DNA of 64,000 nt from Sinohyriopsis cumingii (lineage: Eukaryota > Mollusca > Bivalvia > Unionida > Unionidae), in contig CM068838.1 of NCBI GenBank assembly GCA_028554795.2, positions 131,883,428 to 131,947,427 on the forward strand, in the 5' to 3' direction. The position numbers were made by a program, and so were the translations under genes. This document shows positions 1 through 64,000 of this stretch, piece by piece. Position 1 is the first letter of the stretch. The number at the start of each line of letters is the position of its first letter. The notes beneath the pieces are model-generated. The model saw only the letters and a list, made by a program, of their open reading frames with translations. It was not told the origin of the DNA and did no database searches.

Positions 1-1262
1 ACAATCTTCTTGACCTGTTGATCGCTTGACCAGGTCTCTTTCTCTCAGGAGGGATCTTCTGTTGTAACACCGGGGATCCCTCCGCCACAACAACCCACAA
101 ATTCTCCACCTTCACACTTGGCTTATCTCAAATGATCTCTCCACCAGAACAATTCTTTGGACTGAGTTGCCATTGCAATATTCAAGGCAGGAGAGCTTCT
201 GCATCCAAGGTCTATGATGCCAGGTGGAGAATCTTCTGTTATTGGTGCAGTAGGAAACATGTTGATCCTAGCTGCCCATCTATAACCTGTGTGGCTGATT
301 TCCTTTTGTTTCTCTTTGAGAACAAAAATTACTCTGTATCAACAATCAAGGGTTGTAGAGCTGCCATTTCTAACACACTTAAATTTTCTCAAGGCATGGT
401 AATTGGCACAGATTTGCACATTGTTGATCTTATTAAGTATTTTGAGCTGCAGAGACCTGTCTTGTGCTATCTTGCACCTAGATGGAATCTTTCTTGTGTT
501 TTATGGTCATTAACCAAAACCCCATATGAACCATTGAGTGAGGCTTCTTTTCAGGACCTCACTCTCAAGACTGTTTCTTCATGCCCTCGCCTCAGCGTGA
601 CAATGAAGTGAGATTCATGCCTTATATATTGACACTGGCTGTCTCTGGTTTAATGGGAATTATGATTTTGTTTCCCTCCTTTGTCAGCCAGGATTTTTAA
701 CCCAAAAATCAATTCCCTTCCATAGCTCCACTACCAGCAGAAATCCCCAGTCTCAGTCAAATCTGTACTACAGATGATACAGACAGGCTTTTATGTCCCA
801 TTTCTATCATAAGGCATCCAAAGGAAAAAGTAAGGGTAGGAAGCATCTTTTCATCCCTCTCAATTGCTCTGTAGACATTTCAGCCACCACTGTTTCATGA
901 TGGATTGTCACAACAATCAAATGAGCATACCATTCTCTTACTGATCGAGGTCTTTCATTTATGAAAGTTAAAACCCATAAGATTAGAGGCAATGCTACCT
1001 CATGGGTCTACTTAATCACTCCTCCTTGGAGGACATCATGAAGGCAGCATTTTTCCCAAACTACCTTTCCCTTCTTTTACCTCCACTTGTTATCACAACA
1101 AAGCTCAGGCATCTTTTCCCAGGGTCCCATTGTTATGGCACATGTGACCCCCAAGAAATATCAGCCTTCCTTAACAAGGACTTCTCCACCAATGGTGAGT
1201 GTTTTCCATGTTATCTGATTTTTTATCACTTTAATGGAGCATCAGCCAACCCTCCTTACTGA
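1..1262 (+). mobile_element. DIRS-like retroelement remnant (3' part: end of RNase H region and tyrosine recombinase)
   Basis: The stretch reads on the + strand as broken pieces of a DIRS-type tyrosine-recombinase retrotransposon. Bases 1-60 resemble the end of the RNase H region. Bases 132-611 give the recombinase core-binding domain, and 750-1262 give parts of the catalytic domain across frameshifts. The segment aligns by eye with 62880-64000, which carries the same protein in the same order and orientation, so both are copies of one family. No element ends (split direct or inverted repeats) could be placed. The family assignment rests on protein motifs only. Confidence 0.75.
132..1262 (+). 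pseudogene. Tyrosine recombinase (DIRS/YR type), degenerate
   Basis: In DIRS elements the recombinase would integrate the circular DNA copy. The intact part is a 159-codon frame at 132-611 with the usual SAM-like start: SKVYDARWRIFCYWC, then a 'VADFLLFLFENK' helix and 'STIKGCRAAISNTL'. After a stop at 609-611 the catalytic half continues only in pieces. A 'LFIP...DISPATVS'-like stretch lies near 850-900. An HKIRGNATSW segment near 974-1003 matches the H-x-x-R catalytic box. 'NHSSLEDIMKAAFF' near 1013-1055 matches the helix before the nucleophile. The catalytic tyrosine itself is not clearly present. Several stops and frame changes mean it is dead. A cellular phage-type integrase is unlikely given the flanking RNase H-like residues and the second copy at the right end of the window. 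Confidence 0.75.
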
Positions 1263-1531
1263 CAAATTCAGCTAAACAGTAGCCATGGGTAAGCTATTGC
1301 TGCTATTAAAATGTAGTTTTCTGGGGGGTTAAACTAATATTAATTATGCAATACTTATTGTCTAATTGTCAAATGCCCTCCTCCTACCCTGCTCAGATGT
1401 CCTGATGTAACAGCCATCTGTGAAAAAGATGTGCTAGCTGTGCTTGTTTTTTGCACATAACATGGCAGGGACAAGAGTTGCATGAGCAATTGCATCATAC
1501 TGACAATTCTTCACTCTGAGTGACGATGTAT

Positions 1532-1680
1532 CAGGTTCTGTAGTCCTGAAACAGAGTACAAAATTTAAACTAAGACTCAAACCGCCAAATCAGGCTCTAT
1601 AGTCCTGGCACAGAGTACAAAATTTAAACTAAGACTCCAACCGCCAAAACAGGCTCTGTAGTCCTGAAACAGTCTGAGCA
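1532..1680. repeat. 59-bp tandem repeat, about 2.5 copies
   Basis: Units begin with CAGGYTCTRTAGTCCTG at 1532, 1591 and 1650, exactly 59 bases apart. Each continues with ACAGAGTACAAAATTTAAAC and an ACCGCC motif. The copies differ by a few substitutions and the last is truncated. Confidence 0.8.
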
Positions 1681-2031
1681 CAAAAATCGATTTAAGAATG
1701 CAGATGGAGGAACCAAAATTTCGAACATCCGAAAGGTATGTGATTCTTATTTTACTATCATCACATTTATAGAAAATCAGTGGTTTTGGGCTTGGAGATT
1801 GAAATTGAATTCTCTGCTCAGAAAGTTTTGAGAATTTGGAGTCTTGTAATCCTCAGGATTATCATACCTGGTTTGTATATCAGTGTTGCACATTGAACAC
1901 AGGCAATTTTTTGTCCCATGTCCCCAAATCTTGACCCTATGTACCCCCTTTATTGGCATGCTTTCTCATCAGAAAAAAAAATTGAAAAACAAACCTACAA
2001 CTTTTCATTAGTGGATGTCCATCAATGTCTC

Positions 2032-2155
2032 ACTTGGAAACAATAGGGCACCTTGTCAGTGGAAACAGTAAGAACCCCTGGCTGTAGAAACAATATGATC
2101 CCATGTCTATGGAAACAATAGGAACCCTTATCTGTGGAAACAGTAGAACCCCATG
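2032..2155. repeat. About 27-bp degenerate tandem repeat, 4-5 copies
   Basis: The core GGAAACARTARGAACCC recurs four to five times, spaced 26-30 bases apart, with substitutions and small indels between copies. Confidence 0.65.
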
Positions 2156-3309
2156 TACAATCCAACAAACAACTGCCCCAACAAACGAAGAAGAAAAAAA
2201 ACAGATCTACTTGTTTGGTCTATCCAATAGTCATGCTATCGGGACTAGCTACAATCTAGCAACATTTGAAGGCAGGAACAGTAACTGCTACAATCGACCA
2301 GACAGTGTCTGATTCCTTTTGTTTTTAAAATGTACACAAGAAAAATAGTTTTGCTGAAACTTCAAAGAAAACTGATTACATTTGAAGCACCAGTCGTTTT
2401 GTAAAATTCCAAGCAATTTAAAAAAAATAAGTCTCCTTGTTCTACAATTATTTGATGTTGCCACAGCAATAAGAAACAGACATGTTTGATCCTCCAAAGC
2501 TGTACTTTAGTGGTGACTTCAATAACACATACACCCTTCATCATAGAAAGCTGACTACAATCTTCAATAACTAAAAAAAACTTTCATCAGAGGAAGTCAA
2601 CACCAAATTTAAAAGCAGTGGAATCCACTGGATTGTTGCATTTTCCAAAGTTTCTTATTTGCATAAAAAAATTGTTGTGCCATGAAAGTTTCATTTTTGA
2701 ACAAAAAATAAATTACACTTTCAGTCACTACATTTATGGCATAAAACACAAATTAAATTTACAATCTTTTGAAGCTATATATATCTGGCCGTCAAGTTAA
2801 TTGGAGATGGGTTATCTTTCAAAGATGTTTGTTAAACTTCTTAATTTGTTGACCTGTTTTTGTTTCCTTATGAATTGCCTCATGCCCCTGGGTAGCCTTG
2901 GTAAGAATACCAGCTGTCTCAATTTGAAAAAAATCTTGGCAGTTTTATGTACATGTACATGTAACATGCAAACAACTGTAGCCTTGTGCTATTTGTGACA
3001 GTTGTAGTGAATTGTTAGTGACAATATGATATAGATGAAAACGAGGACTACCAATTTGTTATATATGTGTTGTGTTTTCTAATGGGATATGAGTCATACA
3101 AGAATTTTAAAATGTGATTTATACTCCGATTCGTGGATTTATTATATACATATGGTACTTGATGGATTATGGATTTTACTATGCAGAATTAAGTTAATAT
3201 ACAAGTGTTTTTCAGACTAGTTTATCTTCATTTGATCAAAAGCATGTAATTTGGCCCCCACTTTTATTACCCACTCCATAATTTAGGTAAATGCATCAAT
3301 TCTTCAGCT

Positions 3310-3561
3310 GGGGCCTCGAGTGGCCGAGTGGTCTAAAGCGCTCTTCATTATAGATCACTGCCATCTCATCTCTGTAAGCGTGGGTTCGAGTCTAGGATTC
3401 GGCCAATGGGGGTATGTGAGAAAGCTTGCCAGTAGCTTCTTGTGGGTCTGTGGTTCTTTCCGAGGTTTTCCCGGGTTCTTCCTCCACCATTAATACTGGC
3501 TGCCATGCATAGCCTATCGTGTGCTGAAAAATGGCGTTAAACCCCACAACAACAACAACAA
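3310..3561 (+). mobile_element. tRNA-derived SINE, family S1, full length
   Basis: A Pol III-type SINE. The tRNA-like head has box A TGGCCGAGTGG at 3321-3331 and box B GGTTCGAGTC at 3383-3392, closest in look to a Ser/Leu tRNA. A conserved body follows (AGAAAGCTTGCCAGTAGCTTC, ATACTGGC, GCTGAAAAATGGCGTTAAACC), ending in an (ACA)n tail. It is bounded by a perfect 13-bp target-site duplication, CAATTCTTCAGCT, at 3297-3309 and 3562-3574, which proves retroposition. Seven more copies lie in this window. Confidence 0.93.
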
Positions 3562-3604
3562 CAATTCTTCAGCTAACGGACATGGTTGGTTGTAACATGG
3601 TCTG

Positions 3605-3651
3605 GTCTATAACACTGTTGGGTTCTATGGACCCCAACCACCGTGTTATAG
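3605..3651. repeat. Short imperfect hairpin (TATAACAC...GTGTTATA)
   Basis: TATAACAC followed by TTGGG pairs with CCCAA and then GTGTTATA about 20 bases later. This looks like the joined ends of a small MITE-like element or a palindromic remnant. No target duplication was found. Confidence 0.35.
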
Positions 3652-4059
3652 TGGAATCACTTTGTAATTGATATGTTATCACGTCTTGTTAGATCATTCC
3701 TGTAATTTCATTTGACATTCTTTTTTGTTCATAGCTTTCCTTTTACAGTACGTTCATCATGAAATTTGACCAGTTTTCTGTGTATGCCATTCAGAGCACA
3801 TTTGTGATATGTGTTGATACTGGTCTTGTATGGGCAACAACCACTTCCAAACAGCAAACTCAGGTGAATGAAAAAGCTATAAGTTATAAAGTGCATGATT
3901 AAGGATTCAGACACCATCAGACTTGTCAGCAATCAAAGCCATTATGAACTTTTTGCACTGTCACAGCCCCCCAAGCCATTCTTGTAATGGACAGAACAAA
4001 TCCCAGTTTATCAAGTTCCAACTTTATGGCAGATATTGCCCAGCAGTCAGTCAGTACCA

Positions 4060-4560
4060 ACATTGCGTGTCAGACCAATCCAGTACATTTAATTCCACCA
4101 CATTATATTGATACTGACTGGTCATCATTCCCATGATAACCTGTACTGGACTTGGTGGCCAGAAGTCTACAACCACGTTTCAGGCTCTAGCAGAACCTTG
4201 CTATGCCATCTACCACTAGAACTTGGTACCTTGATCTGTTGCACCAGTTTACCCAGTCCACAGTGCCACAACCAAAGGATTTCATAATGGCACAGACTAC
4301 CAAGCCAGTACTGATGTGGTAAAGCAGCCCACCTGAACCATTCCAGGACATTCCATCCCCTCGTACAGAACCCAATACCCAGTACTGGCTATGGTGATTG
4401 TTCCCTTGAGAACCAGTACTTTTCACATCCAGTTTCAATATCTAAGTGATTGGCTCCATGCTGAACATGGTCTGGATTGTTGTTTTAGCAGCCTGCATGT
4501 AGGCCATGACCAATTCCTGTCCAGGAGTCAGTTTCATGTGTAGTTTGTATATGCAATACT
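4060..4560 (+). mobile_element. Possible degenerate DIRS-like reverse transcriptase fragment
   Basis: Around 4395-4480 the + strand reads MVIVPLRTSTFHIQFQYLSDWLHAEH. This looks like the region around the YLDDWLL catalytic box of DIRS reverse transcriptases, with the first aspartate changed to serine. The surrounding frames are full of stops. The resemblance is short and this is a tentative call. The DIRS recombinase at 1-1262 lies upstream, so if real this would be a separate copy. Confidence 0.28.
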
Positions 4561-5799
4561 CACTCACTGTTACCATGACTGCATCTGTTAAGTTCTAACT
4601 TGTGGAAGGAGATACATTCCTATATATCATTGCTAGATAGAGGAGACAGAAAACAGGCTGCCAAAGTATCAAACATCATCCCAATTACCTGGGGCACAAT
4701 AAGGGGAAGGAACATTGTTTTGTTTGTTTTTATTTTACCCAGACTCTCTTCAAATCAAACAGCTCATAGAAAATAATGATATCCCTGTGTTGCCCTTTTT
4801 CTGATACCCCAAATGGAGAAAGTCCTCACTCTTCACCATGGAATTGCAAATACCTTGTCATGTTGACAACTCATGGCTCTCACTAGTTTGAGGTCAAGTT
4901 CCCTTCATGTGAACCCACCAGGATCTTACTTTAATCTGTTTCAGAATTAAAGCTCTTTCAGCCAACAGCTTTCTCTGAGTTCAGCATCGATATCCAAAGA
5001 TCAATCTCCAGTGCCGTTTGGGTGGAAAGCCTTACAGATCAAATCTACAATGAGCATCCCTTTGCAATAAGATACAAAATCCTTTATTTCAGTCTTGCTT
5101 CATTGTAGATTTCATGTCAAAAAAGGCAAATCCTATTTTATGTAGTCCCAGCTCTTCATTCATCTGGGCATGATACCCAAAGCCCCCTTATGGCTTTCGT
5201 TTGTCTCTTGATAAAATGTCCTTTTGGCATCATCCTGGTGGTTCTCCCCTTCCACTTGAAGAGTGATATCTTAGCTAGGGATTTCTTTGCCTCTTGCATC
5301 TTCTCATTGCAGCCAAGAACTCACCCATTCCTATTCTCAGTGGCAACCAACATTTTGCCTATTAGATCTAGTGATCAAAATAAGTATCTTACTAAATAAT
5401 CAATTGCTATACATCACAATCAGCATGTCTGCCATTACAACTGACAATGGTACCCACATCCAGTCCTAATTCCAAGCAAGTTGGTTTGGCCCCCACATAT
5501 CAACCCCCTGTGTTGATGACCATGGCAAATGCCTTTTGATCGGAGCAGGGAATATTACCCAGAAAGGGTTCATTCATTCTTTCCATCATCTTGACTGACA
5601 TCTGTCACAGGCAAGAGAAAACCCATTTCCAGACTTCTGCCTTGTTTATGATTTTCCTTGTCAAGAAATCCACATTCAAGTCTACCATATGACAGGCATG
5701 TTGAAGTTCAAGCAGTCTCGCTGTCCCAATGGAATTAGCTGATGCACAATCCATTGTTCTTTAACCCTTCAGTCTGTAGTAGAGTTTGTACCTTCGGGG

Positions 5800-6037
5800 G
5801 AGGGGCCCCTAGAGGTCTAAAGCACTCACCATTATGGATCATTGACATCTCATCTCTGCATGTGTTCGAGTCTCAGATTCGGCCAATGTGGGTATGTGAG
5901 AAAGCCTGCCAGTAGCTTCTCGTGGGTTATTGGTTCTTTCCAGGGTTTTCCCAGGTTCTTCCTCCACTACTTATACTGGCTGCCATATATAGCCTATCTT
6001 GTGCTGAAAAATGGCATTAAACCCTACAACAACAACA
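5800..6037 (+). mobile_element. tRNA-derived SINE, family S1, diverged copy
   Basis: Same body as the copy at 3310-3561: box B TGTTCGAGTCTC, GTATGTGAGAAAGC, TGCTGAAAAATGGCATTAAACCC and a (CAA)n tail. Box A is damaged. Flanks share ACCTTCRGGGG at 5790-5800 and 6038-6048, an aged target duplication. Confidence 0.88.
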
Positions 6038-9000
6038 ACCTTCAGGGGTGGCCCTTGATGGTCCTCTTTGGAATGAGTTGAATATCAAACTTCCAACCCT
6101 GATCAACTTAGGCAACCAACACCATTTTTCCTGAATTGGAATAGTCGCATTACACCTGTTTCCTTATCCCACAGATTCTCACAGTCTTACAGGAAGTTCC
6201 AACAACTCTTGATGACTTGCCACACAGGACAATATCTTGTTACAACTACTTTCTCAGTCTAGCAGCAGAAATTCCAATTATGGCCTTGTCTTCTCCATTC
6301 ATACATAATCAACTGCAAATGCAGGTTTCCGTTCAAATGAGAAATGTTGAACCTGCATGCCTGGCTGATTTCAAACAAGCCTTCAGAAAGAAACAGTTCT
6401 CAGAAAAGTGGGGACAGAAATGCTCAAGCAAGATTGCTCACCACTTAGAAGTGTTTGAGATTTTTTTTTATCCCATTGGTGTGAGCAGAGCACATTGCAG
6501 TATCAGAAACAATAAAGTTGGCTGTCATCACAATCAAGGTTTACTGTTCCACAATCTCAGATATGTTTTGACGTCATAGAAGAGAGGATATAGTCTATAA
6601 CAAAGGTCTCTCCACCTTTCTTGTGAATTTTGACTTATCCTGACCAAAGGGTTTGACCCTATGTCCAGTATTGAATCTTGTTCCATAACCTTTGTGACTC
6701 GTATGCAGCAGGCAGAATTAGTGAAGATACAGGCCTTGTCAGTCAACCCAAACTTAATTATCTGCAGTTCAGCCTTGATGGTTTAAGTATTCTAATTCTT
6801 GCCTCTGCTTACATTACCAAGAACTGGGTCTCATAGAGATTAGTCTTTAGTCATTGGTGTCTTTTTTGGACCTATCATCCCAGAGGCATCATGATTTATG
6901 GATTGCCCACTCAGAGACACAGGGGATTAAGTGCTCACTATGTGTATTGGTAGATTTTCCTCCAGACTTGTGGAAATCCACTCAATTTAATGGAAGTCTG
7001 TCATGGATTTCATTGCAGCCATCGTGGGTTTTATGGTTTCCTAGCCAGTTTTATGTAGTTGCTGCACAAGTCGACGAACTTAACAGACACGAGAAAATCT
7101 GACACCATAAACCCAACCCTATCAGGGGTCAATTTCATACCTTTATCTATACAAGCTATACAGTGGTAACATTTCTTGTGTCGTAATTCTAAAGTTTATT
7201 CTACAAGAATAACATGGCATCATATATGAAAAAAGTAATACATGAGCTATGCTATGAAAGGGGTTTTTGGTACTTCTACCCTTAAACTTTGAAAAATAAC
7301 TTTGTTTATGAGAGACTACACAATTTTTTTTATTTGTACAGCCTTGTGGATGCTGTATTGACATTTGCACTCTTTCAGTAGCCTTTAAAAACACCAGGCA
7401 CTAATATAGAAGTGACATTACTACTCTGAAGTCTGTCGCTATTAGAGATTTTAGAATAAGTCAACTGGGTACCCAATGATCCATGTGATCGGTTACCCTG
7501 ATACCTGATCAAAGTGAAATTATATCAAATGTGAACCTGAACTGCTTTGTTGTAAGTTCATACATGCCACCACCCCGCCACCCCAGAGGTATAAGCATAA
7601 TTATTACTAATATTAGTGGCAAAAAAGCGCAGTCTGAGTGTAAAAAGAGTGATCTATATATTACATGCTATAATTACAGACAAACATATGAAAAACTTAT
7701 ATTAATTTCTGCTACTTATTTCTGTTACTTAAAATACTTGTCACAAATTGGCTAAATCCATGTGGATTAGTACAAGAACAGAGACTTAAAACAAAATGAT
7801 AAAGAATTCATACACAACATTCACTTTAATTAGTCCACATCATGTTAAAACTTTCACTCAATGGTCATCAAGTCCACAAATTCTGAATGCTGTATTATAT
7901 TACTGTAGAATTCCTTTTTAAAAATATGTAAAGTGCTATTGATTTGTCCTTTTCCTGATGCAGCATGTTCTTCAGTTTAACAAAATCCTAACATTTTTCA
8001 GTCATAAATATCCATGAGTCACATCAATAAAGCCCGTTTCACTAAATAATAATTGACACCATGTTTTGTCAATATAGACTGGTCCACTGCATAAGTATCT
8101 ATCATATTAATATTTTTCTATGACAAAAGGTTTCAAATTCAAGAAACCCATCTGTTTGTTTTTTCAAGACATGTACAGTTACTATAAATAGAAGACAAGG
8201 AAACTGTTCAAGTATGTAGCCCAATGGTTGCACATGTTGATGATATGAAAATCACTGGACAGAGGTCTATGATATATCAATGTCACATGACACAAGCTTC
8301 GAACTGTACTGTTATTTTGTGTCTCGCTTGTTCCTTACGTCGCCAGATATAATCTTTGATCCAAACTCAGAAACAAATTTGTATTGGGGGGGGAGATTGG
8401 GGTTGTGGGGGTAGCATGAAATCAACAGGTACCCTATAACTAGTTTTATTACTCGGATAATTGTTAACAGGTGAGTACCCGGATACCTGCTGACACCTTT
8501 AGTCGCTATGCCTGCAACTGCAGTTTCCTGCCTCGAGTCAATAGCAGCCAGTTAAGACAGTTCCTACATATACATGTTAATGTCATGCTTTGATGTTTCA
8601 AAATGTATATTAACATTTGAACGAAAACACCACACATTTTCGAACTAAAATTCCAAAATAAACACTGCTGAATGAAAATATATCATGTTGTCACAAAATC
8701 AGATGATCCAAAACTAAGAAGATATTAGTGATAATTTTTAAATATGCTGAATTCATCTACATGGTATTCAGGGCTCATCTCTCATTGGTTCTCCAAGCCA
8801 TAAACCAAGTGATTTCTATGAAAATTGTTTCTTGGTCACATTTTTTATGAATCTTATCTTGAACCACCAGCTAAGAAGTGACATTTTTACTTTGAAATCA
8901 GCTGTTACTCTTGTTAACTATGACCAGTCAGGATGGTGTTGAACATTAATATTGTATTTTAGTACTGATGTTTAAAAAAACCCAGTAACATCTGAGTGAA

Positions 9001-9656
9001 AATGTTTGTGAAAAAGAAGAATTATTGACTGAGAAACATAATATGGTTAAGTTGCTATATTTTCACATAAAATTGGTTTCTAGTGGTATTTAAATTATAA
9101 AAAATATTCCGTTTGTATTACCCCTTAATCATTCTATGAAGCACATACAGGATACATCTATCCCAGCAGCACAAATCTGTGACATGTTTACCAAAGTTGT
9201 GACCACTGAGTCCTGTCTGTGACAGACATGGCATGAAAAGGATTTAGGTCCACTGTGGATTTTCTGTAAAACATAATGCATGTACTGCATTGTTCTAATG
9301 TATTATCATTGGGTAATGTATTTGAAGAACAAACCAGTTTTTTAGAGTAAAAAAATGCTTCTTTATCATGAAGAGTGTGTGCACCCACTCCGCTATTAAG
9401 TGACCAATGACAGAATTTGGCTCTAATCACTCGTCTGCTTTCCTCCAACAATCAGATGACCTTTTAGCATTTATCATGCTGACACAAACCAAAAGACACA
9501 GCAAGCACCTCTGTATTCGCTTTGAAGGACTGGATTTACATTTAACTTTAAAATTGGTTTCACTTGACAGCACACACCCACCCATGAGTTTAACACACAA
9601 ATAAGGAGGTCAAATGTCATCTGTTCAGATTCTTTTTGTTTCATTCAATATGTTGC
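6038..9656. other. Non-genic stretch with one fragment of repeat family A
   Basis: The longest open frame is 120 codons (6217-6579). It has no recognisable domain, no splice context and no visible relatives in the window, so it is not called. 7640-7795 belongs to repeat family A. The rest is AT-rich DNA in which nothing was recognised. No DIS3 exon was found although the gene should extend upstream. Confidence 0.5.
7640..7795 (-). repeat. Interspersed repeat family A, fragment (third copy)
   Basis: Reverse-complemented, this stretch aligns with the left end of the copy at 34610. It shares CTAATCCACATGGATT, a TTTGTGACA block and ATTATRGCATGTAAT in the same order. Only the first ~150 bases of the family are present. 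Confidence 0.65.
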
Positions 9657-9890
9657 AGAGTGGCCCAAAGTGCTGCCATCTCATCTCTGTCCATTTTGGT
9701 TTCAAATCTTAGTCTTGGCCGATGTGGGCATATGAGAAAAGTTTGCCATTAGCTTCCTGTGGGTTGGTGGTTCTTATGGAGGTTTTCCTGGGTTCTTCAC
9801 CCACCTGTTAAACTGGCTGCTATGTAGAGCCTATCATGCAATGAAACAAATAGAGTTAAACCCAAAACAACAACAAAAACAGTATTTTGG
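9657..9890 (+). mobile_element. tRNA-derived SINE, family S1, old degenerate copy
   Basis: Recognisable by GCTGCCATCTCATCTCTGT, GGCCGATGTGGGCATATGAG, TGGGTTGGTGGTTCTT, AACTGGCTGC and the AAAACAACAACAAAAAC tail. The tRNA head is truncated and box B decayed. No clean target duplication was seen. It is older than the copies at 3310 and 54345. Confidence 0.8.
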
Positions 9891-10714
9891 TTTGGATGAT
9901 GCGGACTGTTTCGTAACAGTCCACTTCTCTGTCAAAAATTTGCAGCCTATTCAGCCTTTACATTTGTTACTTGAAATGCTGAGTATAGTTTTTTCACTGA
10001 GAAGCCAGATCTATCTCAGAATTCACTTCAAGACACAAACGGCAAAGTATACATCTTAGATTAAGTATGAAGTAAATGGGTCCATATGTGCAGGCGTTGA
10101 TTGTTAAATGAAGGCAGTGATATAAAGAACTAACTGAAATCAATGTAGTTTTCGTAAAGATTTTATTACTTATTGTCAGTTCTTTTATTCTTATCAATTT
10201 GTATGGTTTTGACAGCGTGATCATTTTCATTTATACCTACAGTCATGCATTAGTGTGCACAGGTTCTTTCCAATTATTGGTTTGTCATGACCACAAAAAC
10301 CCAAAAATTTGTACTTTACCTAAAATAGTGAATTTACTCTAATTAAGGTGATTTTTCTATTCTAAATATTTTTGTCTACATTTGATTCATAAAAGTTATA
10401 ATTGTTTTGGGTTGGGTTTTTTTTATGTATAAATGAAGTCAAAAGATCAAAGTCTATGAGAATTAAAGTATATATACAAAAGTATTAGCCAGTCAATGCA
10501 TTTTTTCATAATGACTTGATGATTCTGTACACAAGAGCTGTTGGTTACAGAAATCAGAGCTTCTTGTAAGAGAAAACAAGGAACAAAACAATCAGGACCT
10601 AATGAATTATGTTGTATGTTGCTGGTCATAGACCAAAAGTTGTTTTGGAATGGTCTTTCATGCATTATCAGTCATCGATCATCCGATGTCCAGGTTAAAT
10701 ATTGTTCTCTGAAA

Positions 10715-10985
10715 CTACTTGCAGGATTGTTATACCATGGTTTAGTTGGTCCTAAATGGTGCCAATCAGACATCCAATGTTGCCATCTTGAAAATCTTGA
10801 TGCTACTCCTCCAGAATGGGGGGGGGGTGTCTTATGAGCATGGGTTTTCACTAAAAGTACTTCTGATGTCTTTTTGGTCCATAATGAAAATGCTGCTAAT
10901 AAGACATCCATTAGGGCATCCATGGAAACCATCTTGAAAATACTATTGCTTCTTCTGAAGAATGGAAAGTCACATGAACATGACT
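10715..10985. repeat. Degenerate 120-150 bp repeat family C, about 2 units
   Basis: Two units carry the signature TTGGTCCTAAATGGTGCCA, CCATCTTGAAAATCTTG, 'GCTACTCCTCCAGAATGG' and a GCATGGGTTTTCACTAAAAG stretch. The same signature recurs in larger arrays at 20500-21700 and 38640-40060. Its nature is unknown; it may derive from a transposon. Confidence 0.65.
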
Positions 10986-10998
10986 TCTTATAGAGTGT

Positions 10999-11240
10999 TA
11001 TTGTAGGGCTTAATGCCATTTTTCAGCACACGATAGGCTATACATGGCGGCCAGTATTAATGGTGGAGAAAGAACCCGGAAAAACCCTGGAAAGAACCAC
11101 AGACCCACGAGAAGCTACTGGCAAGCTTTCTCACATGCCCACATTGGCCGAATCCGAGACTTGAACCCACGCAGACAGAGGTGAGATGGCAATGATCCGT
11201 AACGGAGATCACTTTAGACCACTCGGCCACTCGGGGCCCC
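10999..11240 (-). mobile_element. tRNA-derived SINE, family S1, full length, reverse orientation
   Basis: The reverse complement reads GGGGCCCCGAGTGGCCGAGT at its start and ends with TGGCATTAAGCCC, the family S1 body. A perfect 13-bp target duplication TCTTATAGAGTGT lies at 10986-10998 and 11241-11253. The (ACA)n tail is nearly absent. It is inserted at the right edge of a family C repeat. Confidence 0.92.
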
Positions 11241-11832
11241 TCTTATAGAGTGTAGTTGATCTTAAGTCAAAACTTTGCTGATCTATAACAATCGTGTAGA
11301 ATCCTCTTGATTGTTGGGTCCATTATTATTTTCATACTTGTTCTCTTCCTCAAAAAGTAAAAATTGATTTTTTATACATTATTTTTTGTACTTTTAAAAA
11401 ATATTTATTTGTTCATGTACAGAAAATGTCATAAAATATGGTGGAGTGGTTAGCTTTCAAGTGCGCAAGTAAGTGTAAATATCTAGAGATCATAAATGTA
11501 ACTTTCTTATTAAGTTTGTAAAATTGTAAGTACATGTTCAGTATAGTTCTCTGGAATTAAGAGGTACAGGAAATTAACATTTCTATCGGTTGTAGTGTAT
11601 GCAAAATCAGAGGCTATGAAAAATTGCAGGTTATATCCGCATCTTGTGAGACATAATGCTTCTCCCCAGAAGGTTCAGTTATATTCCATCTTATAATTTG
11701 ATCTTCTATAAATAATTACATAAATGTGTTAATTTTACATGAATTTAATGTCTAATAGTGGTCATTTTAGTAGGATTATGAGACATTTTTATAGATAACA
11801 GGTACTTTGAAGTTTCCTTTTTTTGTCCTCAG

Positions 11833-12053
11833 GGTTTCAATATTACAGTGTCAAGTGGTAAAGAACTTGCTGATAGTCTTGACAAAGCTGTCATACCAGA
11901 AGACCAATACTTCAACACGATGTTGCGTATCATGACAACACGCTGTATGATGCAAGCAGTGTATTTCTGTAGTGGAACCATCTCTGAATCAGAATTCTTT
12001 CACTATGGGTTGGCTTCAGATATATATACACATTTCACATCTCCAATCAGAAG
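11833..12053 (+). CDS. DIS3: DIS3 exon a (RNB domain)
   Basis: Acceptor TTTTTGTCCTCAG precedes the exon and donor GTGAGG follows. The frame starts on a full codon ([10 protein letters not shown]) and ends after two bases of an arginine codon. It carries [18 protein letters not shown] and [18 protein letters not shown], the RNB motif with the RNA-contacting arginines at the base of the active-site channel. About 73 residues. Confidence 0.95.
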
Positions 12054-15000
12054 GTGAGGAACTTTTAAATACAAGCAATCTTTAGTTGTTACCTCATTTA
12101 GGTAGACACAGAATACCATGACAATATCAATCAGGTGTATGTATCAGCTTAATGCTGTAGCAGAACAGGGTCTCTGCTGCTCAGTTAATATAAAAATGGT
12201 AGAAACAGCATAGAACTTCATCTTCTAATAGATGTGTTCACATTCAGTGCATATTATACTGAAAAATCACACTTATTCATTGGAACCTGAAGAAATATTT
12301 CCATTATAATTCAGCTATTTATATCTCAGTTATTTAGTTTAGGCGCCAACTGAAGATTTTAGTAATAGAAGCCTCATCAGTACAACTAAATGGTGTGAAA
12401 ATATAATACTTTTATATGGCAACACTTCAGATACACACACACACACACACGCACGCACGCACGCACACACGCACACACACACACACACACACAAATAATA
12501 ATTATCTACCACTGAATTAAGCTAAAAATTATTGCTAAGAGGAAAGTAACAACAATCAGCTGAGCTTCACTTTTTAAAAAAAATCTCTTATTAGATTAAA
12601 CTTACGTCGGGAATCATACAATTTTATGATTGATGGATTGATGGTCTGTTTCTAACAACCAGTCAATACGAGTTAACAGTAAATTTTTTGCCAAACATGA
12701 TATCTTGCCAAAATGGGGGCTATATTTAAAATATTCTGAAGTACAAACAAGCAGGAATGGTGAGGAATAAATTTTGTCCAAAATAAATAACAGAGCTTTG
12801 ATTAAACTGATTAATCAGAATATTATTGATGCAATTAAAATTTGCTAGGTCAGCATTTGTTAGTTACCATAATTCATATCATTTTCAGTTTCCTTAAGTA
12901 TTTGCTTCTTTGATATAATATCCCATTTTTAGCTCATCAGGCTGCGGCAAGCCCATATGAACTAGGGTACGTCATCTGTCACCCATGCTCATTAACTTTT
13001 GCATTTTTAAACTTTTCTCAAAAGTAACTGGACTCATTTCAACTAAATTTGAAAGAGAGCATCCTGGAATTAAGGCATTTCAGTATTGTACAAGCAATAC
13101 CAACTTGCAATCAAATGTGACCACCATTTCTTAAACACAGAAGAAGGTTTAAACAACTTCACAAAATCCAGTTAATGGAATTTGACCCAGCTTGAGCACA
13201 AGTACCTGGCATGAAGAGCTTACAAGTTTGTACAAATGAGGCCATGATTGTAGTTACTAAAAATATGGAAACCTTAAAACGGCTTTTGTCAAAAAGTGCT
13301 TAACAGTCATTTCCCTATTCAAATAAATGATTGCAGAAATTTTCCTATTAAAATAATAGGTTGCATAAAATGACCTATTTAAATAGTAGGTAGCAGTGTC
13401 CTATTTAAATTCTCAATAGAACTCTACTGCTATGCAAACAAAGCCATGGGTGTATCTAAACTTCATTTAAAGTATGCATCACCATTATTGTGTGAAACAT
13501 GAAATAAACTTTATTTCTATATTAGTTTTACTGAAGTCTGAATGTTCCTGATTGTTGAATGATATGCACCTCAGTTGTCGTAACAGAATATCCAAACTTT
13601 ATTGTTCACAATAGACTTTTACAGTGGCATTTAGTTGGGTCAAGAAAAGCAGATGTCAGATCTATTAAACTAGTGCAGGAGGTAGTTTAAATATTTTCCA
13701 ATTTGCTTTGCTTTCATTAAAAGACAATATCATGACATTTAATCCAATTTACATTGGATCACACCTTTTGAATGGCCTTGTCTAAAAGTATCTAAACAAT
13801 TTGACATTGATTTTATCTTTTGTGTTTTTGTGGTGTTTGTTATAATAATCTACTGTTGATCAGCAATGAGCAAGATGTAGTGATAAATCACCATTTAAAG
13901 GTATGTGTAATCATATTTTCAAAAATGACACCTGTAGATGAAATAGTACCAAATGCCTACATTGACTCTAGAACTTGTACTTTAATGAAGTATAATCAGC
14001 AAACCACAGCATTGCTGAACTGAGACATAAAGTGTACGGAACTGTCTCATTCATCATTCACAAGTATCATGTACAAGATACACATACAAAATGTATATGC
14101 ATTGACATCTATCCACAATGCGAATCTTTATTTGGGATTACATTATATTGAAACCATTCTCTTCATTTACTATATGCAAAAATACATACTTTTATCGGTG
14201 TAACAGTGAATGAATATGATTGTCACTGGATGTTATACCTGAAGTTCTGACAGCGATTGCTTAGGGGCCATGTTCTGGTAATCTATATTATTACCATAAT
14301 TTGCTAATTTTATCAGCCAGTCAGATAAGTCTTATATCTTTCTGTTTTGAGCAATGTTGATGAAGAGAATGAACAGGTAGCAAATAGATTGATTCACTTT
14401 CATATTTTTGAAGGCTGCATTTCCATTGGTTAATTCAAAGGTGACCAAATTTTGACAGAAAAGCTGGTATTGAAGGACTTTCAGTTTTGTCCATCTGATA
14501 CTAACCCATCATCAAATAGAAGCAATGTTAATGTAAATAGAAAAATCTGTAAATATTTCTTTTCATAAGCCACTGAACATAATTAACCAAATTTGATTTA
14601 AAAAAATGAACTGGCATGGGGGCCACTAGCACTGTAGAATTGACATGCCATTATTAAAAATATAAAAGCCTTTATTAAACAGCATTTTTCTCTCAAAAAG
14701 CCATCACCTGATTTAACAGAATGAGTCCTGTCATAAACGTATTTCAGTATTGTTCAAATGATGCTGTTTTTTCATCAGCTGTGGTTTAAGATACAAACAA
14801 ATAGAAAAACCTGAAAACAGTTGTTGTTAGTTCTTCTGATAATAAGGCTGGGTGAGCTTTTATTATGGCCCCACATACAGCATGTATCATCTTTCAGCAT
14901 TTGCCATATTGAACATCTTTGAAATGACAACTGGACTAGTTTAAAACAAATTTTGCACAGAGTATCCTGTTATGAAGGGCTTTCAAATTTATATAAAAAG

Positions 15001-18000
15001 TGCTGTCAGCCATCAAATATGGCCACCTTTTCAAAAATATAAGAAAAACTTGTAAGACTGATTAAAAACACCAAACAAAATTGACTTTATTTTGAAAGAA
15101 AGCACCATGGCATAAGAGCTTTGAAGTTTTGTACAGTAGATGCTGACCCACCATCAGATATAGCCAACTATACATAAAATAATCTCAGACCCGCATGGGC
15201 CTCATGTTATCAATTATGACACTGCAAAAATTGTATGATACAGGTATGCTAAATATACTTGATTTGTTCAAATTTAATAATGCTGTGATTTACAATAATC
15301 ATTTGAAAAGACATAAAGCAAAGCCTCTGTTTGTGTATTGTTAGGTACTCCGATATCCTTGTTCACCGTCTGTTGGCTGTGAGTATAGGAGCTGATGCCT
15401 CTTACCCAGAGCTTCTAGATAAATATAAAACACAGGTAATTATGCTAATTAGTCTTGTGCTTTTTTAATTATCTGTACATTTAGTTGCATTATCCTATTT
15501 ACATTTGTATGGATGGCAGCATTTAAAATCCCCTCAGTGTTTAAGAACAAACTTGGGCAAAACAATCTTGGCGTTGATAGTTTAGTTGATTAAAAAATTA
15601 AATTCTTTTAATGATTGTATTTTTAGTCTTACTGCCTTCATGTTTTTTTACACACAATTTTAGGCGTGTTTTACAAGCACAAAATATATACATGCCATAA
15701 GATTGGGCATTTTATGTTTTGATGTCTGTCCAGCTTGCTCGTACCAATCAGTTCCCATTTTCATTTAAACTCAAAAACTCCTGTTGTCCTCCAGCTACAG
15801 TTACCAAACTTTTCAAATGGCTTACACTTGGGGAAATGTAGAATCCTGTTGTTTTAGGTAAAAAAAAGCCTGAAGGTCAGGGTCACTGAATGAAAGAAGA
15901 AATGTGGTTTTCAAACAATAACTTGAGTTCTACACCATCTACAGTTACCAAAATTTGACAATGGCTTGCACTTGGGGTAAAGAAGAAATCTATTTATTTC
16001 AGAGTCAAAAAATCTAAGTGCATGGTCATTGAAAGAAGAAAAATGGTTTCTGCACAATAACTAGAGTTCTCCATCATCTACTGTTACATGTTTTATGGAT
16101 GGCTTGCACTTGGGGTAAGGAAGAACCCTATTGATTTCAAGATGAAAAGGTCATAGGTCAGGGTCACTGACTGAAAGGATACAAATGGTTTCTGCACAGT
16201 AATTTGAGTTCTCCATCATTTATGGTCACCAAACTTTGTAAATGGGCTTCACTTTGAGTAAGGAAGAAACCTATTTATGTAGAGTCAATAGGTTTATGGT
16301 CACTTTGAGAGGATGGCTTGCACTATGGGTAAGAAAGAAGCATATCAGTTTTAGAGTCAAAAGGTCAAAGACCATGCTCACTGTGACTGAATAAAGATGA
16401 ATGGTTACCTACCAATAACATTAATTTGAAAAGTGGTTCTGCACACAAATTTCAGTTGGATATATAAAGTTACCATTAAATATGGGGCAGGCATATTATG
16501 TGTCATTCACAGTCCTTTTGTGATATTCTGTGAAGAGGGTATATGGTGTAACCTATGTCCATCTGTTGCATTTAGTTTTCACTCAAAATAAAAAAAATTG
16601 AATGACTTCCTGGGCTGCTTGCCAATGGTATATGGCTTTATATTAAGCAGACCTACGACAAGTTCTATTTTCTGTATTTTCAGACAAAATATGATTGAGT
16701 TATAGCCCCTGTTGGATTTGTAATTGAAAGGGTATGGGTTCGAATCCTTCCATTGGATACGCCTGGATTGGCTATTGTGGTGTGTTCATGGGCAGGGCAC
16801 AGCCTTGGCACTAAATAACCTACTTGTGTTTCTGTGCAGTAAAAACAGTTAATCACAGAATTTTGACCTTGCATAATCATTCCAACTTTCTTAATACTCA
16901 GTATTGGTGGTGTCATTAGTCATGTATCATCACATTTTTTAGTTTATTGGCTACAACAAAAGGACAGTGAATTGGCAGATTGGTTGTCTTTAAGGTGCTC
17001 TGCATTGATTGATCCCTATTTATATGCACATGGTATGGACATTAAGGATGAGAAATATGTCGGTATCTATGAACTATATTATATAAAGATCTGTTTTCCC
17101 AATCAGCAGAATTTAAAACTTAAAAGGAGGTTGTATATGATTCATTCTGTATGCACTACCTCAGTTACCACTGCTTTATACAAAGTTTAATGATGTACTT
17201 TAAATCATGGCTCATACAACCTTAATAGTTCCTTCAATTTGAGGGGAAGCCTTGAAAACTGCTTGAATTTGAAAAACATTGGTTTTATGCTTGATAGGTC
17301 TTAGAATATGACAAAAAACTTACTGAATTTATCTGGGAGATTACAGATTGGTTATATGGAATCAAATTTCTTTTTAAATTCAGAGTTTCTGTTATCTGTG
17401 TATTTTCCAAAAATAATTTAAAAATAAATAAAACATTATAAAATTGGATGGATTAACACTGGTAGTAATCAAATTAATATGTGGTAATGGTTCAGTTTTT
17501 GTAAGACAAAATGCTTCTTGAAAAGTTTTGGAAGTTTTTGAAAATTTCTTGAAAATTCCTTGAAAAAATATTGAAGGTTGCATGAACAATAATAAATATA
17601 TTTTGTATGTTTAAATCAATATAAAATACTGTTCATTCATTTTGTTGTCTCACCTGCCATAGCATGTGCAAGACAACTGCAAAATTTTTAAAATTGGCAC
17701 CCCAAACAAACATTTACAGTAATTTTAATCAACATCATCAGATATTAAAAGACTCTCTCATTTTATCTATATGTTTTAACCTCAATTGTCATTACAGAAT
17801 GCAAGGTTAAAGATATATTGTCTATATTTCAGTCTATTTGAAGCAACCTCAATCACACTAAAGGTTTTTCTATATGAAGTAACCTCAATCGCACTACATG
17901 TTTTTCTATATGAAGTAACTTCAATCACACATGTTTTCCTATATGAAGTAACCTCAATCACACTACATATTTTTCTATATGAAGTAACCTCAATCACTAC

Positions 18001-21000
18001 ATGTTTTTCTGTATGAAATGACCTCAGTTACCATCATAATTTGCCAATGTTAAGATATTGTGTATGTTTCAGTCATTGTAAAATAACTTCAGTTACCATC
18101 ACACAATGCTAATGGGAAAGAGATATTTTACATGTTTCAGTCTATATGTTTTAATCTCAGTTACCATCACAAAATACTAATGTGAAAGAGATGTTGTACA
18201 TGTTTCAGTTTATAACAGGGTTCGACACTAACACAGATCCGCTGGCCTGAGGCCACCTGATTTTCAGAAGGACCACTACTTTCCTAAAGCTGGGTGGTCT
18301 GTGGGGCCTTTTATTTTAAATTGTGGATATTAAAAATATATCTATCCCATGTTATAGGATTGTATAAACCTTTCTTTTAATTATAAACATATCAAACTCA
18401 GAAAAACTCACAAGTGAAATGAAGTTAAAACAAAACAAGACCATGCCTACGCCTTTTAAACTAAATTATCATTGTCATTTGGGTGCTTACCATAAATCGT
18501 TTTTTTTAGGCATTTACATTGTTAATCATATAAGAGCATCAAGCATTTATGCAACTGACATTTTGTTATGTGGTTTCACATGTTTGAAAAATGTGATTTC
18601 TTGATAGTGTCTCACCATAACCCCAAACGCAAAAAACTAAAGATGAAAAACTTGAAGTATAACCTGAATTTGATAAAACCAAAACGGAACCAAAATTCCA
18701 AGATATGCCTACCTGAAAACGAATTTCTGCGGCTAAACCACAACAATTAGAAGGCTTGAAAATATGTTACACTGCTAATTTATATCAACGTTTTGACCAA
18801 AATCAGCACCATATAGCAAATTCATGACTTTTCATACACTAGATGCATAATTTTAACAGAACTGATCACCAGCTTGTGAGGTATCAACTTTTGGGCTGTT
18901 ATATTGACGATTTTCAGTGCCATCCTACATTATAATAAATATGATTTAACCCTTCACCATCTTGTCAAAGAGTTAAGAATTTTTTATTTGCTAATCAGTT
19001 TTTTGGAACATATAGCTGTAAAATTAAATCATTGTATAGTAGGGTGCATATTGCATCTTTGATTCACCCTGATTGTACTTATATTTTGGAGGTAATCAAA
19101 GCAATGTGAATTGTAATGCACAATGAAAGAGACTTTTTACTCAAAATTACCAAACTTAGGAAAAACTTTGAATACATGTTTTAAATGTCTTTTTTATTGT
19201 ATAAATTCATTAATACTTTTACATTTTTTTACTTTAAGGTATTACAAAAACAATTTGTCCATTTTTTAAATATTTTCCAACTTCCCCTTTATTGAGGAGA
19301 AAATTGTTGATCTCCAAAGGTTGAAAATTGTACACCTTGAAAATGTCATTTTAAAAATACCTTGAGCATATTAACTCATATACTGACTAATGTGAAATTA
19401 TGTGACTTGGACAAAGGGAAGTTTGGAAATAGGCAGTACCTATGTGATAAATATTGTCAGAAATTTATCAGGGCTATTAGGTCAGAACAGGACCATATCA
19501 TTTCCTTTGGTCAGTTTTGGTCAGTTATTACTGATGGCTCCACCGATACATCTTCCAAAAAGGCAGAAATTGTATAACCTCTTTCGAGTCCAAGGTAAAT
19601 ACTATTAACTTTCATTTGATATTATTGAATTTAAACTATTAAACCATGAATTTAAATTTAGATACATTCCGTTTATAATATTGTAAACTCTTAAACCACC
19701 AATATAACATTAAATCTGTTCTAGTTTATTTGTTTCAATTCAGTAATTTAGTATTTCTTCATAGGTTTCAAGTCATTTATTGGTATAAAAATTTACCCAA
19801 GGTCAACAGTGAAACCATCAGTAGTACTATAGCAGGCTCTTGTCAGCGAGATATGGGAATGCATGGATGAAAAAGAATGTTGCTGTGGGAACATATGATA
19901 GGTCTTACATTTGATGCTGCTGATGATGCTTATGATGATCATGAAAAATATCACTCACAAGATTTCTCAGCATTACAAAACAAAGCATATAAACTGTTGA
20001 TGAATTCATTGTAAACTAAAATATAATAACCATTCTTGATGTTCTATTTTATTGTATAGATTACACATTTTTTCATTAAGTAAAACCATAAACGAGAAGG
20101 ATCTTCTACCAGTTTCCAAAATCAGAAAGTCCTGTGGGCTTCCTACTTAAAAAACTTAGTGTCGAACCCTGTTATATGTTATAATCTCACTTATCATCAC
20201 AAGTTGCTAAGGTAAAAGAGATAGTCTGTGTATTTCAGTGTTTTTACTGTAATATCAATTTCCATCACAAACTGTTATATTATAAATGTGAAAGAGATAT
20301 TGTGTATATTTCAGTCTGTATGCAACAACCTCAATTACCGTCACAAGATGGCCCAATATGCTGGGAGAGCTTCAGTGAATCTTCACACACATGTGGGTGA
20401 CATTTTTAAAGTTGATGCATAATGCTAAGCTCATTTGTCTTATGATAAAATATCTCCTGTTTTATTTATTTTGCATGATGCATTTTTAGCTCTTCAGGTT
20501 ATGGACCAGAATAGCTTTTGAGATGGTCTGTTGTTCGTCATTTGTCAGTCTCTTAGCACAAGTTTGTTGTTGCTACTAAACTACAGGGAGGATTGCCATG
20601 AAACTTGGACACATTAATCCCATGGTTTAGTTGCTCTGAAATGAAAATGGTGCCAATCTGTTGTCCATTATGGATGCTGCAACCATCGTGAAAACTCTGC
20701 TATCGCTACTTTTCTGAACAGAAAGTCATATTGATATTGGGCTTTCATCGGAAGACTTCATATCATGCCTTGTTGATACAGAATGAGAATGGTGCGGCTC
20801 GACATCCCATATCGCCGCCACAGTGACCATCTTGAAAATCTTGTTATAGCTACTCCACCTGAATAGATAGTCTTCTCACCATGGGTTTTCACTAAAAGAC
20901 ATGACATCTAGTGGGTCCTAAATAAAAATGGTGCCAATCTAATGTCCCATACGGCTCCTGCAGTGGCCATCTTGAAAATCTTGTTGTAGCTACTTATCCT

Positions 21001-24000
21001 GAATGGATAATCATATTGATCTTGGGTTTGCACTAAAAGACTTTTTGTGATATCTAGTTGGTCCTAATTGAAATTGGTGTGCATCTGATGTCTAGAGTGG
21101 CTGTCATAGCAGCCATCTTGAAAATCTTGTTATCACTTATCCTCAGGAACAAAAAGGAATATTGCCATGGAGTTTTCATTGGAAGACTTTTCATGAAGTT
21201 TAGTTGGTCCTAAATGAAAACAATGCTGCCTGCACATCGAAGATGACAGCCACATTAGTCCTCTTGAAAATCTTCGTATTGCTACTTTTCTTGAATGGAT
21301 GGTCAGTCATATCAGGATGGATTGTTTTACTGAATTGCTACTTAAAATGTCTAGTTTGTCATCAATAAAAATGACGCTGTGCAGACATACAGTACAGTTG
21401 CCACAGGAGCCATCTTGAAAATCTGGTTATTGTTGTTTCTTGTAAATGACTGGTCATAACAATATTGTGTTCACCAGAAGGCTTTGGTCCTAAATTGAAA
21501 TGGTGCCAGTCTGATATCCAATATGGCTGCCATCTTGTTATTGTTAATTCTTCAAAACACAAATTCATATCAGCATGGGGTTTCCACTAGAAGGCTTCCT
21601 ATGATGTCTTATTCGTCATAAATGATGTCTTGTTCATCATAAATGATGACTTGTTGGCCCGAAATGAACATCCAGTATGTCCATCACAGCAGCTAATTTG
21701 AAAATCTCATTCTTGCTGAAGAATATCAAAGATGGTTTCAACATCAAGCAGTAAATAGGAAGAAATGGTCTTATCTTAAATTCATGGAAATTCTTTCCAG
21801 TTAGTAGAACATCAATCCCTTTGAGGGATTCTTCTTTTAGATACTTTTCCCATTTCATCTAGAAAGAGGAAACTTGGACTTGTTATTTATTTCATGTTGT
21901 TTATATACGTGTAAAAGTGTATAAGAAGAAAATAAGTCAGAAAACTGCTCTTTTAGTGGTCGTACTTTGTATGAGACATTTTTGCATTCTTCATTTTTTA
22001 TCTAAGTAACTTCCAAAATTGCTAAAAATGTATCTGCAACACAATTTCCTTATTTCTTTCATTCATATTTACCTGAATTAGTTGCAAATCCCCTGTCCAG
22101 ATTTAACTGGCCTGCATTAACTAATAAGACATGGGTATGACTTCTTGGTTGCAGGCAGTGTCTTTTGTTGTTAACAATGTATATATCATAGGAATCTTGC
22201 AGTGTATGTGCATTTAGAACCACCTAAAAGCTGATATAACATATATTTTAATATAACAGACCCAGATATAACATGCATCCTGAGACAACATTGACATTGT
22301 TATAACTTACGTTATAATAAAGTGCACATCCAAACACATCATGCATCCTTGTATAACATACATCCTAATATAACATACATCCTTACATAACATACATCCT
22401 TATACAAAATGCATTTTTATACAACACACATCCTATTATAAAATATATCCAGATATAACACATGTCCTAATAAAACATTCATTCGAATAAAACATGTCCT
22501 AATAAAACAAACATCTAAATATAGCATGTGTCATAATAAAACATACATTCAGATAAAACATGTCCTAATAAAATATGCATCCAAATATAACATGCTTCCT
22601 AATAAAACATACATCCTAATAAAACATGCATCCAAATATACGTCCAAAAATAAACAAGCATTCTAATAAATCATACATCTGAATAAAACATGTCCAAATA
22701 GAAGATGTGTCTTAATAAAACACATCCTAATAGAAGATCTGTGCAAATAAAACATGTATCCTAATAAAACATATGTACAGTTTACATGAGAGACATTGAT
22801 ATTCATAAAATCTTTGTAATTCATACTCAAACCCATGATTATCTGAAACCCTTTTTTCTTTCTTTATGATAATCACGTAATTTCTGGATCACTGAAATGA
22901 TTATGCCATACATTCTTTTTTCAGTTATTTTTCAAGAAGCGTGTTATAGATGAAGAGGGATATGTGCTGTTTGTCAGAAAAAATGCGCTCCAGATTTTGA
23001 TCCCCAAGTATGGTTTAGAGGCCACGCTCTATCTCAACACAGACAGGAGGAAACAGGGACCCAGCTTTGAGTTTGATGAGGAGGTATATAAGGGGATAAG
23101 CCCTATGTGGGTGGGTGGGTGCATGTGTGTGCACTAAAATCAGTTATATATTTGCCTGACAGGGCTGTTTTTTTTAAAAAATGTTTTGGATTGAGTATAA
23201 AATGCCAAAGTCAGACTTAAATATTTTTCTGTTAGGACTTTATAAATACTTGTTCTAACTTCAACTCATCCAAGGTATAGGCTTTTTGCTTTATGCTTAT
23301 GATATACATTGTGATAGTTGAAACTGTTTTTATAAATGATACAGGGTAACCTCTACCAGGAAAATAGTTACCTGCTTCAACCAAGTTTGGGATTAGACCA
23401 TTCATTTCTTGGACACAGAGGAAACCCTAACAAACAGTTTTGTATTCAAGACCCCAAAATGGTCTTGATTGGTCATTATATATCAGAGACCCCAAAATGG
23501 GCTTATTTGGTCATTGTATATCAGAGATCCATATCCTCATATTTGGTCGTTATGTATCAGTTATCTCAGAATGGTCATATTTTGTCATTGTGTCAGAGAT
23601 CCCAAAATGGTCTTATTTGGTCATTATGTATCAGAGATCCGAATATGATCTTATTTGGTCATTATGTATCAGAGATCCCAATATGATCTTATTTGGTCAT
23701 TAATATATTCCCAGTTGTTGAAACACTGTAGCCATAAAGCACAAAGCAAAAGAGGTGTGAAAGCTTGACTTAATCAAACTCTATAATTCAACATTTGTTC
23801 CAGGTCAGTGCTATATAAATTATATCAGCCCCTCGTAGAAATTATATCAGCCCCTCGTACTGTTTACTTTTTATTTATATTGTGTAGCAGTTTGTCAACA
23901 CGTATCAGACATTTCATGTAAAATATGTGTAGCCATGGCTTGAATTAAAAAGAGCAATAATAACTTCATTTTATCATCCAGCAATGCTTGTCAAATGAAA

Positions 24001-27000
24001 CTTGACTCTTGTGCTTGACCAAAAATCCCCTTCAATAACTTTTATATATTTTCAAGTTAGTAACTCTGTTAGTTGATAATAATTTAAAAACAGTACAGGT
24101 ATAAAATACTGTTGTTAGATGAAATTCTACAGCATAGTTTCCTGAAAGAAAGCATTTCATGAAATTCATACAGTAAAACCTGTTATGAGAGACTGTCCCT
24201 TCTGCATACAAAAAATGGTCTCTTAAGACAGGTGGTCTCTCATGACAGGTTTGTACAAAAAGACCAGTTTCCAAGGTCCAGTTTCAGGACTATTTAAATG
24301 ATAATAACTACAATCACTGTAGATATATTATATTCATTATTAATAGTTCTTGCTAAAATATTGTATGCATTCATCTGAAAATAAATTATGTAGCATTATT
24401 AAAGACGAATACCAGTTACATTTGAAGATCATGTGTACATGTATGAGCATATGAAATAGTTTTCCTTTTTACACCCTAAATTTGTTTTATCAACGTTTAA
24501 ACCACTATTTTGGAAGTGGTCTGCTCTTGTTAACTTCTTTTAGTCACAATAATTCTTTTCTCTAACGTTAAAATTTGTCTCATTCTAGTCTGAGGTTCTT
24601 CCATTGTTATTAAATTTACTAGGTTTAACATTATTAGTGTTCAGTTGTAATATTACCTGTTAAGACAGTTTTCACTAGGCTTTGGAAAAATATTAAAAAT
24701 GTATACATGTACATTGTATAGCTAACAGTTCATGAAATAAAAAGAAACAATTATCTCATCCAGAAACAGAATCATTTATTCAGAGACAGAAGTTAACAGC
24801 TTAATTCACAGATTACCTAAAGGAATTAACTCTATAAGCAAAGTGTGTAACCCGGTCACACCAACATGAATAGAGAACTGCTTGTTGTGTGTGTTGTAAT
24901 CACGGTAACATCGGGGTGAATGGGTAGCAACAAAAATCACAAGCCTTTAACATTATCAATCAAATTCAGAAACAGTTCTCACTAGCTGGTTTAATAGACA
25001 AAGACTTATTCACCCTCAGGCAATATGCATTAACTCTAAGGACAAACAATAACTTAGGCACTACAGTGGCAATTCGCAACATGTACATTAGCCTGGTTTA
25101 CAGTCTGTAATATGTTCTATATATTTTACTTGCCAAATTTATAAACCAGTACCCAGACTTCTTTTTCTTTTTTTTTCATTGTATGGTTTTTTTTTTAAAA
25201 ATCAGAATAAAGAATAATCTTTGCTATTCAAGTGGTCATTGTCACAAATGATTACATAACGGTCAGTGGTGATTGTCTCTGTTCTTGTGATATGGTCGTT
25301 CATAGGGCTGAATAGACTGGCCACCTGCCTTATTTTTACATTTGGGTGATATCTACATAAGATCGGGAACCAGGCTTTGTGCTAGAACAGTGTGCATGTA
25401 CTTTAGTCTCTTTTATAACAAAAAATATAAAACGATATAGGCATACCTAAAAAAAATATCATATTGGTAACTAGTCTTTTTTTTTTTTTTAGATCAGTAT
25501 AAGCAGCTATTGTTACAAGGATTAAATAAAAAATGGTTGTAGTTTATCCCCGTATAGCAGTGTCAAAATGCATATTTTGCCAAGACATCTTGGTTGCTGG
25601 TCGCATTCAGCAGGTAGTTGCTTACGATGATGATTATATACGATGATTATATTATATACGATGATTATATAATAAAGTCAATCCGTGCATTGCAGTTGTG
25701 GTTGGAAACGACAGATGGTCACTCATAGCAGAGGTCACTTGTAACAGGTTTTACTGTAGTTGGAGAGAAAACTAGCAAAGTATGAAAGGATGATAATAAA
25801 ACTTAAGCATCAGCAAATCCATAACCAAAAATGGCACATTTTCTTATACAATTAATAATTATCCATATCAGTCTTTTCTTCTTTGATCCTTTGATTAGTT
25901 CAAATAATATTTTACAAAATCTCAGTCTGGTTATACATTAATTATCAGGATTAAAATGCCAGGTGCTGCCGGTTTTATGTGTTCACTTCAGTACAGATAA
26001 AGTCATACTATATATCTCCTGTGGTTTTCAACCATCTAACCCTGAATTTAGGGCTTAATTGTGTAATAATGATTCTTTTACAGTGAAACATGATGATGAA
26101 ATGTCCTTAGTGTAAGAAATTCAAGACAAATGAGGTCATGCGTGATAGATGTCTCACCTGCATTAAATGTACACCATACACCATGTTGTCAGAAGATATC
26201 TAGTCAACATTTGAGAGGTAGAATACCAAAAACATAGGAAATCTAACAATGAGCAGACAGATGTGTTGAATATTCCTTACAGCTTGAGCTTCAGCATGCA
26301 GAGTCAACAAGTTACATGCACTTTCAGTGGACCTGAACTATCGTCAGTTCAGATCAGATGGTTCCAAGGTCCTCATGTTGCAGCCAATCTCTGTAGCCAA
26401 GTATGGACTACCTTCAGTGAGCAGTCAGAGAGATGATACACTCCGTCTCTTGAATAACCATGCAGAGCAAAATGACAATGCATGATCATGTTCATGCCCT
26501 CATGCATTACTGGAATCACACATAATAAGTCATGGAACAAGAAAACGACTCTTTCTCCCAGTTAATATTGGGATAGATGATATCACCATTCAAGTATTAA
26601 CATTGTGGAAGTGGTTTTTTCTCTCAGTATACTCTGACATCTCAGAAGATCAATCACCTCAAGAGGAGCTCAGCTCATGAAACTGGAGCAATATCTGTGC
26701 GCCTTGCTTTTGAATTTACCATTTGATCTGACACATAATAAACGCAGTTGGTTGACATTTAGAGTTAACCTTCTGGAGTTTTTGTTGCTGGGATTTAGAG
26801 ACACATTTGGTTGGATGGGTTCAATGGCTGCTGCCATGATGACCATCAGCCCCATTTGAAGTCAGCACAGCCATTTTATGGGCATAGTCAGCGCTCTCGC
26901 TCCATAAAACGTTTGTCAGGAGAAAGAGTTCAGTAATTTGTTTCTTAGCTGGATATAATTGTCATGGTTAACATGACAGTTAGCTGTGTTGGTTTCAAGT

Positions 27001-30000
27001 TAGGAAAGTGGGTTATCTTTCATATAGAGAATCCACCCAGCTTACCTCAGAGGATGCCCTTGGTATAGATATGATGCTCTTATTATCACCAATTCTCCTA
27101 ATTTTAAAATGATTAGTGAAAATATATAAAGGAGATTTTCAGTAAGTTGTGTTTCTCTTAGAATACTTGCTCAATCACATTACTTTAAAAATTTCCAACC
27201 TTCCCACCACCATGTGAGCATCCTCCTTGATATTTTGGTCAGCTTAAAAATAGTGACTAGGGAGGTAATGGGCCCTTTGTCTACATCATATACAGTACAG
27301 CTCATGCGGTGACAGATTTAATCCCCTCCACTTTCGCTCTACAACAGAGCAGTAAATACCTACAGATCACCAGCATGCTGAGGGCAGCTCCACATTACTG
27401 ATTAACATTTGATCAGCCAATGAATGAAGACCACCCATGAAAAGGCTGAGATATTGTGAGTGATTTACAATCCAATAACTTTTCAAGAATCAAGTGACCT
27501 TTATTTCAATCATATATTTGGACAATTTAAAAAAATAGTTAAAAATTTCTTGTATATTTTGTACATTTAGAAAAGATTGATAGACTTCTTTTGCAGTATG
27601 TTTACACTTTTATTTCATTCAAAGAAATCTGAACAAACCTGCACTATGACTTGACTAGAGGCACAACTTGTTAAAGCCCCAGTGCCGCCATAATATGCAG
27701 AAAGGCTTATATGCCAAATCATCTGAATAAAACTGAATATTGAAAGATATTGGTCCTAAACATCATTTGGTTCTATTGAAACCAGATAACATTGATGTTT
27801 TGTCACATTATGAGCCATGTAATTTCTCCATCAAAATTAGAAACCCTGCCATTTTTCACATGTTTGCAAAATTAATTAAATATTGATAGGTGACATCCAT
27901 GGGTCAACTAGTTTCAGTCGAAAGCTGGAACACAAGGCTGGATGATGTCACCATTGTAAATATCAGAAGCCAACACAAGAGTATGTCAGACTGTCTTCTC
28001 CCTTCAAAGTATTCCAGTGAATCAGCTGGTCACCGATATCCACCAGAGTCTTATTTTTATAGAATGCATGATATGTTGTCTCAGATCTACTTTAAAAAGC
28101 CAGCTTGTCTCTCTTCATTCACCCACAAATCAATTTGTGTGCCTCTTGTGAATGTTGTTGTTATTAGATTAGTCACTGACAGAATTTGTCTAATGTATTG
28201 CATCACTACTTTTGAAGTACTCTCAAAGAAAAAGAATGGAATTACTAGCAATTTTGTTGGTGTGGAATCTCTTAATTCTAAACTGAATGTTTGAACATCA
28301 TTTAAACCTAACATCTTGATTATTTCAAAGAATGGTTGTCATATAGTTTTCTTAACAAATCATTCATTCCTCTCTTGAACAGTGTGAATTTATTCTACTA
28401 TTTTAACTTGAAAAGTAAACCCGTGAGTTGTTGACAGTTATATTCCAGATGACAACTGGTTTCTGTTCAAAATGCGAACAACAAAACAGGAAAAACCAAA
28501 TTTGTACTTAAATGCAAACCATGTGTTTAGTCACAAGGCTGAATATACATTTACACAACTTTTATCTAGTTAGTTTTGACTAAACGTGTACTATAGGGGA
28601 CTGACTATTTATGGGGCTACATTGTTCTTTCCAACAGCAATAATTTTTGTTGCTTAATTCATCACAAGATAAATTTATTTTAGGTAAGAAAAGGAATGAC
28701 ACAGTATCCTTTTTGTAATACAAATCAGAACAAGACAAATGTTTCCAAATATTTCCTTACCTCCATTAGAAAATTAAATGGCCTGTCCCTAATAAAGACT
28801 TCAGTGGATGTTGTGTAGAATCTAAAAAGTAACCATTGTAAATAATGGTAATATTATCTAAAATTTGATTAGACATTATGTCTATTACATTATCTTCATT
28901 AGAACAAGGTAACGTTTAGAATCAGCGATAATAATGAGGCTAAATTGGTGCCTCTCTCTCTCTCTCTCAAGAAATAGTTTGCTTGCAGGGATCATACTTA
29001 GTAAACCACACCCACTTGATGCAGACCACATCCACTCCATGGTGGTCATCCACAACAACTCTGCAAGAAAGCATGGTGTGCAGAGGCCACCGCAAACCGC
29101 CACAGTAACTACATCAGGATGCATGGCTAGAAGGTGGAGGGCTTTATTTCATAATCCTCTCCACTCTCCACCCCGACCATAATGCATGGGGTTTCACAAG
29201 ATCTGATAGCTGTACCATAGACAGAAAAGATATTTGGCTGTTTTTAGGAGAGATGGATACAGGGGGTAGCAAGACTATTTTCCTAACATTAACATGACCT
29301 GATAAGTTATATTGGATAAACAAAATTTACTGACAAATTTACTTTTTCATATCATTGGGGGTCATCATTGATGGACATACATGGTAAAATAGAGCTGATC
29401 CAGCACATATTTATTTGAGGTACAGCCTCAATTACCATTGATAGCCAGTCATTTGATCATAGTGTCTTTTCATGCATTCTAGCTAATTAATCCTTTAGAA
29501 CAGTCTTAAATTGTGTCAAGTTAACAAGGTCTAATCTTTGAATATCTGATAATAGTACAAGTGATTTAATTTAAGGAAATGCTTTAATTTTTTTCTTCAG
29601 AAAAATGTCCAGAGGTGTGGTGGTGTGACATTTCATGTCTTCGACAGAGTAATTGTACAGCTTAGCATAGATCGCTCTAACGTCCAGCATCTCAAACTGA
29701 AACTTGAGCTTGTTAAACCAGAGGTAATTTTAATTACTGTGAATTCACCATTTTTGTCTGAGTGCCCATTTTGGTGAATATTCATGGCTGCAACTAATCA
29801 TTAATTTATGGATTCATTGGATAATAATCCTTCTGTAATCGGACCCCCATTTTCATGCATGAATAATAATCCATCTGTAATTGTACCCCCTTTTTCATGC
29901 ATGAATAATAATCCCTCTGTAATCGGACCCCCATTTTCATCTATGAATAATAATTCATCTGTAATCGGACACCCATTTTCATCTATGAATAATAATCCAT

Positions 30001-33000
30001 CTGTAATTGGACCCCCATTTTCATGCATGAATAATAATCCCTCTGTAATCGGACCCCTATTTTCATGCATGAATAATAATCCATCTGTAATCGGACCCCC
30101 ATTTTCATGCATGAATAATAATCCGTCTGTAATCGGACCCCCATTTTCATCCATGAATAATAATCCATTTGTAATCGGACCCCCATTTTCATCCATGAAT
30201 AATAATCCATCTGTAATGGGACACCCATTTTCATGCTTGAATAATAATCCATCTTTAATCAGACCACCATTTTTATGCATGAATAATAATCCATCTGTAA
30301 TCGGACCCCCATTTTCATACATGAATAATAATCCATCTGTAATTGGACCCCCATTTTCATCCATGAATATTAATCCATCTGTAATTGGACACACTTTTTC
30401 ATGCATGAATAATAATCCATCTGTAATCGGACCCCCATTTTCATGCGAGAATAATAATCCATCTGTAATCAGACCCCCATTTTCATGCATGAATAATAAT
30501 CCATCTGTAATCAGACCCCCTTTTTCATGCATGAATAATCATTTGTAATTGGACCCCCATTTTCATGCATGAATAATAATCCATCTGTAATTAGACACAC
30601 TTTTTCATGCATGAATAATAATAATCGGACCCCCATTTTCATGCATGAATATTAATCCATCTGTAATCAGGCACCCAATTTCATGCATGAATAATAATCC
30701 ATCTATAATCGGACCCCCATTTTCATCCACAAATAATAGTCCATCTGTAATCGGACGCCCATTTTCATCCATGAATAATAATCCATCTGTAATCGGACAC
30801 CCATTTTCATCCATGAATAATAATCCATCTGTAATCGCACACCCATTTTCATCCATGAATAATAATCCATCTGTAATTGGACCCCCATTTTCATCCATGA
30901 ATAGTAATCCATCTGTAATCGGACCCCCCTTTTCATGCATGAATAATAATCCATCTATAATCGGACCTCCATTTTCATCTGTAATCGGACACCCAGGGTG
31001 TAGGTTTCAATAAAGAGAGATACCTTTATTTTATATATAATTTATATTTAGTTCTAGTGGATTGTTAGCAACTCTCACTTCAGGGATGTTCTGCACATCC
31101 TGGATAGTGTTGTGTTTATATACAGGCCTTGTGATGTTCAGAGCTCTAATAAGACTTGATTGGTTCAATCCTGAATTTGTCATTTCCATTGACAAACACA
31201 CTGGTTGAATTTCCAGCCTTTGCTGGTTTGGGATTTTGTTTGCAGTAACGGCAAAACATCTTTCCTTTAATGATTCATGTCATGGATAAATTATCAATCC
31301 AATGTGACTGAAAATTTATCAGTCTCATTGGTGTCATATTTGACATGTTTTGCTGCCACAGTGTCTAGCTTATGTCTTTTTGAAGAAACAGTTACCTCCA
31401 ACTCAGTAGCAGCATTACATTTTATCACTCCACTTTCACATATTTCTTCTCCAAATTTTCTCTATAACCTTCCTCGTGAAAATAGTTAAGTAAACTCATC
31501 TTATGCACATAGTAAAGATAACATCACTTCTAAACCACTTCCAAAAGTTGTCACAAGATATATTTTGTGGTTTAAATATAAACAGGGGCTGCTCCTTATT
31601 TACCTTAATCATTTTGCTTCAAAACAGAATATTGCATATAGCAGCTTATCCTCTTTTTATAATTAAGAATTACAGAATTATTACTGTCATTTAATCAGTT
31701 ATAAAGGAAACCAACTCTAATATCAGTGAAGTGATATTTTAAAATTTAATTGCATTGACTCGTGGGATTGAAATAAAAGGTGATCCACTTGTGAGTATCA
31801 GGATTGACTAAACACAATATAACAAAGCCATTTAAAATTAACCATACTATTTTTGTGTGAAGTGTTTTGATTGGCAGATAATTCAGTTGCTTAGTCCAAT
31901 AGAATGCATGTGACAGTTATCATTGACCTCTGACTGTTGAGAAAGTTGATTCATACATTCAATATGGCCAGGGTTATGAATGGCAAAGTATGAAGGTAGT
32001 TAAAGTGATTAAAACATGAAAATTTGTGCTTGCCTTCTTGATTTAAAATTCGAAAATAAGCACCTATCCTGGACTGGCAGTTTGCAAATATTTACTTGTC
32101 CATCTTCAAAAAATATTAGTGTGAAACATAGGGCTAAGGGATTTTATCAGCCCTGGAGAAGAAATAGTCTTCTCATGGACGCTGTACAAATTCTTTTCAA
32201 CTTTAAAGTATAGGACCTTTCAAAGGACTTTTGTTAAAATTTTCACACCCTGTTATATACAGATTTGAAACTTTAGATATACCTAAATGCCATTTAAATG
32301 TTTTATTTCTATTATCTTTTCAAGTAAATCACAGTATTTTAGCATCGATGAATTTTGACAATTTTCAGTAGCAGCATTGGACCAAATTAACAATGAGCAA
32401 ACATGTAAATTTTTTATGGTAGTGTATTTACTAAGAGTAATTACTGGAACAAGTGGCATAGACCCTGATCTGTTAGTGCATTATGCAATGGCAGATCAGG
32501 GTTTATGTTGTTTGCTGTTGGACTGAAGTTATATGCAAGTGTATTTACAATAATGGTTATTTTTAACACATGAAATGGTTGCTTTATTCCAATGTAAGTT
32601 GAACAAATTGAAAAATGTTTAAAATAATATTTAAAAGAACAGCATTATTTTAAATATAAAGTTATAACTTATAACCTATAATTATAGGTCCATCCTCTTA
32701 CTCTTTGACATCCTAAATATATCAAAGCATTCTTGAAATGGGTGCTACTAACAAATAAACCTATAAAATAAATTTTCTGTTTTCATTGATTTTTTGTGTT
32801 GTTTTTCTTGTACCATATATATTGTGAATTTCATTTGACACAGTTTTAACACAAATAAATTGTTAGCACAGATAAATTTTCTTGCTCAAGTACTCAGATT
32901 TTATTTTTCCTGATATATGATGGTTTACACTATTTGTTTTTCAGGTCCCAGGCTTTAGTGTGCCTGAAGCCTCTCAAAGGGATGTGAATTCAGAGGAACC

Positions 33001-33025
33001 ACCAAAGAAAAAAGTCAAAACATAA
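11833..33025 (+). CDS. DIS3: DIS3 (Rrp44) exosome exoribonuclease, 3' half of gene, six exons
   Basis: DIS3 is the processive 3'-5' hydrolytic exoribonuclease (and PIN endonuclease) of the RNA exosome, acting mainly in the nucleus. Exons 11833-12053, 15345-15435, 20315-20392, 22925-23083, 29601-29723 and 32945-33025 are all bounded by AG/GT. They join without frameshift into 250 residues plus a TAA stop. The product covers the RNB end ([46 protein letters not shown]), then the S1 domain ([20 protein letters not shown]) and a basic tail (PPKKKVKT). These motifs and the short spacing between them fit DIS3 rather than DIS3L or DIS3L2. The PIN, cold-shock and N-terminal RNB parts, including the catalytic aspartate cluster, are not in the window. 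Introns of 2.5-6.5 kb are packed with repeats. I see no sign that the gene is broken. Confidence 0.95.
12432..12494. repeat. (CA)n microsatellite with CGCA interruptions
   Basis: ACAC dinucleotides run for about 60 bases with a central GCACGCACGCACG interruption. It sits in the first DIS3 intron of the window. Confidence 0.95.
12940..15180. repeat. Old degenerate dispersed or tandem repeats in DIS3 intron
   Basis: Several blocks echo each other at low identity: a GACTCATTTCAACTAAATTTG-like start, 'AGAGAGCATCCTGGAATTAAGG', 'CAGTATTGTACAAG...' and 'CCATCAAATATGGCCACCTT'. They occur near 13020, 13170, 14450, 14740, 14935 and 15080. The pattern suggests an ancient array of ~130-bp units. Blocks at 13320-13420 also repeat CCTATTTAAATA-type words. 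No protein was recognised. Confidence 0.45.
15345..15435 (+). CDS. DIS3: DIS3 exon b (RNB domain)
   Basis: Acceptor ATTGTTAG and donor GTAATT bound 91 bases. The first G completes the arginine begun in exon a. The peptide [20 protein letters not shown] continues through [10 protein letters not shown] and matches the RNB C-terminal helices. It ends on a complete codon. Confidence 0.95.
15700..16480. repeat. Degenerate ~110-bp tandem repeat (family D)
   Basis: Units share 'AATGGTTTCTGCACAATAACT', GAGTTCTCCATCATCTA, GGCTTGCACTTGGGGTAAG and 'AAAAGGTCA...GGTCACTGA'. They occur near 15830, 15930, 16040, 16150 and 16300. A similar array lies at 36120-36680. Function and origin are unknown. Confidence 0.65.
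16690..16870 (+). mobile_element. Possible tRNA-derived SINE fragment (third type)
   Basis: GGTTCGAATCC at 16737-16747 is a good Pol III box B. It is followed ~45 bases later by TGTTCATGGGCAGGGCAC, the kind of body sequence seen in other animal tRNA-SINEs. Box A is not convincing and no target duplication was found. Confidence 0.4.
17833..18015. repeat. ~35-bp minisatellite nested in the acceptor array
   Basis: Five to six units of TATATGAAGTAACCTCAATC followed by ACACTACATGTTTTTC, 33-37 bases each. The unit core TATGAAGTAACCTCAATCAC resembles the exon-c start TATGCAACAACCTCAATTAC. It therefore looks like a secondary expansion of part of the exon-derived repeat. The period leaves short frames open on both strands; these are not genes. 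Confidence 0.8.
18216..20171 (+). mobile_element. hAT-like DNA transposon remnant
   Basis: Perfect 16-bp terminal inverted repeats CAGGGTTCGACACTAA bound 1956 bases. A transposase fragment lies inside. The CAGGG start fits hAT elements. An 8-bp target duplication is not clean: the flanks share only a TTATA-like core. The element sits inside the acceptor-derived tandem array, so it inserted after that array formed. Only about 240 bases of recognisable coding sequence survive and it is inactive. Confidence 0.75.
19362..19960 (+). pseudogene. hAT-type transposase fragment
   Basis: A 71-codon frame at 19362-19577 contains [17 protein letters not shown] followed by [15 protein letters not shown]. 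The DGSTD-S box is the first catalytic aspartate region of ZNF862/ZMYM-like hAT transposases. Further pieces follow to about 19960 with frameshifts and stops. The zinc-finger start and the rest of the catalytic core were not found. Orientation agrees with the enclosing terminal repeats. Confidence 0.65.
20315..20392 (+). CDS. DIS3: DIS3 exon c (RNB end)
   Basis: Acceptor TATATTTCAG and donor GTGGGT bound 78 bases, an exact 26 codons. The peptide starts [20 protein letters not shown] and ends VNLHTH. A GT six bases downstream of a possible read-through was rejected as donor because joining at 20392 gives HTH-LFFKK, matching the family. Five decoy acceptor copies lie upstream in the same intron. 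Confidence 0.95.
20500..21700. repeat. Degenerate 120-150 bp tandem repeat (family C), about 8 units
   Basis: Recurrent signature: TTGGTCCTAAATGAAAATGG, 'TGCCAATCTGATGTCC', CCATCTTGAAAATCTTGTTA, 'GCTACTTATCCTGAATGG', 'GGGTTTTCACTAAAAGACTT'. The first unit opens with ACTACAGGGAGGATTGCCATG. Units differ by 15-30 % and by indels. The same family occurs at 10715-10985 and 38640-40060. No ORF of note. Confidence 0.75.
22230..22790. repeat. AT-rich 15-17 bp minisatellite
   Basis: Words of the type ATAACATACATCCTAATA and AATAAAACATRCATCC are repeated about 30 times with drift. It lies in the DIS3 intron just before the exon at 22925. Confidence 0.8.
22925..23083 (+). CDS. DIS3: DIS3 exon d (start of S1 domain)
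   Basis: Acceptor TTTTTTCAG and donor GTATAT bound 159 bases (53 codons, phase 0 at both ends). The peptide [20 protein letters not shown] continues into [17 protein letters not shown], the junction of RNB and the C-terminal S1 fold in DIS3. Confidence 0.95.
23440..23705. repeat. ~38-bp minisatellite, about 7 units
   Basis: The unit CTTATTTGGTCATTATGTAT followed by CAGAGATCCCAAAATGGT repeats between 23440 and 23705 with a few substitutions and shortened copies. The overlapping open frames here are products of the repeat and not genes. Confidence 0.88.
24169..25758. mobile_element. MITE-like DNA element with TA flanks
   Basis: CAGTAAAACCTGTTA at 24171-24185 is matched by its reverse complement TAACAGGTTTTACTG at 25742-25756. 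Both ends are flanked by TA, as expected for a Tc1/mariner-type target duplication. Weaker complementarity continues inward (ATGGTCTCT...). The 1.59 kb interior has no recognisable transposase, so it is a non-autonomous or decayed element. Confidence 0.55.
25759..27660. other. DIS3 intron sequence, nothing recognised
   Basis: No exon or transposon protein was recognised. A 61-codon frame at 26670-26855 and its shadow on the other strand have no support. Confidence 0.5.
27665..28290 (+). repeat. Interspersed repeat family B, copy 1
   Basis: This segment is matched in inverted orientation by 40880-41485. Shared blocks include TTGTTAAA(G/C)CCCC, 'ATGCCAAATCATCTGAATAA', GAAAGATATTG, 'CATCATTTGGTTC', 'CATTATGAGCCATG' and a coding-looking stretch. 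The translated frame at 27890-28294 ([15 protein letters not shown]...) resembles the frame on the opposite strand at 40902-41282 (GEPSSVESWNTGFEG...). Family unknown, about 0.6 kb, probably a non-autonomous transposon. Confidence 0.7.
28291..29600. other. DIS3 intron sequence, nothing recognised
   Basis: Only a short CT-rich run (near 28950) and chance ORFs were seen before the acceptor at 29599-29600. Confidence 0.5.
29601..29723 (+). CDS. DIS3: DIS3 exon e (S1 domain)
   Basis: Acceptor TTTTTTTCTTCAG and donor GTAATT bound 123 bases (41 codons, phase 0). The peptide [20 protein letters not shown] continues [15 protein letters not shown], the last strands of the S1 RNA-binding domain. A 42-bp minisatellite begins 84 bases downstream of the donor. 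Confidence 0.95.
29808..31005. repeat. 42-bp minisatellite, about 28 copies, open on both strands
   Basis: The unit is AATAATAATCCATCTGTAAT followed by CGGACCCCCATTTTCATGCATG. Because the period is 14 codons, long frames stay open on both strands: [14 protein letters not shown] on + (246 codons, 29808-30548) and [14 protein letters not shown] on - (243 codons). A single spacer near 30545-30640 breaks the array. It lies wholly within the DIS3 intron. The open frames have no splice support, and the sequence from exon e reaches a stop before the array, so it is read as satellite DNA. Confidence 0.93.
31006..32944. other. Last DIS3 intron, unique AT-rich sequence
   Basis: No further exon, repeat array or transposon protein was recognised between the minisatellite and the terminal exon. 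Confidence 0.5.
32945..33025 (+). CDS. DIS3: DIS3 terminal exon, copy 1
   Basis: Acceptor TATTTGTTTTTCAG precedes 26 codons plus TAA. The peptide [20 protein letters not shown] ends in KKKVKT. The PGxSxP start and basic end match the DIS3 family's C-terminus, and PPKKKVKT looks like a monopartite nuclear localisation signal. A second version of this exon follows at 33058. Confidence 0.93.
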   Translation, partial: VPGFSVPEASQRDVNSEEPPKKKVKT

Positions 33026-33057
33026 GACAATGATTGCGGCATGATGTTTTACTTAAG

Positions 33058-33138
33058 ATCCAAGGTTTTAGTATGCCTGAGACCTCACAAAGGGACATCA
33101 ATTCAGAGGAACCTCGAAAGGAAAAGATCAAAACTTAA
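33058..33138 (+). CDS. DIS3: Tandem duplicate of the DIS3 terminal exon (putative alternative last exon)
   Basis: This is an 81-base block, exactly the length of the terminal exon at 32945-33025, with 16 differences and no indel. It is preceded by an AG (TTTTACTTAAG) in the same phase and read in frame to its own TAA. The peptide IQGFSMPETSQRDINSEEPR ends in KEKIKT. Seven differences are silent; most others are conservative (V to I or M), and the basic tail is weakened. The polypyrimidine tract is poorer than copy 1's. It could be a true alternative acceptor 113 bases downstream or a decaying duplicate within the 3' UTR. Transcription is not shown by sequence alone. Confidence 0.6.
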   Translation: MQGFSMPETSQRDINSEEPRKEKIKT

Positions 33139-33596
33139 TCTTTACCTTTTGCCATGACAGCTGTGGAAAAGAAGGGTGCTTCAAAAAGAATAATGCACAT
33201 ATCTTGGGCAAGTCCCTGATTTTAAAAGATACGGTTTGTTTTGTTATTGAAAAAAACTGAAACACTGCTGTTGATGATAATATTTAATGAAACTAGTTTG
33301 TCTGCATTCCAGATAAATTTTAAAGTCATGTTATTTGAGTCATAATTTTAGTGCCCTTTATTGTTATGAATGAGACAGTCATTTAAACTTTAGATATTGA
33401 ATGCACAACAAAACTCTGCCAACTTCTATGACAGCTTAGATGTTGGTATAATGTTTACTTGTAGTTACATGAAACTAGAGCATCCATGCCAACCATTACA
33501 CTTTTGGCGTGATCAGTATGCTTTTTGTCACCTGATTATATTATATTCTTGTCTGTATATGGAATAAGCTATTATGGTACATAAAAAAATTAAAGC

Positions 33597-33602
33597 AATA
33601 AA
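33597..33602 (+). terminator. Putative DIS3 polyadenylation signal
   Basis: AATAAA lies 572 bases after the first DIS3 stop, within an A-rich run and before GT/T-rich sequence (TTGTGTTTGTCATGTG). This would give a 3' UTR of about 0.6 kb. Confidence 0.45.
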
Positions 33603-33966
33603 AAAAAATTGTGTTTGTCATGTGTATTATCATCTCATTAATCCCATACATCCCATGAGTCTTAGAATAATCTAAAATAGAAGACTGCTGCATAAGAGTA
33701 TGTTTGTCCATCATAAACCTACATGTACTTGCCTCATTTTCTATCAATAGCATCTGTATATGACACATTTCTATATATAAAAAATCAGGTTTTGACAGTT
33801 TGGAATTTATGTTACAGATTCATTATAATAATGAAAACGGTTGTAAACCAGTCTATAATTTTTTTTAAAAATGCCACAAGATGTTGAGCAATAGACGTGA
33901 CTCATGTCTCATGTATGTTATATGACTGAAAAATGGTAGAGGAATAGGACCTTTTCAAACTTTAAA

Positions 33967-34210
33967 GGGGGCCCCATGTGGTCAAGTGGTCTAAAGTGCT
34001 CTCCGTTACAGATCACTGCCATCTCACCTCTGTCTACATGAGTTAGAGTCTTGGATTCAGCCAATGTGGGTTTGTGAGAAAGCTTCCCAGGAGCTTCTCT
34101 TGGGTGAGTGGTTCTTTCCGGGGTTTTCCTGTGTTCTTCCTCCACCATTAATACTCGCCAAGTATAGCCTATCGTGTCCTAAAAAATGGCATTAAACCCT
34201 ACAACAACAA
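33967..34210 (+). mobile_element. tRNA-derived SINE, family S1
   Basis: Head GGGGGCCCCATGTGGTCAAGTGGTCTAAAG, body TGAGAAAGCTTCCCAGGAGC and ...AAAAATGGCATTAAACCCTAC, and an (ACAACA)n tail. An 11-bp target duplication CAAACTTTAAA lies at 33956-33966 and 34211-34221. It sits just beyond the presumed DIS3 3' end. Confidence 0.9.
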
Positions 34211-34258
34211 CAAACTTTAAAAACATGTTGAATCAGAAAAATTACAAATCAATAGTAC

Positions 34259-34469
34259 CGTTCCGGTGGCCTAGTGGTTAGAGCTGCTTCTCGGATGTGG
34301 GAAGTCGTGGGTTTGATCCCAGGCTGAGTCATACCAAAGACTTACAAAAACGGTACTAAGAGCTGCTTCGCTTGGTGCTCAGCATTAAGAGGTTAATGTT
34401 AGGGCTGGTCAGCCTGGTGTCAGGATAATGTGACTGGGTGGGACATCATGCTACATGTCTGCGGCACAC
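34259..34469 (+). mobile_element. tRNA-derived SINE, second family (S2), full length
   Basis: Box A TGGCCTAGTGG at 34267-34277 and box B GGTTTGATCC at 34310-34319. The body then includes GGTACTAAGAGCTGCTTCGC and a conserved end, AGGATAATGTGACTGGGTGG followed by GACATCATGCTACATG. A perfect 15-bp target duplication ACAAATCAATAGTAC lies at 34244-34258 and 34470-34484. It differs in body from family S1 and lacks the (ACA)n tail. A fragment of its 3' end is at 40784. Confidence 0.9.
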
Positions 34470-34609
34470 ACAAATCAATAGTACTGTAAAAAGTTCAAAT
34501 GATGAATATGAGTGATGTAATGCAGTGCTCAGGTCAAGCACATTGTCATGCTCCTAACTGAAGTTTGACTCAGCAAAAGTTAGGGATGTAAACTAGTTAT
34601 AGTGAGTAC

Positions 34610-35640
34610 CAGTTTGTCAATTTGTTTTGTGTTTGTATTCTGGTCCTAATCCACATGGATTAAGCCTATTTGTGACATTTGCATACAGTTTATTGTAATT
34701 ATGGCATGTAATACATAGATTAAATATTTTATACACAGATTTATAGGTTACTGCATTTGTATGGGAAAATATTAACATTTTTTTTTCTGAGTAATACTGC
34801 ATGACCTTGGGAATGCAGAATTGCTAACCTTTTTATTATATACTAATTTTGTTTTCCTGCTAAGGCTTAATAATAAAGGAATACACTTCAAGAAACAAAG
34901 TAATTGAATTTATGCTGTAACAAATACACAACCATAGATTCATCAGTACACAGTAACAATATTAATGCACACATAGCACCACCCAGCAACCTTTGAACAT
35001 TGTTACATGCTTGAAATTAGTTCTAGAAAGATTCTCAGTCTGGTCTACATCAAATTGAAACATATGAATGTGCATTGAAAAATACTTTTCCAGTTGATCT
35101 GCAACAGATGGATTTTGTTTTTCTGTTGATCCAATTTAATTATGCTTATGATGGACTGGATTTATTGGGTCAGTTCAGTGCAGTGAGAAGAATGTGATTT
35201 CAACTATGACCTGTATCATACATTGTATGTCTTCTATCGCCTGCCTAACATTGTATCAAAATAGTTGAATGGTGAAAATTGCAAAGCAGCTGTTGTATGA
35301 ACGTCCATTTAGCCACTGGAAATTTTTTTTTTTTCGTCATCTTGGCTGTTGTCTCTTTGAGTTTCCTACCAAAAGTTTCAGTTGCATTATTTCTGGAATT
35401 TAGTAGTTTTTACTGACTTTGTAAAATGGTACATCTCTGATAAATATGTGATAGCCCATGACCTCAGTATGCTTTTCTGTTTTATTTTTATAGATCCTTG
35501 AGAGCACTAGTCATAGTCTGAACCATTCTATTTGCGAAAATTTACAAATATATCTCCTCAATAACTCTTTAATGATCAGAATGGTATTTTCATTTACATT
35601 ATCTCTCACATTTGCTGTTGACATTGTGAATATCAGATTC
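34610..35640 (+). repeat. Interspersed repeat family A, copy 1 (~1 kb)
   Basis: Aligned by eye with the reverse complement of 56670-57750. Shared blocks in order: 'GGTTACTGCATTTGTATGGGAA', AAGGCTTAATAATAAAGGAA, 'AAGTAATTGAATTTATGCT', ATGATGGACTG, TATCAAAATAGTTGAATG, 'CATAGTCTGAACCATTCTATTTGC' and 'GTTGACATTGTGAATATCA'. No ORF or inverted repeats identify its class. It is probably an ancient non-autonomous transposon. The right end has become a minisatellite. Confidence 0.75.
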
Positions 35641-35810
35641 ATTTGTTGACATTGTGAATATCACATTCATTTGTTGACATTGTGAATATCACATTCATTT
35701 GTTGATGTGAATATCACATTCATTTGTTGACATTGTGATTATCACATTCATTTGTTGACATTGTGAATATCGCATTCATTTGTTGACATTGTGAATATCA
35801 AATTCGTTTG
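35617..35810. repeat. 28-bp minisatellite, about 7 copies
   Basis: The unit CATTCATTTGTTGACATTGT followed by GAATATCA repeats seven times, with one unit shortened. The other family A copy has this sequence once (near 56672-56702), so the array arose by local expansion within this copy. Confidence 0.9.
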
Positions 35811-38600
35811 TTTGGTTGTTTGAAAATTTCATTAGTGACTCATTGAACTCGTCCAGATCATTAACTTTATCACTTCTACTTTTAAATGGACGAAACGGCC
35901 TGTTTAGTTTATCCACAAACAAATCTAAATAACCAAAAGTGAAAGAGTGTACTAAATGAGTGTACATTGTTTGTTTACAAAGCTAGAGGACCCACAGAAA
36001 ATGCCAAGCCAGATATACGTCAATTGCACACCTTGCCTACCATCCCTCATGCATCCAGTTGCTGCCATTCGTCAACTGTATGATATTTTAATTAGCACAG
36101 TTTAGAAACCTACTGATTTAGGACTCAAAAGGTCATGGTCATGAGACCTGAAATAGGGAAAACTGTTTCCACACATGACTTGTATGCTAGATAAATTGAC
36201 AAAATTGTGTAAATGACTTGCATATGAAAAAGATAAAAATGCTTATTGATCACAGTGACTCTCAGAAGAAAAATGGTTTCCACATGATACCATGAGATCT
36301 TTATTGCCTGCATTGATCATGTGGACGATTTGTATTTGTAAGAAAGAAACTGCCAATTCAGTTTTGAATTATGGTTACATGAATTAAAAAGGAAAAACTA
36401 AAGTTCTGTTCCACCCATCTTAACTAAACTGAATTTTGGACAAAGAGGACTTATATACATTTTGGGGTTTAAAAGTCAAAGATCAATGTTAGTGTGACTA
36501 CAAGAAGTAAAATGTTATTCACAAAATAGCAAGTCTTATGCCATAAGCTAGGACCAAACTTTGTGAATGACTTGAATGATTTGAGCCAAGAAAGGACACC
36601 TGTTGATTTTGAGGTCAATAGGTCAAAAGTTATGGTAACCAAGATTGAAAGAAGAAAAATGCTTTCTGTAAAATAATTGAAGTTCTGTCTTTTACCCAGT
36701 ACTTTAATTTATGATAGGGAATGTGTTATTATCCGAACATGTGGAAATTCATATTTTGGATCACAATTCTTTCTTTGCGCACTAGTCAATCATAATGCAG
36801 TGGCATTAATGCTAGCACACTGGCAAAAAAAAATTTTTCATCCTGACAACAAATTATAAATGGCTGAAGGTTCAAGCATGAGTTGTCAACAAGGGTTCAT
36901 GTTTATGTAAAAGGTTCAAGCATGAGTTGTCAACAAGGGTTCATGTTTAAGTAAAAGCAATATTGAGGCTGATGAAAATACAATTTAGAGGGGGTGGGGT
37001 TTTTGAAACCTGTTTCTCAGTAATAATTAATTCTAATGGTTCAATTTTAAAAGTAATTACCATTTGATGACTGCATCATGAACTTGATTTTCAATTTTGG
37101 GGAATTATCTTGAGACTTTTGGCCAGTTGCCATGTCAGACATGATTCAGAGACAGACGATTTATATTTATTCTTTTACAGATGTGCTTTCATTATGATGT
37201 ATTGTACACCAATTTTTATATATTGTAGATCCAATGATACTTGCATTGTGTATGAACTCTTACTCGTTACTTTGTTGTTAACATGTCATTCCAAAGTCAA
37301 CTAACAATCCAGATATGCTATATTGTTTTTAAAAGTTAATTTTAGTTACAAGGATGAAGCAGATGCTAGAATGATGAATGGCATTCAAGTAACGATAAGG
37401 GCTATTTCTACCACAGTCTTGTACAGACTTCTATAATGACAATTCACATGGCAGCTTTGTATCTGCTGCAGCAAGTTTTAAAAAACTATGTTGTGTCACA
37501 TATGGTCATATCATTTTAGTCATGTGACCTTATTACTGCTACGTATATCTGATTTAATATATATAAATTTTAATTTTTATTATCAGTTTTAAATTATTTT
37601 TCTTACATGCTATTGTAATGTAAATTTATTCACTAGAGATGATACTTTTTCAGAAAATTGTTTGACCTTGACTGTTAGTTTATAAACAACAGGTGTTGAT
37701 CTAAATTCTGACCTGGGTTCAGAATTAGTAAACAAAGTTCTATTTTATCTTAAAATGAATGGTTGTTGTCAATGTCATGATGGTTAAGAAGTAAACACTT
37801 TTTTTTAAATTTTTATTCTGGGAATAAAATCATTGGTCTAATCAAGGCCATATTCTGTGTATTTGATATACAACATGATCATGTGACCCCCCCCTTCTGA
37901 TTTCACAACTTGGGAGAATTTCGAAATTGCGTCTTGTGATACAATATAATCTTTGTTTTGAGAGAGATTTCTCAATTTTGGGGCTTTTCATACTGATGTC
38001 AAGTTAATTTGTTGTAGCCAGATTTGAACTATACTAATTCTTCAGATCAGTTGGATTTCAAAAGGATTAATTCTTTATTCTCTGGAAATATTTTGAGTAG
38101 TGCACACACATAAATTTTGGAAAGACATTGCTTACAAATTTAATTTGGATTTTCAACACCGGAGTGCCATTATTTGTATTTCTACAAGGAACTGTAGATA
38201 AGCACAGAAATTACTACAGCATACGTCGTCATCCATCTTGGATTTTCCATCAGGATTCGAACTTGAAATTATTAGAACATTTATTACTAGGACTTTTGCA
38301 ATTTGATTCGTGGATTATTCGTAGATTTATTTTGGATTTGATTCTTGAAACCGTAAGTTCTTCTCCTTTTTTCCCTCCATTTTTTACAGAATTTTCCAGA
38401 AAAATAAATTATTTGTTAAATTTTAAAAAGCTTGTTGTTTTCACTCTTTCTGTGTTACTGTTTATGCGAGCCTAAACACGTAACATTACATATTTCTTGA
38501 AGTTAATATATACAGTAGTACCGAAATTGAAGGACCAACCACGTCGTTGGCGGGAGGGTTGGGTTGGAATTTCTTTAAAGTCTGAGGATTTGTTTAGCTC
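35811..38600. other. Intergenic; includes a family D repeat array at 36120-36680
   Basis: 36120-36680 carries units with AAAAATGGTTTCCACA, 'GACTTGYATATG', 'AAAAGTCAAAGATC' and AAATGCTTTCTGTAAAATAA, as in 15700-16480. A 31-base direct repeat occurs at 36869-36955 (TTCAAGCATGAGTTGTCAAC twice). A 115-codon frame at 38128-38475 has no recognised domain. Nothing else was identified. Confidence 0.5.
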
Positions 38601-38639
38601 TGTTGTTCAGATCAGAAGAGCTTATGGGATGGTTTATCC

Positions 38640-40060
38640 ACCATCATCCGATGTCCGTTTTCCATCCATCCATTAGCATAAATTTGTTATCACGACTCCT
38701 AAACTACTAGGAGGATTGTCATGAAACTCCACACACAAAAACACCTTCATCCCATGGTCTAGTTGGTTCTAAATGAAAATGGTGCCAGTCACACATCTGG
38801 TGTGGCCACCACAACAGCCATCTTGAAAATCGTTAATTCTCATGAATGGATGGTCATGTTAACACTGCGTTTTCTCAAAAAAGATTTCTTATGATGTGTT
38901 GTTAGTCCTAAATGAAAGTTGTACCAATATGTTCTGACATGGCCCATATAACAGCCATCCATAAAATCTCATTATTGCTGCTACTCCTGAACAAAAAGTC
39001 ATATTGACGGGGGGAGGGGGGGGTCAGCAGAAGACTTTGTACGATGTCTGGTTGGTCCTAAATGAAAGTATGGTACTTGCACAAACTGCTGTCATTTTAA
39101 GACTCTTGTCATCATTACGTCTGATCGGATGGTTATATCAGCATGGTGATTTTACTACAAGACTTCTTACGATGTCTGGTTGGTCCTAAATGAAAATTGT
39201 GATGGTCGTACATCCAGTACGGACACCACAGGGGCCATCTTGAAAAAAAATCATGTTATCACTACTTCTTAATGAATGATCATATCAGCATGGGGAAGCA
39301 CTGAAAGTCTGCTTATGATCTCCTGTTCAAAACAAAAATGACCTCTGATATGGCTGTGACAATGGCCATCAGGAAACTTTTTTATGGCTACTCATAGATG
39401 ATTGGTCATACCGACATTGTGCTTTCACCAGAATTATATTGATGATTTGTCGGTCCTAAATGCGTACATCAGGTGTCCAATATGGCAGTCATATTGAAAA
39501 TCTTGTTGCTCATCCCAAATCAATGAGAGGTTTTCACCATGAGGACTTCTTATCATTATTTATTATTCTAAATTAAAATGGTGCTGATCTGACATCCAAT
39601 ATAGCCGCCATTGTGGCCACCTTACAAATCTTGTTATTGCTACTCTTAGATAGGAAGTCATTTTGACATGGATTTAATAAGAAGACTTCTTACGTGGTAT
39701 AGTTGTGGAACCATATGAAAATATATGCAAATTGATCCTCAATATGGCGACATTTTGAAAATGATAAATCTACACACACACACCCAAACGGATGTTTATA
39801 TCAATTTGGACTTTTCATCAGTAAACCTGTTGTTACCTGGTTGGTCCTACGTGAAAATGGTGTCCCTTGTGCATGTAATGTACCTGCCACTGCGGCTGTC
39901 TTGAAAATCTTGTCGCTACTCGCTCAGAATCGATGCTCATATTGAAAGGGGGGGGGGGGGGCACCAAAAGACGTATAAGGATGTCAGATTGGTCCTAGAT
40001 GAAAATGCTACCAATGTGACATCCAGTATGTCCATCCCAGTAATTAAATTCGACATTTAT
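38640..40060. repeat. Degenerate 120-150 bp tandem repeat (family C), about 10 units
   Basis: Same signature as 20500-21700: ACTACTAGGAGGATTGTCATG, TTGGTYCTAAATGAAAATGG, 'GCCATCTTGAAAATC', 'GAATGGATGGTCATGTT', 'GACTTCTTACGATGTCTGGTTGG'. Units carry homopolymer G runs (near 39010 and 39950). The order begins with the same 'aggaggattgtcatgaaac' opening as the array at 20500, so both may be copies of one larger element. Confidence 0.75.
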
Positions 40061-40783
40061 TTATCGATGAAGAATATCGGAGAAGGTTTCCAAACTATTT
40101 TTGGAGGCCGGACATTCTTCTTTGTCCTTTTTTCTTTTTCTTCCTCAAACAATCCATAGCCACCCCACCCCAGAAATCAAATGGTTGGTTTCTTAAGATA
40201 CTATGATGTCAATTAGAATTTAGAATTATATCTTGCATGGTTTTGTTTTAGGTTTGTTTATTTCGCACGAAGTCGGATACGATGTACAAATTGTCGTTCC
40301 TAACGGGGGTAATCTGACCTTTATTCGCTGCGTCCAGAACCCACCAGTTTGGCACAATATACATGCATAATGTTATTCTTTGAAATAAGCACATTCACCC
40401 TTACAGATTGCTGATGTTGACTTCAAATAGTTAAAACTTATTTTATTTTCAGTTCAATGTAGATTTGCCTTAGAACGGAACCATTCATTTATAAAAGTGC
40501 AACACTTTTTGGTGACACTCAAAATGTCTACAATAAAATACCAACGAAATGTAGTTGGATCCTGATGCAAATATTTCTGACCAACCAAAATAAGTCCAAT
40601 TTTACTAGATTCCTTTCTTCTCCATGGTGAAGTGACTGTTTGAAGTAGGATAACAAATTTATTTTGTTTTTAAAACTGCTTGTCGTAAAAGATTTTGTCG
40701 ACCTACACCGTGTCAAAACTAATAAAAACATAGACATATGTGTGTAAACAAAGTAAATCAAATCAAGCCAAATTTCGGACTAG

Positions 40784-40828
40784 TGTCGGGATAATGTGAC
40801 CGGGTGGGACATCATGCTACATGCCCCA
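40784..40828 (+). mobile_element. Fragment of SINE family S2
   Basis: GTGTCGGGATAATGTGACCG followed by GGTGGGACATCATGCTACATG matches the 3' end of the SINE at 34259-34469 with two differences. Only the tail is present. Confidence 0.8.
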
Positions 40829-40879
40829 GTGCTAAACATCACTATAAACTGTCACACTGCAGACATCGTAGCGATATGA

Positions 40880-41485
40880 CTGAAAACTTGTTAAAGCTAC
40901 GTTAAAATCCAAAATATACACACACCGACCGTTTTGTTCCCTTCGGGATTGTTCCAAAAGTAGTGATGTGATACATTCGACAAACTCCTTTAATGACTTG
41001 TCTAATAACAACAATTACACGTGGCAGACAAATTGATTTGATGGAAATAAACAGAGACAGAATAGATATTTTAAGCTGATCTGAGAAGAAAAAAACGTGC
41101 ATTATATTTTGTTTTAAAACAAGACGATAGTGAATATTTGTGATCAGCTGGGCGCTGGAATATTCCCTGAAGGGCGAATGTGGGCTAAGATAATCCGACG
41201 TAGCGTGGTAGCTTTCGTTGTTTACAACGATGACACCTTCAAATCCTGTATTCCAGCTTTCGACTGAACTTGGTTCACCCATGGACTTCGTACACGTGTG
41301 GACAAATGGCAGGGTTTATCAGTTGGAGGGAGAGATTGCATGGCTCATAATGTGATGAATTATCTATATTATTTGGTTTCAATCGAACCTAATGATGTTT
41401 ACGAACAATATCTTTCCGAGATTCAACATTATTCAGATGATTTGGCATGTACGACCTTTTGCATGTAACGGCCGTATTTGGGGTT
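40880..41485 (-). repeat. Interspersed repeat family B, copy 2 (inverted relative to copy 1)
   Basis: The reverse complement aligns with 27665-28290. On the minus strand a 126-codon frame (40902-41282) begins GEPSSVESWNTGFEG and parallels the frame of copy 1. The ends show ACTTGTTAAAGC near 40887 and its approximate complement near 41480, suggesting short terminal inverted repeats. Class unknown. Confidence 0.7.
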
Positions 41486-42785
41486 TAACATAGGCTCAAC
41501 CAAGCTTTTTACACCGATATTATTACAAATGAAGTTGCTTCTCCGCCATTTTTTAATTTATTCTATATTATTAGCTTGTCCACCACGGCCAGTAAGGTAA
41601 GTTCAAAATTTTTGCATTGGGACAATTATTTATATTCGATAAATGTATACTCTGATTTTTGGTATCCGACATAACGTCATATCCAGGGGAACCTATGAAT
41701 TGCTTTGTTATAAAGTGACAGAAACTAAAACTCCTCCTAATGACAGCGTATAAATTTGTTACGTTTACGGATCTTGTCGAAGTAACTTGTTAGTAGTGTA
41801 TTAATGTGACTTTTAGTGGACACTTTATGTCAGAGCTCTCAAACTGAGATAAAAATAAACAAATAATTTATTTCCCTGAATACAAAGTGAAAATTTAAAA
41901 AAAAAAAATTTTAAGTATTGTTAATTAAATCCCAGATGGTCATAAAAGTTCTGTATCAAATCCAAAATGTCGCTCCAATTGAATTCCAATGGTATTCAAA
42001 TAAATTCCGATATTTAATGTGTTGATGTTCCTGTAGTCTCTAATGTGATAATGTGTCGGTGGCCTGGAGTGTGGCGATGTGTTAACATTCGTGATGTATC
42101 ACAATAATATAATCCAAAATGATCTTGTTTGAATTCACCATAATTTCAAATTAACATTTTAGTCAAATAATAGTTGTGAGCACTTTATAACTCCAATCAA
42201 TAATAATTTGAAAAATTAAATCAACCCAAATTAAAACCTGAACACATTAATAAGACTGATTCTATTCTGATTCAGATGTTAAAGCAAAAATTAGTAATTC
42301 ATAGGTAAACAAAATTGTATACCCCTTTACTTGACCTAGGTCGCAATTACCATTTTCAGAAAATACTCTCTCAACTAATAGGAAATTTCCATTCTGTACG
42401 TTTCTATGGTAAGGCTCAAGACTGTATCTTTGATGCAACATGAAGTATACATGTTTCTACTAATAATGATCTAAATATTAAATCTATTCTGAGAGAGAAA
42501 TATTAGCTCTGTATTATGTTGCTTACAAAATAAATAAAACTGGTCAGGTACAACATTAACTTGATTTTGGACAAGGTAAAGTTCAAAATACAAATGTACA
42601 TAACTTGTAATCATTAAGAAAAGCCAACAGATAATACAAGTTAAACACACACAACACCACATAACACTTTAATGTTTACTGTTGACCTTTTACATTGCAT
42701 ATTAAACTTTTACCTTCAAACAAATATAGCATCGTTGATATTTACATATATATTGACAAAAACTTGACTACTTAGAAAGTATAGC
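41486..42785. other. Intergenic, nothing recognised
   Basis: AT-rich sequence. A block at 41500-41600 ends with a donor-like CAGTAAGGTAAGTTC but no coding match was found. Confidence 0.45.
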
Positions 42786-43076
42786 GGAGGAATTTTAAAT
42801 TTTATGCTTTAGTGAAACACATTTAAATTATTGCATCCATATGGATTGTTTAAAACTAGATGGTTTTATGGAACCTTTTAGAAAAGATAGAAACTGTCAC
42901 GGAGACGGCATCATTGTATACGTTTCTTATATGCTGTTTTGCACACGCCTGAATGATTCGAACTTTGGCTGTCATGACATTGAACTAACGTGGATTTTAC
43001 ATTACCCCACTTGAGGGTAGGGTGCAGATCCAGCTTCTCTCCAACCGATTTCAGTGAAAGTTTTGAAGCTTCAGTT

Positions 43077-45292
43077 GATATTGTCAGTTAGAGATATACA
43101 CACACTATTATTATAGGGGACTATAACACTGATTTACTTGTACAGATATCGTCAGTTAGAGATATACACATACTATTATTATGGGGGACTATAACACTGA
43201 TTTACTTGTACAGATATCGTCAGTTAGAGATATACACACACTATTATTATGGGGGACTATAACACTGATTTACTTGTACAGATATCGTCAGTTAGAGATA
43301 TACACACACTATTATTATGGGGGACTATAACACTGATTTACTTGTACAGATATCGTCAGTTAGAGATATACACACACTATTATTATGGGGGACTATAACA
43401 CTGATTTACTTGTACAGATATTGTCAGTTAGAGATATACACACACTATTATTATAGGGGACTATAACACTGATTTACTTGTACAGATATCGTCAGTTAGA
43501 GATATACACATACTATTATTATGGGGGACTATAACACTGATTTACTTGTACAGATATCGTCAGTTAGAGATATACACATACTATTATTATGGGGGACTAT
43601 AACACTGATTTACTTGTACAGATATTGTCAGTTAGAGATATACACACACTATTATTATGGGGGACTATAACACTGATATCGTCAGTTAGAGATATACACA
43701 TACTATTATTATGGGGACTATAACACTGATTTACTTGTACAGATGTCGTCAGTTAGAGATATACACATACTATTATTATAGGGGACTATAACACTGATTT
43801 ACTTGTACAGATATCGTCAGTTAGAGATATACACATACTATTATTATGGGAGACTATAACACTGATTTACTTGTACAGATATCGTCAGTTAGAGATATAC
43901 ACATACTATTATTATGGGGGACTATAACACTGATTTACTTGTACAGATATCGTCAGTTAGAGATATACACATACTATTATTATGGGGACTATAACACTGA
44001 TTTACTTGTACAGATATCGTCAGTTAGAGATATACACATACTATTATTATGAGGGACTATAACACTGATTTATTTGTACAGATATCGTCAGTTAGAGATG
44101 TACACATATTACATATATATTATTATGGGGGACTATAACACTGATTTACTTGTACAGATATCGTCAGTTCGAGATATACACATACTATTATTATGAGGGA
44201 CTATAACACTGATTTACTTGTACAGATATCGTCAGTTCGAGATATACACATACTATTATTATGGGGGACTATAACACTGATTTACTTGTACAGATATCGT
44301 CAGTTAGAGATATACACATACTATTATTATGGGAGACTATAACACTGATTTACTTGTACAGATATCGTCAGTTCGAGATATACACATACTATTATTATGA
44401 GGGACTATAACACTGATTTACTTGTACAGATATCGTCAGTTAGAGATGTACACATACTATTATTATGAGGGACTATAACACTGATTTACTTGTACAGATA
44501 TCGTCAGTTAGAGATATACACATATTATATATATATTATTATGGGGGACTATAACACTGATTTACTTGTACAGATATCGTCAGTTAGAGATGTACACGTA
44601 CTATTATTATGGGGACTATAACACTGATTTACTTGTACAGATATCGTCAGTTAGAGATGTACACATACTATTATTATGGGGGACTATAATACTGATTTAC
44701 TTGTACAGATATCGTCAGTTCGAGATATACACATACTATTATTATGGGGGACTATAACACTGATTTACTTGTACAGATATCGTCAGTTAGAGATATACAC
44801 ATACTATTATTATGGGGGACTATAACACTGATTTACTTGTACAGATATCGTCAGTTAGAGATATACACATACTATTATTATGGGGACTATAACACTGATT
44901 TACTTGTACAGATATCGTCAGTTAGAGATGTACACATACTATTATTATGAGGGACTATAACACTGATTTACTTGTACAGATATCGTCAGTTAGAGATGTA
45001 CACATACTATTATTATGGGGGACTATAACACTGATTTACTTGTACAGATATCGTCAGTTAGAGATATACACATATTATATATATATTATTATGGGGGACT
45101 ATAACACTGATTTACTTGTACAGATATCGTCAGTTAGAGATGTACACATACTATTATTTTGGGGGACTATAACACTGATTTACTTGTACAGATATCGTCA
45201 GTTAGAGATATACACATACTATTATTATGAGGGACTATAACACTGATTTACTTGTACAGATATCGTCAGTTAGAGATATACACATGCTATGA
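43077..45292. repeat. 68-bp minisatellite, about 32 copies, derived from retrotransposon endonuclease sequence
   Basis: The unit CAGATATCGTCAGTTAGAGA continues TATACACATACTATTATTAT and GGGGGACTATAACACTGATTTACTTGTA, with starts at 43143, 43211 and 43279 exactly 68 apart. Variants are 67 bases (one G fewer), and three units carry an extra ATTACATATAT-type stretch (44107, 44525, 45073). In one frame each unit encodes the endonuclease box GDYNTDLLVQ. The remaining unit part reappears right of the DNA transposon at 47697-47729. Copies are highly alike, implying recent expansion or homogenisation. Confidence 0.95.
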
Positions 45293-45556
45293 TTACACTG
45301 GTCAACAGTGAAATCATTACTGACTTGAAAAGGCCCTAATCTGTAGTATTTTGGTGTGCCGAACACGAATATAACCGTGAAAAATTTGTATTGGCTCTCG
45401 TTTTGAAGATATTCATATACCTCATTTTCTATGTTTCACTGTGTAAATTTCTCCAGTAGGACTGCAGCAACATCCGGAATAATGATGTAACATTGCATAA
45501 TACCATCATGCTCACATCATCCACAGTTGATTGCATCATTTTCTGATGCAATGCAA

Positions 45557-45671
45557 TACTAATGCCATGCGGCTGCTGAAGTAAGTTGACGTAAGCAGTG
45601 TACTATACATGTGTAGGCCTATTATACTAATGCCAGGCGGCTGCTGAAGCTGACGTAAGCAGTGTACTATA
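45557..45671 (+). promoter_or_regulatory. Duplicated upstream block with TGACGTAA sites
   Basis: ATACTAATGCCATGCGGCTG...GTAAGCAGTGTACTATA occurs twice, at 45557-45607 and 45624-45671, with small differences. Each copy contains TGACGTAAGCAGTG (TGACGTAA at 45587-45594 and 45651-45658), a CRE/ATF-like octamer. Only the second copy runs into the TATA box. This looks like a small duplicated promoter for the transposase gene. Confidence 0.5.
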
Positions 45672-45676
45672 TAAAG
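45668..45676 (+). promoter_or_regulatory. TATA box of the transposase gene
   Basis: TATATAAAG lies 114 bases before the ATG at 45790, at the end of the duplicated upstream block. It is the only good TATA motif between the left terminal repeat and the start codon. Confidence 0.5.
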
Positions 45677-45789
45677 CCCAATCAGATAGGTTCAGCATTT
45701 AAAATATTTTAGACGTTGTGCGAGACAGTTCAAGCTACTGTTACATAAAACTTATTATTTTATCCATTTACGTACAATAAAGAACAGTA

Positions 45790-47478
45790 ATGCCTCGAAA
45801 GTGTGTTAATACCGCGGACAATTTTTGCTATATTTGTGGGGAAGTGACATTTGCCAACCAGAAGAAAAGTATCAATTCTCAAGTGAAGAAGGCATATCAT
45901 CTTTACTTCGGATGCAAGGTTGGTGACCAAGACAAGCCTTGGGCTCCGCATATATGCTGTGCTACATGTACAACACAGCTTTCACAGTGGTTGAATTGCA
46001 AAAGGTCATCAATGCCGTTTGCAGTCCCAATGGTGTGGAGAGAGCCAAGCAACCACCTAAATGACTGTTACTTCTGCTTGGTTCCTCCTCTTTCCGGCGG
46101 AATAACGAAGCGAAAGAAGTCGAGAATAGTCTACCCAAACATTCCGTCTGCATTGAGACTAGTTCCACATGGTGAGGGACTTCCTATTCCAGAACCTCCA
46201 GCAGAATATTCTCTTGATTCATCTGACGAAGACAAAGGTGAGTCGACCTGTTCTTCTCCTGGTCCATCAGCATGCAGTGATCCAGATTTTCACTGTGGTG
46301 CATCATCAACCCCACACAGAATAACACAGGAAGAACTAAATGACCTGATTCGTGATTTGGACTTATCAAAGAACAAGGCAGAATTGCTAGGATCAAGACT
46401 CCAACAATGGAATCTTCTAGAAGAAGATGTCACAATTACTGCATATCGAAAGCGCCACCAGCAATTGGAGCCTTTCTTCAGAAAGGAAAGTAATCTGATA
46501 TTCTGTTCCGATATTGAGGGCCTCATGAATGCTTTAAAAATCACTCATGACCCACAAGAATGGAGACTATTTGTGGACTCTTCGAAACTGAGTCTCAAGG
46601 CTGTGCTTTTGCACAATGGAAACATTCTTCCATCTATTCCAGTAGCGTATGCTGTCCACATGAAAGAGACATACGATAACTTAAGGCAGCTACTGAATTC
46701 CATTGAGTATAACAAGTACAGCTGGCACCTCTGTGGTGATTTGAAGGTAGTTGCCCTTTTAATGGGACTGCAGCAAGGATATACAAAATACATGTGTTTC
46801 TTATGCGAGTGGGATAGCCGAGCAAGGGAAATGCACTACATGAGGAAGGAATGGACTCACAGGCAGAATGTAGCCATTGGAGAGAAGAATATCCAACACC
46901 CAGCTCTGGTTGAGGCTCAGAAAATCTTGCTACCACCCCTTCACATCAAACTAGGTTTGATGAAGAACTTCGTGAAAGCCATTGACCGGACTTTGCCAGC
47001 ATTCCGATACCTGCATGAAAAATTCCCTCGACTCAGCTAAGCAAAGATTAAAGAGGGAGTTTTTGTGGGTCCTCAGATTCGAGAGCTTTTCGAAGATGAC
47101 CGGTTCAACAACTTGCTGGAAGGTGACGCGAAACAAGCATGGAATGCTTTTCGCCTAGTTTCTACAAACTTCCTCGGAAATGTTAGGGCAGAAAACTATA
47201 AGGAACTAGTAGAAGACATGTTGATGAAGTATAAGAAACTTGGCTGCAATATGTCTCTAAAGATTCACTTCCTTCATTCCCATTTCGATTTCTTTCCTAG
47301 CAACTGTGGTATTGTTAGTGATGAACACGGCGAACGTTTTCATCAAGATATCGCAACAATGGAACAAAGATACCAGGGAAAATGGTCCACTACAATGCTG
47401 GCTGACTACTGCTGGACACTCCTCAGAGATGCTCCCGAACAGCTGTACAAGAGACAGGCGAAGAAATCTAAGATGTAG
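45790..47478 (+). pseudogene. Transposase-like protein, interrupted by one in-frame stop
   Basis: ATG at 45790 opens 416 codons to TAA at 47038-47040. The same frame then continues without break to TAG at 47476-47478, 562 codons in all. A zinc-binding N-terminus has C13-x2-C16 and H54/C57-x2-C60. D263 (FVDSSKLSLKAVLLHNGN), D317 (CGDLKVVALLMG, followed by C336-x2-C339) and E512 or E515 (SDEHGERFHQD) are candidate DDE residues. The order and the C-x2-C after the second Asp fit RNase H-fold transposases of the CACTA/Chapaev group. I recall near-identical 'uncharacterized' proteins from many invertebrates, where this point is an acidic codon; a single change to TAA explains the stop. Truncation removes the third acidic residue. 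An exon of a host gene is unlikely because terminal repeats enclose it. Confidence 0.85.
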
Positions 47479-47696
47479 TCAATGACTTGATTTTTTATAG
47501 GTAGGCTATTACAGTTGACCTTTTACTATTGGAATGCATTTCGTTATGTAAACATTAATTTCTTGCAGATTACAAAAAAAACTAGAGCCAATTTTGCAAT
47601 TTGACTGTCATATTCGTGTTCAGCACATAAAAATTGATAAGAATTGACTAATTTTATTTCAGTAACATGACTTTTGTAAAAATTTGTTGTCCAGTG

Positions 47697-47729
47697 TTAT
47701 GGGAGACTATAACACTGATTTACTTGTAC
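47697..47729. repeat. Partial 68-bp unit right of the DNA transposon
   Basis: TTATGGGAGACTATAACACT followed by GATTTACTTGTACA completes the array unit broken by the transposon at 45296-47696 and restores the retrotransposon reading. Confidence 0.95.
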
Positions 47730-48470
47730 ATTCTACTTCTGTAAATCTGGTTTATTTAATGGCAAGATAAAGTCTTCAAAATGTGATAACAAATCCTACG
47801 TTAGCTACTTCTACAACCAAAACCATGCTTGGTTCAATGTTAATAAGTTACGGTACAAATATAATTCCCACAGATCTTACAAGTTTATAGAGAATTTAGT
47901 GATCATGATGCTCCCAGTATAGCAATCATCGTTAACGTGCACCTCCAAGCGTCCTACATGCGCCTTATCTGGATTTACAACAAAACTGATTTTAACAAAT
48001 TAATCGCTCTAATAACAAGAGCTAACTGAGCTAACTGGGCAGATATATTGACAACACCAAGGGATATTGATGTTGTAACTGATATATTCACAACCAAACT
48101 ATTATAATTCTGAACTTTGTGTATTCCTTGTAAAACTGGAACAATTCGCCCAACCGCTAAACCGCGGTTTTGATTTCCAAGTAAGAAACACGATAAGGAA
48201 AATTTGACAATCCACTGGAATAAATTCCAACAAATCAGGAATAAGGCAACAATACAAAAATATGTGCCAAAAAGAAATAGTTGGATAATATTGATGCACA
48301 TCTTTCACATTCTGAAAATAAATGATTCTAAAACAGTTTGGAAAATTACAAAATCCCATTTAAAAAAAATAAATCCTTCGAATTACATTACAACACTTAT
48401 AGAAACAAGAAATAATGCTTTGGTTTGTATCTATGATGAAAAAGAAAGGATAGCTTATTAAACGATTCTT

Positions 48471-49650
48471 TTACTTAAGTTTCAACTACAATATCTTCAT
48501 ATACTCACACAATCTCACATTTCATCACATAGGGATTTTAAGTTTTGTGGTTTTATTGGTTTATTGTTTTTTGTTAATTTTATTTTTTATTTTATTTGGC
48601 AAATTACTTAGCTAAGAAATTGAGGTGACACTGAAAAAGACCATTAGAGTTATTATAAAAAAACCAAACTTATGGACTTTACATTGTCATTTGTAAATGT
48701 CTTATTCCCTTTTTACGGCCATGTCCTACCCCTGTTGTTGCTCTGGTAGGGATAGTTTTAATTGTTGCTACCGGTGTCTCGGTGGTGAGCGTCGGTTTCG
48801 TCATAGAAGGTTTCGAAGTCGTGTATCTTGACAGTCTGTTTCTTTTCGGTTGGGCTAAAACAAAGACTTATACATTTCTCTCAAATGTTTTAAATCCATT
48901 AAAATGTCTTGTAACAGAGTAACCGTTTTTATTTCACTCTCTTCCTTCTGTTCACTGTTCAAAGTTTTCGTCTCTTCTCGCGTTCACCATCATCGTTTGC
49001 TTCTTCTTCATGAACAAATACCTGCTCTTCTTTCTGACGTTGCAAACAAAAGTTTCCAATTCTTCCTTGTTTCTCTTTTTATAAATTATCATAGAGTGAT
49101 AATGATGGAGAAGGGGGTGAAGGTAGTATTACCACCTGTAAAATTACATGCAGAGCCAATAGAAAAGCGCAGAAATCAATTTTAAGTAATCCTCCTCTAA
49201 ATGAACACTTGCTACTACAGTCCTAGTAGTAGTAGTCGCACTACGATGTATCCGCGGCAGGCACATCGTCTTTTTTCTATTAGCCATTACTAATGCACTA
49301 AAATTCTTCGGCAATGGTAAATGGTAAGATCATGTATACAGAAAGTTGCATCACGCATCTGTTCTGACTGGAAGGGAGACAACACATCCATTCTAAATTA
49401 TGTTACACGCATACTGATTATTGTACATTCCAGTCCTCTTCGATCTGGTCTCTCACTTGCTCACTGTGACAGATCTCGAGACAACCAATTAAGATGTGGG
49501 CAAAACTAGAGCCTTCGACCATCATTTCCAACATAATATTTAGTCCAGACTTCCTGGTATATGTGATGGCAGGTGGGACATTACTACGATTACAGATACA
49601 GCTAGATCGAAAAGAAAAATCTATTTAGAGCCTATAGTGTGTCTCAGTCT
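48471..49650. other. Intergenic, nothing recognised
   Basis: Includes a 93-codon frame at 48904-49185 without known domain and a CT-rich stretch near 48940-49080. No transposon hallmarks were identified. Confidence 0.45.
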
Positions 49651-49663
49651 ATGGACCGGCTGT

Positions 49664-49914
49664 AGTTGTTGTTGTTGTTATGGGGTTTAATGACATTTTT
49701 CAGCACAATATAGGCTATACATGGCGGCCAGTATAAATGGTGGAGGAAGAACCCGGGAAAGCCCGGAAAGAACCACCGACCCACGAGAAGCAACCGGCAA
49801 GCTTTCTCACATATCCACATTGGCTGAGCCCGAGACTCTAACCCATGCAGACAGAAGTAAGATGGCAGTGATATGTGATGGAGAGCGCTTTAGACCACTC
49901 GCCCCCCCCCCCTC
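49664..49914 (-). mobile_element. tRNA-derived SINE, family S1, full length, reverse orientation
   Basis: Begins with GTTGTTGTTGTT (tail complement) and contains GACATTTTTCAGCACAATAT and AGAACCCGGGAAAGCCCGGA. It ends near a C-run where the GGGGCC head should be. An 11-bp target duplication GGACCGGCTGT lies at 49653-49663 and 49915-49925. Confidence 0.9.
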
Positions 49915-50277
49915 GGACCGGCTGTGAGAAGACGTTTGCTGATAATAACTGAAGCGGTATGATACCTGTCAACCCTCTTTGGTTAACAAACCCGACGATC
50001 CTTTTAAGGGCCACTCAGATCTCTATAAAAAAAATTGATAATGCTCATTAGTATTGTCCAATTTTGTTTGTATGCCTCTGCATATGTTTACAACCACTCT
50101 AAAATTTATATTCTGTACCTCTTTTACGTGTTTTGGGTATAGCGTGTTTATGAACACTACCTGCCCGTGCTGGCCTGTATGCTACCCTTACCACTCCATA
50201 TCATTCGATAGTAGGTATAGATGTTTGTATTAACTACATAGGGCGTGTTGCATAATATGTATGGGACATTGGATAGC

Positions 50278-50575
50278 AATACTAATTTTATGTTTTGGAT
50301 TGTATTTAAAACTTAGTATGTTGGATAGTACTCAAAGATTTGTCTGTTGGATAGTAATCAAAACGCATGTATTGGATAGTAAATCAAAAAAGTGATGTGT
50401 TTTATAGTAATCAAAAGTATGTGTTGGATAGTACATCAAAAAATGCTGTGTTGGATAGTAATCAAAAGGTATGCGTTGATAGTAAATTAAAATTTGTGTG
50501 CCGGATAGCAATAAAAAAAAAAAATGTGCTGAATAGTGATCATAAAGTATGTTTAGAATAGTATCTAAAAACTAA
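50278..50575. repeat. ~26-bp degenerate minisatellite
   Basis: TGTTGGATAGTAATCAAAAG and variants (GTATGTRTTGGATAGTA, with CATCAAAA spacers) recur about ten times between 50278 and 50575, with A-runs of changing length. Confidence 0.8.
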
Positions 50576-50639
50576 CATTACATTTTCCATTGTGCCCCAT
50601 AACTGTTTAACGTTGAAACGAACTATAACTAAAAGTTTT

Positions 50640-50920
50640 AACATTATCATTCCTGTAGTAACCCAGAGTATCTAATTTAAACATACGGTGTAATGTTAAT
50701 TCCCGTAGTGTCCCAGAAAGGTTCCATTACTGCGGTCAACCACTTGTAACAATGCGACAATATATCCTCAGTGTTGAATCACCGTGTTCCCCAGAGCGTC
50801 TCGCATGCTCAATATGTGGACATGTTTAACATTACCTTTTCTGTAATGTCCCAGAGTGGCGCCACATGTAAACCTACAGTGTAATGTTAAGTCCCGTCGA
50901 GCCATATGGCGACTCATATT
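50640..50920. repeat. Degenerate direct repeat around 'GTAATGTCCCAGAG'
   Basis: ACATTATCATTCCTGTAGTA followed by ACCCAGAG is echoed by GTTAATTCCCGTAGTGTCCCAGA and by ACATTACCTTTTCTGTAATG, then TCCCAGAGTG. Each is followed by a C/T-rich step and 'AAACMTACRGTGTAATGTTA'. Two to three units of roughly 75-170 bases. Nature unknown. Confidence 0.45.
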
Positions 50921-53900
50921 ACTATTAGAATATTGCGTTAAATATGCAGACAAATAATTCGGAATTGTTAACATTTATAAACGCCAACAAATCGTTTGAT
51001 ACTTATCAAATATTAAATTATTTAAAAATTTAACACTATCTTGAAACGATAAAAAATAGGTATCCAACATATACAAATAGTAATGATTTATAAAAAAAAA
51101 TTATTAGTCATGCCGTTTAACACTGACAAATAAAAACCAAGGATATGTTACATACTTTTTTGCCTAAACATCACCGAACTTCCGTCAGAGGAAATATGAT
51201 ATGTTGTGAAAATATTTCATCATTGATGCAGTCTATCACCATTATAATCCAACATTTTTTATATTTTCTGGATTCGAAAGCATCGTTATTGTTTCTTTAT
51301 AATTGTTTTTTGTTTCGTTTTGTTTAAATTTTGCAAAGCTCATCTGATCTTGGCAAGGTTCTGCGTCCGTCAACGTATGCTTTGTTAACGCTCTATTCGT
51401 CACATTTCTGACCTGATATGGATCAAACTTGGAATATAAATTTATATCATCAATTTCTCAGATGACTTCGAACATACGCGAGATCCACGAATTTGACTGA
51501 TTTGATCATGCATCTGATTTGCGGACGCTCTAACCATTTAGGTTACCGGAGCGGTCTTCTATAATAAGTGAGATGTGGACATATTGATGACATGATTACA
51601 GCTTAGTGTTTATTCGCATTACTTACTTTAACTAGATTTTCACTTGTATATGGCAATATTAAACCATTATATTTTCACTTGTATATGGTAACATTAACAA
51701 TGATTATTGAATACATATAAAGTTCTAGCTGATATACAAGGATTAGCAGTTTAGTAAACCAGCGGCCACGGTGCCTCCACCCCTCCCCCACCATTGTCAT
51801 TTGTAATGCCCATCGAAGTTAGATGTCTTAAAGAACAATTATATCCATTTTAGTGTTTCTGTTCCATCTTCAACTTTTCTCTTTGTTTAATTTCCTCTCA
51901 TATAAGTAGTCCCCTTTCCTCGTTTTGTAAATGTAGAACTATTTAAAAAGTGACCCTTCGGCAATTTCGGTGTAAAAATTTAAAAAAATGTGGGTTGTGT
52001 TCGGCAGACTTGCCACCAATCCGTGTTCACAGATTGCGAAGTACTAGATGATTATAGCTGATATATTAACTGATTCCTATACAATGATAAGAAAGTGCCT
52101 CTCCACATAGGTTCCTATTTTGTATAAGGTTAGATTTTTAAAATTTCCCAGGTTTTGCTCCCCGATAAAATACTAGCCATTAAAAAAGGCCATGCACATC
52201 TTATTGTTAAAAAATAACTTTTAATTCCATTTATTTTGGTGTATGACCGATGGGTGTAGTTTGGGTTTTAGGTCTAGAGTGTACAGCTTGGCCTTACTTC
52301 AGATGCGCATTTGTCAAAAAACTATAAAATAGCTCCGCTTCGTCATTGTCACTTCATGAACTTCAGAGGTAACTTGTAAATAAAAAGTGCCGATAGCTTT
52401 TTCTTTTACATTTTATATACTTTGTAATTAATTCACTGCACTTCCACGAGCTGGTAATGTCTAGTCGCAACATTAGCTTTCCCTATTTTCATCACTGCTA
52501 AAGATAGTGTACTTTTTAGACTAATGTTTACTTATTAGAATAGGTACAATTTCCACAAGTACAGTATCCAAATAAATTTCAGCCACAGTACAGGAAAGTA
52601 ATATAGAGATAAGTATATCCACTGTGCATTTTGCAAATGCAAACAACTTCACCTTTACATCTGTCACTTTCTCATGTTCATAATATCTGTTGATCAACCT
52701 CTATGAGTCCCCTACCCATAGTGTTATGTTTCTTAGGAGTAATATTTTAACGGATTTATTAGAGAAACAATATTTTATTAACATTTGTTTTACATTTTTA
52801 AAATGATTAGTAGAGTGCAGACATTAATAGAATAGTTTTAGTTTAATATACGTTTGGATTTTATGAGAAGCAATAAGATTTATACTATATTTTCTATTTT
52901 ACTCCGTTTCAAAATGATACACATGTAAATTACATCTCCATTGACATCATGGCGGAGTAAGGAATTCTTGTCTCATTTTCATACAAGAAATCTCTCTTCT
53001 TAACTAAAACTATGATTGAATAATATAATTTAATTTCTTACATACTGAGGCAAACTTTACTTTGAATTTCAATAAGTAAGGCAAACCCATTCATTTGAAT
53101 AGTGAATCGATGTGTGTGTAATGTATTTTCGAGTTTGTCATTAATTTGTGGAGTAGTTTTTGTTCCTTAAAATGTTAAAGAGGCACTGTTAGTACTTAAA
53201 ATTTGTCTTAGACTACCACTCCCTCCAAATAGTACCAGATACCGAACAGTTTGTCTTTAGTAGTCAAAGCGGTATTTATTTATAAAGCTACGTTAGTTAC
53301 ATGATGTTCCGAAATGTTAGACCTCGACGTTGATTCGTTTTTTGCGTCTAGGTCTTACTGCCTAAATAACGGCTCTGTGTAGAGTGTTTTGATGTCGACT
53401 AACATCATAAGGAAAGTCAAATTTTCAGGAAAATCTCATACAACTGGCAGCCAATAACAATACTTTTCTACTAAGTAAAGTCCTAATGTTTTAGTCAGAC
53501 TTTACTTACTGTTATGTCTTTTCTTTAATAAATTCAAATTCTCGCAGAAGAAATGGACCTGTTTACAAGTTTCATTGGTGTACATTTCATTTGGCTGGTG
53601 AAATGCAATGGAAGCCAGGAATGTCAAAATCTGGTTAAGTTGAAGTATACTTCTTTAGCGAAACAAATAAAAATATATTAATATTCAAGAAAGTGTTTTG
53701 ATAGCATCATTTTGTTCAAGATTCTTTTCATCCTTTTAACCGATTTTGGTATTCCTGTCTTCTATTGCATTCCAGCCAACTGAAATGTAGGCCAACAGAA
53801 CTTATAACATTTGCTTGTATGGGAATTTAGTAGGAAAAAGACATCAGAAGTCTGTCAAGTGTGTGAGATATTCATGAAAATTTGACTTATCATTCCAGTG

Positions 53901-54330
53901 TTAATCTACATCGGAACATGCTACACAGCACATTATTTGGACAGTAAAACTTGACCCAAAATATAAATACAAGCGTCGATGTCTTGCATTGTAGGAGTAC
54001 ATGAAGGGCTACCCCATGGCCTTCATGAACTTGTGACCCATTCATGAAAATCTATTTAATATTTATCTTTGAGAATCATAGCAAAAATACATTATTTAAA
54101 TGATAGAAATGATTAACTTAGAACAATACTGCATCTTAATCCAAGCTTCTGATTTTGCAAGAAGGTGTCCCAGACCTACTTTACCATTTGCTTACCAACT
54201 TCTCAGCTGAAGCATAATTGTCAAGAAATTCCCAGGCATATTGTCTGTTTTATAACTCTGCAATAGATATTATTTTTTCCATAGACAAGACATTTCAAAC
54301 ACATTTCATCCAATTCATTGGTGTTTCTCT
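50921..54330. other. Intergenic, nothing firmly recognised
   Basis: AT-rich unique-looking sequence. A tRNA-like fragment on the minus strand at 51485-51560 is listed separately. No exon of ENY2 was recognised here. Confidence 0.45.
51485..51560 (-). mobile_element. Possible tRNA-like SINE head fragment
   Basis: The reverse complement reads CGCTCCGGTAACCTAAATGG then TTAGAGCGTCCGC, similar to a box A region (GGTNNCCTAATGGTTAGAGC). A matching box B is not clear (TCAAATTCGTGGATCT). Short and uncertain. Confidence 0.35.
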
Positions 54331-54344
54331 TCAACTTAATAATG

Positions 54345-54595
54345 GGGGCCCCGAGTGGCCGAGTGGTCTAACGCGCTTTCCGTTACGGATCACTGCCATC
54401 TCACCTCTGTCTGCGTAGGTTCGAGTCTCGGATTCGGCCAATGTGGGTATGTGAGAAAGCTTGCCAGTAGCTTCTCGAGGGTCGGTGGTTCTTTCTGGGG
54501 ATTTCCCTGGTTCTTCCTCCACCATTAATACTGGCCGCCATGTATAGCCTATCTTGTGCTGAAAAATGGCGTTAAACCCTACAACAACAACAACA
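54345..54595 (+). mobile_element. tRNA-derived SINE, family S1, best-preserved copy
   Basis: Box A TGGCCGAGTGG and box B GGTTCGAGTCTC are intact, followed by the whole body and a (ACA)n tail. A perfect 14-bp target duplication TCAACTTAATAATG lies at 54331-54344 and 54596-54609. Compared with the other copies it has few private changes, so it is probably the youngest or closest to the consensus. Confidence 0.95.
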
Positions 54596-54609
54596 TCAAC
54601 TTAATAATG

Positions 54610-56669
54610 TATTAGATTTACAAAATATTAAACTTCTACTATTTGATTAAAATGAAAATGGTTTAGTTTGCTTAATATCTTAATATCTTTTGCCATGTAG
54701 TGACATTATTACGCTGAATTGTCTAAACCCAACTATAAACCTTATCTGGTTCCTTGGTTGAAATGCTGACAGAAATTGTCCAATGTAATGTATTATATTT
54801 CCATAGCCTGATGCATAACCATTACAGTTTGTAAAAGCCATGTTCAGAATAGGCCAGCATATTTGCGAATCATGAAAATATAGGGGTAGTATTCTGTGTC
54901 CAGAATCAGTATTGATTTGAACAGAATGTTATGGAGACAGTTGCTGCATTTCAAATTTTAATCATTGCAGTATTTTATTTTTGTCAGTCCGACGAATTCA
55001 GTATGCATTTTGTGCCGATATTTGTGATGCAAACCTTACATGCACAGAAAAGCTGAACTGTCATGTATATATTGTTTGGGTATGATGTCTTACTTTCAGT
55101 ACCAACGGTGTTGTGTAGAATGTTTCCAGGTTGACTGATCCCAGAACTAGATGCCAAATTTTTAATAATACATGTATCTCACAAACTTGGCAACCCTTCT
55201 TAATGAAACAAAGAAAACCACACTAATGCTGATAAAAGCAGTTTGATAGCTTCATTTTATTAAAGGAATGTACCCCTAATAGGCCTTCTGTCATCATCAC
55301 ATTTCTACAAACTGAAATATATGTGAAGGAAACATGAAAATGCATCCACTTGCTTATTGGTAGCCTCATTTCCCTATTAGTAGCCTCACTAATCTGATCT
55401 GGTCTGCAGAATCCTGACCTCAAACAGGTGTTATCTTGGAATGACTGAATATAGCATAGCATGTTTAATTAGCATATAAATACCACTACAAAGCAATGTG
55501 ATTCTTGTAAAATTGGAAGTGGAAACAAAAATTAGAAGGAATTGCTTAACTAGTGGTATTAATTGATAATGGAATATGGTACTGCACTTGTAAACAAGTA
55601 AAATCAGTCATCTGGTAAGTGAACAATACAGATTTACAATTGTGAAGATATCTGTCTGTCTGTCTCTTTTTCTATCTTTCACTGGGGTATATGGATTATT
55701 TGAGCATTAGGTGCAAGAAGAAAATTGTGATGAAATATGTCTTTGTCATGGTTATTCATCTTCTAACTTGTAAATTCTAATGCACATATATGTAATTAAA
55801 TTTAAACAATATATATTACAAACAACATACATTACTGGTGCATACAGCTTTAGTGCAGTTACATCTGATCTATTTTAATTTTTTATACTGACGGTCATGT
55901 AATTGTTTAAAATACTCACTGTGGGATCCTATATTTGTTCATCCGCGATCTCTTCCCCAAAATGAAATATATTTTGCACATGAAGCTAAGATTTTCTGGT
56001 CAAAAAGTATTGTCGTATAGGCTGGCAAATACAGAAATTGGGTATTTTACATCTGGTCTGGAAGTTGAAAGTGTCTTTTAAAATATGATAGGATATTTTG
56101 TGAAAAACTCAAAGCGCAAACTTGTGCTGCAAGATTCTTAATCATTGAGATGTTGTTATGATTTTTTAAATATATCAAATGGTTTGCTGACCAGGACTAG
56201 TTCAGGGTATTCTTGTTGCTATATTTTGGTGAGTGTGCTGACATTGATAAAGTTCTATGATTTCATGAAATATACGGGAACTTGAACTGAAAACATAATT
56301 TATATTGATTGAAAGCACCTCATATAACTTTATTATACTTACAGCAGAGATATGGAGTAAATGCATAAAATGAAATTTTTGTTGCACAAGATGATTGCAT
56401 TTAAGAATTTCATTCTGCACTTTTACTCAAATTGCATGCTTGAAATAAACTGCTTTTCTAAGGCAATGCTTTTCTGCACTGATTTCAGCTTTTTCTGGAA
56501 CCATTGGAGATTTGTATCCCTGCCTAGATTTGACTAAATAAAAGCATACTACTGCTCAGAATTTATAAAAGTGATTAACTTCCTTTGTAATATTTTTGAT
56601 TTTGAAACCAACCTTTCATATCTCATCGGATGAGTTCACAGAGTCAGAAACGAAACTTTCAAACACGCA
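54610..56669. other. Intergenic or ENY2 upstream/intron sequence, nothing recognised
   Basis: No exon, array or transposon protein was recognised. A short (TCTG)n run lies near 55655. The first exon of ENY2 could lie here or further left but was not identified. Confidence 0.45.
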
Positions 56670-57750
56670 CATGGATGAATGTGATATTCACAATGTCAAC
56701 AACAAACCTGAGAGATGCAGTAATTGAAAATACTGTTCTGATCACTGGAACAGTTGTTTAAGAGAAATATTAATATCATTTTGCAAATAGAATGGTTCAG
56801 ACTATGACCAGTGCTTTCTAGGGTCTGTAAAAATGTAGCATAGAAAAACATACTGAGGCCAAGGGCTATTGCATATCTATCAGAGATGTACCATTTTATA
56901 AGTCTTGTCAAAATACTAGATTCGAGAAAAAAGGGTAACTGAATGTTTTGGTAGGAAACTAAGAGCTTCAGAGCCAGTAAGCCAAGATGAGAAAAAAATG
57001 TTTTATTTATGCTGGCTAAATGGACTGTCACATAAAAGCAGCTTTGCAGTATTCCCCATTTAACTATTTTGATACAGTGTTGGCTAGCGATAGAAGAAAC
57101 ACTGTAGGATACAGATCATAGCTGGGGTCCCTCCAACAGCAAGATAAAAATGACAGAGCATAAACATATACATTTAGCTGGTAATAAGAATGGTAATAAA
57201 TATATTTGCATTTATGCATCTTGAATTTCCTCAAAATGTACTTTCTTAGTTCTGCAGATCTGAATGACATGTCCTGCAAAACCTGATACACACTGAAACT
57301 GTACTGGAATTTTTCCAGTTTAAAATCTGCACTGAATTGACCCAGTAATTCAGTCCATCATAATCAGAAAAGCAGGATTGAGATGCATGAACATAAAAAC
57401 AAAATCTATCCATTCCAAACCAAAAGGAAATGTTGCAATGTGGATTCATTCACAACATGATTTTAAATTCAAATTTTAAGTAGACCAAAACAAAATTCTT
57501 TTTTAAACTACTATCGAGTGCACAACGAAGTTCAAGGGTTTTTGGGCACATTAATATTGTTATTGTGTTTTGATGAATATACGGTTGTGTATTTATTTTT
57601 AATAGAGCATAAATTCAATTACTTTGTTTATTGTAGTGTATTCCTTTATTATTAAGCCTTAGGCAAAGGTTATGCAGTATTATTCCCAAGTACTCATTCA
57701 TTTCCCATAGAAATGCAGTAACTTGTAAATATTATTATATAAAGTAATAT
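56670..57750 (-). repeat. Interspersed repeat family A, copy 2 (inverted relative to copy 1)
   Basis: The reverse complement follows 34610-35640 block by block over about 1 kb at moderate identity. At its end the 28-bp unit (GTTGACATTGTGAATATCAC) is present once, where copy 1 has seven tandem copies. It ends about 220 bases before the ENY2 exon. Confidence 0.75.
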
Positions 57751-57972
57751 TTTACATCCAATTAACACTGACCAACTGAAAAGGTAACATTGTGGAAGTC
57801 ATGAAAGATGGTTCTAACACGATGTATAACATTCCAAAATAATTTACAGCACTTGTATTTCCCCCCAAAATTTATTTTCAGTCTTTACATTTATTCTGTT
57901 TTTCATGCCCCATAAACATTTATTCCTCAAGGGAGTTGTTTTAATACATGCATATTTTATTTATTTATATAG

Positions 57973-58053
57973 CTTGCAAGAAAGGAAAATCAAAGATGCC
58001 CAGATGAGAGCACAAATTAACCAGAAACTAGTTGAAACAGGAGAAAGAGAAAG
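57973..58053 (+). CDS. ENY2: ENY2 internal exon (SAGA DUB module / TREX-2 subunit)
   Basis: ENY2 is a ~100-residue helical protein. It sits in the histone H2B deubiquitinase module of SAGA and in the TREX-2 mRNA export complex. The exon reads LQERKIKDAQMRAQINQKLV then ETGERER, matching the first helix of ENY2, which starts at about residue 8 in the family. It follows T-rich TTATTTATATAG and ends at AG|GTATAA in phase 2, the exon boundary expected before LKELL. If an internal AG at 57979-57980 is the acceptor, the exon is eight bases shorter. The first exon with the ATG and the exons for the rest of the protein were not found. A retrocopy is unlikely because the match stops exactly at a donor site. 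Confidence 0.85.
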
Positions 58054-58351
58054 GTATAACAGAAATATGAAGAGATAAACTTTTTTTTTAAAGCATTTAT
58101 TTTTGTGATTATTGTCAAGGATGCAAAGACTTTCCATTTTCAGAACCACTATCATGAAGAACAAGAAGTCATTTTTCTTCTCTTAAACATTTTTTAGATT
58201 TTAAATTTTTTTTTCTTAGTGGGAGTATTATGCAATTGTATTAATGTCTTTAGGTTCAATTAAATATTATGGTATTGTAGCTCTATTAAGGTATCTTACA
58301 TCGTGGTACAACATTTATATATGAATTGATAAATTACTAATAAATCTTTTG

Positions 58352-59312
58352 TAAATGTTATACTAGTTATAAATTCTAAGTAAATGTTATAGGTCTTATA
58401 CATCTTTAGTAACTGTTATAGTGCTTATAAATCTTTAGTAAATGTTTTAGGACTTATAAATCTTTAGTAAATGTTTTAGTACTTATAAACCTTTAGTAAA
58501 TGTTATAGTACTTATAAATCTTTAGTAACTGTTATAGTGCTTATAAATCTTTAGTAAATGTTATAGTGCTTATATATCTTTAGTAAATGTTTTAGGACCT
58601 GTAAATCTTTAGTAAATGTTTTAGTACTTATAAAACTTTAGTAACTGTTATAGTACTTATAAATCTTTAGTAAATGTTTTAGTACTTATAAACCTTTAGT
58701 AAATGTTATAGTACTTATACATCTTTAATAAGTTGTTATAGTACTTATAAATCCTTAGTAAATGTTATACTACTTATACATCTTTAGTAACTGTTATAGT
58801 GCTTATAAATCTTTAATAACTGTTATAGTACGTATAACTCTTTAGTAAATGTTTTAGTACTTATAAATCTTTAGTAAATGTTATAGTACTTATAAATCTT
58901 TAGTAACTGTTATAGTACTTATACATCTTTAGTAACTGTTATAGTGCTTATAAATCTTTAGTAAATGTTTTAGTACTTATAAACCTTTAGTAAATATTAT
59001 AGTACTTATAAATCTTTAGCAACTGTTATAGTGCCTATAAATCTTTAGTAAATGTTATAGTACTTATACATCTTTAGTAACTGTTATAGTATTTATAAAT
59101 CTTTAGTAAATGTTATAGTGCTATGAATCTTTAGTAAATGTTGTAGTACTTATAACTCTTTAGTAAATGTTATAGTGCTTGTAAATCTTTAGTTAATGTT
59201 ACAGTACTTATAAATCTTTAGTAACTGTTATAGTACTTATAAACCTTTAGTAAATGTTATAGTACTTGTAAATCTTTAGTAGATGTTATAGTACTTATAA
59301 ATCTTTAGTAAA
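58352..59312. repeat. 29-bp minisatellite, about 33 copies
   Basis: The unit TTATAAATCTTTAGTAAATG followed by TTATAGTAC repeats with period 29 (for example AATGTTTTAG at 58441 and 58470). Sites alternate between a few states: GTAAATG/GTAACTG, TTATAG/TTTTAG, AAATC/ACATC/AAACC. It lies about 300 bases after the ENY2 donor site, probably in an ENY2 intron. Confidence 0.95.
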
Positions 59313-61840
59313 CGTTGTTGTGAAAGAATGTCTTGTTTGATAATGTGTTTTCCAGATATCTTTTGGCAAACAAAAGCAGATTTTTAAAAAGTCTTAAACC
59401 CTTTCATGAAAGGATTATACACTTTTGCAGTCTTCACAATCACATGATCAGAAGTCACACTGGTAATCTTAGTGGATGTACCGTTACTGCTGTATTCCTG
59501 TCAAGGGAATTATTTTCTCCATTTTTCATTAAAATTAGATCCACAGTTACTCTTTTGTGTTCTGCTTCTTTCACTTTCTTAGCTAGTGATTGAGAGAGCA
59601 CCATTTTCATCTGGAGATTATTTTCTAGTTCAACAAGCATTGAGGTTAGTTTGTCTGAATGACATCTTGAGTGAGAGATCTCGAGATTAGGGGAAGCTAC
59701 TCCATTATAACAATGTCTATGCTCAAAGTATACATGATGCCATCCCCCATCCTAAGCACTGGATATTGAGTAAATCCTTATTGCATTATATATTATTTGT
59801 GTCAGAAAAATGCACAGCAGTTATCTCTAGCATGCGTCTTTGATGCACAAATGTGCATAAAGGGAAACACTGCTTGGGATCAAGGTCATAACCATCAAAT
59901 ATGTACGTTAATGGTCTCATTAAAGTTCTTTCAGTGATTTGTATTCTGTAAATGCTTTGATGGACTTTTTCAAAATTGCAGTGAATCATCAAGTAGCTTG
60001 TACAGTTCTTTCAGTAACATGGACACTTGCCTCTTGACATTGGGGTCAGAGGCAGGTAAACTTTTTGTAAGATTTTGATTCACGTTTTTTCATTTGCTTT
60101 AATGTCCTGACAGTATTGATTAACTTTCTATATACATTGGATGAATATTTATGAATTTATGAAGCCTAGACAACATGCAGGGACATGCATGTGTGCTCCA
60201 TTAAATTTAGGGTCAAAGTTACATTCATAAAAAAATTTGTGTTAGGTGTTTGGTTTAAATTGTTTCCTTTCCTTTAGTTCCTTCGATACTTTCATTCTTC
60301 AGTATGCTTACTCTACCTTTTGGACCTTTGAGTTAAGTCACATGTTTCAGAGATGCATCCAGGGTAAGTGATTGCACAAATCACAGTTTGTACAGATTTG
60401 TACATTTGAAGAGCAGTGAACTGTGAGAACTATTGCACAATTAGTTTAAAGTCATGCATATGAAAATCTGTTTAGTACAGTATACAATTTTTATTTAACT
60501 GTTCACCCTTAAAGTGCTTTTTGCAATGTAAGTCATATCAGTAGAGGTATTCTAGCACTTGTCGTGAGATCTGTCTTTTTTCTTATCTGCAACTATTTAC
60601 ACATCTGGGTTCCTCTTGTTGACATGAAATGGTTGTTAAACTAAATTTGATTGGCAGTTGAGACTCGGAACAAACATTCTTTTTTTTGTAGTTTGGACTT
60701 TTTAGTAAGAAAGTGTTTGCAAATGCATGTTTAAAATACAGGCTACCAAGTAATCCTTGTAATGGTTGATTTGCAGTGTGGTGACATTTTATTCAGCAAG
60801 CATTGGCTGATGATAGTGGTGATGACATTAATTTTTAAAGTTAAGAAGTGTATTATATTATTGGTGCTGGGAAAATGTTAATGGATATGCCAGTGAGAGA
60901 TTTTGAGCCCAAAAATGACATTAGATGCAAGTCTGGTTTACTTGCAAAATTGACAAAAATAGATGGCATACAGGTCAACACCATAATCAGTGGTATTTTG
61001 AAGTTAAGTGTAGAAAAGGCAGAATACCAAGCATAATTAAAATACAATTTAAAAGTAAAGGGCACCTTTCATTTCTTTTCTCCAACAGTTAAGCCCTGTG
61101 GGATCTTGTGCTACAAAACTCTATCGCTTTATGAAGGTTAATATAAACTGAATAACTAAAAATCTAAAAATGAAATTAAGAAGTAAAGATATTTATTTCA
61201 TCAAAATACTTCTGTTTGGACTATGATGTGGAGTTAAAAACCGAATACAGCATTGTAGAACAGATAAGAAATGTAGTAGTCAGTAAATCACAGATTCAAG
61301 AAAGTGAAACTTTGGCAGAGCTTATGTCTGTGGAAAATTTTAATTTTTGAGCATATATATCCAAAAGAAAATACCTGTGAGTTGTGGAAAATTATAAATA
61401 ACAATCATAAAGAACAGTTTCCCAACTTGTTCAAGCTGGCTAAGCCAGCTATGTATAACTAGAGGTGGTATCTTTTAAAGAGATATGCAGGAAGAAAAAG
61501 TAATAGATATTAAAGTGTCAACCGTAAATATTGAACACAGTATGGCGATTTCCTTCCCCCCTTTTATTTGTAAAAAAAACCCACTTATTTTGGTGACAGG
61601 TGGGTTGGGGAGCTGCCCCTCTTAAAAAAATTAAATTCTGGGAGTGTCTTTGTTGTTTTATGATAGTGCTTTGATTGTGGGTTTGAATCTCCTGTGTCGT
61701 GTCAGGGGTCAATAATTACAGTATTTACATATTTGCCTAGTATGGCTGATGGATGGAAATTTATCTCAAAATTATCATTTTTTTCTTTTTTATGTACAAA
61801 ACTGGGCTAGTCACATGAAAATTCACGCTCTGCAATAAAT
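59313..61840. other. Probably ENY2 intron; nothing firmly recognised
   Basis: No ENY2 exon or transposon protein was recognised. A box-B-like GGGTTTGAATCTCC near 61679 hints at another tRNA-SINE fragment but has no partner motif. Confidence 0.4.
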
Positions 61841-61844
61841 TTTA

Positions 61845-62346
61845 GATGTCCAGATGGGTATATAATAGTTGTCCATTCGGGTATAGAATAGTTGTCCATA
61901 TGCGTATATAATAGTTGTCCAGAGGGGTATATAATAGTTGTCCAGATGGGTATATAATAGTCGTCCATTTGGGTATATAATAGTTGTCCAAATGGGTATA
62001 TAATAGTTGTCCATTTGGGTATATAATGGTTGTCCATATGGGTATATAATAGTTGTCCAGATGGGTAGCTGTTGCTGTTGTGGGGTTTAACGCCATTTTT
62101 CAGCACATGATAGGCTATACATGGCAGTCAGTATTAATGGTGGAGGAAGAACCCTGGAAAGAACCACCGACCCACGAAAAGCTACTGGCAAGCTTTCTCA
62201 CATACCCACATTGGCTGAATCCGAGACTCGAACCAGTGCAGACAGAGGTGAGATGGCAGTGATCCGTAATGGAGAGTGCTTTAGATCACTCGGCCACTCA
62301 AGGCCCCCTCCAGATGGGTATATAATAGTTGTCCATTTGGGTATAG
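61845..62346. repeat. 23-bp minisatellite split by a SINE
   Basis: The unit GTCCAGATGGGTATATAATA + GTT repeats about nine to ten times in 61845-62067. It resumes at 62309-62346 after the SINE insertion. The variable site is CAGATGG/CATTTGG/CATATGG. Open frames on the minus strand (MDNYYIPIWTTIIYP...) are repeat artefacts. Confidence 0.93.
62068..62308 (-). mobile_element. tRNA-derived SINE, family S1, inserted in a minisatellite
   Basis: The reverse complement has the GGGGCC head, GAGTGGCCGAGTGATCTAAAG, box B GGTTCGAGTCTC and the family body. The tail complement is GCTGTTGCTGTTGTGGGG. A 12-bp target duplication TCCAGATGGGTA (62056-62067 and 62309-62320) is itself part of the 23-bp unit. Confidence 0.93.
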
Positions 62347-62879
62347 TGCCATAGAGATTTTCCTGTTGTTTTGAAAACAGTTCCCTTGGTCCTTAGAATT
62401 GTAAAGTTTTAAACAAATGAAAGTTCAGGTTGGATAATTTAGACATAATTCTGTACACTGTTAATTCAAACAAATCTACAGCTATAATATTCTTGAGCAT
62501 CACATCATCCACACTAAATGGTAATTCAGGCAGAATAGTGCTCTTGGAGTCTGTCATTTCACCTTTTTGGCCCAAAACCAGAAGGTCACTTTGCCTTGCG
62601 TTGATTTCTTGACATTACCCCTACCACCTTTTTTCAATATAATGTGTTAATTATCAAAATAAAAACCAATTTGTATGTCAATTTATCCTTCAAAGAGAAT
62701 GTTGGAAAGTTAGAATAAGATGTTTAATGCTATGCTCTATAGTCGAGGTTGGTGCTGATTGGTTGATTATAAAATGCCAGAAGTTTCATTGCTATCTTTG
62801 GAACACATGCACCTTCTCTGTGCATGGAGGTTTGGAACTTCCTTCACTGGACAGTTTTAGATGGAATATTCTATTCAGT
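62347..62879. other. No gene recognised; possible left continuation of the DIRS remnant
   Basis: 62730-62880 might be the eroded reverse transcriptase/RNase H part of the DIRS copy that becomes recognisable from about 62880, but no motif proves it. Confidence 0.35.
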
Positions 62880-64000
62880 ATGCCACATTCCGACAGGAAG
62901 ATCATTTTGGAGGACAGTCCGTAAAGGAAATGGAGGATAGTTACAGAATGGTCTCTCCACTAATCTGTAGCAGACTCCCTATTCCATCTTTGAGGAACAC
63001 CTACGGAGGACTTGTTTGCCACCAAGCTGAACAACAAACTCACAGGGACTGAGCAGTGAACACCTACAGCCTGAGTTAGGATTGTCTGTTTGCTTATGGC
63101 TTTCTGCCCTTCAAGATGATCCCAAATGTCCTTCTTAAAGTCAGGCACTAAATGGCTCAGCTCGTTTTGATTGCCCCTCTGTAGTCCTACCGATCGTGGT
63201 TCAACAGTCTTCTCAATCTGCTGGTTGACAATTACAGAACCTTACTTGTTGGGAGGGACCTATTGTCGCAGCACATGGGCTGTCTCCTACACAATATCCT
63301 ATAGATTCTCTACCTACAAAATTGGCACATCTTAAATGATCTTGCAGCAAAGAAAATTTTTGAGCTGGGTTGCCAGGTGTATCATTCAGTAAAGAGAGTC
63401 AACCTCTAAGGTATGGAGAATCTTGTCATGAAAATGTGTGAATCATAGCTGTCCCTCTGTGAGCACAGTAGCTGATTTTCTTCATTCCTTTTTGAAGAGA
63501 AATAATGCTTAGTTTCTACTATTCAGGGCTGTTGAACAGCCCTCTCTAACATGCAATTTTTTTTCAAAAAACCCTGCCATCCAGATGGATTTTCACTTCA
63601 CAGATCTGATCAAGTATATCAAATTGCAGAGACCAGTGTCTCGCTCTCTAAAGCCTAAATAGAATTTATTGTGTCTTGTGTTCTGTAAATAATCCCATGA
63701 ACCTTTGGGTGAAGCTTCCTTTGAGTATATTACCCTCGAGATTTTTTGTTGTTGCTTGCCATAGCATCTGCGAGACAAAAGAATGAGCTTCACGCCCTAA
63801 CCACAGAACGGGGCTGTATCGGATTCAGTCTGAATAATGAGTCAGTTTCTATCCATTACCAACCAGGTTTTTGTAGCAAAAAAAGACAGTTTCCATTGGT
63901 TGCTTCACACCAAACTGTTATCCCCAGTCTCATCCATTTATGTGCTGGGGATGACCAAGATAAACTTTTCATGTCTAGTTAGGACCATTTAAGGCTGTCC
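62880..64000 (+). mobile_element. DIRS-like retroelement remnant, second copy (RNase H end and tyrosine recombinase)
   Basis: A heavily broken + strand reading gives, in DIRS order: EDLFATKLNNKLT near 63006-63044 (the RNase H 'DLFATR.N' box); SWFNSLLNLLVDNYRTLLVG and RDLLSQHMGCL near 63195-63285; the recombinase segment matching 420-500 of the left copy (DLIKYIKLQRPV..., 63603-63640); and LAIASARQKNELHALT near 63750-63800, the start of the recombinase catalytic domain with its expected 'R.SELHAL' arginine position read as Q-K-N-E. Stops and shifts occur throughout. It runs out of the window. Confidence 0.72.

Follow-up and report, generated by a model that had tools for sequence, protein, structure and literature searches.

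The duplicated terminal exon of DIS3

The 64,000-nucleotide stretch of Sinohyriopsis cumingii DNA analysed here (the window) contains six exons on the + strand which match, in order, residues 712-957 of the human RRP44/DIS3 chain. In a scan covering the window from position 3001 onward these were located at 11833-12053 (part of the RNB domain), 15345-15435, 20315-20392, 22925-23083, and 29601-29723, the latter being the penultimate exon, which ends in phase 0 before GTAATT, and at 32945-33025, the 81-base terminal coding segment (copy 1), which encodes a 26-residue tail and ends in the stop codon TAA. Joined to the exon ending at 29723, copy 1 matches residues 901-957 of 960 of human RRP44 (E 1e-11), a C-terminal match that identifies it as the terminal exon of DIS3/RRP44; certain further open frames of the window, searched for DIS3, gave no match. 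On the contig and strand that carry these exons, two more RNB-domain matches precede the window (C15:131858241-131858360 and C15:131879572-131879751); they are probably earlier exons of the gene. In vertebrates DIS3 and BORA are neighbours; when this neighbourhood was sought as a check on the gene, the genome yielded a single BORA_N match, which lies on another contig.

Copy 1 is followed, after a gap of 32 bases, by a second + strand block of 81 bases (copy 2; 33058-33138) which would encode IQGFSMPETSQRDINSEEPRKEKIKT and is likewise closed by TAA. Alignment left the coordinates given in the preliminary description unchanged and bore out its counts: 65 of the 81 positions are identical, with 16 substitutions (10 transitions and six transversions; six, two, and eight at codon positions 1, 2, and 3) and no indel in the coding block, and the in-frame TAA of copy 2 is present. 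The two copies, 80% identical and offset by 113 bases, are both open in frame, each with its own stop as in the duplicated terminal exon of the oyster alternative oxidase (AOX) gene, and the peptides share 18 of 26 residues. In the repeat search the match continued for five bases upstream of the blocks (TTCAG before copy 1, TTAAG before copy 2). The duplication is real, and copy 2 is an old tandem copy of the terminal coding exon of DIS3.

Chance similarity was ruled out with a search for ungapped 81-base pairs of at least 64/81 identity at spacings of 40-400, which returned 158 pairs in the real window and none in five mononucleotide shuffles of it; outside tandem arrays, which were removed by hand from the TRF list, the only such pair in the window is that of the DIS3 exon copies. 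A divergence of 20% rules out a recent assembly artefact. The copies are not a dispersed repeat either, as the copy 1 peptide matches just two places in the 2.9 Gb genome, namely the two copies, and as the 39 matches outside the window that were obtained in a DNA search with 32700-33700 (the best 40 scored of 1051 candidates) all start at 33465 or later. Read-through of the first stop into copy 2 is ruled out by the spacing of 113 bases, which is not a multiple of three and would lead into another frame.

Several other features of the window and genome were recorded. The last DIS3 intron holds a 42-base minisatellite of about 28 copies (29821-30978) which is open for some 245 codons on both strands; its Pfam match to ATP1G1_PLM_MAT8, for which no single stretch passes the threshold, looks like a repeat artefact. 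A second isolated direct repeat, in a DIS3 intron (20801-20882, spacing 140, best 49/60), surfaces only under a looser rule of 46/60 and is a possible neutral comparator. A pair of open frames at 45781-47478, one of 419 and the other of 145 codons, shares a reading frame interrupted by a single stop codon; neither gave a Pfam match at 0.01, and together they have the look of a piece of a mobile element. On C1, C3, and C129, mostly clustered on C1 and C129, there are 17 nearly full-length RNB-domain matches without stops, in open frames of 459-1392 codons; these make up an expanded family separate from DIS3, in which the RNB domain is uninterrupted.

Splice acceptors, 3' end, and origin of the duplication

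The preliminary description credited copy 2 with an AG acceptor of its own; the dinucleotide is there, but the site around it is weak. Acceptor 1 with its pyrimidine tract (TTACACTATTTGTTTTTCAG; 32925-32944, + strand) scored 6.22 bits with a generic frequency matrix, above all of the 1008 intronic AGs from the five DIS3 introns that served as decoys, whereas acceptor 2 (GGCATGATGTTTTACTTAAG; 33038-33057, + strand) scored -3.38 bits, a value reached by 51% of the decoys. With a genome-derived matrix the scores were 7.50 bits (0.1% of decoys as high) and -1.86 bits (35% as high); this matrix was built from 37 automatically picked starts of myosin-head exons, some of them doubtful, which remained when 40 exon starts were taken from 71 matches and three had no in-frame AG in range. 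Acceptor 2 is thus about 9 bits under acceptor 1 and close to the average intronic AG, and in its sequence (TTTACTTAAG) 11 bases of the pyrimidine-rich tract are apparently missing. The sole strict yTnAy site in 33010-33057 stands seven bases from the second AG. Since each matrix also rates another DIS3 acceptor as weak (the generic one 20315, the genome-derived one 15345), use of acceptor 2 is possible, and five of the 37 training sites score no higher than it does. Because the penultimate exon ends, at 29723, in phase 0, copy 2 would be in frame after splicing to acceptor 2, as had been proposed. Any such use should nevertheless be minor against the far stronger site 113 bases upstream.

No AATAAA or ATTAAA was found between the copies; from this and from the strength of the acceptors, the usual mRNA most likely has copy 2 in its 3' UTR. 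The first such motifs past copy 2, at 33589 and 33597, are inside a dispersed repeat which starts near 33474, continues past 33700, holds the first AATAAA after DIS3, and occurs at 39 other places with 73-77% identity (among the best 40 scored of 1051 candidates). It is followed, at 33968-34213, by another dispersed repeat about 245 bases long, with 39 other places at 87-91% identity among the best 40 scored of 7323 candidates.

A likely but tentative source of the two copies is a tandem duplication of some 124 bases bordered by ATGA, the proposed first unit (32917-33040, + strand) comprising the intron end, the exon, and the start of the 3' UTR, and the proposed second unit (33041-33153, + strand) comprising the same without 11 bases of the tract region. 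The 32-base gap can be read accordingly as 3' UTR of copy 1 followed by the intron end of copy 2. The sequence ATGATGTTTTAC (33041-33052) matches ATGATGGTTTAC upstream of copy 1, after which 11 bases are apparently missing from copy 2 ahead of its TTAAG (P 0.001 in comparison with shuffles; tentative), leaving two mismatches in the 17 aligned bases of the intron-side flank. The earlier statement that the copies differ by no indel thus stands for the coding block and tentatively fails for the upstream flank, where the difference may be a loss in copy 2 or a gain in copy 1. On the other side, TTGCGGCATGA after copy 1 pairs with TTGCCATGA after copy 2 at a nearly equal offset (P 0.0016, and only 0.049 without the ATGA). 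The motif ATGA is present at 32917, 33041, and 33154, the pattern that a short microhomology would leave if the tandem duplication arose there; the ATGA at 33030, a fourth occurrence, plays no part. The flank alignment was anchored on ATGA after inspection, and of two control pairs not expected to be homologous one reached P 0.016 and the other 0.62. In looser local alignments, P was 0.42 and 0.23 for the gap against the sequence that follows copy 2, and 0.036, or 0.32 for longer stretches, for the upstream sequence against the gap. It is because of the control at 0.016 and of these mostly non-significant local alignments that the edges of the unit are held to be tentative.

Possible constraint on the second copy

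A Nei-Gojobori comparison of the copies counted 7.5 synonymous differences in 16.6 sites and 8.5 nonsynonymous differences in 61.4 sites, which corresponds to dS 0.69 and dN 0.15. The resulting dN/dS of 0.22, a measure proposed in the preliminary description, is a hint of constraint on copy 2; the synonymous and nonsynonymous counts, rounded down to 7/16 and 8/60, differ with a Fisher p of 0.012. Simulations were run with copy 2 neutral and copy 1 evolving at omega 0.05, 0.2, 0.5, or 1; each model comprised 1500 accepted runs, a run being accepted if it had 15-17 differences. In that order of omega, the probability of 8.5 or fewer nonsynonymous differences was 0.30, 0.22, 0.15, and 0.07, that of copy 2 keeping frame and stop was 0.46, 0.48, 0.55, and 0.60, and that of both together was 0.13, 0.10, 0.08, and 0.04. 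A BLOSUM similarity at least as high as observed, a statistic picked after the changes had been inspected, had probabilities of 0.050, 0.029, 0.017, and 0.005, falling to 0.026, 0.018, 0.008, and 0.003 when an intact copy 2 was required as well. When omega was set to 0.2 or 0.3 for both copies, the data were ordinary (P 0.88 or 0.70 for the nonsynonymous count, 0.43 or 0.23 for the similarity).

It had been argued that a neutral relic at this divergence should show indels or premature stops. This was overstated: intactness of the frame is weak evidence since neutral copies stayed intact in 46-60% of the simulations, frame and stop survived in 35-40% when all 16 changes were put on one copy, and the probability of zero indels was 0.45 at an assumed indel:substitution ratio of 0.05, falling to 0.04 at a ratio of 0.2. 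The conservative nature of the changes, noted at the same time, is real and only moderately unlikely under neutrality; it suggests, with moderate force, that the protein reading of copy 2 was constrained during part of its history. The functional argument for copy 2 is, on this comparison of sequences, partly supported.

We consider the following account the best, with a probability of roughly 0.62. An old tandem duplication spanning about 124 bases would have reached from the final stretch of the last DIS3 intron, through the terminal coding block, into the beginning of the 3' UTR; the coding copies are directly visible, the edges of the unit tentative. Acceptor 1 would be the one mainly spliced, giving a DIS3 that ends in PPKKKVKT, and the terminal exon so formed would carry copy 2 within its transcribed 3' UTR, as inferred from the strength of the acceptors and from the absence of any AATAAA or ATTAAA in the gap. 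Copy 2 would then be either a relic once used for a time or a minor isoform.

That copy 2 was never coding at all, and is a purely neutral relic, is a sub-case of this account with which its probability overlaps, and we regard it as doubtful. Intact frames are common under neutrality, and the intron-side flank is not more diverged than the coding block, but the flanks carry at least one indel against none in the 81 coding bases, and the joint probabilities are low for few nonsynonymous changes in an intact copy (0.04-0.13) and lower still for conservative changes in one (0.003-0.026). A functional tail switch, in which certain tissues or conditions would employ the alternative 3' splice site at 33058 and so produce a DIS3 ending in IQGFSMPETSQRDINSEEPRKEKIKT, appears unlikely. 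The equal length, frame, stop, and phase of the copies would fit with it, as would the dN/dS, the similarity found in just 0.5-5% of the neutral simulations (0.3-2.6% with an intact frame), and a layout identical to that reported for the oyster AOX gene (PMC5589949); it has to contend with an acceptor about 9 bits weaker than its competitor, near the decoys and apparently missing tract bases, and with the simpler test for few nonsynonymous changes, which gave P 0.07-0.30. Gene conversion rather than selection on copy 2 as the process that kept the blocks alike is improbable, for although copies 113 bases apart could convert each other, conversion alone favours no synonymous excess and the observed ratio is 0.22.

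If copy 2 is a relic, the locus illustrates that a local duplication can put a coding-looking block into a 3' UTR, and that in such a block a frame that has stayed intact does little by itself to show use. If acceptor 2 is used, the exosome nuclease would have an isoform differing at its C-terminus, and whether the DIS3 tail acts as an import signal could be tested on a natural pair of tails.

The C-terminal tail and known systems

The monopartite nuclear localisation signal (NLS) has the consensus K-[KR]-x-[KR]. By eye, KKVK in the copy 1 tail PPKKKVKT fits this pattern and PRKEKIKT of copy 2 does not; the latter keeps four basic residues and has lost the KKKxK run. The copy 1 tail aligns with PKKKKMK of human DIS3, whose residues 949-958 are, according to the paper on the human exosome cryo-EM structure, a possible NLS by bioinformatic prediction and exposed to solvent (PMC6072439). 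As the human protein has 958 residues (PMC6024818), these are its last ten and include PKKKKMK. The NLS-like character attributed earlier to PPKKKVKT is upheld. Judged by eye, the changes have mixed polarity: one tail position is closer to human in copy 2 than in copy 1 (R rather than P, for human K), and another is farther from it (E, for human K). An effect of the copy 2 tail on localisation is speculative, and a lineage-specific switch in which regulated use of acceptor 2 weakens the import signal, giving nuclear and more cytoplasmic forms of DIS3, would be very improbable.

Among the literature matches listed there was no C-terminal splice isoform of DIS3 and no duplicated DIS3 terminal exon. 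Human DIS3 isoforms 1 and 2 are splice isoforms of this exosome nuclease; the reported difference between them lies in exon 2 and the N-terminal PIN domain, and not in the C-terminal tail (PMC6024818). Exons 3 and Ab of U2AF1 are reported as duplicated and alternatively spliced (PMC5224494), as the DIS3 copies would be if acceptor 2 were used. The nearest layout is that of AOX in Crassostrea virginica and C. gigas, in which exon 10 is duplicated: there too a terminal coding exon is present in tandem duplicate with a stop in each copy, and an alternative 3' splice site leads to two proteins of equal length (PMC5589949). The AOX copies, as reported, are 63.5% alike, against 80% in DIS3, and both appear in mRNA with a use that shifts under stress, whereas those of DIS3 were read from genome sequence; the AOX duplication is common to two oyster species (PMC5589949), whereas that of DIS3 was read in one genome, and acceptor 2 of DIS3 is weak. 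With these differences, the DIS3 case can be described as the oyster AOX kind of arrangement in another gene.
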